A program made the position numbers and the translations under genes. The notes beneath the pieces are model-generated. The model was given only the letters and a program-made list of their open reading frames with translations, had not been told where the DNA came from and did not search any database. Of a stretch of 52,641 nt of DNA, positions 1 through 52,641 are shown piece after piece. Every line of letters starts with the position of its first letter. The stretch's first letter is position 1. Source of the DNA: an uncultured SAR86 cluster bacterium (lineage in GTDB: Bacteria; Pseudomonadota; Gammaproteobacteria; Magnimaribacterales; AG-339-G14); NCBI GenBank assembly GCA_902527995.1, contig CABZRA010000005.1, positions 1 to 52,641 on the forward strand, given 5' to 3'.

Positions 1-622
1 GATTTGTTAACGATTCTATTACATTTATTTTAGTTGATATTTTGGAGCCGCCTATGATTCCCAATAACGGCTTATCTGGAGAAAGAACAATCTTTTCAAG
101 CGCTTTCATTTCTTGTTCTATCAATAATCCAAAGCATGCTTCCTCCATAAAATTCACGATTCCATATGTTGAAGCCTGTTTTCGATGCGCGGTTCCAAAT
201 GCGTCCATTACAAAAATATCTCCTAGCTCACCTAACTTTTCAGAAAGTTCGTCATCATTATTTTTTTCTCCAGCAAAAGCTCTTACATTTTCCAACATCG
301 CTAAGGAGTTACTGGATTTTAATTCTTCAATTGAATTAACTAGCTTTACTTCTTTTTGTAAAAGTTCCTCCAACCTTTTGGCTATTGGGGCAAGAGAAAA
401 TTCTTTTGTAACTGAATCTTGTTCGGAGGGCCTTCCTAAGTGAGTAAGAATTTTTAAATTGTTGGTTTGTTCTAATATATGTTCTATCGTAGGGATAGAT
501 CTCAACAATCGCTCATCATCTAATAATATCCCATTATCTATTGGAACGTTGTAATCAACTCTCAATACAACTGATTTACCCTCAAAACTTTTTGATGCAA
601 TAAAACTGCTTTCAAAGCTCAT
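1..622 (-). CDS. pgk: Phosphoglycerate kinase, N-terminal part (gene runs off the left window edge)
   Basis: Hand translation of the minus strand from ATG at 622: [31 protein letters not shown]...LTHLGRP...[15 protein letters not shown]...[12 protein letters not shown], which are PGK signature motifs. Start overlaps the tkt stop (ATGA). Missing from the ORF track because it is truncated. Confidence 0.95.
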
Positions 623-2598
623 TGGCCAATAAGTTGTTTAGATAAATTCACCACATTTGGCACTGTAAAACCAAAGTGTTGCAACAAATCATCTAAAGGT
701 GCTGATTCACCATAAGTACTGATTCCCAAGACTTGATCACCTTGATTTAAATACTTATGCCAAAAATCTGGTTGAGCCGCTTCGAGTACTAATTTCGGAC
801 CGTCTCCCAAAACTTTATATTTGTAATCATCGCTTTGTAAATCAAATAATTCCGTGCAAGGTATTGATACGACTTTTATAGATAAGCTGTCTTCTTTTAA
901 AATTTCTGCTGCATCTACCGCCAAACCTACTTCAGAGCCACTTGCAATAATAGTTAAATCTTCCTGCTCAGCTTCTTTTAGTACATAACCACCTTTAGAA
1001 ATATCACCTAAGTCGTTTCTTGTTTGAGGAGTGAGGTTTTGACGTGACAAAACTAAAGCATGTGGGTTTTCTTTAGATTTCAGTGCATGTTGCCAGGCAA
1101 AAGTGGTTTCAACACCATCACATGGTCTCCAAGTAAACACTCCAGGGGTTGCTCGAAGCATGCTTATGTGTTCTACCGGTTGATGCGTCGGGCCATCTTC
1201 TCCTACCCCTATCGAATCGTGAGTGTAGATGTAAATTACTGGTAGTTTCATTAATGCTGACATTCGCAAAGCATTTCTTGCATAATCCAAAAAGGTCAAA
1301 AAAGTTCCTCCATAAGGCCTTATGCCACCGTGTAAATACATGCCATTCATAATTGCCGACATACCAAACTCTCTTACACCATAATTTAAATAATTACCGC
1401 CTGAGTCTGGAGTCAATATAGTGGAACCTTTCCATTCGGTATTATTTGAGGGAGACAAGTCTGCCGAGCCACCAATTAATTCTGGCAAAATTGGACCTAA
1501 AGCGTCTAAACATAAACCTGAACATTTCCTACTGGCATGACTTGTTTCATCTTCTTCAAAGCTTTTTAATAATTTTTCTATGACTAAATTAAATTCTGAG
1601 GGTAATTCACCTTTTACCAAACGATCAAACACAAGAAATTCTTCAGGGCACTTTTCTTGATAATCCTTGAGAATTTGGTTCCAAGTACTTTCTTGTTCCT
1701 TTCCGGCGGCTTCTTGGTTCCATCCAGCATAGGCTTCTTCAGGAATTTCAAATGCATCAAAATTCCAATTAATATTTTTTCTTGTTAACAGTACTTCTTC
1801 ATCACCTAGCGCCGCTCCGTGAACACCAGACGTACCAGCTTTATTTGGCGAACCTTTGCCTATAACTGTTTTACAACAAATCAACGTAGGTTGATTTGAT
1901 TTTTTTGCTGCAGAGATGGCTTTATCAATTTCTTCTTCATCATGGCCATCTACCTTAGGAATTACGTGCCAGCCGTAACTTTCAAATCTTTTCGCTGTGT
2001 CATCGGTGAACCACCCGGGAACTTCACCATCAATACTTATACCGTTGTCGTCATAAAGTACTATTAATTTTTCGAGTTTATGTGTTCCTGCATAAGAACA
2101 GGCTTCATGTGAAATGCCTTCCATTAAGTCGCCGTCTCCACAAAAGGCATACGTGTAATGATTTATTAATTCTAAATTTGGCTTATTGAATTTATGAGCA
2201 AGAATTTTTTCCGCCAACGCCATTCCAACTGCATTAGCAAGGCCTTGGCCTAATGGGCCAGTGGTTGTTTCAACTCCAGGAGTGACATCACACTCCGGAT
2301 GTCCAGGAGTTTTGGAACCAAGTTTTCGAAAATTTTTAAGTTCATCTAATGGTAGATCGTAACCGGTCAGATGTAGCAGAGAGTAGAGGAGCATAGATCC
2401 ATGACCATTAGAGAGCACAAACCGATCTCGGTTAAACCATTCGGGATTTTTCGGGTTATGTTTTAAATGTTTTGTCCATAGAACTAGAGCAATTTCTGCC
2501 ATTCCCATAGGCATGCCAGGATGACCGCACTTAGCTGCCTGAACAGCATCCATTGAAAGTGCCCTTACGGCATCTGCTAAATTTACTTTATCGGACAT
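619..2598 (-). CDS. tkt: Transketolase
   Basis: 659 aa; [50 protein letters not shown], full-length TPP enzyme architecture. Confidence 0.97.
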
Positions 2599-2667
2599 GA
2601 ATCAAAATGGTATTTTCTATTAAAAAAAGAGAATATCATAGTAGAATTCTTACTCGTTTTTAATTTT

Positions 2668-3825
2668 ATGTCCGAGTACAAAACTTTCACATCTGAATCA
2701 GTATCTGAGGGTCATCCCGACAAACTTGCAGACCAGATATCCGACGCTATTCTTGACGCCTTTTTGATAGACGATCCTGAATCAAGAGTAGCTTGTGAGA
2801 CTTTAGTAAAAACTGATTTAGTAGTAATCGCAGGAGAAATTTCTTCAAATGCAACACCGGATCTTGAAAAAGTTGTACGTTCTGTCATAAACGAAGTTGG
2901 GTATGATAACGACGACGTAGGATTTAACGGATCCACTGTAGAAATTGTCAATGCAATTGGCATGCAGTCGAACGACATAGCTCAAGGAGTTAACGAGGGT
3001 TCTGGTACTGACACCGATCAAGGTGCAGGAGATCAGGGTTTAATGTTTGGTTATGCAACTAGCGAAACCGACGTCCTTATGCCAGCTCCTATAACTTATT
3101 CACACTTGTTAGTAAAAAAACAAGCAGAGGTTAGAAAAGATAAAACTTTGCCATGGTTAAGGCCTGATGCGAAAAGCCAATTGAGTTTTGTTTACGATGA
3201 CGCTGGAAAACCGTCACACCTTTCTGCAATTGTTCTATCAACTCAACATGATGAAAATGTAAGTTTTTCAGAGCTTGAAGAGGGTGTAAGAGAGGAGATT
3301 ATTAAAAAAGTCATTCCTTCCAATTGGCTGTCGCCTGAAACGAAAATTTATATCAATCCAACTGGTAGATTTGTAATCGGTGGGCCTGTAGGAGATTGCG
3401 GACTGACTGGACGTAAAATTATCGTTGATACTTATGGAGGCATGGCAAGACATGGTGGTGGAGCCTTCTCTGGAAAAGATCCATCAAAGGTTGATCGATC
3501 TGCTGCCTATGCAGGAAGGTATGTTGCAAAAAATATAGTCTCTGCGGGCCTAGCTGAAAAATGTGAAATTCAAGTTTCTTACGCAATTGGAATTGCTGAA
3601 CCAACCTCAATCAGCATAAATACCTTTGGTACTAATTCTATTCCTGAGAATGAGATTGCTGAAATCGTAGCTGATAACTTTGAACTTAAACCGAAAGAAC
3701 TAATCCAAATGCTAGATCTAAAAAAACCTATTTATCAGAAAACTGCAGCATATGGTCATTTTGGAAGAGAAGATAAAGAATTTTCTTGGGAAAATACTGA
3801 CAAAGCTGACAAAATAAAAAATTAA
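2668..3825 (+). CDS. metK: S-adenosylmethionine synthetase
   Basis: 385 aa; [60 protein letters not shown]. Confidence 0.98.
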
Positions 3826-3828
3826 AAA

Positions 3829-5205
3829 ATGAAATTTGAAGATTACAAAGTAGCAGACATCAACCTAGCTGAGTTTGGAAGAAAAGAAATTGCTTTAGCT
3901 GAAGCAGAAATGCCAGCATTAATGAAGTTGAGAGAAAAATACGGCGACAGCAAGCCTTTAGCAGGCGCCAAAATAATGGGTTGCATTCATATGACTATTC
4001 AAACGGCGGTGTTGATTGAAACGCTTGTGAAATTAGGAGCTTTAGTTAGATGGTCTTCTTGCAATATTTTTTCTACTCAAGATCATGCTGCAGCTGCCAT
4101 AGCAGCCTCCGAAATTCCTGTCTTTGCTTGGAAAGGAATGAATGAAGAAGAATTCGATTGGTGTATTGAACAAACAATTCTTAAAGATGGCGCTCCCTGG
4201 GACGCGAACATGATTCTGGACGATGGAGGTGATCTGACAGCAATGGTTCACGAAAAGTATCCTGACATGCTCAATAACATCCATGGAATTTCTGAAGAAA
4301 CCACCACCGGAGTGCATCGACTCTGGGAGATGCTAGAAAAAGGAGAATTGAAAGTTCCAGCAATTAACGTTAACGATTCAGTTACAAAATCAAAAAATGA
4401 CAATAAGTACGGCTGCCGTCATAGTCTCAATGACGCCATAAAACGAGGAACAGATATGCTCCTGGCTGGAAGAAAAGCGTTAGTCTTTGGTTACGGTGAT
4501 GTTGGTAAAGGCTCTGCAATGAGCTTGAGACAAGAAGGCATGGTTGTAAGAATCTCAGAAGTGGACCCTATCTGTGCAATGCAAGCTTGCATGGACGGAT
4601 ATGAAGTAGTCTCTCCTTATATAGATGGAGTTAACACCAATAAAGATGAATGTATTAACAAAAATCTTCTAGCAGATACCGATGTAATAGTTACTGCAAC
4701 AGGCAATGTGAATGTCTGTGATCGTTTTATTTTAGAAAATCTTAAGTCGGGAACGATGGTGTGTAATATAGGACACTTCGATAACGAAATTGACACTCAA
4801 CACCTGCGCGATAATTGGCATTGGGAAGAAATCAAACCACAAGTGCACAAAGTCTCAAAAACTAAAACCGATCCTTATAATTATATTGTTTTGTTAGCTG
4901 AAGGACGTTTAGTGAATCTGGGTAATGCTACAGGTCATCCGTCTCGTATCATGGATGGTTCGTTTGCGAATCAAGTCTTGGCACAGATGTTTCTTTACAA
5001 ACAGGCTTTTGCAACGCTTAACGACGAAGAGAAAAAGAAAGAACTGCTAACAGTTGAAGTTCTGCCAACGGAATTGGATGAAGAAGTTGCTCAATATATG
5101 GTAGAAGGCTTTGGCGGCGTTGTTACTAAGCTGACTAAAGATCAGGCCGATTATATAAATGTAGAAGTCGAGGGGCCCTATAAACCAAAATCCTATAAGT
5201 ATTAA
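3829..5205 (+). CDS. ahcY: S-adenosyl-L-homocysteine hydrolase
   Basis: 458 aa; [44 protein letters not shown]-terminal [10 protein letters not shown]. Confidence 0.98.
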
Positions 5206-6590
5206 TGGTAAAGAAAAATCGTAGTTGGGGCGGCCGATTCAAACAAGAAACAGCTGAAAATGCTTTAGAATTTTCGAATTCAATTGAAATCGATAAGACT
5301 TTTTACCGCGAGGATATTGTAGGTTCAATAGCTTATGCTGAAGCTCTAGAAAAAGCAAAAGTTTTAAAGCCATCTGAATTTAAAAAAATAAAAATTGGAC
5401 TCAATCAGATTCAAAAGCAAATTGACTCAAAAAAATTTAACTGGAACAAGGCTTTAGAAGACGTGCACATGAACATCGAAGCCGCTCTAGAAAAAAATAT
5501 TGGAGAAGTGGCAAAAAAACTTCACACCGGAAGGTCTAGAAACGATCAAGTTGTCACTGACTTAAAACTGTACATGTTAAAAAAATCTGAGGAGATTCAA
5601 ATCTCTCTTAGAGAGCTACTTAAATCGTTGGTCCAAAAAGCTGAACCTGAAACTGAAACTTTAATGCCTGGTTTCACTCATCTACAGATAGCTCAGCCGA
5701 TTTCTTTAAGTCACCATTTAATGGCTTACTATGAAATGTTTAAAAGAGATCTCAATCGCTTTGAAAACTCAGATAACAACCTAAGTGTTTTGCCTTTGGG
5801 TTCTGGAGCGCTTGCTGGCAATCGATTCAAACTCGATCGAAAAAGAATGGCCAAAAATCTTGGCTTCAAAGAGGTGACTCAAAACTCTATCGACGCAGTG
5901 AGTGACAGGGATTTCATTGCGGAAATGATGTTTAACATCAGCCTCGCATCAATTCATTTGTCTAGAATTTCAGAAGAATTTATTATTTGGTCCTCATCAC
6001 AATTTAATTATTTGGAATTGCCAGAGGAACTTTGTACAGGATCTTCAATCATGCCGCAGAAAAGAAACCCGGATATGGCGGAACTAGTCCGCGGCGGAGC
6101 TGCCAAGACTATTGGCAACTTAGTTTCACTTTTGAGCTTATTAAAAAACCAACCGCTGGCTTATAACCGAGACAATCAAGAAGATAAGGCCCCTCTCTTT
6201 GTTTCGATTGATTATGTTTTAAGCGCGATCGATATAACTTCTGCCATGGTAGCTGGAGCAAAATTTAATATCGACGAAATGTTGAATGATGTTTTTGATG
6301 GTCATATTTGTGCAACTGATTTTGCTGAGTATTTAGTACTCAAAGGTTTACCGTTTAGGGAAGCCCATGCGATAACAGGAAAGGCGGTACAGTTGGCTGA
6401 AAAAAAAGATGCCTTATTAGCAGAGTTATCATTAACGGAATTAAAAAAACTATCTAAAAAAATTGAAAAAGATGTCTATAAATACTTAGATCCAATGACA
6501 TCAATTTCAGCAAAGACGAGTGTGGGTGGCACAGCTCCTTCACAGGTGAAAAAACAAATCATTAAAGCTAAAATGGATTTAAAAATATAA
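5205..6590 (+). CDS. argH: Argininosuccinate lyase
   Basis: 461 aa; WGGRFKQ, EDVHMNIE, TGRSRNDQV, GSSIMPQKRNPD fumarase/ASL signature. Confidence 0.97.
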   Translation: MVKKNRSWGGRFKQETAENALEFSNSIEIDKTFYREDIVGSIAYAEALEKAKVLKPSEFKKIKIGLNQIQKQIDSKKFNWNKALEDVHMNIEAALEKNIGEVAKKLHTGRSRNDQVVTDLKLYMLKKSEEIQISLRELLKSLVQKAEPETETLMPGFTHLQIAQPISLSHHLMAYYEMFKRDLNRFENSDNNLSVLPLGSGALAGNRFKLDRKRMAKNLGFKEVTQNSIDAVSDRDFIAEMMFNISLASIHLSRISEEFIIWSSSQFNYLELPEELCTGSSIMPQKRNPDMAELVRGGAAKTIGNLVSLLSLLKNQPLAYNRDNQEDKAPLFVSIDYVLSAIDITSAMVAGAKFNIDEMLNDVFDGHICATDFAEYLVLKGLPFREAHAITGKAVQLAEKKDALLAELSLTELKKLSKKIEKDVYKYLDPMTSISAKTSVGGTAPSQVKKQIIKAKMDLKI

Positions 6591-6595
6591 AAATT

Positions 6596-7690
6596 ATGGA
6601 CGTATTCTTCAAACCCATCACTGTTAACAAACTCACTATCCCGAATCGTTTTGCGATGGCACCAATGACACGAAGCCGATCACCAGACGGTGTTCCAGGA
6701 AAAAATGTAAGAGATTATTATCAACGTCGAGCAGCGGGTGAAGTTGGTCTAATAATTACAGAAGGAGTTGAAGTAAGTCATCCTTCTTCTAGCGGTTACC
6801 CAGATGTACCAGGTTTTAGGGACAAAGCAGATGAAGGTTGGAAGCAGGTGGTTGACGCCGTTCACAGCGAGGGTTCAAAAATCTTTCCTCAGCTTTGGCA
6901 CGTAGGCGCATTTCGTAAACCAGGCATGGCACCAGACCCAGAAGTGCCTGGATATACTCCATCGGGGTTAGTCAATGCAGATAAGAAAGCAGCGCATGAA
7001 ATGACTGCTGAAGACGTAGAGATGTTGATCGAATGTTTTGTCGGCGATATTTTAAAAATCAAAGATCTTGGTTTTGATGGAGTGGAATTGCACGGAGCGC
7101 ATGGTTATTTGATTGATAACTTTTTTTGGGAAGGTACTAATCAAAGAGCCGATGACTTTGGAGGTTCGATTGATAAACGTACTGCATTTGCTTGTGAAAT
7201 TGTGAAACGAGCTAGAGCTAAAGTTGGCGCAGATTTTCCCATAGCCATAAGATTTTCTCAGTGGAAGCAACAAGACTTTGAAGCCAAACTGGCTTACACC
7301 GAAGATGACCTAAAAACTTTTTTAATGCCTTTAGTAGATGCTGGTATAGATATGTTTCACGCGAGTAATAGAAGGTATTGGGAACCAGAATTTGAAGGGT
7401 CAAATCTCAACCTAGCTGGTTGGACAAAAAAATTAACGGGTATACCAACCATAACCGTGGGCAGTGTTGGTTTGAAATCAGATTTTATTGGAATGTATGC
7501 TGGAGACGACGCTGTGGAATCGCAATCAATAGACGACCTAATCGGAAGAATGGAAAGTGACGAATTTGACATGGTTGCCATAGGTAGAGCCTTACTTTCC
7601 GACCCGGAATGGGTGAAGAAAGTAAAAACTAATGATTTTGGAGCAATTATTCCTTTCGAAAAGAAATACGCATCCGAAGTGTATTATTAA
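6596..7690 (+). CDS. Old yellow enzyme-family NADH:flavin oxidoreductase / ene-reductase
   Basis: 364 aa; FKPITVNKLTIPNRFAMAPMTRSRS, GFDGVELHGAHGYLIDNFFW, IGRALLSDPEWVKK. Confidence 0.92.
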   Translation: MDVFFKPITVNKLTIPNRFAMAPMTRSRSPDGVPGKNVRDYYQRRAAGEVGLIITEGVEVSHPSSSGYPDVPGFRDKADEGWKQVVDAVHSEGSKIFPQLWHVGAFRKPGMAPDPEVPGYTPSGLVNADKKAAHEMTAEDVEMLIECFVGDILKIKDLGFDGVELHGAHGYLIDNFFWEGTNQRADDFGGSIDKRTAFACEIVKRARAKVGADFPIAIRFSQWKQQDFEAKLAYTEDDLKTFLMPLVDAGIDMFHASNRRYWEPEFEGSNLNLAGWTKKLTGIPTITVGSVGLKSDFIGMYAGDDAVESQSIDDLIGRMESDEFDMVAIGRALLSDPEWVKKVKTNDFGAIIPFEKKYASEVYY

Positions 7691-7766
7691 TTTTTTACTT
7701 ATTCGAAAACCTATCTAAGTTTTTTCTGTCTAAAATTCTTTAACATTAGTGCAGTATAATGTGGAG

Positions 7767-7880
7767 ATGAAAAAGGTTTTTTTGATCTTAATATGTTTAT
7801 CAGCCATAAATTTTACTGCTTGCGGTATAAAAGGACCTTTGACCTTGCCAACCGATAACGAAACTGAGTATGCGTCCTGA
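7767..7880 (+). CDS. lptM: LptM/YifL-type small lipoprotein (37 aa)
   Basis: Hand translation: MKKVFLILICLSAINFTACGIKGPLTLPTDNETEYAS*. Lipobox FTAC followed by the G-[IL]-KGPL motif of LptM/YifL. Lies just before lysA-dapF, as in other gammaproteobacteria, and overlaps the lysA start. Too short for the ORF track. Confidence 0.85.
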   Translation: MKKVFLILICLSAINFTACGIKGPLTLPTDNETEYAS

Positions 7881-9090
7881 TTACTTTTCTAATAATTCAG
7901 AAAGCTTGTGCATTGAAGATCTTGCTCTTACTAAAATTTGTGAAGAAATTCCGACTCCTTTCTATATTTATTCTCAAGCTAGTATAGAAGCAGCTGCAAC
8001 TTCTTATCTTAAAAATGCAAGTGATTCTGATCTCATTTGTTACTCGGTTAAAGCCAATAGCAATATCAACCTATTAAAAATTCTTGCTCAACTGGGAATG
8101 GGTTTTGATGTAGTGTCAGTAGGAGAATTAAAAAGAGCTCTTAAGGCAGGAGCTACAGCAGATAAAATTGTATTTTCGGGTGTAGGGAAATCTAAGGCAG
8201 ATTTAACATTTGCTGCTGAGCAAGAAATTTATTCGATCAATATTGAGTCTCATCATGAAATTGAGTTATTAAAAGATTTACCAAACAAGCCAAGAATCTC
8301 TTTAAGAATTAATCCAGATATGGCTGCCAACACGCACCCATATATTGAAACAGGAAAATCGGACTGTAAATTTGGTATCTCCGAATTGGAAGCATTGGAG
8401 ATAGCTAAAACTTACTCAACTGAAGAAATTAATCTTGTAGGAATTTCTGCACATATTGGCTCCCAAATTACCGATGCAAATTTATTTATTGAGTTAGCAG
8501 AAAAACTAAAAGCGTTAGCAGCACAATTAAAAGACTTGGGTCATAAGATAGATCACTTAGACGTTGGTGGAGGCTTAGCAATTGATTATCAATTAGAGCA
8601 ACAATATGATCCTGCTCAATTAGTCAAAGATTTAAAATCATCAATCACTGAATACGATTTATTAATGGAGCCAGGACGCTCAATCGTTGCGCAATCAGGA
8701 GCAGTAATAACTAGTGTCATTACGGAAAAAACAAATGGTCAAAGAGATTTCCTAGTGGTCGATGTAGGTATGAATGATTTGATGCGACCGGCCCTTTATA
8801 GCGCAAGACATTCAATTGAAACTGTTAAATTCAACGATGTCGAAGTGAAAGAATATGAGGTAGTTGGCCCAGTTTGCGAAACTGCTGATAGTTTTGGAGT
8901 TGGACACTCCTTAAATGCTAAAGCAGGGGATCAACTCATCATTTATTCAACTGGAGCATACGGCTCAAGCATGGGCTCGAATTATAATTCAAGACCAAAA
9001 CCAGCTGAAATTCTAGTTTCTAAGGATAAATTTAAAGTAATTAGAAAAGCAGAATCATTCGAAGACTTAATAAGACTAGAGGAAGTTTGA
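7870..9090 (+). CDS. lysA: Diaminopimelate decarboxylase
   Basis: 406 aa; CYSVKANSNINLLKIL, HIGSQITD, EPGRSIVA, PLP fold III decarboxylase. Confidence 0.96.
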   Translation: MRPDYFSNNSESLCIEDLALTKICEEIPTPFYIYSQASIEAAATSYLKNASDSDLICYSVKANSNINLLKILAQLGMGFDVVSVGELKRALKAGATADKIVFSGVGKSKADLTFAAEQEIYSINIESHHEIELLKDLPNKPRISLRINPDMAANTHPYIETGKSDCKFGISELEALEIAKTYSTEEINLVGISAHIGSQITDANLFIELAEKLKALAAQLKDLGHKIDHLDVGGGLAIDYQLEQQYDPAQLVKDLKSSITEYDLLMEPGRSIVAQSGAVITSVITEKTNGQRDFLVVDVGMNDLMRPALYSARHSIETVKFNDVEVKEYEVVGPVCETADSFGVGHSLNAKAGDQLIIYSTGAYGSSMGSNYNSRPKPAEILVSKDKFKVIRKAESFEDLIRLEEV

Positions 9091-9906
9091 GTGGTAATTG
9101 TTCAGGCCATGGAAGCTCTGGGAAACGAGTTTATTTTAATTGATGCAATCTCACAAAAAATTGACTCTGAAGAACAATTAAAAATTTTAAAAACCTGTGC
9201 AAAAGAATTCTCTTTTGATCAATTATTATTTCTCGAACCACCGACTCAGAAACATGCTCACCTAAAACTTAAAATTTATAATGTAGATGGAAGCTTGGCT
9301 GAAAATTGTGTGAATGGTATTCGCGCATTAGCACTATATGCTTTTGATGAATGTTTAGTATTTTCAAAAACTTTTATTTTGCAAATTGAGGATAATCTTG
9401 CCCAAATTACCCGACTGCAGAAAAATGAATTTGCTGTAAAAATGAGTAGTTTTGAATTCACTAAATCAAGTTGTGCTATTGCTGACAGTCAAGAATTACA
9501 ATTTAATTTTGAAGGCACAGATGTAAGATTTAATCCCGTTTCCGTGGGCAATCCACATGCCATAATTTTTCAAGACAACTTGCCAGATCAGATACCTGAA
9601 ATGGGTTTAACTTTGCAAGAGAGTAATATCTATAAAAATGGTGTAAATGTAGGCTTTGTAGAGATTATCAACGAAAAAGAAATTAATTTAAGAGTTGTCG
9701 AACGCGGAGTTGGTGAAACTTTAGCCTGTGGAAGTGGAGCCTGCGCGGCTGTATTGTGTGGCGTAAAAAACAATCTTTTGGAATCACCTGTTTTAGTAAA
9801 TTTCAAAAAAGGAAAGTTAAAAGTAGAAGTTAGTCTTGATGAAGAATGGTTTAACTTAATTGGTGAGGCCAAATACTTAGAAAAAGGTATTAAAATAAAT
9901 CCGTGA
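9091..9906 (+). CDS. dapF: Diaminopimelate epimerase
   Basis: 271 aa; MEALGNEFILID, VDGSLAENCVNGIRALA, VERGVGETLACGSGACAA; start is GTG. Both catalytic Cys contexts present. Confidence 0.95.
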   Translation: MVIVQAMEALGNEFILIDAISQKIDSEEQLKILKTCAKEFSFDQLLFLEPPTQKHAHLKLKIYNVDGSLAENCVNGIRALALYAFDECLVFSKTFILQIEDNLAQITRLQKNEFAVKMSSFEFTKSSCAIADSQELQFNFEGTDVRFNPVSVGNPHAIIFQDNLPDQIPEMGLTLQESNIYKNGVNVGFVEIINEKEINLRVVERGVGETLACGSGACAAVLCGVKNNLLESPVLVNFKKGKLKVEVSLDEEWFNLIGEAKYLEKGIKINP

Positions 9907-10589
9907 GTATCTTTAAGAAAAAAATATCCGATACAGAAGTCCTAGAATATTTAGAAGCAAATCCTGAATTTTTTATTGACCACCCTGACATATTAGAAAT
10001 TTTAGAGATTAAACACGCTTCTGGTGATGCAACGTCATTGATTGAGAAACAAGTAGAAATTATCAAAGAAAAAAATCTTTATGTTAGTAATAAATTAAGT
10101 GAGTTTCTTGAAAATGCGGAGCATAATCAAAACCTGTTTTTAAAAATACAAAAACTGGTTTTAAAAATAATTTCACAAACAAATCTTAACGATTTAGCCA
10201 ACACGATTGAGTCCTTTTTCCACGAAGAACTAAAAACGGAAATTTGTAAAATTTATTTTTTTACACCTGAAGGTTCTTTTAATTTAGAGTCAGGAAAAAT
10301 AATTACGCCTGAAATTGCAACGTCTATCTTTGCCGAACTTTTTAAAGCAAATGAGATTGCTCTTGGTGGCTTGACTGAAGAGACTTCAGCTTTGATATTT
10401 GGAGCTAAAGCTAATGTAGTCGAAGGCGCAATAGGTAAATTAAAGTCCAGCAAACTTGCAGGAACTTTGGCCCTAGGTAGCAGCGAGGTAGGAAAGTTTC
10501 CAAAAGATAGTGAAACGCTATTTTTAGAGTTTGTAATCTCAGTTTTTAGTAATCAAATAGATAAAATTCTACCTACAACCGATGAATAA
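9903..10589 (+). CDS. DUF484 family protein
   Basis: 228 aa; VLEYLEANPEFFIDHPDILEILEI N-terminus; between dapF and xerC. Confidence 0.9.
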   Translation: MSIFKKKISDTEVLEYLEANPEFFIDHPDILEILEIKHASGDATSLIEKQVEIIKEKNLYVSNKLSEFLENAEHNQNLFLKIQKLVLKIISQTNLNDLANTIESFFHEELKTEICKIYFFTPEGSFNLESGKIITPEIATSIFAELFKANEIALGGLTEETSALIFGAKANVVEGAIGKLKSSKLAGTLALGSSEVGKFPKDSETLFLEFVISVFSNQIDKILPTTDE

Positions 10590-11466
10590 AGAGGTCAAAA
10601 ATTTCTTAGATTTTTTAGAAAAAGTAAGAAACTATTCGGAGCATACCGTTAAGAATTATTCTGCAGATTTAAAAAAATTTGAAGAATTTAAACAACAAAA
10701 AAATTTTAAAAATTGGTCAAGCCTTACTCAACATGACATTAGAGATTTTATCAGTGGTGTAAGAAGAGCTGGAGTAAGTCCAAGGAGCCTCGCAAGGTTA
10801 CTTTCATCACTTAGAAGTTTTTATAAATTTTTAAATAACGAAGGTTATGTTAGCAATAATCCAACTTCTGGAATAAACGCTCCTAAACTTAATTCACTGC
10901 TACCTAAAGCAATGGATACTGATATGGTGAATAGACTTTTAGATTTTAAACCCAGCTCTTGGGGAGATTTCAGAGACAAAGCCATTGCTGAACTCTTATA
11001 TTCATCGGGGTTAAGACTTTCGGAATTGTGCCAATTAAATACTACAGACATTTCTTTAGAAAATAGAATTTGCAGAGTTTTAGGAAAAGGTAATAAGGAA
11101 AGAGAAGTCCCTGTTGGCGCTCTTGCTATCAAAGCTCTAAAGGATTGGTATGTTCATAGAGAAAAAAAACTGGAAAACTCTGAGCAAGCAGTTTTCATAA
11201 ATAAGTCTGGTAGCAGAATTAGCGCAAGATCAGTACAAAATATACTAAAAAAAATGAGCTCTAAAATGGGTTTGCCATTTGTGAATCCTCATATGTTGAG
11301 ACACTCTTTTGCGTCACATATATTGGAGTCAAGCGGAGATCTACGTGCCGTTCAAGAATTGCTCGGACATGCCAATTTATCAACAACTCAAATTTATACA
11401 AAATTGGATTTTCAACATTTGGCTAAGGTATATGATAATAGCCATCCCCACGCTAAAAGTGATTAA
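10582..11466 (+). CDS. xerC: Tyrosine recombinase XerC
   Basis: 294 aa; ELLYSSGLRLSELCQL, HMLRHSFASHILESSGDLRAVQELLGHANLSTTQIYTKLD. Confidence 0.95.
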   Translation: MNKEVKNFLDFLEKVRNYSEHTVKNYSADLKKFEEFKQQKNFKNWSSLTQHDIRDFISGVRRAGVSPRSLARLLSSLRSFYKFLNNEGYVSNNPTSGINAPKLNSLLPKAMDTDMVNRLLDFKPSSWGDFRDKAIAELLYSSGLRLSELCQLNTTDISLENRICRVLGKGNKEREVPVGALAIKALKDWYVHREKKLENSEQAVFINKSGSRISARSVQNILKKMSSKMGLPFVNPHMLRHSFASHILESSGDLRAVQELLGHANLSTTQIYTKLDFQHLAKVYDNSHPHAKSD

Positions 11467-11470
11467 AAAT

Positions 11471-12169
11471 ATGAAAGTGAAAGCTATAACCTTTGATTTG
11501 GACGATACTCTTTGGCCTCTTTTTGACGTGATCATGCATGCTCATAAGAGCTCTAATGATTACTTAATTGAAAAGCATCCGCAGATGCAGGGAATTTTAT
11601 TTTCTTCAGAAGAAAGAAAAAAATGGAAAGAATTAGTTAGTCAAGAACCTAGTCTAGCTAACCGTCTTTCCGAATTGAGGCAAAAAGTAATCTTTGAATT
11701 GCTTGTTGAAAACAAGGTTGCCTCCGAGGAAGCGAAATCTCTATCAGAAGAGTCTTTCAAAATCTTTTTGGAAGAAAGACATAAAGTTATTTACTTCGAC
11801 GACGTAATAGAAACACTAGAGGCCCTAAAAAATAAATATATCTTAGGTGTTATTACAAACGGTAACGCTGATATCAGAACCTTAAAGATAGATCATTTAT
11901 TTGATTTTTATGTAAATGCAGAGATGGTTAATGAAAGTAAGCCGGGTAAGAAAATATTTGACGAAGCAGCTAAATTAGCAGGTGTAGCGCCAGAAGAAAT
12001 TTGTCACATTGGCGACCATCCTATTAACGATGTTGAGGGTGCGTTACACGCAGGCTTTCAAGCCATGTGGATGAATGCATTAAAAAAGGATTGGGAACAC
12101 AAAGATGAATTGAAAGTCCCCGAACTAAAAAATTGGAAGGAATTAGAATCTGAATTTTTAGAATTATAA
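11471..12169 (+). CDS. HAD-superfamily hydrolase (YigB-like)
   Basis: Start moved from the track's 11309 to ATG 11471: MKVKAITFDLDDTLWPLFD; the 5' extension only overlaps xerC. GVITNGNAD and HIGDHPINDVEGA motifs. Confidence 0.92.
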   Translation: MKVKAITFDLDDTLWPLFDVIMHAHKSSNDYLIEKHPQMQGILFSSEERKKWKELVSQEPSLANRLSELRQKVIFELLVENKVASEEAKSLSEESFKIFLEERHKVIYFDDVIETLEALKNKYILGVITNGNADIRTLKIDHLFDFYVNAEMVNESKPGKKIFDEAAKLAGVAPEEICHIGDHPINDVEGALHAGFQAMWMNALKKDWEHKDELKVPELKNWKELESEFLEL

Positions 12170-12775
12170 GCTTTCCAACTGAGAAAAATATTTATCTAAT
12201 CTGTCTTGATTTAAAGCTATTAAGCCTTGGAAAGGACCTAAGTTAGATTTGATTTCTGAAAGATTAGTCGCTTCGCCCACTTGGATTAAGCCAATCATTG
12301 CCATTACTAAATGCGGTGTACATTGGTAGACATACACACCTTCAGTGTCAAAGGTAATAGAGAAATCTTGACCTTGAACACTCTCCCAAGGTGTCGCACC
12401 AGAGGGAATTAAATTTGGCGCTGAAACCGTGTTATGGCCGGGATCAACAGATTTAAAGACTACGGTGTCACCCTTTTTAATTTTAAGTGCTGCTGGTTCG
12501 AATACCATTACTCCATCTGCTCCAGCGTTTAACATTTTTACAATATGTTCGTTTTCAGATCCACTAGCCGCAGGCTCAGAAGGCGAGGATGTTTTAATTA
12601 AAGAAACTTTATATCCCGGACCAGAAGTCGAAATTCCGCAATCATCGCCTTGCATGCAAGCACTGCCTAAAGGCGTTATTCTCGCTTCAATAGCTTCATC
12701 TCTCATGTCAATATTGTTAGAGAAAATTCCTAAACTAAAGAAAAAGAAAATTGTTAAAAATTTTAAATATGCCAT
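12164..12775 (-). CDS. Secreted pseudoazurin-like cupredoxin with a Cys-containing N-terminal extension
   Basis: 203 aa; signal peptide; MLNAGADGVMVFEPAALKIKKGDTVVFKSVDPGHNTVS and YVYQCTPHLVMAM type-1 Cu ligands (H, C, H, M). Confidence 0.88.
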   Translation of the reverse strand: MAYLKFLTIFFFFSLGIFSNNIDMRDEAIEARITPLGSACMQGDDCGISTSGPGYKVSLIKTSSPSEPAASGSENEHIVKMLNAGADGVMVFEPAALKIKKGDTVVFKSVDPGHNTVSAPNLIPSGATPWESVQGQDFSITFDTEGVYVYQCTPHLVMAMIGLIQVGEATNLSEIKSNLGPFQGLIALNQDRLDKYFSQLESL

Positions 12776-12874
12776 AAATTTGTGAATCGAGTATATCTAA
12801 AACCATTTGAAATAAAAACTTTTCGGATGGCTTAGATACAAAGGATATTTAGTTATGCAAAAGTATTTTTTATT

Positions 12875-13948
12875 TCAAGCACGAGCTTGTAAAACTAAGT
12901 TATTTGTCGTTTCTGCAGCTAAATTAACATTTCCAAAACCTGCCTCGCCTAAAAGTTCCATAAGCTTATTTGGTCCCGCTTGAGGTCCCAAACCTAAGCC
13001 GACAGATTGAGCTTTAGAAGCTGGCACACAAACTAACGTTCCAAATCCATACATCATTCCTGATGCAGGATTATTAGCTATATTATTTGCAAAGCCATCA
13101 AGCGCCATGGGCTCGACAACCATAAATGTTCCATCTTTAGCTAGAGTGTCTTTAATGCTTGAGGCAATCCCAACTGGGTCGCCCATGTCATGCCAAGCAT
13201 CAAAAATACATGCAAGATCGTATTCATTTTTAGGAATGGCTGCCGCATCCGAAACATAAAATTCTAAGTTCGATAACCCTTTTTCTTCAGCCCTTTTTTT
13301 TGCTTCTTCTATCGATGGACCATGAAAATCAAACGCATGGATTGTAGAATTTGGGTATTGCTCTGCCATTAGAATAGAAGATGTTCCAAGGCCGCATCCA
13401 ATATCTGCAATTTTTGCACCCATTTGTAATTTTTCCTCGACGCCTTCTAACGCGGGAATCCATTCATTTAACAAATGTCCGGCATAGGCTGGTCTGAAAA
13501 ATCTTTCTGTTCCACAAAAGCAACAATCATGATGTTCGCCCCATGGACGACCTCTTCCAGTTTTAAATACATCCAGTGCAACATCTTCTTTTGCGAATTG
13601 TCCAACAACCCCTTGAATTAAACCTTGAATACAAGTAGGTTCGCTTTCGCGAGCAAAAACACAGGCCTGTTCAGGAGATAAACTAAATTCTTCAGCTTCT
13701 GAATCGAAAGTAACATATCCTCTAGCAGCATTTGATGCTAGCCATTCTTTAAGATAGCGTTCGTCTACCTCAGCTTCTTTAGCTATAGCCGGCACTTTAG
13801 CAGGACCAAGCTTATCCATTGCTTGATACACCCCAGTTTGATCACCGATATAAGACATCATTATGGCAACCGCGCCTGCAACGTCGTTAAAAACATTACC
13901 GAAAAGCGCCATAACTTTTTCGTGATCTACATTCATTTGTTCGTTCAT
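12875..13948 (-). CDS. SAM-dependent methyltransferase with winged-helix N-terminus (Rv2258c-like)
   Basis: 357 aa; GAKIADIGCGLGTSSILMAEQYP motif I; N-terminal helical/wH region. Confidence 0.85.
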   Translation of the reverse strand: MNEQMNVDHEKVMALFGNVFNDVAGAVAIMMSYIGDQTGVYQAMDKLGPAKVPAIAKEAEVDERYLKEWLASNAARGYVTFDSEAEEFSLSPEQACVFARESEPTCIQGLIQGVVGQFAKEDVALDVFKTGRGRPWGEHHDCCFCGTERFFRPAYAGHLLNEWIPALEGVEEKLQMGAKIADIGCGLGTSSILMAEQYPNSTIHAFDFHGPSIEEAKKRAEEKGLSNLEFYVSDAAAIPKNEYDLACIFDAWHDMGDPVGIASSIKDTLAKDGTFMVVEPMALDGFANNIANNPASGMMYGFGTLVCVPASKAQSVGLGLGPQAGPNKLMELLGEAGFGNVNLAAETTNNLVLQARA

Positions 13949-14036
13949 AAAACTCTCCTCATTTAGTGTTTCTTACTGATTTACAGTAAAACAAATTGGA
14001 TAGAATTTAAAGGGAGTTTTTTTGGATTTTAAGAAA

Positions 14037-15227
14037 TCAGATAATTTTTTCTGATTTTAAGGAATCAAATTCCTCAGGGCTAATTTTAAGATATTTCTCT
14101 AATATTTCTGCTGTGTGTTCGCCCAATTCAGGCGCTGGAGAATAATTCTCTTCATAACTTTCAAGTTTAATTGGGTTACCTGGCATTTTTGCTGTTGCAC
14201 CAGACGGTTGTTCTAAGTCGATAATCATATTTCTTTTTTTTACAAGCGGATCTTCTAATGCGTCACGAACTGAATTAATTGGCCCAGATGGAACGCGATG
14301 TTTTGCTAGTAAGTCGAGCCAATGCGAACTTGGTTTATGTTTTAGTTTTTCAGAAATAGCTTCGTCAATATTTTTTCTATCAGCTAGACGACCTTGAACG
14401 GTTTTATATTCTTCACCTTTGAATTCCTCAAGATCTAGAGCGTTTAATAAATTAGGCCAAAAATCTTCATGCACTACGGAAATGATTATAAATCCGTCAG
14501 CGGTTTTATAAGAATTATAAGGAACGTGAAGAAAATGTTGATTTCCTATCGGTTTAGGATCTATTCCTGAAATTGTATTCATAGTTGCCATGTATGTGAG
14601 AAGGCTTACTTGGCAATCTAACATAGAAATATCAACATGATCTCCAACGCCATCTTTATCTCTTTTTTGCAAAGCACTTAAGATGCCAATAATACTAAAC
14701 ATGCCAGATGATAAATCGGCAATGGGAATACCTGCTCGAACTGGGTGATCTTGATCCTCTCCAGTTATAGACATCCCGCCGCCATAGGCCTGAAGAATTT
14801 GATCGTAAGCAGGTCTATCTGCTTCACCTTTTCCAAAACCACTGATAGAACAAGTAATAATTTTTGGGTTGTGTTGTTTTAAAGTAGAAAAATCTATTCC
14901 CAATCTTTCTGTGACTCCAGAGCTAAAATTATCCAAAACTACGTCAAATTTTTTTATTAGCTCATAAAATAACTGTTTGCCTTTTTCTTGTTTCAGATCC
15001 AAGGTAAGGCTTTTTTTATTCCTCGCTAAAGTAATGTGATAAGGACTTACGCCATCAAGAGAATAATCAGCGTGGTCTTTATAAAGGCCTCTAGTAATTT
15101 CACCTTTGCCTGGTGGTTCAACTTTTACAACTTCAGCGCCTAGATCTGCGATCAGCATACTCGCATAGGGACCTGCTAACATGTGAGTTAAGTCTAGAAC
15201 TTTAATGTTCTCTAATGGCGCCGACAT
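14037..15227 (-). CDS. Class III (CaiB/BaiF-family) CoA transferase
   Basis: 396 aa; LENIKVLDLTHMLAGPYASMLIADLGAEVVKVEPP; Asp in DISMLDCQVSLL region. Confidence 0.93.
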   Translation of the reverse strand: MSAPLENIKVLDLTHMLAGPYASMLIADLGAEVVKVEPPGKGEITRGLYKDHADYSLDGVSPYHITLARNKKSLTLDLKQEKGKQLFYELIKKFDVVLDNFSSGVTERLGIDFSTLKQHNPKIITCSISGFGKGEADRPAYDQILQAYGGGMSITGEDQDHPVRAGIPIADLSSGMFSIIGILSALQKRDKDGVGDHVDISMLDCQVSLLTYMATMNTISGIDPKPIGNQHFLHVPYNSYKTADGFIIISVVHEDFWPNLLNALDLEEFKGEEYKTVQGRLADRKNIDEAISEKLKHKPSSHWLDLLAKHRVPSGPINSVRDALEDPLVKKRNMIIDLEQPSGATAKMPGNPIKLESYEENYSPAPELGEHTAEILEKYLKISPEEFDSLKSEKII

Positions 15228-15230
15228 AAA

Positions 15231-15746
15231 TCAATAATTTATCTTATCGTCGACAGCATGTCCGCGAGTTGGGATTAAAGCCGATCTTAAAAAAGAAGCC
15301 ACAACTTCGTCGTTTTGATTTTTACCAATTGTTTTAACTGTAACAATTCCGCAATTTTCCCTAGATTCAGACAATCTTTTCTCCACAACCTCCGATTCTG
15401 CATACAGGGTGTCGCCCACAAATAAAGGTTTTGGCAGCAAAATATCTGTCCAGCCTAAATTTGCAATTGCTTTTTGACTAATGTCGCTGACGCTCATGCC
15501 AACCATCGTAGCCACTGTAAATGTGCTGTTAACTAAAGTTTTACCAAACTCGGTTGCTTTTCCATACTCTTCATCGAAGTGCAGCGGGTGAGTATTCATA
15601 GTTAACAAAGTAAACCACGTATTATCGGCTTGAGTTATGGTGCGACCAGGTCTGTGTTCATAAATATGGCCGACCTCAAAATCTTCGAAATAACGACCGT
15701 AAGATTCTCTAAATCTTCCTCCTCCTAAGTCTTTTGAGCCAGTCAT
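15231..15746 (-). CDS. MaoC-family hydratase (mesaconyl-/itaconyl-CoA hydratase-like)
   Basis: Start placed at ATG 15746 (MTGSKDLGGGRFRESYGRYFEDFEVGHIYEHRPGRTITQADNTWFTLLTMNTHPLHFDEEY); the track start at 15770 overlaps the upstream gene. Confidence 0.85.
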   Translation of the reverse strand: MTGSKDLGGGRFRESYGRYFEDFEVGHIYEHRPGRTITQADNTWFTLLTMNTHPLHFDEEYGKATEFGKTLVNSTFTVATMVGMSVSDISQKAIANLGWTDILLPKPLFVGDTLYAESEVVEKRLSESRENCGIVTVKTIGKNQNDEVVASFLRSALIPTRGHAVDDKINY

Positions 15747-15747
15747 T

Positions 15748-16572
15748 TTACTCTTTCTCTTCTTCTCCAAGAGTGATTTTTAACCTCATTGCCTCAGCAA
15801 TTGGTTCATCGATCATTTGCCCATCAACCTTTATGGCCCCACCACCTGATTTTTGATACTCCTCTAGTACTTTTTTCGCTTCAGCTTTTTCTTCTGGGGA
15901 CGGTGAAAAAGCATCGTTAATATGATCTATTTGATCAGGGTGAATAGCAGCCTTACCAGTAAACCCTAAATTTTTTACTGCCTCGGCTTCTTCTTTTAAA
16001 CCAGCCATTTTGTCTATATAAAAGTATGGTGCATCAATTGTAAAAAGATTGAACATTGAAGCTGCCAAAACAACTCTATGTCTTGCATACAACAATGGCT
16101 CCCATGACAACTTACAACCTAAACTTGCCGAAGCATCTGCAGCTCCGAAAAATAAACCCACAACATCTTTGAAAGCTGCAATTTGAGTAACTGTTTCAAT
16201 CGCCCTAGAAGTTTCAATCAAAGGAACTAATTTATTTTTAAAATCTATCATCGGGGCAAGCGTCGCTAAAAAATCAAAACTTTGAGTTTTGGGTAAAATG
16301 ATAGCTTCTATCTGATCTTGATAGGGAGAGATAGAATCAATATCTGCTCTGCCGAGAGCTTCCATCGCGTCATTTACGCGAACAAATAGAGGTTTTGTAA
16401 ATGCTTTTTCTTTTAGTAGGCTAATAAGTGTTTCTCTTGCCACTAATTTTTCGGCTTCAGGACAACCATCTTCAAGGTCAACAATAATCGCGTCGGCATT
16501 ACTGTTCTGGGCGCGCTCAAGACGATTTAATGTATGCCCCGGTATAAATAAGCTGGATCTGTAATTACTCAT
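15748..16572 (-). CDS. HpcH/HpaI aldolase / CitE-family acyl-CoA lyase
   Basis: 274 aa; RSSLFIPGHTLNRLERAQNSNADAIIVDLEDGCPEAEK, GFTGKAAIHPDQI. Confidence 0.92.
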   Translation of the reverse strand: MSNYRSSLFIPGHTLNRLERAQNSNADAIIVDLEDGCPEAEKLVARETLISLLKEKAFTKPLFVRVNDAMEALGRADIDSISPYQDQIEAIILPKTQSFDFLATLAPMIDFKNKLVPLIETSRAIETVTQIAAFKDVVGLFFGAADASASLGCKLSWEPLLYARHRVVLAASMFNLFTIDAPYFYIDKMAGLKEEAEAVKNLGFTGKAAIHPDQIDHINDAFSPSPEEKAEAKKVLEEYQKSGGGAIKVDGQMIDEPIAEAMRLKITLGEEEKE

Positions 16573-16573
16573 A

Positions 16574-17197
16574 TCAACTTTGTTCTTTTTTTATTAAATA
16601 ATCCACTACATTCAAAAGTTCATCGGTGGCAAGTTCTCTGGTTGCAGAAACCTTGTATTTTCCGTTCACAATAAATGCTGGGACGCCCTTTATACCGTAT
16701 TTAAAGGCAAATAACTCAGCTTTTCGTAAATTATTTTTTAAACCAAAAGAATTTATTGCGGCAAGATATTGATCTTCATTCACTCCATAACCTTGAAAGA
16801 AAGGAACGACCTCTTTGTCAGAAAGCATCATTTTTCGGTTGTAATGAATTGCACCAAATATGCCCTCTATAGCTTCTGGAACCTTTAAGGTCTCGGAAGC
16901 GAAAAATAATTTTGCGTGAGTTTTAGTTTGTGCATTCCAAATTACTGGCAATCTAAAGAAATCCACTTCCTCATCAATGTTACCTTTCCAATCTCCAATT
17001 AATTGCTCAAGGCTGAAACAATGGCCACATCCAAACCAAAAAAATTCAATCACCTCTATTTTTTCAGGATTTCTGGTAGGTATTGGTTCAATTAATTGAT
17101 AGTGCCTGCCTTCTTGATAGTCTTTTGATAAAACAAAAGTACTAAAAAAACTTAAAAATAAAGCTAAAAGAAAAGACTTAGTACAATCCCGAAACAT
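16574..17197 (-). CDS. dsbA: Thiol:disulfide interchange protein DsbA
   Basis: 207 aa; IEFFWFGCGHCFSLE (CGHC active site), GIKGVPAFIVNGKY. Confidence 0.94.
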   Translation of the reverse strand: MFRDCTKSFLLALFLSFFSTFVLSKDYQEGRHYQLIEPIPTRNPEKIEVIEFFWFGCGHCFSLEQLIGDWKGNIDEEVDFFRLPVIWNAQTKTHAKLFFASETLKVPEAIEGIFGAIHYNRKMMLSDKEVVPFFQGYGVNEDQYLAAINSFGLKNNLRKAELFAFKYGIKGVPAFIVNGKYKVSATRELATDELLNVVDYLIKKEQS

Positions 17198-17816
17198 AGT
17201 TTGCCACCGCTCTGATCTCTTCGGTCGTTAAACGGACAGCAATTCCTTGCATAATCTTCGCATTACTACTATGCACTCGCTCCCCGTTTTTATATGCCAC
17301 TAAACTAGTAACTACGTATTCAGCTTTCTGTCCACTTAATTTAGGATAACCTGCTGACTCCACTCCTCTTCCTTGAGGTCCATGACACCCCGTACATGCG
17401 GGGACTCCCCCAGACAAATTCCCTGCTCGATATATTCTTTGACCTAATTCAAAGTTAATGCTATCAGCTTGACCAACTTTTGTGTCTTGCGCCGCATAGT
17501 ATGCCGCGATATCTCTTAACTGCTCTTCAGAATAATTATCAAGTAACCCCATCATTGATTCAATCATGCGCTCGCCTTTTTGGACATGAATTAACTGAGC
17601 TAAAGTGTAACTTTCTCTCTGCCCAGCGAGTGTTGGCCATTGCCCCACAACACTATTTCCATCTGCACCGTGACAACCAGCACAGGTAGCAATCAGTTCA
17701 GAACCTGCCATGGGATCGCCTCGTTTAACGGCTTTAACCTCTACTTCTTCACTAGCTGAGTGAATAAAGCTAGATGAGAACAATATAAGGCATGTTAAAA
17801 AGAAATTTTTATACAT
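17178..17816 (-). CDS. Dihaem cytochrome c4
   Basis: 212 aa; two CXXCH sites (CAGCHGADGNS; CTGCHGPQGRG); adjacent to dsbA and engB. Confidence 0.95.
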   Translation of the reverse strand: MYKNFFLTCLILFSSSFIHSASEEVEVKAVKRGDPMAGSELIATCAGCHGADGNSVVGQWPTLAGQRESYTLAQLIHVQKGERMIESMMGLLDNYSEEQLRDIAAYYAAQDTKVGQADSINFELGQRIYRAGNLSGGVPACTGCHGPQGRGVESAGYPKLSGQKAEYVVTSLVAYKNGERVHSSNAKIMQGIAVRLTTEEIRAVANYVSGLY

Positions 17817-17900
17817 TATTTATTCTTTTGTGGGCTAAGTGAGCAGAATTATATACTATTGAAGGTAAATTTTCCTTTATAACAATATGTCTGAAAAACT

Positions 17901-18506
17901 ATGTTCTTAAAGATTAACTTCGATAGATCCTGTCCTGGAGAGCAATTTTTTCCTGACGATGAGGGCATTGAGCTTGCCATTTGTGGACGCTCCAATTCGG
18001 GCAAGTCGAGCGTCTTGAACATGCTAGCGAACCAAAAAAAGTTAGCAAAAACTTCTAACACACCTGGTCGAACTCAATCCATAAACTTTTTCAACATCAA
18101 TGAAGATTCTTCAAAAAAATTAGTAGATCTCCCAGGTTATGGCTATGCCAAAGCCTCAAAAAAGATGCAAAAAGAATGGGGGCAACAAATCACAAAATAC
18201 ATGGCCTCACGCAGGAGCCTCAGAGGTATTATTTTGATCATGGATGTCAGACATTCGCTGCAAGAAAGTGATCTGAATTTCATTGCTTGGTGTGAACAAT
18301 ACAATTTACCAATGCAAATTCTCTTAAACAAATCAGATAAACTTTCTAAAAATAAAGCTTATCAAGAACTTATGAAATGCACAGAAAAGACTGCTCATAA
18401 CTTATTGTTAGATAGGCCGATGTTGTTGTCCGCAAAAACAGCTTCTGGGGCCGGGGAACTTTCGAAAAAGATTCTAGATTGGATGGAAATACAATTAAAA
18501 CACTGA
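17901..18506 (+). CDS. engB: Ribosome biogenesis GTP-binding protein EngB/YsxC
   Basis: 201 aa; CGRSNSGKSSVLNML, NTPGRTQSINFF, LVDLPGYGYAKASK, LNKSDKLSK. Confidence 0.96.
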   Translation: MFLKINFDRSCPGEQFFPDDEGIELAICGRSNSGKSSVLNMLANQKKLAKTSNTPGRTQSINFFNINEDSSKKLVDLPGYGYAKASKKMQKEWGQQITKYMASRRSLRGIILIMDVRHSLQESDLNFIAWCEQYNLPMQILLNKSDKLSKNKAYQELMKCTEKTAHNLLLDRPMLLSAKTASGAGELSKKILDWMEIQLKH

Positions 18507-18941
18507 ATGACACAACTTAAAAAAATTTATTTTATTTACGATGCCGACGGTGGTCTATGGAATGAAATTAAATATTGGATTAATAAAAATCTATTGAATA
18601 AAAAAAGTGCATGCGAGCTATGTGACATTTCTCATAGTAAGTTCTTTGTAAGATTTGAATGGTTATCTTTTATCAAAGAACTAAAGAATCATTACAAAGT
18701 AAAAGTACTACATCGCAATGAACTCCCACAAAACATTCAAGACAAAAATTATCAATTCCCGTGCGTAATTGGTGAGACAGAGAATGAGTTAATAGAAATC
18801 CTGAGTAAGATTGCATTCATAGATTATGGGAATCCGACAAGCGTCAATGAATTAAAAGAACAATTCTTCAAAAAACTAGCAATCCTTGAACACGATTCTG
18901 AATTTGATAAGGTAGAAAAGAAAAAAGGTTCAGCTTTTTAG
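18507..18941 (+). CDS. Hypothetical protein (YDADGGLWNEIKYWINK...CELCDISHSKF)
   Basis: 144 aa ORF starting immediately after engB; composition and frame consistent with coding; CxxC motif. Confidence 0.75.
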   Translation: MTQLKKIYFIYDADGGLWNEIKYWINKNLLNKKSACELCDISHSKFFVRFEWLSFIKELKNHYKVKVLHRNELPQNIQDKNYQFPCVIGETENELIEILSKIAFIDYGNPTSVNELKEQFFKKLAILEHDSEFDKVEKKKGSAF

Positions 18942-19093
18942 TTCTCGTTTTGTTCCTTGGCTTTATTTATTTGAATATTTTTACTTCAAGTAAAAAAAAC
19001 TAAAACCCTTAATACTTTGAAATGACTTGGCTGATTTATACAAATCAAATATATAATTTATGTTATCTTGAAATTTTAAAACGAGGATAATTT

Positions 19094-19576
19094 ATGAAAT
19101 TTATAAAAATATTTTTTTTAATTCTATTTATGGTTCCTTTAAGTGTTATGGCTGGTGGCCATAAACTAGAAGAACAAAACTTAAAAGTTGTAGATACGTT
19201 TTTTGATAACGTTTTAACTAATCCAGAGGTAGCAATGGAACTGATTCATGAGGATTTTGAATTTGAATTCATGGGTATCTGTGAAATTTGCAAAAGGTAC
19301 AATAAAGAGACCTATGAATCGGTATGGTTGAAACAAGTTATTCCTGGAGTTCTTCCTAATGGTATCAAGCTTAATATAACTAATAAAATTGCTGGCGGGG
19401 ACATGGTGGTTCTTATTATAGAAGGCGAAGCAGAAGGTATTAACGGAGAATACAACAATAATTATGCAATGGTAATGCAATTAGAGAACAAAAAGATTAT
19501 ATCCTTTCAAGAGTACATGAGTGATTTACTAGCCGAAACTAGATTGCATAAGAAAAAGATTGTTGATATCAATTAA
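19094..19576 (+). CDS. Secreted SnoaL-like/NTF2-fold protein
   Basis: 160 aa; signal peptide MKFIKIFFLILFMVPLSVMAGG; VVDTFFDNVLTNPEVAMELIHEDFEFEFMG resembles SnoaL-like proteins; SD GAGGATAA upstream. Confidence 0.7.
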   Translation: MKFIKIFFLILFMVPLSVMAGGHKLEEQNLKVVDTFFDNVLTNPEVAMELIHEDFEFEFMGICEICKRYNKETYESVWLKQVIPGVLPNGIKLNITNKIAGGDMVVLIIEGEAEGINGEYNNNYAMVMQLENKKIISFQEYMSDLLAETRLHKKKIVDIN

Positions 19577-19600
19577 GATATAACTACTTTTTTTGATTAA

Positions 19601-19671
19601 GGAAAGAATTCCCTTCTAAGCGCCCATTGATTAAAAAAGGGGAGATCAATGGGCTTAAGGAGAGAGTTTCC
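19601..19671. other. Strong inverted repeat / structured intergenic element between convergent SnoaL-like gene and polA
   Basis: GCCCATTGAT (19622-19631) and ATCAATGGGC (19645-19654) form a perfect 10-bp stem; outer GGAAA/TTTCC (19601-19605/19667-19671) can extend it. No U-run directly after. Confidence 0.6.
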
Positions 19672-19725
19672 TTATTTCTTAGGAGAATGCTTTTTAGACT
19701 AGAGAGTATTAAAAAAGTTCAATAG

Positions 19726-22470
19726 TTAGTGAGCTTCGCCCCAATTATTTGCAATGCCGCTTTCTACTTCTAGAGGCACTTTCAAAGAAGCTGCATTTTG
19801 CATCAGTTTTGAAACTTCACCTTCCACCGAAGCCACTTCTTTTTCTGGAACTTCTAAAATTACCTCGTCATGTACTTGCAGGATCATTTTGGCATCAACT
19901 TTTTCCTTTTGTAGCCATTCATGAATTGAAATCATTGCAAGTTTCATAATATCTGCTGCCGTGCCTTGCATAGGTGCATTAATCGCCGCCCTCTCCGCAC
20001 CTTGGCGCGTTCGGCCACTGTATATTCCTGGCAAGTACAAACGTCTGCCGAAAATTGTTTCGACAAAGCCTTTTTCACGAGCCCGTTCTTTGGTTTGTTC
20101 CATGTATAGTTTAACTCCAGGATATTTAGCAAAATACGAGTCAATGTAATCTTGCGCTACCGTTCTTGGTAGTCCAAGCGCTTTGCCCAAACCAAAAGCC
20201 GACATACCATAAATCAGCCCGAAGTTAATGGCTTTGGCGCTCCTTCTGTCTTCGTCACTGGCTTCTTTCCCGGGTGCTGCAAAAACCTCAGCCGCTGTGG
20301 CAGAGTGAATGTCTTCCCCATTTTCAAAAGCTGAAATCATATTTTTATCGCCAGAGAGATGTGCCATGATTCTTAGTTCAATTTGGGAATAATCAATTGC
20401 TAGCAATTTATGTCCTTTGGGAGCCACAAAAGCTGTGCGAATCATGCGGCCTTCTTCAGTTTTAATTGGAATATTTTGTAAATTAGGATCTGCCGAAGAT
20501 AACCTTCCCGTGGTCGTGACCGCTTGGTGATAAGAGGTGTGCACTCTACCAGTCACCGGAGAAATTTGTTCTGGCAGCGAATCTGTATAGGTACTTTTGA
20601 GTTTAGCCAGAGTTCTATGCTCCAATAATATTTTTGGCAATTCATAATCTCGTGCCAAATCTTGTAGTACCGATTCGTCAGTCGATGGCTGCCCGCCAGG
20701 AGTCTTTTTAATTACTGGCAGATCCATTTCGTCAAAAAAGATGGCCCTTAAATCTTTGGTGGAAGCTAAATTAAATTCTTTTCCAGCTTCTTTAAAAGCT
20801 TTTTCTTCAAGGCCACTAATGCGCTGACCAAGATTATTGGACTGAATTTTCAACTCATCGGCGTTAACTAAAGCCCCATTTTGTTCAACGTCTGATAACA
20901 CCGGAATCAACGGTAAGTCGATATCCGCTAAAACTTTTTCAAGAGACTTAGTTTTGCTTAATTTTTCTTGCAAAACGTTATGGCATCTCAAAGTTATGTC
21001 TGCATCTTCTGCGGCATAATGAGTAGCGGATTCTAAATCAACATTATTAAAAGTGATTTGCTTCACTCCCTTGCCAGCGACGTCTTCGTAACTAGTAGCT
21101 TCGTAATTCAAATAAAATTTTGCCATAGCATCTAAATTGTGACGTGTTGCTGTTGAGTCCAAAACGTAAGACATCAGCATGCTATCGCTCCCAATATTAT
21201 TCAGTTCCAAGCCATGTTGGGCGAGAACGTTTCGATCAAATTTTATGTGTTGCCCAACAATCGGCACTTTCTCTAATAACGGCTTTAGTTTTTTTAAAAC
21301 CAACTCTTTTTTTAATTGTTTAGGTGCCTCAGCATAATCGTGACTGATGGGGATGTAAGCTCCTTCGCCTTCCTTAGCAGAAAGTGAAATACCGACTAAT
21401 TCTGCAGTCGTGAAATCTAAGCCATCGGTTTCGGTGTCGAGCGCAATCAACTTGGCTTTGCTTAACTTTTCAATCAAAGCATCAAGATCTGTTTCTTTCA
21501 AGATGCATTCATAACTTGCATTGATATCCTTTAGTTTGGGAGTTTCTTTTTTTAAAGCTTCGGGTGGTTCAGTTGGTTTTGCCTTTGGAGTCGATTTATC
21601 AACTTTGCTTTTAATGAGTGTTTTAAATTCTAATTCGGTAAATAGTTCAAGAATTTTAGCCTCGTCTCTTGGCTCAACTTGGAGATCTTCAATACCAAAG
21701 TCTAATGTGACGTCTTTTTTAATGGTAGTTAATTGCTTGGATAATTTAAGTTGCTCGATGCCTTCTCTTAGATATTCGCCGACCTTGCCAGAAATTTCTT
21801 CTGCGGATTCAATAATCTTTTCTACGGAGTCATATTTGCTTAACCAATTCACGGCAGTTTTTGGACCCACTTTATTAACGCCTGGGATGTTATCTGAAGT
21901 GTCGCCAACCAAAGCTAAGTAATCGATAATTTGATCAGGTCTGACGCCAAACTTTTTCATCACTCGATCTTCATCAAGCAATTCATTAGTCATTGTATTT
22001 ACTAAGGTGATATTTTTAGTCACCAGTTGAGCTAAGTCTTTGTCGCCTGTTGAAACAACTGTTTTAATGCCTTTGTTTTCAGCTTCAGTGGCCAGGGTGC
22101 CAATTACGTCATCTGCTTCTACTCCATCGACAATAAAAAGCTTTAATCCTAAAGCACGACAAATGTCATGAATCGGTTGAATTTGAGGTCTTAAATCATC
22201 TGGCATCGGCGGTCTGTTGGCCTTGTATTCGCTGTACATTTCATTTCGGAAAGTCTCGCCTTTGGCGTCAAAGATCATGCCCACTGGACTATTAGGATGA
22301 TCTTCTAAAATTCGCATCACCATGGTGGTCACTCCTCGGACCGCTCCAGTTGGCTGGCCAGAGGAAGTAGTTAATGGCGGCAACGCATGGTAAGCGCGAT
22401 AAATATAAGACGAACCATCCACTAAAATAACTGAGTCGTTGTCAGTAATACTTTCGGGTTTTGCCATCAA
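19726..22470 (-). CDS. polA: DNA polymerase I
   Basis: 914 aa; 5'-3' exo, 3'-5' exo (LIALDTETDGLDF) and pol (RRSAKAINFGLIYGMSAFGLG, LQVHDEVILEVP) domains. Confidence 0.98.
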   Translation of the reverse strand: MMAKPESITDNDSVILVDGSSYIYRAYHALPPLTTSSGQPTGAVRGVTTMVMRILEDHPNSPVGMIFDAKGETFRNEMYSEYKANRPPMPDDLRPQIQPIHDICRALGLKLFIVDGVEADDVIGTLATEAENKGIKTVVSTGDKDLAQLVTKNITLVNTMTNELLDEDRVMKKFGVRPDQIIDYLALVGDTSDNIPGVNKVGPKTAVNWLSKYDSVEKIIESAEEISGKVGEYLREGIEQLKLSKQLTTIKKDVTLDFGIEDLQVEPRDEAKILELFTELEFKTLIKSKVDKSTPKAKPTEPPEALKKETPKLKDINASYECILKETDLDALIEKLSKAKLIALDTETDGLDFTTAELVGISLSAKEGEGAYIPISHDYAEAPKQLKKELVLKKLKPLLEKVPIVGQHIKFDRNVLAQHGLELNNIGSDSMLMSYVLDSTATRHNLDAMAKFYLNYEATSYEDVAGKGVKQITFNNVDLESATHYAAEDADITLRCHNVLQEKLSKTKSLEKVLADIDLPLIPVLSDVEQNGALVNADELKIQSNNLGQRISGLEEKAFKEAGKEFNLASTKDLRAIFFDEMDLPVIKKTPGGQPSTDESVLQDLARDYELPKILLEHRTLAKLKSTYTDSLPEQISPVTGRVHTSYHQAVTTTGRLSSADPNLQNIPIKTEEGRMIRTAFVAPKGHKLLAIDYSQIELRIMAHLSGDKNMISAFENGEDIHSATAAEVFAAPGKEASDEDRRSAKAINFGLIYGMSAFGLGKALGLPRTVAQDYIDSYFAKYPGVKLYMEQTKERAREKGFVETIFGRRLYLPGIYSGRTRQGAERAAINAPMQGTAADIMKLAMISIHEWLQKEKVDAKMILQVHDEVILEVPEKEVASVEGEVSKLMQNAASLKVPLEVESGIANNWGEAH

Positions 22471-22482
22471 TACATTTAAGAG

Positions 22483-23031
22483 GTGATTCGTTATAATTTA
22501 ATTAAGTTTATTAGACCTATGCCAAAAGTTCTAACCCAGATTGCATTTTTTTTCTTTGGTACGCGCAGAAGAATTCTTGGATCTATTTTATCCGCTTGTA
22601 TTTACCTTCTCATTTTTGCTTTTTATATGGAGTATCGTTTGGGCTTAGAACCTTGCCCAATGTGTATTGTTCAAAGAATAGCCATCGCCCTAGTTGCCTT
22701 AGTTGCTTTGATAGCAATGATTCATCATAGAGGATTGGATTGGTATTTTGGCGCCATAACTCTAATTACCTTGGGAGGAGCTGCATCAGCAACTAGACAC
22801 CTTTACTTGCAATCCTTACCAGCAGATCAAATTCCATCATGCGGCCCCGATCTAGCATATTTAATCAAATTTTCTTATTTCGAAGATGCCTTGCGAATGC
22901 TATTTATTGGTGATGGAAATTGTGCAGAAATAGTATGGAGCCTTTTGGGTATATCCATTCCGGGATGGGTTTTAATTGCCTGCATTCAAATTTTAGTAAT
23001 GTCAGCTCTAGCACTTAAAATCAGAACCTGA
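22483..23031 (+). CDS. dsbB: Disulfide bond formation protein DsbB
   Basis: 182 aa; LEPCPMCIVQRIAI and second Cys pair (SCGPDLAYL...GNCAEIVW). Confidence 0.9.
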   Translation: MIRYNLIKFIRPMPKVLTQIAFFFFGTRRRILGSILSACIYLLIFAFYMEYRLGLEPCPMCIVQRIAIALVALVALIAMIHHRGLDWYFGAITLITLGGAASATRHLYLQSLPADQIPSCGPDLAYLIKFSYFEDALRMLFIGDGNCAEIVWSLLGISIPGWVLIACIQILVMSALALKIRT

Positions 23032-23918
23032 TGGACTTTTCAGCGCTGACTTTAATCTTTTCTTTATGCACTCTGGCGTTAGTGATTTTTCTCTTTTTGA
23101 AACAAAGAGATAGAGAAAATGATAATAGCGGTCAAAAAGAATTGCTCGAAAATAAAATAGATTCTGTTTCAAAGGATCTTAATGAAATAGAAAACCAACT
23201 TGCTTCGGTTACAACTCCAATCAACGAATTGAACCGTTTTTTAGGGGGTAATGTCACTACTGGAAGATTGGGAGAGTGGAACTTAGAATCGATCGTGAAA
23301 GAAATTCTCTCCGATGGAAGCTATGAATTCCAAGCAAACATAAATCCTGAAAATCAAGATAGAGTAGATTGTGCTGTCAAGACTGCAGATGGAGTTACGA
23401 TTCCGATCGATTCAAAATTTTATGCTGGTCAATACAAGCAATATCAAGAAGCTGGGCAAGCAAACATAAGGGCAAACGTTCTTAGAGATTTAAGAACGGC
23501 GATCTTAAGAGATGCAGACGACATCGCAACAAAATATCTTCGACAAAATTCTACTTCAAATTATGCTGTGCTTTATATTGCGTCAGAAAAACTAATAGAC
23601 CTTGTTGATGAAATAGAAAATTTAAGACAGGACTGTCTCTCAGAAAAGAAGATATTGATTCAAGGTCCAAATACGCTAGCAGCATTTCTAGATACAATAA
23701 GAATTGGTCATCATTATTTGGAGTTGAACGAAACTGCAGCAAAAGTTGCTGAAGTTGTTAGAAAAATTAAAACTCAGTTTGATAGTTTTGACAAAAGTGC
23801 AGACGGAGTTTTAAAAAGATTAGATGCGTCCGTAAAAGAAGTCACCGCACTGCAAACGAGAATAAATGTTTTGGGAAGAGAGCTAAATAAAGGAAGTGAA
23901 GAATTAAAAGATGAATAA
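23031..23918 (+). CDS. rmuC: RmuC-family protein (short form)
   Basis: 295 aa; N-terminal TM, coiled coil, TGRLGEWNLESIVKEIL, DCAVKTADGVTIPIDSKFYAGQYKQYQ. Confidence 0.88.
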   Translation: MDFSALTLIFSLCTLALVIFLFLKQRDRENDNSGQKELLENKIDSVSKDLNEIENQLASVTTPINELNRFLGGNVTTGRLGEWNLESIVKEILSDGSYEFQANINPENQDRVDCAVKTADGVTIPIDSKFYAGQYKQYQEAGQANIRANVLRDLRTAILRDADDIATKYLRQNSTSNYAVLYIASEKLIDLVDEIENLRQDCLSEKKILIQGPNTLAAFLDTIRIGHHYLELNETAAKVAEVVRKIKTQFDSFDKSADGVLKRLDASVKEVTALQTRINVLGRELNKGSEELKDE

Positions 23919-23949
23919 AAAAAGGGGGCAAATTGCCCCCTTTTTTTTA
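23916..23949. terminator. Bidirectional rho-independent terminator between rmuC and the 23960 gene
   Basis: AAAAAAAGGGGGCAAATTGCCCCCTTTTTTTT. Confidence 0.92.
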
Positions 23950-23959
23950 TAGCTATATA

Positions 23960-24664
23960 TTAATCCCAAGCTTTAATTGGTGTCACTATTCCTCTTCTGA
24001 CGATGGATCTATTTCTTCTAACTGAATTTTGGAATTCTGCAAAGTCTGCATTGTCCATATTCAATAAATCCATAGTAGCCATTAGATTTGCCATATCTGA
24101 TCCGCCGATAAACGCAAAATGAGTGTAATCATCGCCTGCGACAACTCTTTCCACTCCAAAAGAACGAGTGAGTTGTCCGTTTGCGATTGCTGCGTCAGTA
24201 AACTTTTTGTATGCATCTACATAAGAAGCTTCATTTCTGACATTGATTTCAAACACTGCAAAAGCGTTATCTTGAGTCCAATCTCCAGCTTCATAAACTG
24301 ATTTAACTAAGGTTTGTTCTGTTGCCACAGAAACTGCTGAAAGTTCAGTTAAAAAAGTTCCATATTCTGGACAAGTGCTCAAAGTAGCGAAAGTATCGTT
24401 CAAGGCTTGAGCTCCTTCGTAAGTCACAACAAAAGTGTGAGTTTGAGGCTCGTGGCCATTGAAAGCTTCGCCCATCAAGGCTACTGAGAATGGGGCTGTC
24501 TGGCCACATTCAGATGCCATGAATTTATCCATTGCAGCGACTACTGCCGGGGGGTTGCTAACTGTCATTCCGAAATAAGCATAGTATGTATCCTTTTCCA
24601 TGCCATGACCATCGGCGAAAACAAGCCCGCTTGAGATTAGAAGTGTTAGTAATATTTTTTTCAT
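23960..24664 (-). CDS. Secreted protein of unknown function, tandem paralogue 1 (two-domain, ferredoxin-like/Dabb-ABM-type barrel suspected)
   Basis: 234 aa with signal peptide; two similar ~100-aa halves (YYAYFGMTVSNPPAVVAAMDKFM... / FAVFEINVRNEASYVDAYKKF...). Confidence 0.8.
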   Translation of the reverse strand: MKKILLTLLISSGLVFADGHGMEKDTYYAYFGMTVSNPPAVVAAMDKFMASECGQTAPFSVALMGEAFNGHEPQTHTFVVTYEGAQALNDTFATLSTCPEYGTFLTELSAVSVATEQTLVKSVYEAGDWTQDNAFAVFEINVRNEASYVDAYKKFTDAAIANGQLTRSFGVERVVAGDDYTHFAFIGGSDMANLMATMDLLNMDNADFAEFQNSVRRNRSIVRRGIVTPIKAWD

Positions 24665-24691
24665 TTTTTCTCCTTACAAATAAATAAAAAA

Positions 24692-25393
24692 TTAATTAGC
24701 TGTATACAGTTGTTCACAGACTTCATAGGAATCCGCAACTACTGCATCTTGTAGCGCTACAAAAGCATCAAGAGATCTGCCCCATTCTGCTCCACTGAAA
24801 TATTCATCAACTAGTTTTCCAACAGCAGCTCCGTCTCTTGAGATACCTCTAACTAGTAAGGTTCCAACTTCGTTAGATCCGCCGCCTAAAGAGGTCATAA
24901 TTCCTAAATTAAAATCGTGGCCAGCATCTTGAATTGCAGCTTCCAGAGCTACTCCTGCCGCTAAATAAGCAGGTAGGTTTTCTGGTGAGACAACTACTCT
25001 AGTTACCCTTTCATAACCTGGATCTAACTTGAATCCTTTGAGAGGTTTCCAATTTGCGCTATAAACAATATCTCTTAAGGATTCTAGTCTTTTAGGGACG
25101 TTGTAAACGTCATAATTTTCTGAACCAGAAAATTGTGCTTCCATGGTTGGAAAAGCACTCCAAACAAACATTTCACCAGGGTAATTGTGACCCGATGCAG
25201 TTATACAGACTCCAGCAGCTGATGGTCCCTGCGAACTAAAAATTTGCTCTGCATTTGCTCTCAAAAACTCTGTATATTCTGTTGGGTTTTGAGCTTTCAC
25301 ATGCAGAGAAGTAAAGCCTCCTTCTGGAGCTTGCTGAGCTATCACACTAAATGATATCACTAACGATGTAATTAAAATTAATATTTTTTTCAT
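24692..25393 (-). CDS. Secreted protein of unknown function, tandem paralogue 2
   Basis: 233 aa with signal peptide; FTSLHVKAQNPTEYTEFLRANAEQI...GVCITASGHNYPGEMFVWSAFP; shares layout with the neighbours. Confidence 0.8.
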   Translation of the reverse strand: MKKILILITSLVISFSVIAQQAPEGGFTSLHVKAQNPTEYTEFLRANAEQIFSSQGPSAAGVCITASGHNYPGEMFVWSAFPTMEAQFSGSENYDVYNVPKRLESLRDIVYSANWKPLKGFKLDPGYERVTRVVVSPENLPAYLAAGVALEAAIQDAGHDFNLGIMTSLGGGSNEVGTLLVRGISRDGAAVGKLVDEYFSGAEWGRSLDAFVALQDAVVADSYEVCEQLYTAN

Positions 25394-25407
25394 ATTTCCT
25401 CCTTAAA

Positions 25408-26094
25408 TTATCTTACGTAGACTACTTCACAGGTCATTACAAAACCTCTTTCGAGATCTCTCAATCTTGGAAATTTTGCGCTTGCAGCCATATTCCAATC
25501 CTCATTTCTTGCATCGAGAAATTCACCCAACCTTACCGAGGTTGGGGCTTGTATGACTACCATAATTTGACCCGTGTAATCGCCAGTATTTATTTGAAAT
25601 GCGCCAAAAGTTACATCTTCAAAACCGTTATCTTGTGCAATTGATTGATAATCAGTTAGTTCCTGAATATATCTTTGCGGCGTTTTAGTTGTTACATTGA
25701 TATTGTAATTTGCATACGTCATCCCAACCTCGAATCCGTCTCCAACTGGAGTTAAAGCTGAATAGTGATCAACCATTCGAACAGTTCTTTTATCCGCAAT
25801 TTTTGCAATTTCAGCTGCAATTTCAGGGTCGTAGTAATTTCCACTAAGGGAATCAGAATGGCTATCGTAAAGGCTAAAAAAGTACATGTCACCAAATTCT
25901 TCTGCACCAGAACCAGGCAAACAAACGCCTGAGCTAGTGGTGTTAGAAGGCAGGCTGGTAATTGGAGCGCTTGCTCTAGCCCAGTCCATATATCCCATTG
26001 GATCTGATGTGTTTATTGTAAAAACATTCATTGCTGGAGCTGCAAAAGCAAAACTTGCCAGAAATGAAGTTAAAATTAAAAGTGTTTTTTTCAT
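25408..26094 (-). CDS. Secreted protein of unknown function, tandem paralogue 3
   Basis: Start moved to ATG 26094 (MKKTLLILTSFLASFAFAAPA) with upstream SD TAAGGAGAG; MNVFTINTSDPMGYMDWARASAPI...GVCLPGSGAEEFGDMYFFSLYD. Confidence 0.8.
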   Translation of the reverse strand: MKKTLLILTSFLASFAFAAPAMNVFTINTSDPMGYMDWARASAPITSLPSNTTSSGVCLPGSGAEEFGDMYFFSLYDSHSDSLSGNYYDPEIAAEIAKIADKRTVRMVDHYSALTPVGDGFEVGMTYANYNINVTTKTPQRYIQELTDYQSIAQDNGFEDVTFGAFQINTGDYTGQIMVVIQAPTSVRLGEFLDARNEDWNMAASAKFPRLRDLERGFVMTCEVVYVR

Positions 26095-26180
26095 TTTTGT
26101 TCTCTCCTTAAAAAAATAAAAATGGGTATTCATTATCCACTAAAATAGGAAAAGTTAAATGACAATTAGTCGAATATTTT

Positions 26181-26642
26181 GTGAGCAGATTTTTAATTAT
26201 TTTTTCAATTATTTTTTCTGTGCTGCAGCTTTCTGCAGAACAGGAAATAAAAATTATAAGAGTTATCGATGGAGATACTCTACTAGCTGAATCGCGAGGG
26301 ACTGAAATAAAAATTAGACTCTCTGAAATCGATGCACCTGAAATGAATCAACCTTATGGAACAAACTCAAAAAAATGTCTATCTGAATTGATTCGTGAGA
26401 GCTCTAGTTTAAAATTTAAATCCGATGGGCAGGATAACTACGGTCGTTCTTTGGGTTGGTTGGTCACAGATGGGAAAAACCTCAATTATGAAATGATTAA
26501 ACAAGGGTGTGCATGGGTTTATGATAGGTACGTAATAAATAAAACAATTTATAGTTTTCAAAATGGAGCGCGATTAAAAAACATAGGTCTTTGGAATCAA
26601 AATAACCCTGTTGCACCGTGGATTTGGAGAAGAAATAATTAA
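26181..26642 (+). CDS. Secreted thermonuclease (SNase)-family protein
   Basis: 153 aa; signal peptide; KIIRVIDGDTLLAESRGTEIKIRLSEIDAPEMNQPYG, WVYDRYV; GTG start. Confidence 0.9.
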   Translation: MSRFLIIFSIIFSVLQLSAEQEIKIIRVIDGDTLLAESRGTEIKIRLSEIDAPEMNQPYGTNSKKCLSELIRESSSLKFKSDGQDNYGRSLGWLVTDGKNLNYEMIKQGCAWVYDRYVINKTIYSFQNGARLKNIGLWNQNNPVAPWIWRRNN

Positions 26643-26645
26643 TTA

Positions 26646-28058
26646 ATGGAAAAATTAGAGAACATAAATTTTAAAAATTCTTTTGGAACATTATCTGAAG
26701 ACTTTTATACCAAACAAGGATGGAGCCCTTTACCCAAAGCTAAATTGGTAAGTTTTAATTATGATCTTGCCAAAGAACTAGGACTAGAAACTATCAACCC
26801 AGGGTATTTAATAAAAATTTTTAATGGAGAAGTTTCTGTACCTAACTCTGAGCCTTTAGCAATGGCTTATGCAGGACATCAATTTGGAAACTGGGTACCT
26901 CAATTAGGGGATGGTCGTGGAATCTTGTTTGGTCAAATAAAAACTGCTAATGGTCTCAAAGACCTTCATATTAAAGGTGCAGGCAAGACTCCTTATTCGA
27001 GATTTGGTGATGGAAGAGCCGTTCTTAGGTCTTCTATTAGAGAGTACCTATGTGGTGAAGCGATGCATGGTTTAAAGATACCCTCTTCAAGATCTTTGAT
27101 TATATTCACTGGTGAAGAACCAGTATTTAGAGAAACTACTGAACCTGGTGCCATGATCGTTCGAACTGCAAGCACCCATATCCGTTTTGGTAACTTTGAA
27201 TATCTTTGTCACAACGGTAAACAAAATCTTTTGCCCGAATTGATTGATCATGTCATCGAAGAATACTTTCCTGAATACGTAGAACTTGAGAATAAAAATG
27301 AATTATTTTTTGAGGCGGTAGTTAAAAAAACGGCAGAGCTCATTGCTGCTTGGCAAAGCGTTGGCTTTGCTCATGGAGTAATGAATACAGACAATATGTC
27401 TATTCTTGGAGAGACTTTTGATTTTGGACCTTTTGGCTTCTTAGAGAACTATCAACCCGATTACATTTGCAATCATTCGGATTATCAAGGTCGATATTCT
27501 TTTAACAACCAACCTAACATTGGACTTTGGAATTGTCAGGCACTTGCGTCGGCTTTGTCACCCTTAATAAACGAAACACAACTTAAAAAATCTTTAGAAA
27601 ATTATCAGCTGTATTTTTACAATCATTTTATTCATCTCTTCAGAGGGAAACTTGGTCTCATAAAAAAAGATCACAAGGATTTTGAATTGATCGAAGAAAC
27701 TTTAAATTTTTTAAAGCAAGAAAAACTAGATTACACGAATTTCTTTAGGAATCTAAATGGCTTTATTTTTGGAGATAAAAAATTTAGTCTCCAAGAAAAA
27801 TTAAGAAAAAGATTTGAATTTGAAGAAATATCGCAAGATAAACACGAGGAAATAGTTAAAGCAAATAATCCAAAATTTATTCTTAGAAATTACCTAGCTC
27901 AAGTCGCAATCGAGAAGGCTGAAAAAGGAGATTTTTCAGAAGTTAATAAATTATTAGAAATTTTAAAAAATCCTTTCTTAGATCATAAAGGCCTTGATGA
28001 CTATGCAAAGGAGTCACCCGAGTGGGGGAAAAATTTAGAAATTTCTTGCTCGTCTTAG
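26646..28058 (+). CDS. selO: SelO/YdiU-family protein adenylyltransferase (pseudokinase fold)
   Basis: 470 aa; AMAYAGHQFGNWVPQLGDGRGILFGQI, LHIKGAGKTPYSRFGDGRAVLRSSIREYL, GVMNTDNMSILGETFDFGPFGFL; C-terminus ISCSS. Confidence 0.95.
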   Translation: MEKLENINFKNSFGTLSEDFYTKQGWSPLPKAKLVSFNYDLAKELGLETINPGYLIKIFNGEVSVPNSEPLAMAYAGHQFGNWVPQLGDGRGILFGQIKTANGLKDLHIKGAGKTPYSRFGDGRAVLRSSIREYLCGEAMHGLKIPSSRSLIIFTGEEPVFRETTEPGAMIVRTASTHIRFGNFEYLCHNGKQNLLPELIDHVIEEYFPEYVELENKNELFFEAVVKKTAELIAAWQSVGFAHGVMNTDNMSILGETFDFGPFGFLENYQPDYICNHSDYQGRYSFNNQPNIGLWNCQALASALSPLINETQLKKSLENYQLYFYNHFIHLFRGKLGLIKKDHKDFELIEETLNFLKQEKLDYTNFFRNLNGFIFGDKKFSLQEKLRKRFEFEEISQDKHEEIVKANNPKFILRNYLAQVAIEKAEKGDFSEVNKLLEILKNPFLDHKGLDDYAKESPEWGKNLEISCSS

Positions 28059-28177
28059 GACGTTCTTACACAATTACGAAAGATTTTTTTAAGACCCATT
28101 AGTCCATAACGGTCTTTATCAAAAAAATAAAAAGGCAGCTCTTTTTTACAGCTCAAACATTCTTTCTTATCTTTCAT
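28055..28177 (-). CDS. Small Cys-rich protein (40 aa), putative
   Basis: MKDKKECLSCKKELPFYFFDKDRYGLMGLKKIFRNCVRTS*; CxxC plus distal C. Convergent stop overlaps the selO stop. No clear SD. Confidence 0.4.
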   Translation of the reverse strand: MKDKKECLSCKKELPFYFFDKDRYGLMGLKKIFRNCVRTS

Positions 28178-28214
28178 AATTTGGATTTTACAGATAAATA
28201 AAGAAAAGAGTATG

Positions 28215-28233
28215 GCCCCAGCTAGACTGGGGC
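28215..28233. other. Hairpin GCCCCAG-CTAGA-CTGGGGC
   Basis: Perfect 7-bp GC-rich stem in AT-rich intergenic DNA. Confidence 0.7.
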
Positions 28234-28244
28234 GACTTTCCTTC

Positions 28245-28278
28245 AAAAAAAGTTGCCCCAGCTGAAAGCTAGGGCAAC
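28245..28278 (-). terminator. Rho-independent terminator downstream of the 33-aa sORF
   Basis: Minus strand: GTTGCCC-T-AGCT-TTC-AGCT-G-GGGCAAC followed by TTTTTTT (28251 to 28245). Confidence 0.85.
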
Positions 28279-28315
28279 GTGGGGGAGAAGAAACTTGTTT
28301 GTTACTCCATTAACG

Positions 28316-28417
28316 TCAGGAGGCGAAGGTTAATATTCCTAAGCTACCTACATATACAATTGCAGAGAGACATACAACATAACCTAACGTACCCAACAGT
28401 GCTTTTGTATAGTTCAT
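28316..28417 (-). CDS. Single-TM small membrane protein (33 aa), putative
   Basis: MNYTKALLGTLGYVVCLSAIVYVGSLGILTFAS*; upstream GGAG about 10 nt before ATG; own terminator 38 nt downstream. Below the ORF-track length cut-off. Confidence 0.6.
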   Translation of the reverse strand: MNYTKALLGTLGYVVCLSAIVYVGSLGILTFAS

Positions 28418-28743
28418 TTAAACAACTCCGTGTATTAAACTTGTGCAAATTATAATTCATAGCTGCTTTACCTTAATCTTTATAAAAATTAGTTAAAAAT
28501 TACCTAATTGATCTAAATGTTATCAAAAAAGCTCTTTTTATTACCATTTCTGCACTATTAGGCTGAAAGTATACTCAGAAAGGGATTTCAGGCTAGTTAA
28601 AGATTGATAATTTTTACCGAATTTATCTTATTTTATATAGAATTTACCAAAAGTTATTAAAAAGGTCTTTTTTTATGCATTTTTAGGAATTTATATGAAC
28701 TCTTATTAACTGATAAGATATTTTTTTTAAATAAGGGGGATAA

Positions 28744-29751
28744 ATGAAACAAATTCAACTGTCTAAACCAGGAGGTTTAGAAAATCTAAAAATTACGGAA
28801 GCTGAAAATCCAAAGCCTGGCTCTAAAGACGTGCTACTAAAAGTAAATGCCAGTAGCTTGAATTATCATGATCTTATGGTTGCACTCGGCTTAATTCCTA
28901 CTGAGGACAAAAGAGTCCCTCTCTCAGACTCAGCAGGAGAAATCGTTGAAATAGGTGAAGAAGTAACTAAATGGAAATCTGGCGATAAAGTAATGAGCAT
29001 GTGTTTTCCAAATTGGGTCAACGGGCCGCCAAAATACGAATTGTTAAGTTTTATAGGTGATAACCAAGATGGTTATGCAACTGAATATATTTCAATTCCA
29101 GAAACTGCCATTACTAAAATTCCTAACAACCTTACATTAAAGGAAGCAGCAACTTTGCCTTGTGCGGGTCTGACCGCGTGGCGCGCTCTTGTGGATGAAG
29201 GAAATTTAAGATCAGGAGAAACTGTTCTAGTACAAGGTACTGGAGGTGTGTCGGTATTTGCTCTTCAACTTGCAAAAAGTTTTGGAGCAACTGTAATTGC
29301 TACATCCTCTTGTGATGACAAACTTGAAAAACTTAAGCGACTTGGTGCTGATCATTTAATCAATTACAAAACACATCCAGAATGGGGCAAAGAAGTTTTA
29401 AAATTGACTGACAACGTAGGGGTTGATCACGTCGTAGAGGTAGGTGGCGCTGGAACTTTCAGTGAGTCTGTACGTTGCACAAAACTTGCAGGTCACATTG
29501 CCTTGATAGGTGTTTTAAGTGGTCCTTCGGTAAGTGAAATTATCTTACCAAGAATCTTTCTAAAACAAATCCGATTAAGTGGTATTGCCATGGCAAACCA
29601 AGACTCTCAAATTGCGATGATAGAGTATTTAGAGGAAAATGAAATTAAGCCAGTTATAAGCGATAGTTTTGATCTTGAAAATTTAGCAGCTGCATTTCAA
29701 CATCAAATTGATAATAAACATTTTGGGAAAATTTCAATTGATATAGGCTAA
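28744..29751 (+). CDS. MDR-family NAD(P)-dependent alcohol dehydrogenase / quinone oxidoreductase-like
   Basis: 335 aa; LPCAGLTAWRALVDEG, VLVQGTGGVSVFALQLAKSFGATVIATSS. Confidence 0.9.
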   Translation: MKQIQLSKPGGLENLKITEAENPKPGSKDVLLKVNASSLNYHDLMVALGLIPTEDKRVPLSDSAGEIVEIGEEVTKWKSGDKVMSMCFPNWVNGPPKYELLSFIGDNQDGYATEYISIPETAITKIPNNLTLKEAATLPCAGLTAWRALVDEGNLRSGETVLVQGTGGVSVFALQLAKSFGATVIATSSCDDKLEKLKRLGADHLINYKTHPEWGKEVLKLTDNVGVDHVVEVGGAGTFSESVRCTKLAGHIALIGVLSGPSVSEIILPRIFLKQIRLSGIAMANQDSQIAMIEYLEENEIKPVISDSFDLENLAAAFQHQIDNKHFGKISIDIG

Positions 29752-29779
29752 GCCTTATGACAGTATTTATTGTTATTTT

Positions 29780-31837
29780 GTGAGTGGTGAGTTGAAAAAA
29801 ATAATTTCATTATTTTTGATAATTTTATTAGTCAGCTGTTCTGATGAGTCATTATATATAGTTCAAACGCCAATAGATAAAATTAAAGATCCCAATGCAG
29901 ATTACAATGAAATAAGAAACGCTTATTTTGGTGATACTCATGTTCACACAAAACATTCCTTCGACGCTTACCTCTTTGGTACGACTGGTTCGCCATCTGA
30001 TGCTTACCGCTATGCTAGAGGTGAAACTGTGAAACATCCTGCAGGTTTTGACATGAAATTGGTTGAGCCATTAGATTTTTACATGGTTTCAGATCATGGG
30101 TTTTTTATGGGAATGATGGAGGCTTACGCAGATACGTCTACCGAAATCTCAAATGCTCCAGGTGCTGAAGCATTTCATAATATGAATGCTCCAGAAAATT
30201 TAACTCTTGAAAACGGAGCCACTAGGCTTAATACTTTTGCGCAAACTCTTCAAAACTTTTTTCTCAATCCCAGATCCTATTTTGATCCGGAGCTTTGGCA
30301 AGCTGTGCTTACCAATAACTTAGCTAGAGGCTTGAAGATTTATGATCACGACGTGCATTTATCAGCTTGGGCTGATGTTGTAAAAGCTGCAAATGACGCT
30401 TACGATCCAGGAAATTTCACTACTTTTATTGGTTATGAGTTTACAACTTCTACTGATGTAGCTAATGAAAATTTACATAGAAATGTAATGTTCAAATCTT
30501 CAAATGCGCCAAAGCGACCTTATACAAGAATTGATTCAATTAACCCGGAAGATCTCTGGACTTGGATGGATAAGATTAGAGAACAAGGCATTGATAGTAT
30601 CGCCTTTCCGCACAACAGTAATGGATCCAATGGACAAATGTTTGAGATGGAAACTTTTTTTGGAGAGCCTTTATCAAAAGAATATGCTGCCTTGAGGATG
30701 CGTAATGAACCAATTGTTGAAATGACACAAGTAAAAGGCACTTCAGATACGCATCCATTATTATCACCAAATGATGAATGGGCAGATTTTGAAATCATGG
30801 AGGCAAGAATAGGAAGTATCCCTCCAGCTTTTAGTTTCCCTGCGGGTGGCTATGTCAGAGATGCCTACGTTCGAGGGTTGATGTCTAATCAATTTGGCAC
30901 GGGAAATCCTTATAAGTTTGGTTTGATCGGTGCAAGTGATACGCATGTAATTGGTGCGGGGCTAAGAGAAGAAAATTATTGGTCCAAAATCGGACTGGTT
31001 GACGCAGATCCTCGAGCTAGAGGTTCGATACCTGTATCAGAAGAAGATAGAAACGTTGTTCCTAATAGAGGCGGTGTTTCATTTAAAGAATTTGAACAAG
31101 GAGACTACGTCATTGGAGGTTTGGAAAACTGGGGCGCTTCTGGATTAGCAGGCGCTTGGGCTGAGGAAAATACCAGAGAATCAATTTTTAATGCCTTCAG
31201 AAGAAAAGAAACATTTGCAACTTCAGGTCCAAGAATCTTAGTTAGATTTTTTGGTGGATTTGATATAAACGAGCTTACTTTTAGTGACGAAGATATAATA
31301 AAGTCAGCTTATGAAACAGGGGTGCCAATGGGCGGTGACATCTTTGCAGAAGAAACAGACAAAGCACCAAGCTTTCTTGTCTGGGCTCAAAGAGACGTTA
31401 ATGGCGCTCCATTGCAAAGGGTGCAAATAATTAAAGGTTCAATCAGTCGAGCCGATTCTAGTCCTACAGAGAAAGTTTATGATATTGCCTGTTCCGACGG
31501 GCTCCAAGTGGATCCAAAGACAAACAGATGTCCTGACAATGGCGCTCGTGTCGATATCGAAACTTGTGCTGTTTCTCAAAACGTTGGATCAGCTGAATTA
31601 AAAGTGATTTGGACCGATCCCGATTTTAATAAGGACGATAGTTCATTTTATTACGTAAGAGTTTTAGAGAATCCTACATGTAGATGGTCAACGTGGGATG
31701 CCATTCGTGCAGGTTTTAAACCTAGAGAAGACCTTCACGATACAATTCAAGATAGAGCTTGGAGTTCTCCAATCTGGTACACCCCAGATAATGCCGAGAA
31801 TCCTCCTCCCATCAGAATAAACGCAGAAAGGCTTTAG
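29780..31837 (+). CDS. DUF3604 lipoprotein (PHP-like putative metal-dependent hydrolase)
   Basis: 685 aa; lipobox LLVSCSDE; NAYFGDTHVHTKHSFDAYLFGTTGSPSDAYRYARG, GASDTHVIG. A downstream TTG may be the real start. Confidence 0.9.
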   Translation: MSGELKKIISLFLIILLVSCSDESLYIVQTPIDKIKDPNADYNEIRNAYFGDTHVHTKHSFDAYLFGTTGSPSDAYRYARGETVKHPAGFDMKLVEPLDFYMVSDHGFFMGMMEAYADTSTEISNAPGAEAFHNMNAPENLTLENGATRLNTFAQTLQNFFLNPRSYFDPELWQAVLTNNLARGLKIYDHDVHLSAWADVVKAANDAYDPGNFTTFIGYEFTTSTDVANENLHRNVMFKSSNAPKRPYTRIDSINPEDLWTWMDKIREQGIDSIAFPHNSNGSNGQMFEMETFFGEPLSKEYAALRMRNEPIVEMTQVKGTSDTHPLLSPNDEWADFEIMEARIGSIPPAFSFPAGGYVRDAYVRGLMSNQFGTGNPYKFGLIGASDTHVIGAGLREENYWSKIGLVDADPRARGSIPVSEEDRNVVPNRGGVSFKEFEQGDYVIGGLENWGASGLAGAWAEENTRESIFNAFRRKETFATSGPRILVRFFGGFDINELTFSDEDIIKSAYETGVPMGGDIFAEETDKAPSFLVWAQRDVNGAPLQRVQIIKGSISRADSSPTEKVYDIACSDGLQVDPKTNRCPDNGARVDIETCAVSQNVGSAELKVIWTDPDFNKDDSSFYYVRVLENPTCRWSTWDAIRAGFKPREDLHDTIQDRAWSSPIWYTPDNAENPPPIRINAERL

Positions 31838-31850
31838 TTCTTTTTAAAAA

Positions 31851-32660
31851 ATGCTTCGCAAAATAGCTATTTTTCTTGTTATTGGAATTTTAATTCTTAG
31901 TTTAGATTTGACTTTTTCCAAATTTAAAGACGAAAAGATAATTTATGTCACTGAAGAGGAAATTTATAGCCTTATGAACTCTTGGGCATTGCAGGTAGGT
32001 CGTAACCCAAATCCTGAAGAAGCAAAAGCGGTCATAGATAATTTAATAGAGGAAGAAATTCTTTATCGAGAAGCATTAAGATTAGGATTGGACGCTAATG
32101 ACCAAATCATCAAAAGAAGATTGGCTCAGAAGTTGATGTTTTTGAAGCAAGAATCGAAAGGAACCAAGCTCACGGATTTAGAGATTTCAGAATTTTATGA
32201 AAACAATCTTGATAAATATTTAATCCCCGAACAGTACGATTTCACTCATGTTTATTTTTCTAAAGAAGATGAAGGATCGGCAAGAGCACAAAATGCTAAA
32301 GCTCTTCTAGATAAGTCTCAAGAAATTAAAGGAGATGTTTTTTTTCTGGGTAAAAATTTTACAAACAAAAGCCCAAAAGAGCTAAGAAAAGATTTTGGGA
32401 TAAATTTTTCATCAGAACTTGAAAATCTTAAATTAAATGAATGGTCGCAACCCATTGAGTCTACTTACGGAAGTCACTTAATAAAATTAGTTGGATTTCA
32501 AGCCGCAAGAATACCCGAACTTGAGGAAATCAAACCAAGAGTAATGGTAGACCTAGAGTTGGAAAGAAAAGATTCAACTCTATCTAACTATCTGAATGAA
32601 TTGAAAGAAGATTATGAAGTTATTATTAGCCGAAACTTAAAACAAACTTATAGTGAATAG
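31851..32660 (+). CDS. Periplasmic PpiC/parvulin-type peptidyl-prolyl isomerase
   Basis: 269 aa; N-terminal TM/signal; EAKAVIDNLIEEEILYREALRLGLDANDQIIKRRLAQKL chaperone region; WSQPIESTYGSHLIKL parvulin C-terminus. Confidence 0.87.
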   Translation: MLRKIAIFLVIGILILSLDLTFSKFKDEKIIYVTEEEIYSLMNSWALQVGRNPNPEEAKAVIDNLIEEEILYREALRLGLDANDQIIKRRLAQKLMFLKQESKGTKLTDLEISEFYENNLDKYLIPEQYDFTHVYFSKEDEGSARAQNAKALLDKSQEIKGDVFFLGKNFTNKSPKELRKDFGINFSSELENLKLNEWSQPIESTYGSHLIKLVGFQAARIPELEEIKPRVMVDLELERKDSTLSNYLNELKEDYEVIISRNLKQTYSE

Positions 32661-33597
32661 ATTTAATTTTTGTTTGCTCCTTTTTTTACTATCCTCAGTA
32701 GTTAATACCCACGAATTTAATCCGGCACATCTTGTTGTTAATGAAAAGGAGGATTTCGAATACGATGTAACTTGGATGTATCCCTTACGAAATTTGGGAC
32801 CTGTAAGTTTGTCTTTACCTAGGGATTGTGAATCTAATTCAATCGAAGCTTTTCAAGAAAGTAAGTATTTGACTGAAAAAATATCCATGCAATGTAATAA
32901 TTCAATTAAAGGGAAAAGTATTTTTATTAATGGATTGTCAATTTTAAATGATGCCTTAGTTACTATTAAATTTTTAAATGGAGAAAGATTTGAGGGCTTG
33001 GTTAGCTTAAAAGACTCCAAATTAACCATTCCAAAAGAGGCGCAAGTTTTTCCAACAGGTTATTTTGCCTTGGGAATTGAGCATTTAATCGGCGGGCCTG
33101 ATCATCTTCTCTTTGTCTTTGGATTACTATTTATTGTTTTTGGTTGGCAAAATTTAATAAAAACCATCACCGCTTTCACTTTAGCTCACAGCATTACATT
33201 AGGTTTATCTGTATTTGAGATTGTGAGCTTACCGTCTATTAGTATTGAAGCATTGATTGCTCTAACTATTATTTATTTAGCTCTAGAAATAGGAGAGGAT
33301 AAGGAGAAAAATCGTACTCCATGGATTATGGCCTTTGCATTTGGCTTACTTCATGGTTTTGGTTTTGCAGGAGCATTGAGTGAAATTGGAATTGCTAATG
33401 AACAATTATTACTTTCTTTGCTTTTCTTCAATATTGGCATCGAAATAGGGCAGCTAATAATGATTCCAATTTTTTTAATAATTATTTGGCTGCTCCAAAA
33501 GGTAAAGCTAAATTTTTCCGTAACCAAACTATCATCTTATGCTATTGGTGGAATGGGCAGTTTTTGGTTAATTGAAAGAGTCCTTGGAATTTTCTAA
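32653..33597 (+). CDS. HupE/UreJ-family membrane protein
   Basis: 314 aa; GIEHLIGGPDHLLFVFGLLF, FTLAHSITLGLS, FGLLHGFGFAGAL; GTG start overlapping the PpiC stop. Confidence 0.9.
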   Translation: MNRFNFCLLLFLLSSVVNTHEFNPAHLVVNEKEDFEYDVTWMYPLRNLGPVSLSLPRDCESNSIEAFQESKYLTEKISMQCNNSIKGKSIFINGLSILNDALVTIKFLNGERFEGLVSLKDSKLTIPKEAQVFPTGYFALGIEHLIGGPDHLLFVFGLLFIVFGWQNLIKTITAFTLAHSITLGLSVFEIVSLPSISIEALIALTIIYLALEIGEDKEKNRTPWIMAFAFGLLHGFGFAGALSEIGIANEQLLLSLLFFNIGIEIGQLIMIPIFLIIIWLLQKVKLNFSVTKLSSYAIGGMGSFWLIERVLGIF

Positions 33598-33624
33598 AAA
33601 AAAGGCTGCCGAAGCAGCCTTTTA
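33596..33624. terminator. Rho-independent terminator after hupE-like gene (bidirectional)
   Basis: AAAAAAAGGCTGC-CGAA-GCAGCCTTTT. Confidence 0.88.
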
Positions 33625-33631
33625 AAAAGCT

Positions 33632-34441
33632 TTAAGTTAGAGGTATTTCGCCTGAATTGTAATTTACAGGTGTTTCACAACTAACCACTTCATCAAATGC
33701 GTTTTGAACGTCCATGCCAGTAGCTAAAAAGTTTGCGTTGCCTGCATCTCTTAATTCGGCAGACTGATGAAAGTTACCCCAGAAAAAATCTAATTCTTCT
33801 GTCTCATAATCAGGTGCCAAAACTGCATAAGTGTAAGGCGCGCCTAACGAGTTTTGGTCAGCTTCTATCCAAGCCTCAAATTGATCGATAACCGCGATCA
33901 ATTCATCTGCTCCTTGTCCTTCGTTATATGAACATTGTTGATAATCTGAAGAAAAAGAAGACAAATCAAAAGTTCCTAAAGCATCTCTATCTCTTCTTAT
34001 ATATGCATCAAAAGAGAAGGTATCTGCTTTCGAACCACAAGCCAGAATGTCAGCAGTGGATTCTGCCCACTCAGTTGTTTTATCATAACCTTCCCAGGTT
34101 TCCCAACCGGCTTCTGCATCGGCTTTAGAATTCCATACCAGTTGCCAAAAACCATCTCCAGCTGCGTCTTCTGGTTTATCGCCTTCGAAAGTAATTCCGT
34201 AAGCTGCCACTAAGGTTGAATTAGTTTCGACCAACAAGTCTTGCCACTCGGGAAGCATATCGCTATTAAAATTTTCTACTGACCAATTTTCGCCATAAGT
34301 ACATGGAACATATTCCATATAAAATTTTTGGGGATATTCTTCGGATCCAAGATCTGCATAAGTCATTTCTGGCTCAGAACTGCATGCAGAAAAAATGGTT
34401 AGAGTTGTGATCAAAGTTAAAATGTATAACTTATTTTTCAT
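33632..34441 (-). CDS. Lipoprotein of unknown function, possible distant relative of the 23960-26094 family
   Basis: Start moved to ATG 34441: MKNKLYILTLITTLTIFSACSSEPE lipobox; SD AACGGAGAG; duplicated internal layout. Confidence 0.75.
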   Translation of the reverse strand: MKNKLYILTLITTLTIFSACSSEPEMTYADLGSEEYPQKFYMEYVPCTYGENWSVENFNSDMLPEWQDLLVETNSTLVAAYGITFEGDKPEDAAGDGFWQLVWNSKADAEAGWETWEGYDKTTEWAESTADILACGSKADTFSFDAYIRRDRDALGTFDLSSFSSDYQQCSYNEGQGADELIAVIDQFEAWIEADQNSLGAPYTYAVLAPDYETEELDFFWGNFHQSAELRDAGNANFLATGMDVQNAFDEVVSCETPVNYNSGEIPLT

Positions 34442-34537
34442 TTTTGTACTCTCCGTTAAAATTAAAATGAACATTAAGTATCCTCCCAAAAAACTGGACA
34501 ATCAAGCGTTGGCGATTACAAATTTGTAGGTTTTAAT

Positions 34538-35398
34538 TTAAGAACTTAAGTTTTCAATTATTTGATTCTGCATTATCTCTAAGTGAGGATTTGGTCCACT
34601 ATTAAAAATTTTTTCTAACATTTCCTCGTGGTCAGGATAATCAAGAATTCCTCTCTGATAACTAATTCTAGCTTTTATATTTTGCCAATAATTTGCAACG
34701 TTTGGTAATTCCGGCATCTCCAGGAGGCTTTCCAATTTCATTTCGGCTAGTCTGTTAAAACAACACATTAGATTTATATCAGCATGGCTAAATTCGCCCA
34801 GTAAAAAATTTTTATCTTTTAAATTTTCTTCAAGCGCAATCAATTCCCTAGTAAATCTTTTGTAAACAATTGGTCCTATTCTCTGTTTTAAAGAGAAAAA
34901 ATACATCATTAAGAAAGCAATTTTTCTATCTCTTCGAGGATGTTTGAAAATTATCCTCAAAATAGATCTAAATTTTAAATTTTTAATAAGATCTTCTATT
35001 AGACCAGTGGAAAACAATGGAACCATGGTCCCCAAACTTTTTCCCATTCCCACGCCTTCAGTGATAGTGGTATCTTCTACCCATTTTTTTAGCTCTCTCC
35101 TCTTGAAAGGATCTTGTGGCCAAAGATTTATCTTATTGTCTCCATCTAAATCATCAATTCTTTCAATAATATAAGCGCTGTCACGAATAATCTCATCGTT
35201 GAGTTTCAAAACTGGGACAACTGCAGTGGGATTTATATTTTTAAGAAAATCATCAGCTAGATTTCCAGCTTCATCACTGTGATCGCAAAGCTTTATTCTC
35301 TCACTTTTAAATTGCAATCCCTTTTCATATAAAGCTACTCTGACCATTTGACTACATAATGACCAATGGGCATGATAAAGAGTAAGCTTTTGATTCAT
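34538..35398 (-). CDS. Glutathione S-transferase family protein
   Basis: 286 aa; LTLYHAHWSLCSQMVRVALYEKGLQFKSERI...NPTAVVPVLKLNDEIIRDSAYIIERID. Confidence 0.9.
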   Translation of the reverse strand: MNQKLTLYHAHWSLCSQMVRVALYEKGLQFKSERIKLCDHSDEAGNLADDFLKNINPTAVVPVLKLNDEIIRDSAYIIERIDDLDGDNKINLWPQDPFKRRELKKWVEDTTITEGVGMGKSLGTMVPLFSTGLIEDLIKNLKFRSILRIIFKHPRRDRKIAFLMMYFFSLKQRIGPIVYKRFTRELIALEENLKDKNFLLGEFSHADINLMCCFNRLAEMKLESLLEMPELPNVANYWQNIKARISYQRGILDYPDHEEMLEKIFNSGPNPHLEIMQNQIIENLSS

Positions 35399-35472
35399 TT
35401 ATTAGCTTTAAATTAAATTTTTTTTCTAGAAAGTATTTAACTTATACTATATTCAATAAAATTTTAAGGAAT

Positions 35473-35859
35473 ATGTTAGACAAAATTTTTCTTACATTGT
35501 TTGGATTGGAATGGTTTGGTTTTGGCGTTCTCGGTCTGTTCTTTCCTGACGTAATTGCGGGAATGCTCGGAGTAACATCTTATTCTGAATCAAATCTTTA
35601 CTTGAACGAAACTCGAGCGTTATATGCTTTCTTTACTATCTTGGGTTTGATGTCACTGATGAGTATTTTTAATGTAAATTTAAGAAAAAAGGTTTATTTA
35701 ACTTTTGCAATTTTAATGGGAAGTTTTTTAATTGGCAGATTGTTAAGCTTTGGCTTAGACGGCAGTTTTTATGGAACTTCAGCATTGATTTTTGTAAATG
35801 AACTAATTGTCTTTTTAATAGCTTACTGGCGTTACTCAAGAAGAGAATTCATCTTCTAA
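35473..35859 (+). CDS. Small multi-TM membrane protein, unknown (DUF4345-like?)
   Basis: 128 aa, about four hydrophobic segments; abuts convergent 35860 gene. Confidence 0.7.
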   Translation: MLDKIFLTLFGLEWFGFGVLGLFFPDVIAGMLGVTSYSESNLYLNETRALYAFFTILGLMSLMSIFNVNLRKKVYLTFAILMGSFLIGRLLSFGLDGSFYGTSALIFVNELIVFLIAYWRYSRREFIF

Positions 35860-36804
35860 CTATAAGGATTTTTCTATAAATTCAAACGCATCTTTTTTTG
35901 CTGCTTTCCTAATATTCCAGTTTCCACCAGTCCAGGCCCCTAAAGCCGCAATTTTTTCGAATAAAACGATTCTGTCCTCCATAGTGTTGCCCGGTAAAAT
36001 TTCACCGTCGTCGGTTTCGTAAGTGATGTCGCCTTCCTTATCAATTCTTGCGAATTTTTCAGTGTTTGGAATAATGGAATCAGGCCAAAAAGTTTTCGGC
36101 ATCACAGAATCAAATCCATGGAGTCCATCTTCATAAAGTATATATCGACAATCACCTCCATTATCTTTGATGCCTTCAGTTAGTCGTTGAGCAAGTGAAA
36201 AAGGAGTGTAATCATCTTTGCCTCCCAATAAATTTAGTATCGGTGAACCAGACCAGCGCATTTCTTCTGGCCAATAAATTGCTAAAGGGTAGTAATTCAA
36301 ATGCAACGCAAATCTCTCGCCATCTGGCGCTAATTTTTCAGCTAGTGGTAACCAAGCAGAATATAGAGACGCTGCCCCACCTAAACTCCATCCACAAATC
36401 CCAATTTTTTTATTATCTAAGTCGGGATGTCTAGATAAAAACTTCAATGCCTCATAAGCATCAGCCATTAACATTGCGTAGGTAACAGACAACTGATCTT
36501 CAGTCGTGCTTGTCACTCCCCTTGCATCGAAACTATCTACTTGAAAAACCGCATATCCTGCTTCCAAAAGTTGAATCATCATCTGATATTGGGCTCCGCC
36601 CCAGCCGCCACTGTGATGTACGCAGACCATACAAGACAACTTGCCCGAAAATTTTTCTGGGAATAACAGCCAGCCCTTGGCGTCTTGTGGAGGAGAATTT
36701 TTGTAATCTTTTATGATTTGATGAAACTCGAAAGGGTTAGAAGATTTATATTCTATATACCCGTATTGACCTTTTTGAAAATTTAAATCTTCGTTCATTA
36801 ACAA
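35860..36804 (-). CDS. Dienelactone hydrolase-family alpha/beta hydrolase
   Basis: 314 aa; CMVCVHHSGGWGGAQYQ, KIGICGWSLGGAASLYSAW, EDGLHGFDS. Confidence 0.88.
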   Translation of the reverse strand: MLMNEDLNFQKGQYGYIEYKSSNPFEFHQIIKDYKNSPPQDAKGWLLFPEKFSGKLSCMVCVHHSGGWGGAQYQMMIQLLEAGYAVFQVDSFDARGVTSTTEDQLSVTYAMLMADAYEALKFLSRHPDLDNKKIGICGWSLGGAASLYSAWLPLAEKLAPDGERFALHLNYYPLAIYWPEEMRWSGSPILNLLGGKDDYTPFSLAQRLTEGIKDNGGDCRYILYEDGLHGFDSVMPKTFWPDSIIPNTEKFARIDKEGDITYETDDGEILPGNTMEDRIVLFEKIAALGAWTGGNWNIRKAAKKDAFEFIEKSL

Positions 36805-36874
36805 CTCCTGTGAAGGGAAATATTACTATTTATGAGTATGATATAACATTTAAATTTGGCATAATAAGAAACCT

Positions 36875-36897
36875 TTTAGGGTCGGCCCGGCCCTAAA
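36875..36897 (+). promoter_or_regulatory. Stem-loop in pckA 5' leader
   Basis: TTTAGGGTCG-GCC-CGGCCCTAAA, 10-bp stem with one G:U, ending 13 nt before the pckA ATG. Confidence 0.6.
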
Positions 36898-36910
36898 TTT
36901 TGGGAGATAT

Positions 36911-38434
36911 ATGAATCATAATTTACCATCAGATTCTCTGCTTGAAATCGCTTTAAAAAATGGCGAAGGGACTATTGTAAAAAGTGGAGCGCTAGTCGTT
37001 ACAACTGGAAAAAGAACCGGAAGAAGTCCAGCAGATAAATTCATTGTCAGTGATGACAAAACTCGTGATGTAGTGAATTGGGGTCATGACAATCAACCTA
37101 TCGAATCTCAAATTTTTGAAAAACTTTGGGATGAATCAGAAGAATATCTTAAGGACAAAACAGTTTTTACATCCGACCTTCACGTTGGCGCCAGTGAAGA
37201 ACATTACCAGCCAGTGAGAGTTGAAAATGAATTGGCTTGGCATAACATGTTTTGTCAAAGCTTATTTATAAGACCAAATTCATTCAATCCAATTAATAAA
37301 CCCACATGGCATTTGAGGTGCGCTCCTAATTTTGTTTGTGACCCTAAACGTCACGGAACAAATTCGGATGGAACTGTAATGATAAATTTTTCAACAAATC
37401 AAATTTTAATTTTAGGCATTGCTTATGCTGGTGAGATGAAAAAATCTATGTTTAGTGTAATGAACTTTATTTTACCTGAAAGCGATGTCCTCTCCATGCA
37501 CTGTGCAGCCAATGCAGGAACAAATGGAGATGTCTCACTTTTTTTTGGTTTATCGGGTACTGGGAAAACCACTCTCTCAGCAGACCCAGACAGATGGTTG
37601 ATAGGAGACGATGAACATGGATGGGGTGACGGAATTGTATTTAATATCGAAGGTGGTTGTTACGCAAAAACTATAGATTTGTCAGAAAAAAATGAACCCG
37701 TGATTTGGAATGCAATTAAGCACGGATCAATCATCGAGAACGTTGTTTTCAATCCAAGCTCGTTAGAGACTGACTATTCAGATACATCTCTTACAGAGAA
37801 TGGGCGTTGTGTTTACCCTCTCAGTCATGTAGATCAACATCTAACAAAAAATTATGGAGGCGAGCCAAACGCAATTATATTTTTAACCTGTGATTTATCA
37901 GGTGTTATGCCTCCAGTTTCTATTCTTTCAAAAGAGCAAGCAGCATATCACTTCTTAAGTGGTTACACGGCAAAAGTTGGATCTACTGAACTTGGTTCCA
38001 CTTCGGATATTGATTCAACTTTTTCAAATTGTTACGGGGCTCCCTTCTTCCCAAGAAAGGCACAGGTTTATGCTGATTTGTTGATGAAAAGAATCGAAGG
38101 CTTTGGAAGCAAAGTGTACATAGTGAATTCAGGTTGGACTGGCGGTTCTTACGGCGTTGGTTCAAGATTTAAAATTCCTACAACTCGAAGCATAATCAAA
38201 GCGATTCAGTCGGGAGAAATTGAAAATAGCTCCAGAGATAAACTTGATATTATGAACGTGGAAATACCAACAGAGTTACCAGGAGTAGATACAAATTTAT
38301 TGAACCCTAAAGAAACCTGGTCAAATTCAGATCTTTACAATAAAGCTGCTGAAGAACTTGCAACCAAATTTAATGAAAACATCTCTAAATTTGAGGTGTC
38401 AGATGAAATAAGAAATTCTGGGCCTGTTTTATAA
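36911..38434 (+). CDS. pckA: Phosphoenolpyruvate carboxykinase (ATP)
   Basis: 507 aa; [45 protein letters not shown]. Confidence 0.97.
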
Positions 38435-38445
38435 AATTTTAACCC

Positions 38446-39999
38446 ATGTCCAAATCTTTTAAAGAGACATTAAACCTATTAAAAGACTCAAACCTTGAAG
38501 ATTTTTCAAAATACACATTTAGAGGCATAGAAAAGGAGTCGCTAAGAGTTTCGGGTACGACCATTTCCGAATCAGATCATCCCGAATCATTAGGCTCTAC
38601 TTTAACTAATCAATTTATAACTACTGATTTTTCTGAAGCTCTATTAGAGTTGATAACAAATAAACAAAACTCTATCGATGCTTCGCTAGGACAATTAGAG
38701 GACGTATTAAGTTACGTCTACCTTAATTGTGACGAAATCATCTGGCCAAGTAGTGTACCTTGTGCGATTGAAAACGAAAATCAAATAAGAATTGCAGAAT
38801 ACGGTTCAACTAATTCTGGGCGTCTTAAAAATCTATACAGAAAGGGATTAAGTGAAAGATACGGTAGCATGATGCAATGTGTTTCTGGCATTCACTACAA
38901 TTTTTCTCTCGCTGATGAATTTTTTTTACATCTTGGTGCTGAAACGCATTCATTGAAAGAATACAAAAATGAATCTTATTTGAGTTTAGTTAGGAATTTC
39001 AGAAGAAATGCGTGGTTATTGCTTTACCTTTTTGGAGCAAGCCCAATTGTTCCAAAAACCTTTATATCAGGAAGAGAAAACTTTTTAGAAGAATTAAATA
39101 ATGAAGATTTTTACTTAGAATATGCTACGTGCCTGCGAATGAGTGAATTAGGCTATATGTCTAACGCTCAAGACAATCTTTATATTGCCTACAATAATTT
39201 AGAAGAATATGTTGAAAACCTTCTATTTGCATTAAAGAAAAAATATCCTAAATATGAAGAAATAGGAACTGAAAGAAATGGGGAATACATTCAGATCAAT
39301 GATTCAATCATTCAAATTGAAAACGAATACTACAGCTCGATAAGACCTAAAAGAATTGTTGGTTCAGGCGAGAGGCCAATAAACGTCTTAAGAGAAAAGG
39401 GAATAGAGTATGTTGAAGTTAGATGCTTAGACAACGACCCTTTTGATCCTTTGAGCCTTTCTTCAGAGACTAGTTACTTTTTGGAAGCCTACCTAATGAC
39501 ATGTCTGGCTGATGAAAACCGTATTGCAACAAAGGAAGAAATAATAGAGATTCAAACAAATTGGCAAAACGTCGTTAAAAATGGAAGAAATCCGGATCTA
39601 AAGATTTTAGTCAAAGGTACGGAGATTCCTATCAAGAAAGCTGCTCAGTCCATTCTAGAAAGAATTCATACTTATGTAACTTCCATTTCAGATCAAGCGA
39701 CAGACTTGAAAATTAATTTAAACAAAACACTAGAGCTTCAACAAAGAAAAATAGATCATCCTGATTTGACTCCCTCTGGAAAGATTTTAAAAACTCTGAA
39801 AGAAAACAACTTTAATTGGACCGAATTTAATTTAGAAATTTTCAAAGAACACAAAAAATATTTTGCTCAATTAAATAAGGACTTGACGTATTTAAAAAAT
39901 GAAGCTGAAGCTTCGGTGAAAAAATTTAATGAGCTTGAAAAAGAAAAAGAAATTCCATTTGCAGATTTTTTAAAAAACTATTTAAATGCATTAAATTAA
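38446..39999 (+). CDS. gshA: Glutamate-cysteine ligase
   Basis: 517 aa; RGIEKESLRVSG, SGIHYNFSL, YVEVRCLDNDPFDP. Confidence 0.95.
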   Translation: MSKSFKETLNLLKDSNLEDFSKYTFRGIEKESLRVSGTTISESDHPESLGSTLTNQFITTDFSEALLELITNKQNSIDASLGQLEDVLSYVYLNCDEIIWPSSVPCAIENENQIRIAEYGSTNSGRLKNLYRKGLSERYGSMMQCVSGIHYNFSLADEFFLHLGAETHSLKEYKNESYLSLVRNFRRNAWLLLYLFGASPIVPKTFISGRENFLEELNNEDFYLEYATCLRMSELGYMSNAQDNLYIAYNNLEEYVENLLFALKKKYPKYEEIGTERNGEYIQINDSIIQIENEYYSSIRPKRIVGSGERPINVLREKGIEYVEVRCLDNDPFDPLSLSSETSYFLEAYLMTCLADENRIATKEEIIEIQTNWQNVVKNGRNPDLKILVKGTEIPIKKAAQSILERIHTYVTSISDQATDLKINLNKTLELQQRKIDHPDLTPSGKILKTLKENNFNWTEFNLEIFKEHKKYFAQLNKDLTYLKNEAEASVKKFNELEKEKEIPFADFLKNYLNALN

Positions 40000-40011
40000 T
40001 TAAGGAGAGAT

Positions 40012-40983
40012 ATGAAAGCATTTGTATGTAGAGAATTTGGGCCAGTCGATTCCCACAAAGTTGAAGAAATAGAAGACCCGAGAGCTGAACCAGGAATGGT
40101 AATTATTGACGTTAAAGCTGCAGGTATAAGCTTTCCTGATGTTTTAATTATTCAAGGCAAGTATCAATTTCAACCCCCCTTTCCATTTTCACCAGGAGGC
40201 GAAGTTGCTGGAGTAATCTCTGAAGTAGGTGAGGGTGTCACTGACTGGAAAGAGGGAGATCGTGTGATTGCGATGATCGGAAACGGTGGGATTGCGGAAA
40301 AAGTTTCAGCTTTTGCTGGAACTCTAATGACATTGCCAGAAACTATGGACTATAAAGATGGAGCAGCTTTCCCACTTAACTACGGAACGACTTACTATGC
40401 ATTAAAACAAAGAGGTAAGCTCAAGGAAGGCGAGACACTCTTGGTAACTGGTGCTGGAGGTGGAGTTGGAACAACGGCGATAGAAATTGGTAAAGCCATG
40501 GGAGCAAGAGTCATAGCCGCTGCAAGTAACCAAGAAAAACTAGATATCGCGAAAAGATTAGGTGCTGACGAAGTAATTAATTATGGCGATGGTGAGTTAA
40601 AAGAAAAAGTAAAAGCTTTAACCGATGGACTAGGAGCTGATGTAATTTATGACGCTGTAGGCGGCGATATCTTTTTACAATGCATGAGATGTATTAATTG
40701 GGATGGCAGAGTCCTTGTCATTGGCTTTCCAGCTGGAATTCCAAAAGTTCCAACAAACCTTGCCCTGCTAAAAGGCTGTTCCATTGTTGGTGTTTTTTGG
40801 GGAAGTTTCACTGGTAGAGAGCCAGAAGAAAACACGAAAAATTTTAAAGAGCTATTTGCCTTACATGCCGAAGGTAAGATCAAACCCGAAATCACGAAAA
40901 GTTATTCTTTAGATGAAGCTGTCGATGCCATAAAATCTTTAGAAGAGAGAACCGCTACAGGAAAAGTGGTGATAGAAATTTGA
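40012..40983 (+). CDS. NADPH:quinone oxidoreductase-like MDR protein
   Basis: 323 aa; VTGAGGGVGTTAIEIGKAMGARVIAAASNQEKLDIAKRLGADEVINY. Confidence 0.93.
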   Translation: MKAFVCREFGPVDSHKVEEIEDPRAEPGMVIIDVKAAGISFPDVLIIQGKYQFQPPFPFSPGGEVAGVISEVGEGVTDWKEGDRVIAMIGNGGIAEKVSAFAGTLMTLPETMDYKDGAAFPLNYGTTYYALKQRGKLKEGETLLVTGAGGGVGTTAIEIGKAMGARVIAAASNQEKLDIAKRLGADEVINYGDGELKEKVKALTDGLGADVIYDAVGGDIFLQCMRCINWDGRVLVIGFPAGIPKVPTNLALLKGCSIVGVFWGSFTGREPEENTKNFKELFALHAEGKIKPEITKSYSLDEAVDAIKSLEERTATGKVVIEI

Positions 40984-41011
40984 TTTAAAGAAATTTAAAA
41001 GTTCCAAGTCA

Positions 41012-41043
41012 TAAAAAAAGGAGGCATAAGCCTCCTTTTTTTA
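41012..41043. terminator. Bidirectional rho-independent terminator
   Basis: AAAAAAAGGAGGC-ATAA-GCCTCCTTTTTTT. Confidence 0.92.
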
Positions 41044-41058
41044 AAACTTACATTTTTA

Positions 41059-41484
41059 TTAAGCAGTTTGTTCTTTGGGCTCGGGCGCGGTCCACATTCC
41101 ACCAATGAGACCTATAAGTATTGCTACGTAAAAGACAATTCCTAGTGGATCTGATGGAATTAAAGATGCAGACACGTATCCAGTAGCTCCAACGCTATCT
41201 ACAAATTGTTGAAGTCCTCCTGTTAACTCTTCACCGCTTTCGGATAGAGCATAAGCCCAATTATTTACAGAAGAAGTTACATTCCCATAAGTGCCGGCAT
41301 TAAATGCGACTACACAAAGTGAAACTATTGAGTGCATAACTTTGCCAAAAGTATTTACCCCATAAAGATTCGCATTAGTAACTCCTCTAAACATCATCCA
41401 TAAAAGAAGTATATTTCCAATAAAGAATATTCCTTGTAACTGTAATACAGCTACATACCCTTGATTAAGTATTGCTATTTCCAT
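41059..41484 (-). CDS. Small membrane protein of unknown function, twin B
   Basis: 141 aa; FFIGNILLLWMMFRGVTNAN...PLGIVFYVAILIGLIGGMW; similar layout to the preceding gene. Confidence 0.8.
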   Translation of the reverse strand: MEIAILNQGYVAVLQLQGIFFIGNILLLWMMFRGVTNANLYGVNTFGKVMHSIVSLCVVAFNAGTYGNVTSSVNNWAYALSESGEELTGGLQQFVDSVGATGYVSASLIPSDPLGIVFYVAILIGLIGGMWTAPEPKEQTA

Positions 41485-41495
41485 GATATTTCTCC

Positions 41496-41906
41496 TTAAT
41501 TATTTCTTGGAACCCAAATCAGGGTGACGATCATTAATGAAACGATAGCTAGAAAGGCAATTCCCAAGGGTGTCGGTGTCGCAGCTACTTCAGTTGTACC
41601 TACAAAATCTAAAAAACCCTGAGTTCGTTCAGGATTTGGTGTGTTTTCTATACCAAACATTTCAATTCTTGCTGCGGCGTTGATGAAAGTGTTTGCTGCA
41701 AAGGTATATGCCTGCCAACTTCCAAGGACAATGCAAGCTCCAAATCCTGTTGAAACTATTTTTGCAATAATATTTGAATCTGGATTTTCTCCAGTCATAT
41801 TAGCTACTCTTAAGGCTAACCAGATAGCTATTATGGATCCAATGAATGCCAAAGCATCAACCATTCTTCCCGTCTGAAAAGCGAACGTTATTTGTTCTAA
41901 TGTCAT
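41496..41906 (-). CDS. Small membrane protein of unknown function, twin A
   Basis: 136 aa; ALAFIGSIIAIWLALRVANMTG...PTPLGIAFLAIVSLMIVTLIW; SD AGGAGAG. Confidence 0.8.
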   Translation of the reverse strand: MTLEQITFAFQTGRMVDALAFIGSIIAIWLALRVANMTGENPDSNIIAKIVSTGFGACIVLGSWQAYTFAANTFINAAARIEMFGIENTPNPERTQGFLDFVGTTEVAATPTPLGIAFLAIVSLMIVTLIWVPRNN

Positions 41907-41931
41907 ATTTCTCTCCTAAAATTTATAAATT

Positions 41932-41950
41932 GTTGAGAACTATTCTCAAC
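41932..41950 (-). promoter_or_regulatory. Perfect dyad (Fur-box-like) overlapping putative promoter of the twin membrane genes
   Basis: GTTGAGAA-CTA-TTCTCAAC; on the minus strand TTGAGA, 16 nt, TATAAA then SD and ATG 41906. Confidence 0.6.
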
Positions 41951-42002
41951 ACCGTCATTTAATATAAACTCTGATGAGATAATTTCAACAAAAATTAGGT
42001 GA

Positions 42003-42653
42003 CTATCTTGCGAAGATTATTAGACTTTTTAGAGCTTTAGCAATATTCTCAGGATTGTGAGGACTTTTAAAGAATCCGTAATATTTTCCATCTGGACTTA
42101 TTAAAGCTAAGTTCATGCTGTGGTCCATATCGTAGTTATTTTCAGTTGAATTCAAAACTGGAACAAACGGCAAAGTAAGGTTCGTTGCTAACTTATAGAT
42201 TTCCTCAATAGCTCCGGATACACCGATAAAATCTTCATTGAATGCCTGAGCATATTTTAAGATTTTTGAAGGTGAGTCTCGATCTGGATCAACTGAAACA
42301 ATGGTAAAAGTTATGTCTTCCAGTAATTCTGGTGATTCAGCCTTTAGCAAATCTGAAGTTTTAGCTATTTGACTCATGGTCATCGGACACATATCAGGAC
42401 AAGAGGCAAAACCCATAAAAATTAAATTCCACTGGTCTTGAAGGTTTTGGTTGGAGTAGACTTCATCACCCGAAGCAAGTCTAAAATCACTCAACTCTCT
42501 TTTAGTATTTAACTTGTAAAATTTTAAAAGTTTATATTGATCGGCAGTCAATTCTTTTTCCGTAACCGTGTCATAAACAAATAGCCCGATTACCATTGAA
42601 ATGATTGCTAAACAAGAAACAACTGTGTATTTAATATTATTATTTTGACTCAT
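42003..42653 (-). CDS. SCO1/SenC-family copper protein
   Basis: 216 aa; FMGFASCPDMCPMTMSQI (CX3CP), FTIVSVDPDRDSP, MDHSMNLALISPDG. Confidence 0.93.
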   Translation of the reverse strand: MSQNNNIKYTVVSCLAIISMVIGLFVYDTVTEKELTADQYKLLKFYKLNTKRELSDFRLASGDEVYSNQNLQDQWNLIFMGFASCPDMCPMTMSQIAKTSDLLKAESPELLEDITFTIVSVDPDRDSPSKILKYAQAFNEDFIGVSGAIEEIYKLATNLTLPFVPVLNSTENNYDMDHSMNLALISPDGKYYGFFKSPHNPENIAKALKSLIIFAR

Positions 42654-42655
42654 TG

Positions 42656-43543
42656 TTAAAAGAGAATTCTATCCAATGGCATAGAAATAAACAAAACCGT
42701 TAAATAAATTATTGAATAAAGAAAAAAAGGAATGGCTTTTCTATTATCTCGATCCATTTTAAAAGTTATGGCTAGATAAATTAAAATCCCTCCTAGAAAT
42801 GAAGACACGGCAAGGTAAAAAACTCCAAGAAAACCTGTTGCAAATGGAAGCCAAGAGACTGCCAGCAGTAAAAACGAATAAAGTACGATTTGAGTTTTTG
42901 TGTAAGAAACTCCTTTAACTACGGGCATCATCGGGACTCCTGCATTTGCATAGTCCTCTTTTCTATCAATGGCTAAGGCCCAAAAATGTGGAGGCGTCCA
43001 AATGAAAACTATCAGAACAAGCAATAACGGCAGGGAATCAATTGAGCCCGTGATAGAAACCCATCCTAAAAGCGGAGGCATTGCACCAGCCAGACCTCCT
43101 ATTACGATGTTTTGAGTTCCTGTGTATTTTAGAATCTTTGTATAAAAGAAAGCGTAAAAAACCCAGGTCCAGAAAGTTAGAAGCCAAGACAAAAAGTTAT
43201 TAAAAGTTAATAGAATAGATGAGCCAACTGCAAGCAAGAAAAAAGCAAAGATAATAGCATTGGACATCGGAATAGCATTTTGAACCAAAGGTCTCTTGCT
43301 TGTTCGTTTCATTTTACTATCAATTGAAACATCTAATATTTGATTTGTAGCTGCACTGGAAGCTGCAATCATTCCAATTCCAATTATCCCAGTAAAAACT
43401 TGAATAAGATTTGAAGCAAAACCTTCAGCTAAAAACATCGAAGTGGCCGCGGTCAAAACCAAAAGATAGATAATGCTTGGCTTGGTAAGTTCTAAATAAG
43501 CACTAATGTTTGATTTGGAATATTTTAGGCTATCTGTTGACAC
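42656..43543 (-). CDS. ctaB: Protohaem IX farnesyltransferase (haem O synthase)
   Basis: 295 aa; AASSAATNQILDVSIDSKMKRTSKRPL, WTPPHFWALAIDRKEDYANAGVPMMPVV. Confidence 0.95.
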   Translation of the reverse strand: MSTDSLKYSKSNISAYLELTKPSIIYLLVLTAATSMFLAEGFASNLIQVFTGIIGIGMIAASSAATNQILDVSIDSKMKRTSKRPLVQNAIPMSNAIIFAFFLLAVGSSILLTFNNFLSWLLTFWTWVFYAFFYTKILKYTGTQNIVIGGLAGAMPPLLGWVSITGSIDSLPLLLVLIVFIWTPPHFWALAIDRKEDYANAGVPMMPVVKGVSYTKTQIVLYSFLLLAVSWLPFATGFLGVFYLAVSSFLGGILIYLAITFKMDRDNRKAIPFFLYSIIYLTVLFISMPLDRILF

Positions 43544-44528
43544 TGATTTTAAGTCTAAAGTAAGAAATTGCTAATAACAAAAATAAAGCTCCTAAATTAT
43601 GCGCTATAGCGACATATAAAGGAAGGCGATAAATAATATTAGAAACGCCTAATAGTAATTGTAAAAATAAAAAGAAAGTTAAAACTCCTGAATATTTTTT
43701 CAATTTTTCGCTATAAAAAGAAGCGATCAAAGCGACAAAATAAAAAGTAACTAATAATGCTCCTAATCTATGTACTAAATGAATTGCAGTTCTGGACTGG
43801 TGATCTAACTTACCACCCAAATAATCTGGGCCGATGCTTTGCATGAAGTTAAATCCCATTTGAAAATCTGAATCTGGCAATATTTGCCCTTGGCAAAGGG
43901 GAAAATCTGGACAAGCAAAAGCTGCATAGTTAGAGCTAAGCCAAACTCCAAGAATAATCTGAGCTACCAAAACAGGAAAGGCAAAATTTAAAAGTCTGTA
44001 AGTTTTTTTACTGACACTAAAAGGCTCACTGGACCCAGTATCTAAATCTTTCAGCTTCATATAAGTAAGAAATAAGAGAGTTGTGGTCGCAAACCCTCCC
44101 AATAAGTGCATCGTTACGACCTGTGGCCACAGCTTCAAGCTTACCGTCAAGTACCCAAAAGTTGACTGACACAAAACTAAAACAACTAATGCTCCCGTTA
44201 ACTTTGTTACTAACGAATTGTAAGGTTTCAAATAAAGCGACATTATAAAAATCCCTATTATTAATAATCCTAAAAATCCTGCAAAATACCTATGCACTAC
44301 TTCTGGAATCGCTTTTTCTATTTCAAATTTTCTTTCTGGATATAATTCATTTGCTTGAGCAATTTCTGCCTCGGTCATAGGAAAAATTGCGAACCCATAA
44401 CATCCAGGCCAATCTGGACAACCTAAACCTGCATCTACTAATCTAGTCCAAGCTCCCAAACTAACTACTCCAAACGCTAAAAAAACGCCAAGAAAACTAA
44501 TAATTTTTAATTTTTTTAAACTAACCAA
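43530..44528 (-). CDS. ctaA: Haem A synthase (COX15/CtaA)
   Basis: 332 aa; GAWTRLVDAGLGCPDWPGCYG, VVHRYFAGFLG, HRLGALLV. Confidence 0.94.
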   Translation of the reverse strand: MVSLKKLKIISFLGVFLAFGVVSLGAWTRLVDAGLGCPDWPGCYGFAIFPMTEAEIAQANELYPERKFEIEKAIPEVVHRYFAGFLGLLIIGIFIMSLYLKPYNSLVTKLTGALVVLVLCQSTFGYLTVSLKLWPQVVTMHLLGGFATTTLLFLTYMKLKDLDTGSSEPFSVSKKTYRLLNFAFPVLVAQIILGVWLSSNYAAFACPDFPLCQGQILPDSDFQMGFNFMQSIGPDYLGGKLDHQSRTAIHLVHRLGALLVTFYFVALIASFYSEKLKKYSGVLTFFLFLQLLLGVSNIIYRLPLYVAIAHNLGALFLLLAISYFRLKISVNR

Positions 44529-45108
44529 TTTTTGATGCCTTTAATAATTTCTTTAAGTCAGCTAAAAGCTTTTTTCCATCAATGTCGCCAGAGTAATAAA
44601 GAATTACGTTACCCAAAGGATCTGCCACAAATAAATTAGTGGATTGGAAAAGGTCTACTTTTGATTCTTTAAACTTACTCTCAACTAAATCCAAGTCATT
44701 TATAGTAATGAAGTTTAAATCTTCATAATTAGAAATAAGACTTGGTTCAAGCGTTTTTAATTCGGCTGCAGTTGAAGCTACATATCTTTTAAATCTTCCC
44801 TGCTCTCTTGATAATAAAACATTAACTTGTCTAGCAATGTAGATAGTTTCTAAGCAAGTTTCATCGCACCTATCTTTAATAAAGGTGATCAACATCCACT
44901 TTCTTTCCATGCTATCAATATCTAAATATTGATAATCTAATTCCAAGTCTAGTTCGCCTAGGTACAAACTAGGCTCAATTAAATCTCCATAATTAACTTT
45001 AGTTTTAGGTCCGAAACCCAAGTAGTACCACGCCGTGCTCAAGGTGATGACCAATATAGGAATTAAAAATATCGTTAAGGCAATATAAAAACCTTTATTT
45101 TGATTCAT
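44521..45108 (-). CDS. SCO-like thioredoxin-fold protein within the cox cluster
   Basis: Likely start MNQNKGFYIALTIF at 45108; ITFIKDRCDETCLETIY retains a CX3C motif; NLFVADPLGNVILYYSG. Confidence 0.75.
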   Translation of the reverse strand: MNQNKGFYIALTIFLIPILVITLSTAWYYLGFGPKTKVNYGDLIEPSLYLGELDLELDYQYLDIDSMERKWMLITFIKDRCDETCLETIYIARQVNVLLSREQGRFKRYVASTAAELKTLEPSLISNYEDLNFITINDLDLVESKFKESKVDLFQSTNLFVADPLGNVILYYSGDIDGKKLLADLKKLLKASKIG

Positions 45109-45799
45109 TTCTTTTTCCTCTAAAAAGATAGACGCAAACTCCAACCAAAATTACAACTGAAAGCCCAAACCACTGGAAGGCATAGCCAAAATGACGGTAC
45201 GAGGACAAATTAATTGGCTTCCATATAGATGTAAAGCTTGCAGGAGATAAATCAGAAAGTTCTAAAACAAAATCTTTCAAATCTCTGCCAATGATGCTTT
45301 TTATTTCGTCTAAATCTAGTGATTGAATCAAGAAAAGAGAACTATCCAATTCAAAGGTAGTATTTGAACTTAAAGTTAAACCTGTAGAAGACGGTCTTAA
45401 GGTACCTACAAGCGATAGGGATTCTGCAGGAGTTTTTATTCTTGTAAAATTTTTTCTATCAGTCATTTCTATCCAACCTCTTGAGATCATCAATGCTGAG
45501 CCATCGTCTAATTCAAAAGGGCTCATTACCACTACTCCTGGTTTTCCGTTATGTATTTTGTTATCTAGATAGAAAAGATCTTCTAAAAATCTTCCTTTAA
45601 TAGATACGTTTCGATACAAATTGATTTTCGAATCGAGATTATAAGTTATTTCTTCTACGGGATAAGACTGCTGTAAAGAATAGGTATTTTCTAATTCCTT
45701 TTTTTCATAACCTCTATTTATTTGCCAAATGCCAAGAGATAATGTCAAAGAAAATAAAGCAAAAAAAGTAATTAGCGCCGCCCATCTAACTTTTTCCAT
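45095..45799 (-). CDS. SURF1-family cytochrome oxidase assembly protein
   Basis: 234 aa; N- and C-terminal TMs; LGIWQINRGYEKKELE, GKPGVVVMSPFELDDGSALMISRGWI, RHFGYAFQWFGLSVVILVGV. Confidence 0.9.
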   Translation of the reverse strand: MEKVRWAALITFFALFSLTLSLGIWQINRGYEKKELENTYSLQQSYPVEEITYNLDSKINLYRNVSIKGRFLEDLFYLDNKIHNGKPGVVVMSPFELDDGSALMISRGWIEMTDRKNFTRIKTPAESLSLVGTLRPSSTGLTLSSNTTFELDSSLFLIQSLDLDEIKSIIGRDLKDFVLELSDLSPASFTSIWKPINLSSYRHFGYAFQWFGLSVVILVGVCVYLFRGKRNESK

Positions 45800-45820
45800 A
45801 ATTAAACTATACTACCTACC

Positions 45821-46030
45821 ATGATTTTCAAAATAATTATTCTCATACTTGCAGCCGCTATGTTGATAAGTCTCTTTTCAAGCGCCTTCTTTCTAGTGAA
45901 AGATAAGGGGTCAACTTCAAGGGCATTTTACACATTAAGAGTCAGGGTTACTTTAGCTCTTTTGATATTAGCTACGCTTGCGATTGGTATTACGACTGGA
46001 AATTTGGAAGTTGGAGCCCCTTGGGGTTAA
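45821..46030 (+). CDS. DUF2909 twin-TM protein
   Basis: 69 aa; two TM segments; stop overlaps convergent coxC stop. Confidence 0.8.
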   Translation: MIFKIIILILAAAMLISLFSSAFFLVKDKGSTSRAFYTLRVRVTLALLILATLAIGITTGNLEVGAPWG

Positions 46031-46929
46031 AAAACATATACAACAAGTACTAAAAGAATCCAAACCACATCAACGAAATGCCAGTACCAAGATCCTGCAG
46101 CTAATCCAAAATGTTCATGCTCACTAAATGCTCCTCTAAACCCTCTGATTGTCATTATTGTCAAAATAATAGCCCCAAGACAAACATGAAATCCATGAAA
46201 ACCAGTCATTAAAAAGAAAGTAGTCCCATAAATACCGGCTCCTAAAGTTAGGCCCATGTGGGCATAAGCCTCGTAATACTCAACACTTTGTAAAACTACA
46301 AATATATAACCAAGCGTTAAAGTTGCTACCATCCAAAGTTTAAAACCTTTTCGATTTCCTTTTTTCAATGCGGCTTCCGCAAGGGCTATAGTTCCGCTTG
46401 ACGTTACTAAACATAAAGTATTCCAAAACGGCAACCAAGTATGAATCTTGCTCAAAGCTGGTATGGACATATTGTGATGGGCTCCTGGAAATCTTTCGTT
46501 ATCTGGCGTCTCCATCAATGGCCAACTAGCTTCAAATCCAGGCCATAAAATATTTGCTATACCTTTTTCACCTTCCCCACCTAACCAAGGGACTGCAAAA
46601 ATTCTGACGTAGCCTAAAGCCAAGAAGAAGGCGAAGAAGAACATAACTTCTGAAAAAATAAACCAAGACATTCCATGCACAAAAGAAGTATTCAATTGAT
46701 CGCTGTACATCCCTTTATCGTTTTCTTTGATTACCTCAGAAAACCAGAAAAACATCGTGCCCCACATCAGAAGAAAACTTGAAATTAATATCCAATGAGA
46801 GAAAGAGTCTTCTTTCCCAAGATCATTTATGGTGTAACCTGCACCATAAACAAATAACAGTAAAGAAAGCGCCATGAAAATTGGCAATTTACTGCTAGCT
46901 GGTACGTAATAAGAAGATTCTGAGCTCAT
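46027..46929 (-). CDS. coxC: Cytochrome c oxidase subunit III
   Basis: 300 aa; HGMSWFIFSEVMFFFAFFLAL, GFHGFHVCLGAIIL, WYWHFVDVVWILLVLVVYVF. Confidence 0.97.
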   Translation of the reverse strand: MSSESSYYVPASSKLPIFMALSLLLFVYGAGYTINDLGKEDSFSHWILISSFLLMWGTMFFWFSEVIKENDKGMYSDQLNTSFVHGMSWFIFSEVMFFFAFFLALGYVRIFAVPWLGGEGEKGIANILWPGFEASWPLMETPDNERFPGAHHNMSIPALSKIHTWLPFWNTLCLVTSSGTIALAEAALKKGNRKGFKLWMVATLTLGYIFVVLQSVEYYEAYAHMGLTLGAGIYGTTFFLMTGFHGFHVCLGAIILTIMTIRGFRGAFSEHEHFGLAAGSWYWHFVDVVWILLVLVVYVF

Positions 46930-47453
46930 TATTTATATGCGAACTGTTCAGTCACATCAAACAAAGTATACCCCAAAGCCAAAGACGAAATATCTTTTGG
47001 GATCTCCGGATCAATTACAAATTTCACTGGGATCGTAATAGATTCGCCTGCAGCAAGATATTGTTGTTCAAAACAAAAACATTCTGTTTTGTGAAAATAT
47101 TTTGCTCCACGTCCTGGGGAAACACTGGGGATTGCTTGAGCAACCATCGGCTCGGCGGTGGTATTTGTGAAGGTAAAATTCATCAAATAATCCTTCCCAG
47201 TTTCTATCTTCATTTGCGGTGAGTCTGATTTAAAACTCCAAGGCATATTTTTATTATTAAGGGTTACAAAAGTAACCTTCATAGTTCTAGTCTCTATTTC
47301 TTCGTCATAAGAAGAAATAGTTGGCCCGGTTACTTTTCCATTTAAACCGGTGATATCACAGAAAATATCGTATAAGGGAACTAAACCAAAACCAAAACCA
47401 AACATCCCAAATGTAAGAAGTAACAACCGGAATACATTTTTTGTTTGGCCCAT
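46929..47453 (-). CDS. ctaG: Cytochrome c oxidase assembly protein CtaG/Cox11
   Basis: 174 aa; VPLYDIFCDITGLNGKV, KTECFCFEQQYLAAGE. Confidence 0.95.
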   Translation of the reverse strand: MGQTKNVFRLLLLTFGMFGFGFGLVPLYDIFCDITGLNGKVTGPTISSYDEEIETRTMKVTFVTLNNKNMPWSFKSDSPQMKIETGKDYLMNFTFTNTTAEPMVAQAIPSVSPGRGAKYFHKTECFCFEQQYLAAGESITIPVKFVIDPEIPKDISSLALGYTLFDVTEQFAYK

Positions 47454-47456
47454 AGA

Positions 47457-49064
47457 TTAATTGTTGGTTTGAGGATTAGTTAAATCCGGTGAAGTTTCAA
47501 AAGTATGATAAGGCGCAGGTGAATCGACAGTCCACTCTAGACCTTTTCCTTTTGCTCCTTCCCAAACTTCTGCCGTAGCGCTTTTACCGTAATAAACACA
47601 CTTCAAAACATTAAATAGAAACAGTAGCTGTGAAAGTCCAAATAGAAATGCACCAACACTGACGATCATATTGTAGTCAGCAAATTGCATAGCATAATCA
47701 GGAATTCTTCTTGGCATTCCAGCCAATCCAACAAAATGCATTGGGAAGAAAGTTAGATTCACTGAGATAAAAGATAGCCAGAAATGAGTCTTCCCTAGGA
47801 CCTCGTCATACATATAACCTGTCCACTTTGGCAGCCAGTAATAAACAGCAGCCACAATAGAGAAGAGCGCTCCGGGGACGAGAACATAATGGAAATGTGC
47901 AACCACAAAATAAGTATCGTGGTATTGAAAGTCTGCAGGAGCTATCGCCAACATCAATCCTGAAAGGCCTCCAATAGTAAACAATGCCACAAAGGCAATA
48001 GCAAATAACATCGGCGTTTCAAATGTTAGGGAGCCCTTGAACATAGTTGATAACCAATTAAATACTTTAACTCCTGTGGGGATAGCAATCAGCATAGTCG
48101 AATACATGAAAAATAATTCACCAGCAATAGGCATACCTACTGTGAACATGTGGTGCGCCCAAACTACAAAAGATAAAAGAGCGATTGAAGCAATCGCGTA
48201 AACCATCGACGAGTAGCCAAAAATCGGTTTTCTCGAAAAAGTCTCAATGATATGAGAAACGATTCCAAAAGCAGGCAGTATCATAATGTAAACTTCAGGG
48301 TGTCCAAAAAACCAAAACACGTGTTGGAATAAAACAGGGTCTCCGCCTCCTGCGGCACTAAAAAAACTTGTGCCAAAGTGGATGTCCATCAACATCATGG
48401 TTACTGCTCCAGCCAAAACTGGCATCACGGCAATAAGCAGATAAGCTGTAATAAGCCATGACCAAACAAATAGCGGCATTTTCATAAGCGTCATACCTGG
48501 AGCTCTCATGTTAAGGATCGTGGTAATAATGTTAATTGATCCCATGATCGAAGAAGCTCCCATTATGTGGACAGCAAATATGAAGAAGGTGACCGTTGGA
48601 GGAGCATACTCAGTTGACAAAGGTGCGTAAAAAGTCCAACCAAAATTTGGAGCTCCGCCTTCCATTAAGAAAGTCGAGAGTAAGACTCCGAATGCTGCTG
48701 GTAAAATCCAAAAGCTTAAATTATTTAATCTAGGCAAAGCCATGTCTGGAGCGCCGATTTGCATAGGAATCATCCAATTAGCCAAACCCACGAAAGCCGG
48801 CATGATTACACCGAAGACCATTATCAGACCGTGATTGGTTACCATCTGATTGTAGAACTCTGGAGATACGATTTGACTTCCAGGTTCAAAAAGCTCGGCT
48901 CTTATAACCATGGCCATAGCCCCGCCCACAAAAAGCATAATGAAGCTGAACCAAAGATATAACGAACCAATGTCTTTGTGATTAGTTGTGTACAACCATC
49001 GAGAGAACCCTTTTGCTGGTCCGTGGTGATGATCGTCGTGATGTGACTCTATGACTGCACTCAT
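47457..49064 (-). CDS. coxA: Cytochrome c oxidase subunit I
   Basis: 535 aa; TTNHKDIGSLYLWF, WFFGHPEVYIMILPAFGIVSHI, HDTYFVVAHFHYVL. Confidence 0.98.
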   Translation of the reverse strand: MSAVIESHHDDHHHGPAKGFSRWLYTTNHKDIGSLYLWFSFIMLFVGGAMAMVIRAELFEPGSQIVSPEFYNQMVTNHGLIMVFGVIMPAFVGLANWMIPMQIGAPDMALPRLNNLSFWILPAAFGVLLSTFLMEGGAPNFGWTFYAPLSTEYAPPTVTFFIFAVHIMGASSIMGSINIITTILNMRAPGMTLMKMPLFVWSWLITAYLLIAVMPVLAGAVTMMLMDIHFGTSFFSAAGGGDPVLFQHVFWFFGHPEVYIMILPAFGIVSHIIETFSRKPIFGYSSMVYAIASIALLSFVVWAHHMFTVGMPIAGELFFMYSTMLIAIPTGVKVFNWLSTMFKGSLTFETPMLFAIAFVALFTIGGLSGLMLAIAPADFQYHDTYFVVAHFHYVLVPGALFSIVAAVYYWLPKWTGYMYDEVLGKTHFWLSFISVNLTFFPMHFVGLAGMPRRIPDYAMQFADYNMIVSVGAFLFGLSQLLFLFNVLKCVYYGKSATAEVWEGAKGKGLEWTVDSPAPYHTFETSPDLTNPQTNN

Positions 49065-49073
49065 TTTTTTCCT

Positions 49074-50207
49074 CTATAATTTATTTGTTTTGTAATCTAA
49101 AATTTCTTTCGGTGCAACTATTTCACCAGTTCCAGAGGCATCATTACCCCAAGACTTTTTGGTATAAGTTATCACCGCAGCTATTTCTACTTCAGTTAAT
49201 TGTTCAGCATAAGACTGCATTGCAGCACCCTGAACCCCTTCCATTAAAATCTCGATTTGTCTGGCCTTATCATTCATGACAATGTCGCTTCCCGCTAAAG
49301 CAGGAAAAACTGGTGCCAATCCTTCTCCATTGACTTGATGACAAGCCACACAATTTTTTTGATATACCCCTTCGCCCATAGCCATTAATTCTTCAGTCGT
49401 CCAAAATTTCTCGGTCAAGGCAGCTTGTTGAAGTTTTGCTTCTTTCTTTTGGAATATAAATTCTTTGTACTCTTCTGGAGAAACCGCTTCCACTACTATC
49501 GGCATATATCCATGATATTGTCCGCACAGCTCTGTACATTGTCCTCTGAATATTCCGGGCTCGTTTACTTGTGTCCAACCAGTGTTAACAAATCCAGGAA
49601 TTGCGTCTTGTTTTATTGCGAAGTCTGGTACCCACCAAGAGTGAATGACATCGTTTGCAGTGATTAAAAATCTTATTCTAGCTCCGGTTGGAATAACTAG
49701 GTGTTCATCGACCTCGAGTAAATAATTTTCACCTTTAGGAGCTAAGTTATTTCTTTCATCAAGAGAGGTTGAAAGATTACTAAAAAAGCTCACTTCGTCT
49801 TCAATATACTCATACTGCCATTTCCACTGATGGCCAGTAATCAAAATATTAATATCTCCTTCAGTATCGTCGTAAGCTCTAATCATTGTTATGGTAGCCG
49901 GAATAGACATTCCAATAAGAATAAGAGCGAAAAGGATTGTCCAAGTAAATTCTAAGAAAGTGCTGTCATCAAATTTTGCCGCTTCAACTCCCTCTTTTTT
50001 TCTATATTTAAATAAAATGAAAGCCATTGCGCTAAGAACCGCGACTCCTATGGCGAAACAGATCCAGAATATGGTCATATGTAAACCAAAAATTTCTTGA
50101 CCAAGAGCTGTAGCTCCTGGAGACATATTCACGTCGTCCCAGCCAGCAAACACCGGCAGAGATATTAGTGGCAAAGCAAGTAAAATTATTCTAAAAATTA
50201 TCATCAC
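49074..50207 (-). CDS. coxB: Cytochrome c oxidase subunit II with C-terminal cytochrome c domain
   Basis: 377 aa; CuA site GQCTELCGQYHGYMPI; haem c site CVACHQVNGEGLAPVFPALAGS. Confidence 0.96.
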   Translation of the reverse strand: MMIIFRIILLALPLISLPVFAGWDDVNMSPGATALGQEIFGLHMTIFWICFAIGVAVLSAMAFILFKYRKKEGVEAAKFDDSTFLEFTWTILFALILIGMSIPATITMIRAYDDTEGDINILITGHQWKWQYEYIEDEVSFFSNLSTSLDERNNLAPKGENYLLEVDEHLVIPTGARIRFLITANDVIHSWWVPDFAIKQDAIPGFVNTGWTQVNEPGIFRGQCTELCGQYHGYMPIVVEAVSPEEYKEFIFQKKEAKLQQAALTEKFWTTEELMAMGEGVYQKNCVACHQVNGEGLAPVFPALAGSDIVMNDKARQIEILMEGVQGAAMQSYAEQLTEVEIAAVITYTKKSWGNDASGTGEIVAPKEILDYKTNKL

Positions 50208-50257
50208 TCGAAACGTGTTAGATTGAAATTTTGCCAGTATTTTAGCGCATTCGAGGG

Positions 50258-51091
50258 CTAGTCTCTACGTGACTTAAGCGCCTCTTTTATTTTGGGATTG
50301 AATCCGCTCCATTGATTAAATGAAGCCGCAGCTTGGTGAACTAGCATACCCCACCCATCCAGCACAGTATGAACATTGCTGTCTTTAGCCATTTTCATAA
50401 AAAGTGTATCGCTCTGAGAGTAGTATAAATCAAGGGCTACAGAAGCTTTATTAAAAATAGCTTTGTCTATATCAAGTGTTTGCTCTTTTGATGTGGAGAT
50501 AGATGTTGCATTTATAACAATATCAAAAGTATTAAAATCTATACCTTTTAAACTTAAACCTGTGGGCATAAGAATAGAACTTTTCATCTGTAACCCGCTT
50601 GTTTCTTGGATTTCAGACACTAATTTAAATGATTTTTCGGTAGTTCTGTTTGCGACTATTACTTGTTTAGGATCTTCATTTAATAGCGAGGGAAGTATTC
50701 CCCTGCTTGCTCCTCCCGCGCCGATAACTAAGATGGTTTTATTTACGATCTCAATTTCATTATTTTTAAAATCGTTAACTAGACCAATTCCATCTGTGCA
50801 GTCTGCAAAAATCTTATTTCCCCTCAGGTGCAACATATTTGCGGCTCCAGCTTGAAGCGCTCTTTCCGAAATTTCGTCTGCTGCTCCTAAAACTACTTCT
50901 TTTAGAGGAAGGGTTACGCTCAACCCAGATCCCTTGTTTGCAAAAAAATCTTTGACCCAATCAATGCATTCTTTTTTTTCAACCAAATATTTCTCAAATG
51001 AAATGTTTAAATCAAACTGTGCAGCAAATTCATAATGAATTTCTGGTGATCTGCTATGTTCTATGGGTGAGCCAATTACTCCAAGTTTCAT
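50258..51091 (-). CDS. aroE: Shikimate dehydrogenase
   Basis: 277 aa; GVIGSPIEHSRSPEIH, SVTLPLKE, VIGAGGASRGILPSL, DGWGMLVHQAAASF. Confidence 0.95.
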   Translation of the reverse strand: MKLGVIGSPIEHSRSPEIHYEFAAQFDLNISFEKYLVEKKECIDWVKDFFANKGSGLSVTLPLKEVVLGAADEISERALQAGAANMLHLRGNKIFADCTDGIGLVNDFKNNEIEIVNKTILVIGAGGASRGILPSLLNEDPKQVIVANRTTEKSFKLVSEIQETSGLQMKSSILMPTGLSLKGIDFNTFDIVINATSISTSKEQTLDIDKAIFNKASVALDLYYSQSDTLFMKMAKDSNVHTVLDGWGMLVHQAAASFNQWSGFNPKIKEALKSRRD

Positions 51092-51624
51092 TTTCTAATC
51101 CATGTTCCAGTTATTAATTCTTGGACAGGAGTTGGTTTGTTAAGTTTGCCTAATTCGCCATCAACAATATGAAGAGCTCTCCCAAAAATTTTTTTTATGT
51201 CTGACTCATTCTTAGCTGGCTCTTCTCCACTCAAATTTGCAGAGGTAGAGCAAATAGGACTTTCTAATTCATTAGTAATTTTAATAACATCAGGATGCAA
51301 AGATAATCTTACTGCTACCAATCCGGTGTCTCCTTGAAGCCAAGTTGGAATTTCATCACTGGCTGGAATCAACCATGTATGCGGTCCAGGAGATTTTTCA
51401 AAAAATGATTTTTTTTGATCCTTAGTTAGATGATTTATAAAATGACCTAGTTGATTTTCATTTCCAGCTAAAACTATTACACCTTTGTGCTTAGGTCTTT
51501 TTTTAATATCGAAGAGATTATCCACAGCAATCTCTGAAAAAGGATTACAACCTAAGCCCCAAACTCCTTCTGTAGGATGAGCAAAAACCTGATCATTATT
51601 GAATATTTTCTGTAAAACTGACAT
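51088..51624 (-). CDS. tsaC: Threonylcarbamoyl-AMP synthase (YrdC/Sua5 family)
   Basis: 178 aa; AHPTEGVWGLGCNPFSE, KKRPKHKGVIVLAG, PGPHTWLIPAS, CSTSANLSGEEP. Confidence 0.94.
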   Translation of the reverse strand: MSVLQKIFNNDQVFAHPTEGVWGLGCNPFSEIAVDNLFDIKKRPKHKGVIVLAGNENQLGHFINHLTKDQKKSFFEKSPGPHTWLIPASDEIPTWLQGDTGLVAVRLSLHPDVIKITNELESPICSTSANLSGEEPAKNESDIKKIFGRALHIVDGELGKLNKPTPVQELITGTWIRK

Positions 51625-51654
51625 TAACTTCTTTAAAGTTCGTCGAATTTTGAA

Positions 51655-52143
51655 TTAAATTCCCTGAAGCTCGTCGTTTTCCTTTTTTAGTTGTTCTTTG
51701 TTAGCTTTTCTTGCTTCACTAATTAAGCTTTGTAGCTTTTCATCAGAAACAGAAAGAATTTGTGCTGCTAAATGGCCTGCATTTATAGCGCCTGCTTTAC
51801 CTATAGCAACAGTAGCTACCGGAACTCCTTTCGGCATTTGTACCGTTGAGAGTAACGCGTCGAGACCATTTAAAGGCCCACCATCACCAGGAACTCCTAT
51901 TACTGGCAATGACGTGTGAGCAGCAATATTTCCAGCTAGGTGGGCTGCCATTCCAGCTATGCCAATAAAGACTTTAGTTCCATCAGCAATGGCTGCTTGC
52001 AAGTGTTCTTGAAGATATTCAGGCATTCGATGTGCGCTCAAAACATTTATGCTGTATTCAATTTCTAATTGTTTTAATACATCTCCAGCTGCTTCTGCTA
52101 ATTCCATGTCGGTTTTAGAACCTATAACTATTGATACTTTCAA
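51655..52143 (-). CDS. purE: N5-carboxyaminoimidazole ribonucleotide mutase
   Basis: 162 aa; VSIVIGSKTDMELAE, LSAHRMPEYL, GIAGMAAHLAGNIAAHTSLPVIGVP. Confidence 0.97.
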   Translation of the reverse strand: MKVSIVIGSKTDMELAEAAGDVLKQLEIEYSINVLSAHRMPEYLQEHLQAAIADGTKVFIGIAGMAAHLAGNIAAHTSLPVIGVPGDGGPLNGLDALLSTVQMPKGVPVATVAIGKAGAINAGHLAAQILSVSDEKLQSLISEARKANKEQLKKENDELQGI

Positions 52144-52203
52144 AATAAACCCTACCTAAAAAATATTACTTATAATTACATTTTATTTTAGATTAAAACA
52201 TAA

Positions 52204-52641
52204 ATGACTATAAGAAAAATTTTAACTTTTCCAGATCCAAAACTTAGAGAGGTTGCAGAAGAAGTTACTAATTTTGATTCCAATTTGAAGCAGCTAGCAG
52301 ATGACCTTCTAGATACAATGTACGAATTCAAAGGAATTGGATTGGCAGCAATTCAAATAGGCGTCAGAAAAAGAATTATAGTTGCTGACATATCAGAAGA
52401 AAGACAAGAGCCCCACATTTTTGTAAATCCAAAAATTAAAATCTTAAATGAAAATAAAAAGGGCGGTTACGATGAGGGGTGTTTATCGATTCCAGGTTTT
52501 TACGAAGAAGTAATTCGACCAACTCAAGTAGAAATAAGTTTTCAGAATCTCTCTGGCGAAAATGAGAAATTAATTCCTGAGGGTTTATTAGGAGTAGTTG
52601 TTCAACATGAAACCGATCATCTAGATGGGAAGCTCATGGTG
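52204..52641 (+). CDS. def: Peptide deformylase (3' end outside the window)
   Basis: Hand translation from ATG 52204: MTIRKILTFPDPKLREVAEEV...GIGLAAIQIGV...DEGCLSIPGFYEEV...QHETDHLDGKLMV; all three PDF motifs. Confidence 0.96.
   Translation, partial: MTIRKILTFPDPKLREVAEEVTNFDSNLKQLADDLLDTMYEFKGIGLAAIQIGVRKRIIVADISEERQEPHIFVNPKIKILNENKKGGYDEGCLSIPGFYEEVIRPTQVEISFQNLSGENEKLIPEGLLGVVVQHETDHLDGKLMV

Follow-up and report, generated by a model that had tools for sequence, protein, structure and literature searches.

The window analysed here, a stretch of 52,641 nucleotides of SAR86 DNA taken as a whole, carries a tandem array of three genes belonging to a large and nearly unannotated family of proteins that are predicted to be exported and that appear to be restricted to SAR86 in the samples searched. 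A preliminary description of this DNA had regarded a tandem expansion of exported barrels as the unusual feature; what is unusual is instead the occurrence of the family throughout SAR86 and, in our samples, nowhere else. The fold itself is known already; to judge from the tools used here, what is undescribed is its exported single-chain form with two cysteines, along with the seeming confinement of that form to SAR86.

Three consecutive minus-strand genes of about 233 aa with signal peptides had been proposed, and open reading frames of the expected kind were present, encoding 234 aa (paralogue 1, P0001, 23960–24664), 233 aa (paralogue 2, P0002, 24692–25393) and 228 aa (paralogue 3, P0003, 25408–26094). 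The proposed span of 23960–26133 holds for the presence of these frames, but its outer end is the less likely start: for paralogue 3, the first gene of the array, position 26094 (AAGGAGAGAACAAAAATG) is preferred over the upstream ATG at 26133 because it has the better ribosome-binding site and a classical signal peptide begins there. As each gene has its own purine-rich Shine-Dalgarno sequence, intergenic spacings are 14–28 bp and beyond the last gene lies a strong intrinsic terminator (23917–23947, minus strand, with a 14-pair stem and a T run), the array looks like one operon, with a predicted transcription order of paralogue 3, paralogue 2 and paralogue 1. Reading of the sequences placed a Sec-type signal at the N-terminus of all three proteins, and a simple sequence rule detected a signal-like N-terminus in 70 of 71 family relatives; the members of the family are predicted to be exported periplasmic proteins.

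We assessed relatedness among the three proteins by pairwise and profile comparison. Pairwise BLASTP matched paralogue 2 to paralogue 3 (3e-9, partly due to the signal peptide) and left paralogue 1 unmatched to either, while iterated profiles over SAR86 relatives, seeded with each paralogue, reached an identical set of 120 proteins. Since signal peptides might drive such convergence, profiles of the mature proteins only were compared, giving hhalign values of 99.2% (E 6e-20) for paralogue 2 versus 3 and 86% (E 5e-6) for paralogue 1 versus each of the others. The three paralogues are all homologous, with profile similarity in every pairwise combination, and paralogue 1 is the more diverged, as had been described. 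Of the motifs initially listed for paralogues 2 and 3, GVCxxxxGxxxxGxM was found exactly as quoted; NPxEY is better written [ND]PxxYxx[FW]xRAxA, and QDxG is present with its next glycine five or six residues on.

AlphaFold2 models of paralogues 1 and 2, for which 53 and 60 relatives were aligned, were of high confidence (mean pLDDT 90.2 and 91.8, respectively). Both comprise two consecutive βα(α)ββααβ halves with a long last strand in each, and hence share one topology rather than having unrelated folds; a two-half fold is also expected for paralogue 3 from its homology to paralogue 2. The top Foldseek match in the PDB was 2PGC for both models (TM by target 0.80 for paralogue 1 and 0.75 for paralogue 2, rmsd 3.1–3.8 Å, 10–13% identity), followed by ABM-type putative monooxygenases (among them the anthrone-oxidase-like 5F9P and the putative monooxygenases 3F44 and 3MCS), chlorite dismutase/HemQ and sulfur oxygenase reductase (SOR), all of which are α+β barrels. 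The ferredoxin-like, Dabb/ABM-type layout suspected from the letters alone was thus recovered for paralogues 1 and 2, and the models place the family in the dimeric α+β barrel (DABB/ABM) structural superfamily, to which paralogue 3 would belong by homology.

Each protein had also been thought to consist of two repeated halves, a claim supported by the predicted structures of paralogues 1 and 2 and by hhalign for paralogue 1, but not by the sequence signal within paralogue 2 or 3 alone. The N- and C-halves of paralogue 1 matched at 97.5% (E 5e-12), with a score of 67 against a shuffled mean of 11.5 and maximum of 20. The equivalent comparisons were not convincing within paralogue 2 (24%, score 24.7, shuffled maximum 27.7) or paralogue 3 (38%, score 27.0, shuffled maximum 23.5). 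These two proteins are linked in through the paralogue 1 C-half, which matched the paralogue 2 N-half (88%) and both paralogue 3 halves (89% and 81%); the four half-domain comparisons involving paralogue 1 scored 34–67, above shuffled-column controls that averaged about 11 and reached at most 20.

At least one family member was detected with a combined profile in 66 of 76 SAR86-order genomes, the highest copy number being eight (genome G011), and four members were found in the window's own 71%-complete genome. Our wider searches covered class-wide and phylum-wide samples of one phylum. Within the class-wide sample (369 genomes), none of the 365 non-SAR86 gammaproteobacteria had a family member, matches being confined to its four SAR86 genomes, with which a second profile agreed; in the phylum-wide sample only the window's own genome was matched. 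In a maximum-likelihood tree, a fully supported split sets the paralogue 1 group apart from paralogues 2 and 3; branches between paralogue groups measure about 2 changes per site, and several SAR86 genera fall within each group. The paralogue 2 group spans three SAR86 families (f1, f2 and f3), and the paralogue 3 group is close to f2 sequences. Tandem clusters with other make-ups were also present in G011 (four genes, three of paralogue 2 type and one of paralogue 1 type) and G030 (three family genes), and family clusters have been reshuffled between SAR86 genera.

Given these deep groups, each with several genera, the array consists of old paralogues and is not the product of recent duplication, so that "tandem expansion" is apt for adjacent homologues but not for a recent event. 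The genes are adjacent and co-oriented, as would be expected of recent tandem duplicates lacking selected roles and subject to drift or dosage, yet there is next to no chance that this describes them: the groups are some 2 substitutions per site apart, each is common to genera or families, and the family is under strong purifying selection, with orthologue dN/dS (ω) of 0.04–0.11 (several dS values were saturated). The same low dN/dS makes it very improbable that we are observing surface or decoy proteins directed against phages or competitors. Such a diversifying multigene family could well be exported and have highly divergent paralogues, as here, but the orthologues stay at one locus throughout a genus, and no family relatives were found in phages or viral contigs.

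Gene neighbourhoods compared in 20 regions did not indicate a pathway, flanking genes varying between lineages. In its own genus, the array lies between polA-dsbB-rmuC and SNase-selO-ADH-DUF3604. The DsbB-like gene of the former, conserved block (22483–23031, plus strand, named from sequence reading) is downstream of the array, convergent with it and outside it; a functional tie to the family cysteines was considered and rejected, because dsbB stays together with polA and rmuC and was not observed next to family members at other loci. At loci in two genera (L112:8991-13638 and L115:11760-16454), members adjoin a proteasome-like gene cluster, of Anbu type by reading. In the single-contig genome G004, a 233-aa protein that looks two-halved (L125:8888-9583, minus strand) adjoins a true member; its similarity to the family is weak (E 3e-4), and it is possibly a further branch. 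Elsewhere in the window, a gap of about 690 bp (28058–28744), conserved in three relatives and bearing a conserved GGGGGAGAAGAAACTT element, had no tRNA or Rfam match. Short minus-strand open reading frames were noted at 28316–28417, for a 33-aa membrane-like peptide, and at 28055–28246, including a CxxC peptide.

A second SAR86 family of duplicated exported proteins is represented in the window by a lipoprotein with two repeated halves (33632–34501, minus strand). It was also seen at L108, L109, L111 and L124, with further loci at L120:6909-10682, L126:8574-9323 and L119:11775-12524, and yielded no credible Pfam match. N- and C-halves matched at 98.4% by hhalign in the L120 group, and the two groups of this second family matched each other at 97.5%. 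Four of its genes surround one paralogue-3-type gene in L120. Kinship of this family with the array was tested by sequence, and the link was not significant.

Conserved residues differ between the subfamilies of the array. Exactly two cysteines occur in each mature array protein: C53 and C98 in paralogue 1, C63 and C226 in paralogue 2, and C58 and C222, the equivalents of the latter pair, in paralogue 3. The paralogue 2 pair is invariant (60 of 60), whereas among paralogue 1 relatives both cysteines are present in 40 of 53 and neither in 13, never one singly (these counts ignore phylogeny). In the paralogue 2 model, C63 is on the second strand of the N-half and C226 on the last strand of the C-half, and since these edge strands meet in DABB pseudo-dimers, the model suggests a C63-C226 disulfide locking the two halves of the paralogue 2/3 type together. 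The subfamily-specific positions further suggest two different disulfides, that of the paralogue 1 group (C53-C98) being predicted to lie inside the N-half, near the helices. Histidines are conserved in the paralogue 1 group, namely H76 in the N-half (53 of 53) and H182 in the C-half (46 of 53), which each open the third strand of their half, H182 being the repeat of H76. Conservation in paralogues 2 and 3 falls chiefly on Gly, Cys, Tyr, Trp and Arg (R107 is invariant in the paralogue 2 group), and a conserved histidine is absent from their alignments, making one chemistry shared across the whole family unlikely. Catalysis appears more likely in the paralogue 1 group than in paralogues 2 and 3.

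From these features we infer, with about even confidence, that the family comprises disulfide-stapled periplasmic barrels of DABB type with a pocket for small hydrophobic compounds, paralogue-specific ligands and probable histidine chemistry in the paralogue 1 group. Following Sec export, each protein would fold as a single-chain pseudo-dimer held by its one staple, and the pocket enclosed by the two sheets would be a periplasmic binding site for small metabolites of hydrophobic or aromatic character. The different ancient paralogues would take different ligands, and in the paralogue 1 group H76 and its repeat would probably mediate acid-base conversion of the ligand. Published work credits SAR86 with cleavage of aromatic and steroid rings and with lipid breakdown in the periplasm (PMC11582366), which fits a hydrophobic ligand. 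More tentatively, the family may constitute an order-specific SAR86 toolkit of stapled double α+β barrels, whether enzymes or carriers, for handling hydrophobic dissolved organic matter in the periplasm, kept and diversified despite genome streamlining; with as many as eight exported paralogues retained in one genome and none detected in the other proteobacteria sampled, the family probably deals with something that matters in the SAR86 niche.

It is possible, if rather doubtful, that the barrels are not catalytic at all, and instead serve as periplasmic carriers or scavengers that bind and pass on ligands (such as lipids or TonB-imported compounds), with conserved residues that are structural. 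Several deep paralogues per genome, each with different conserved residues, would suit such a role, as would the residues kept by paralogues 2 and 3. However, an invariant H76 with a repeated counterpart looks like more than scaffold, and the solved relatives of the fold are mostly enzymes, although 2PGC has no assigned function. The clear fold, two-cysteine pattern and conserved histidines make the question of the ligand testable with purified protein.

Among named families, paralogue 1 passes the gathering cut-off of DUF6854 (Pfam PF21614; 29.4 versus 27 bits), which paralogues 2 and 3 do not reach, and the model matches 6 of 71 family members at E 0.01. It describes a single 96-position domain without assigned function, whereas the family proteins have two halves. 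The Dabb (PF07876) and ABM (PF03992) models had zero matches to the three proteins up to E 10 and zero among the 71 relatives at 0.01; scans of NCBIfam and PHROGs, and most Pfam scans, returned nothing useful for the family, and the collection of literature searched contained nothing on it or on DUF6854. Being nearly invisible to these three resources, its members would tend to be labelled hypothetical by annotation pipelines.

The closest structure, 2PGC, is that of the marine-metagenome protein JCVI_PEP_1096685590403, which we take to be the SCOP "marine metagenome family DABB1". It resembles paralogues 1 and 2 in being one chain with a two-half barrel fold, but no TH motif appears in its printed alignment. 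Against PDB sequences, the paralogue 1 profile aligned collinearly with 2PGC at a sub-significant E of 0.3, and its printed 142-residue part gave 75% by hhalign; the paralogue 2/3 profile retrieved nothing meaningful, 2PGC included. Common descent with 2PGC is likely but not shown. A SAR86 origin of 2PGC was considered and set aside, as the 142 residues matched nothing in 81 SAR86-order genomes (80 relatives and the window's own) in a search run without a positive control.

Chlorite dismutase and HemQ, among the top fold matches, are likewise single-chain pseudo-dimeric ferredoxin-like barrels, and by comparison the SAR86 proteins might be periplasmic heme proteins acting in a similar manner with one heme per chain. 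We consider this improbable: the fold match is weaker (TM about 0.5–0.57 at 5–6 Å), no heme-ligand histidine is conserved across the family, paralogues 2 and 3 having none, and a chlorite-dismutase Pfam match is absent for the three proteins. Olivetolic acid cyclase, a DABB-fold cyclase, uses the pocket residue His78 in acid-base chemistry (PMC8156804). DABB-fold cyclases and ABM-type monooxygenases share the α+β barrel fold with the family. Those characterised are known as cytoplasmic proteins, many of them single-domain dimers; the SAR86 proteins differ from them in being single-chain, in their predicted export and in their conserved pair of cysteines.
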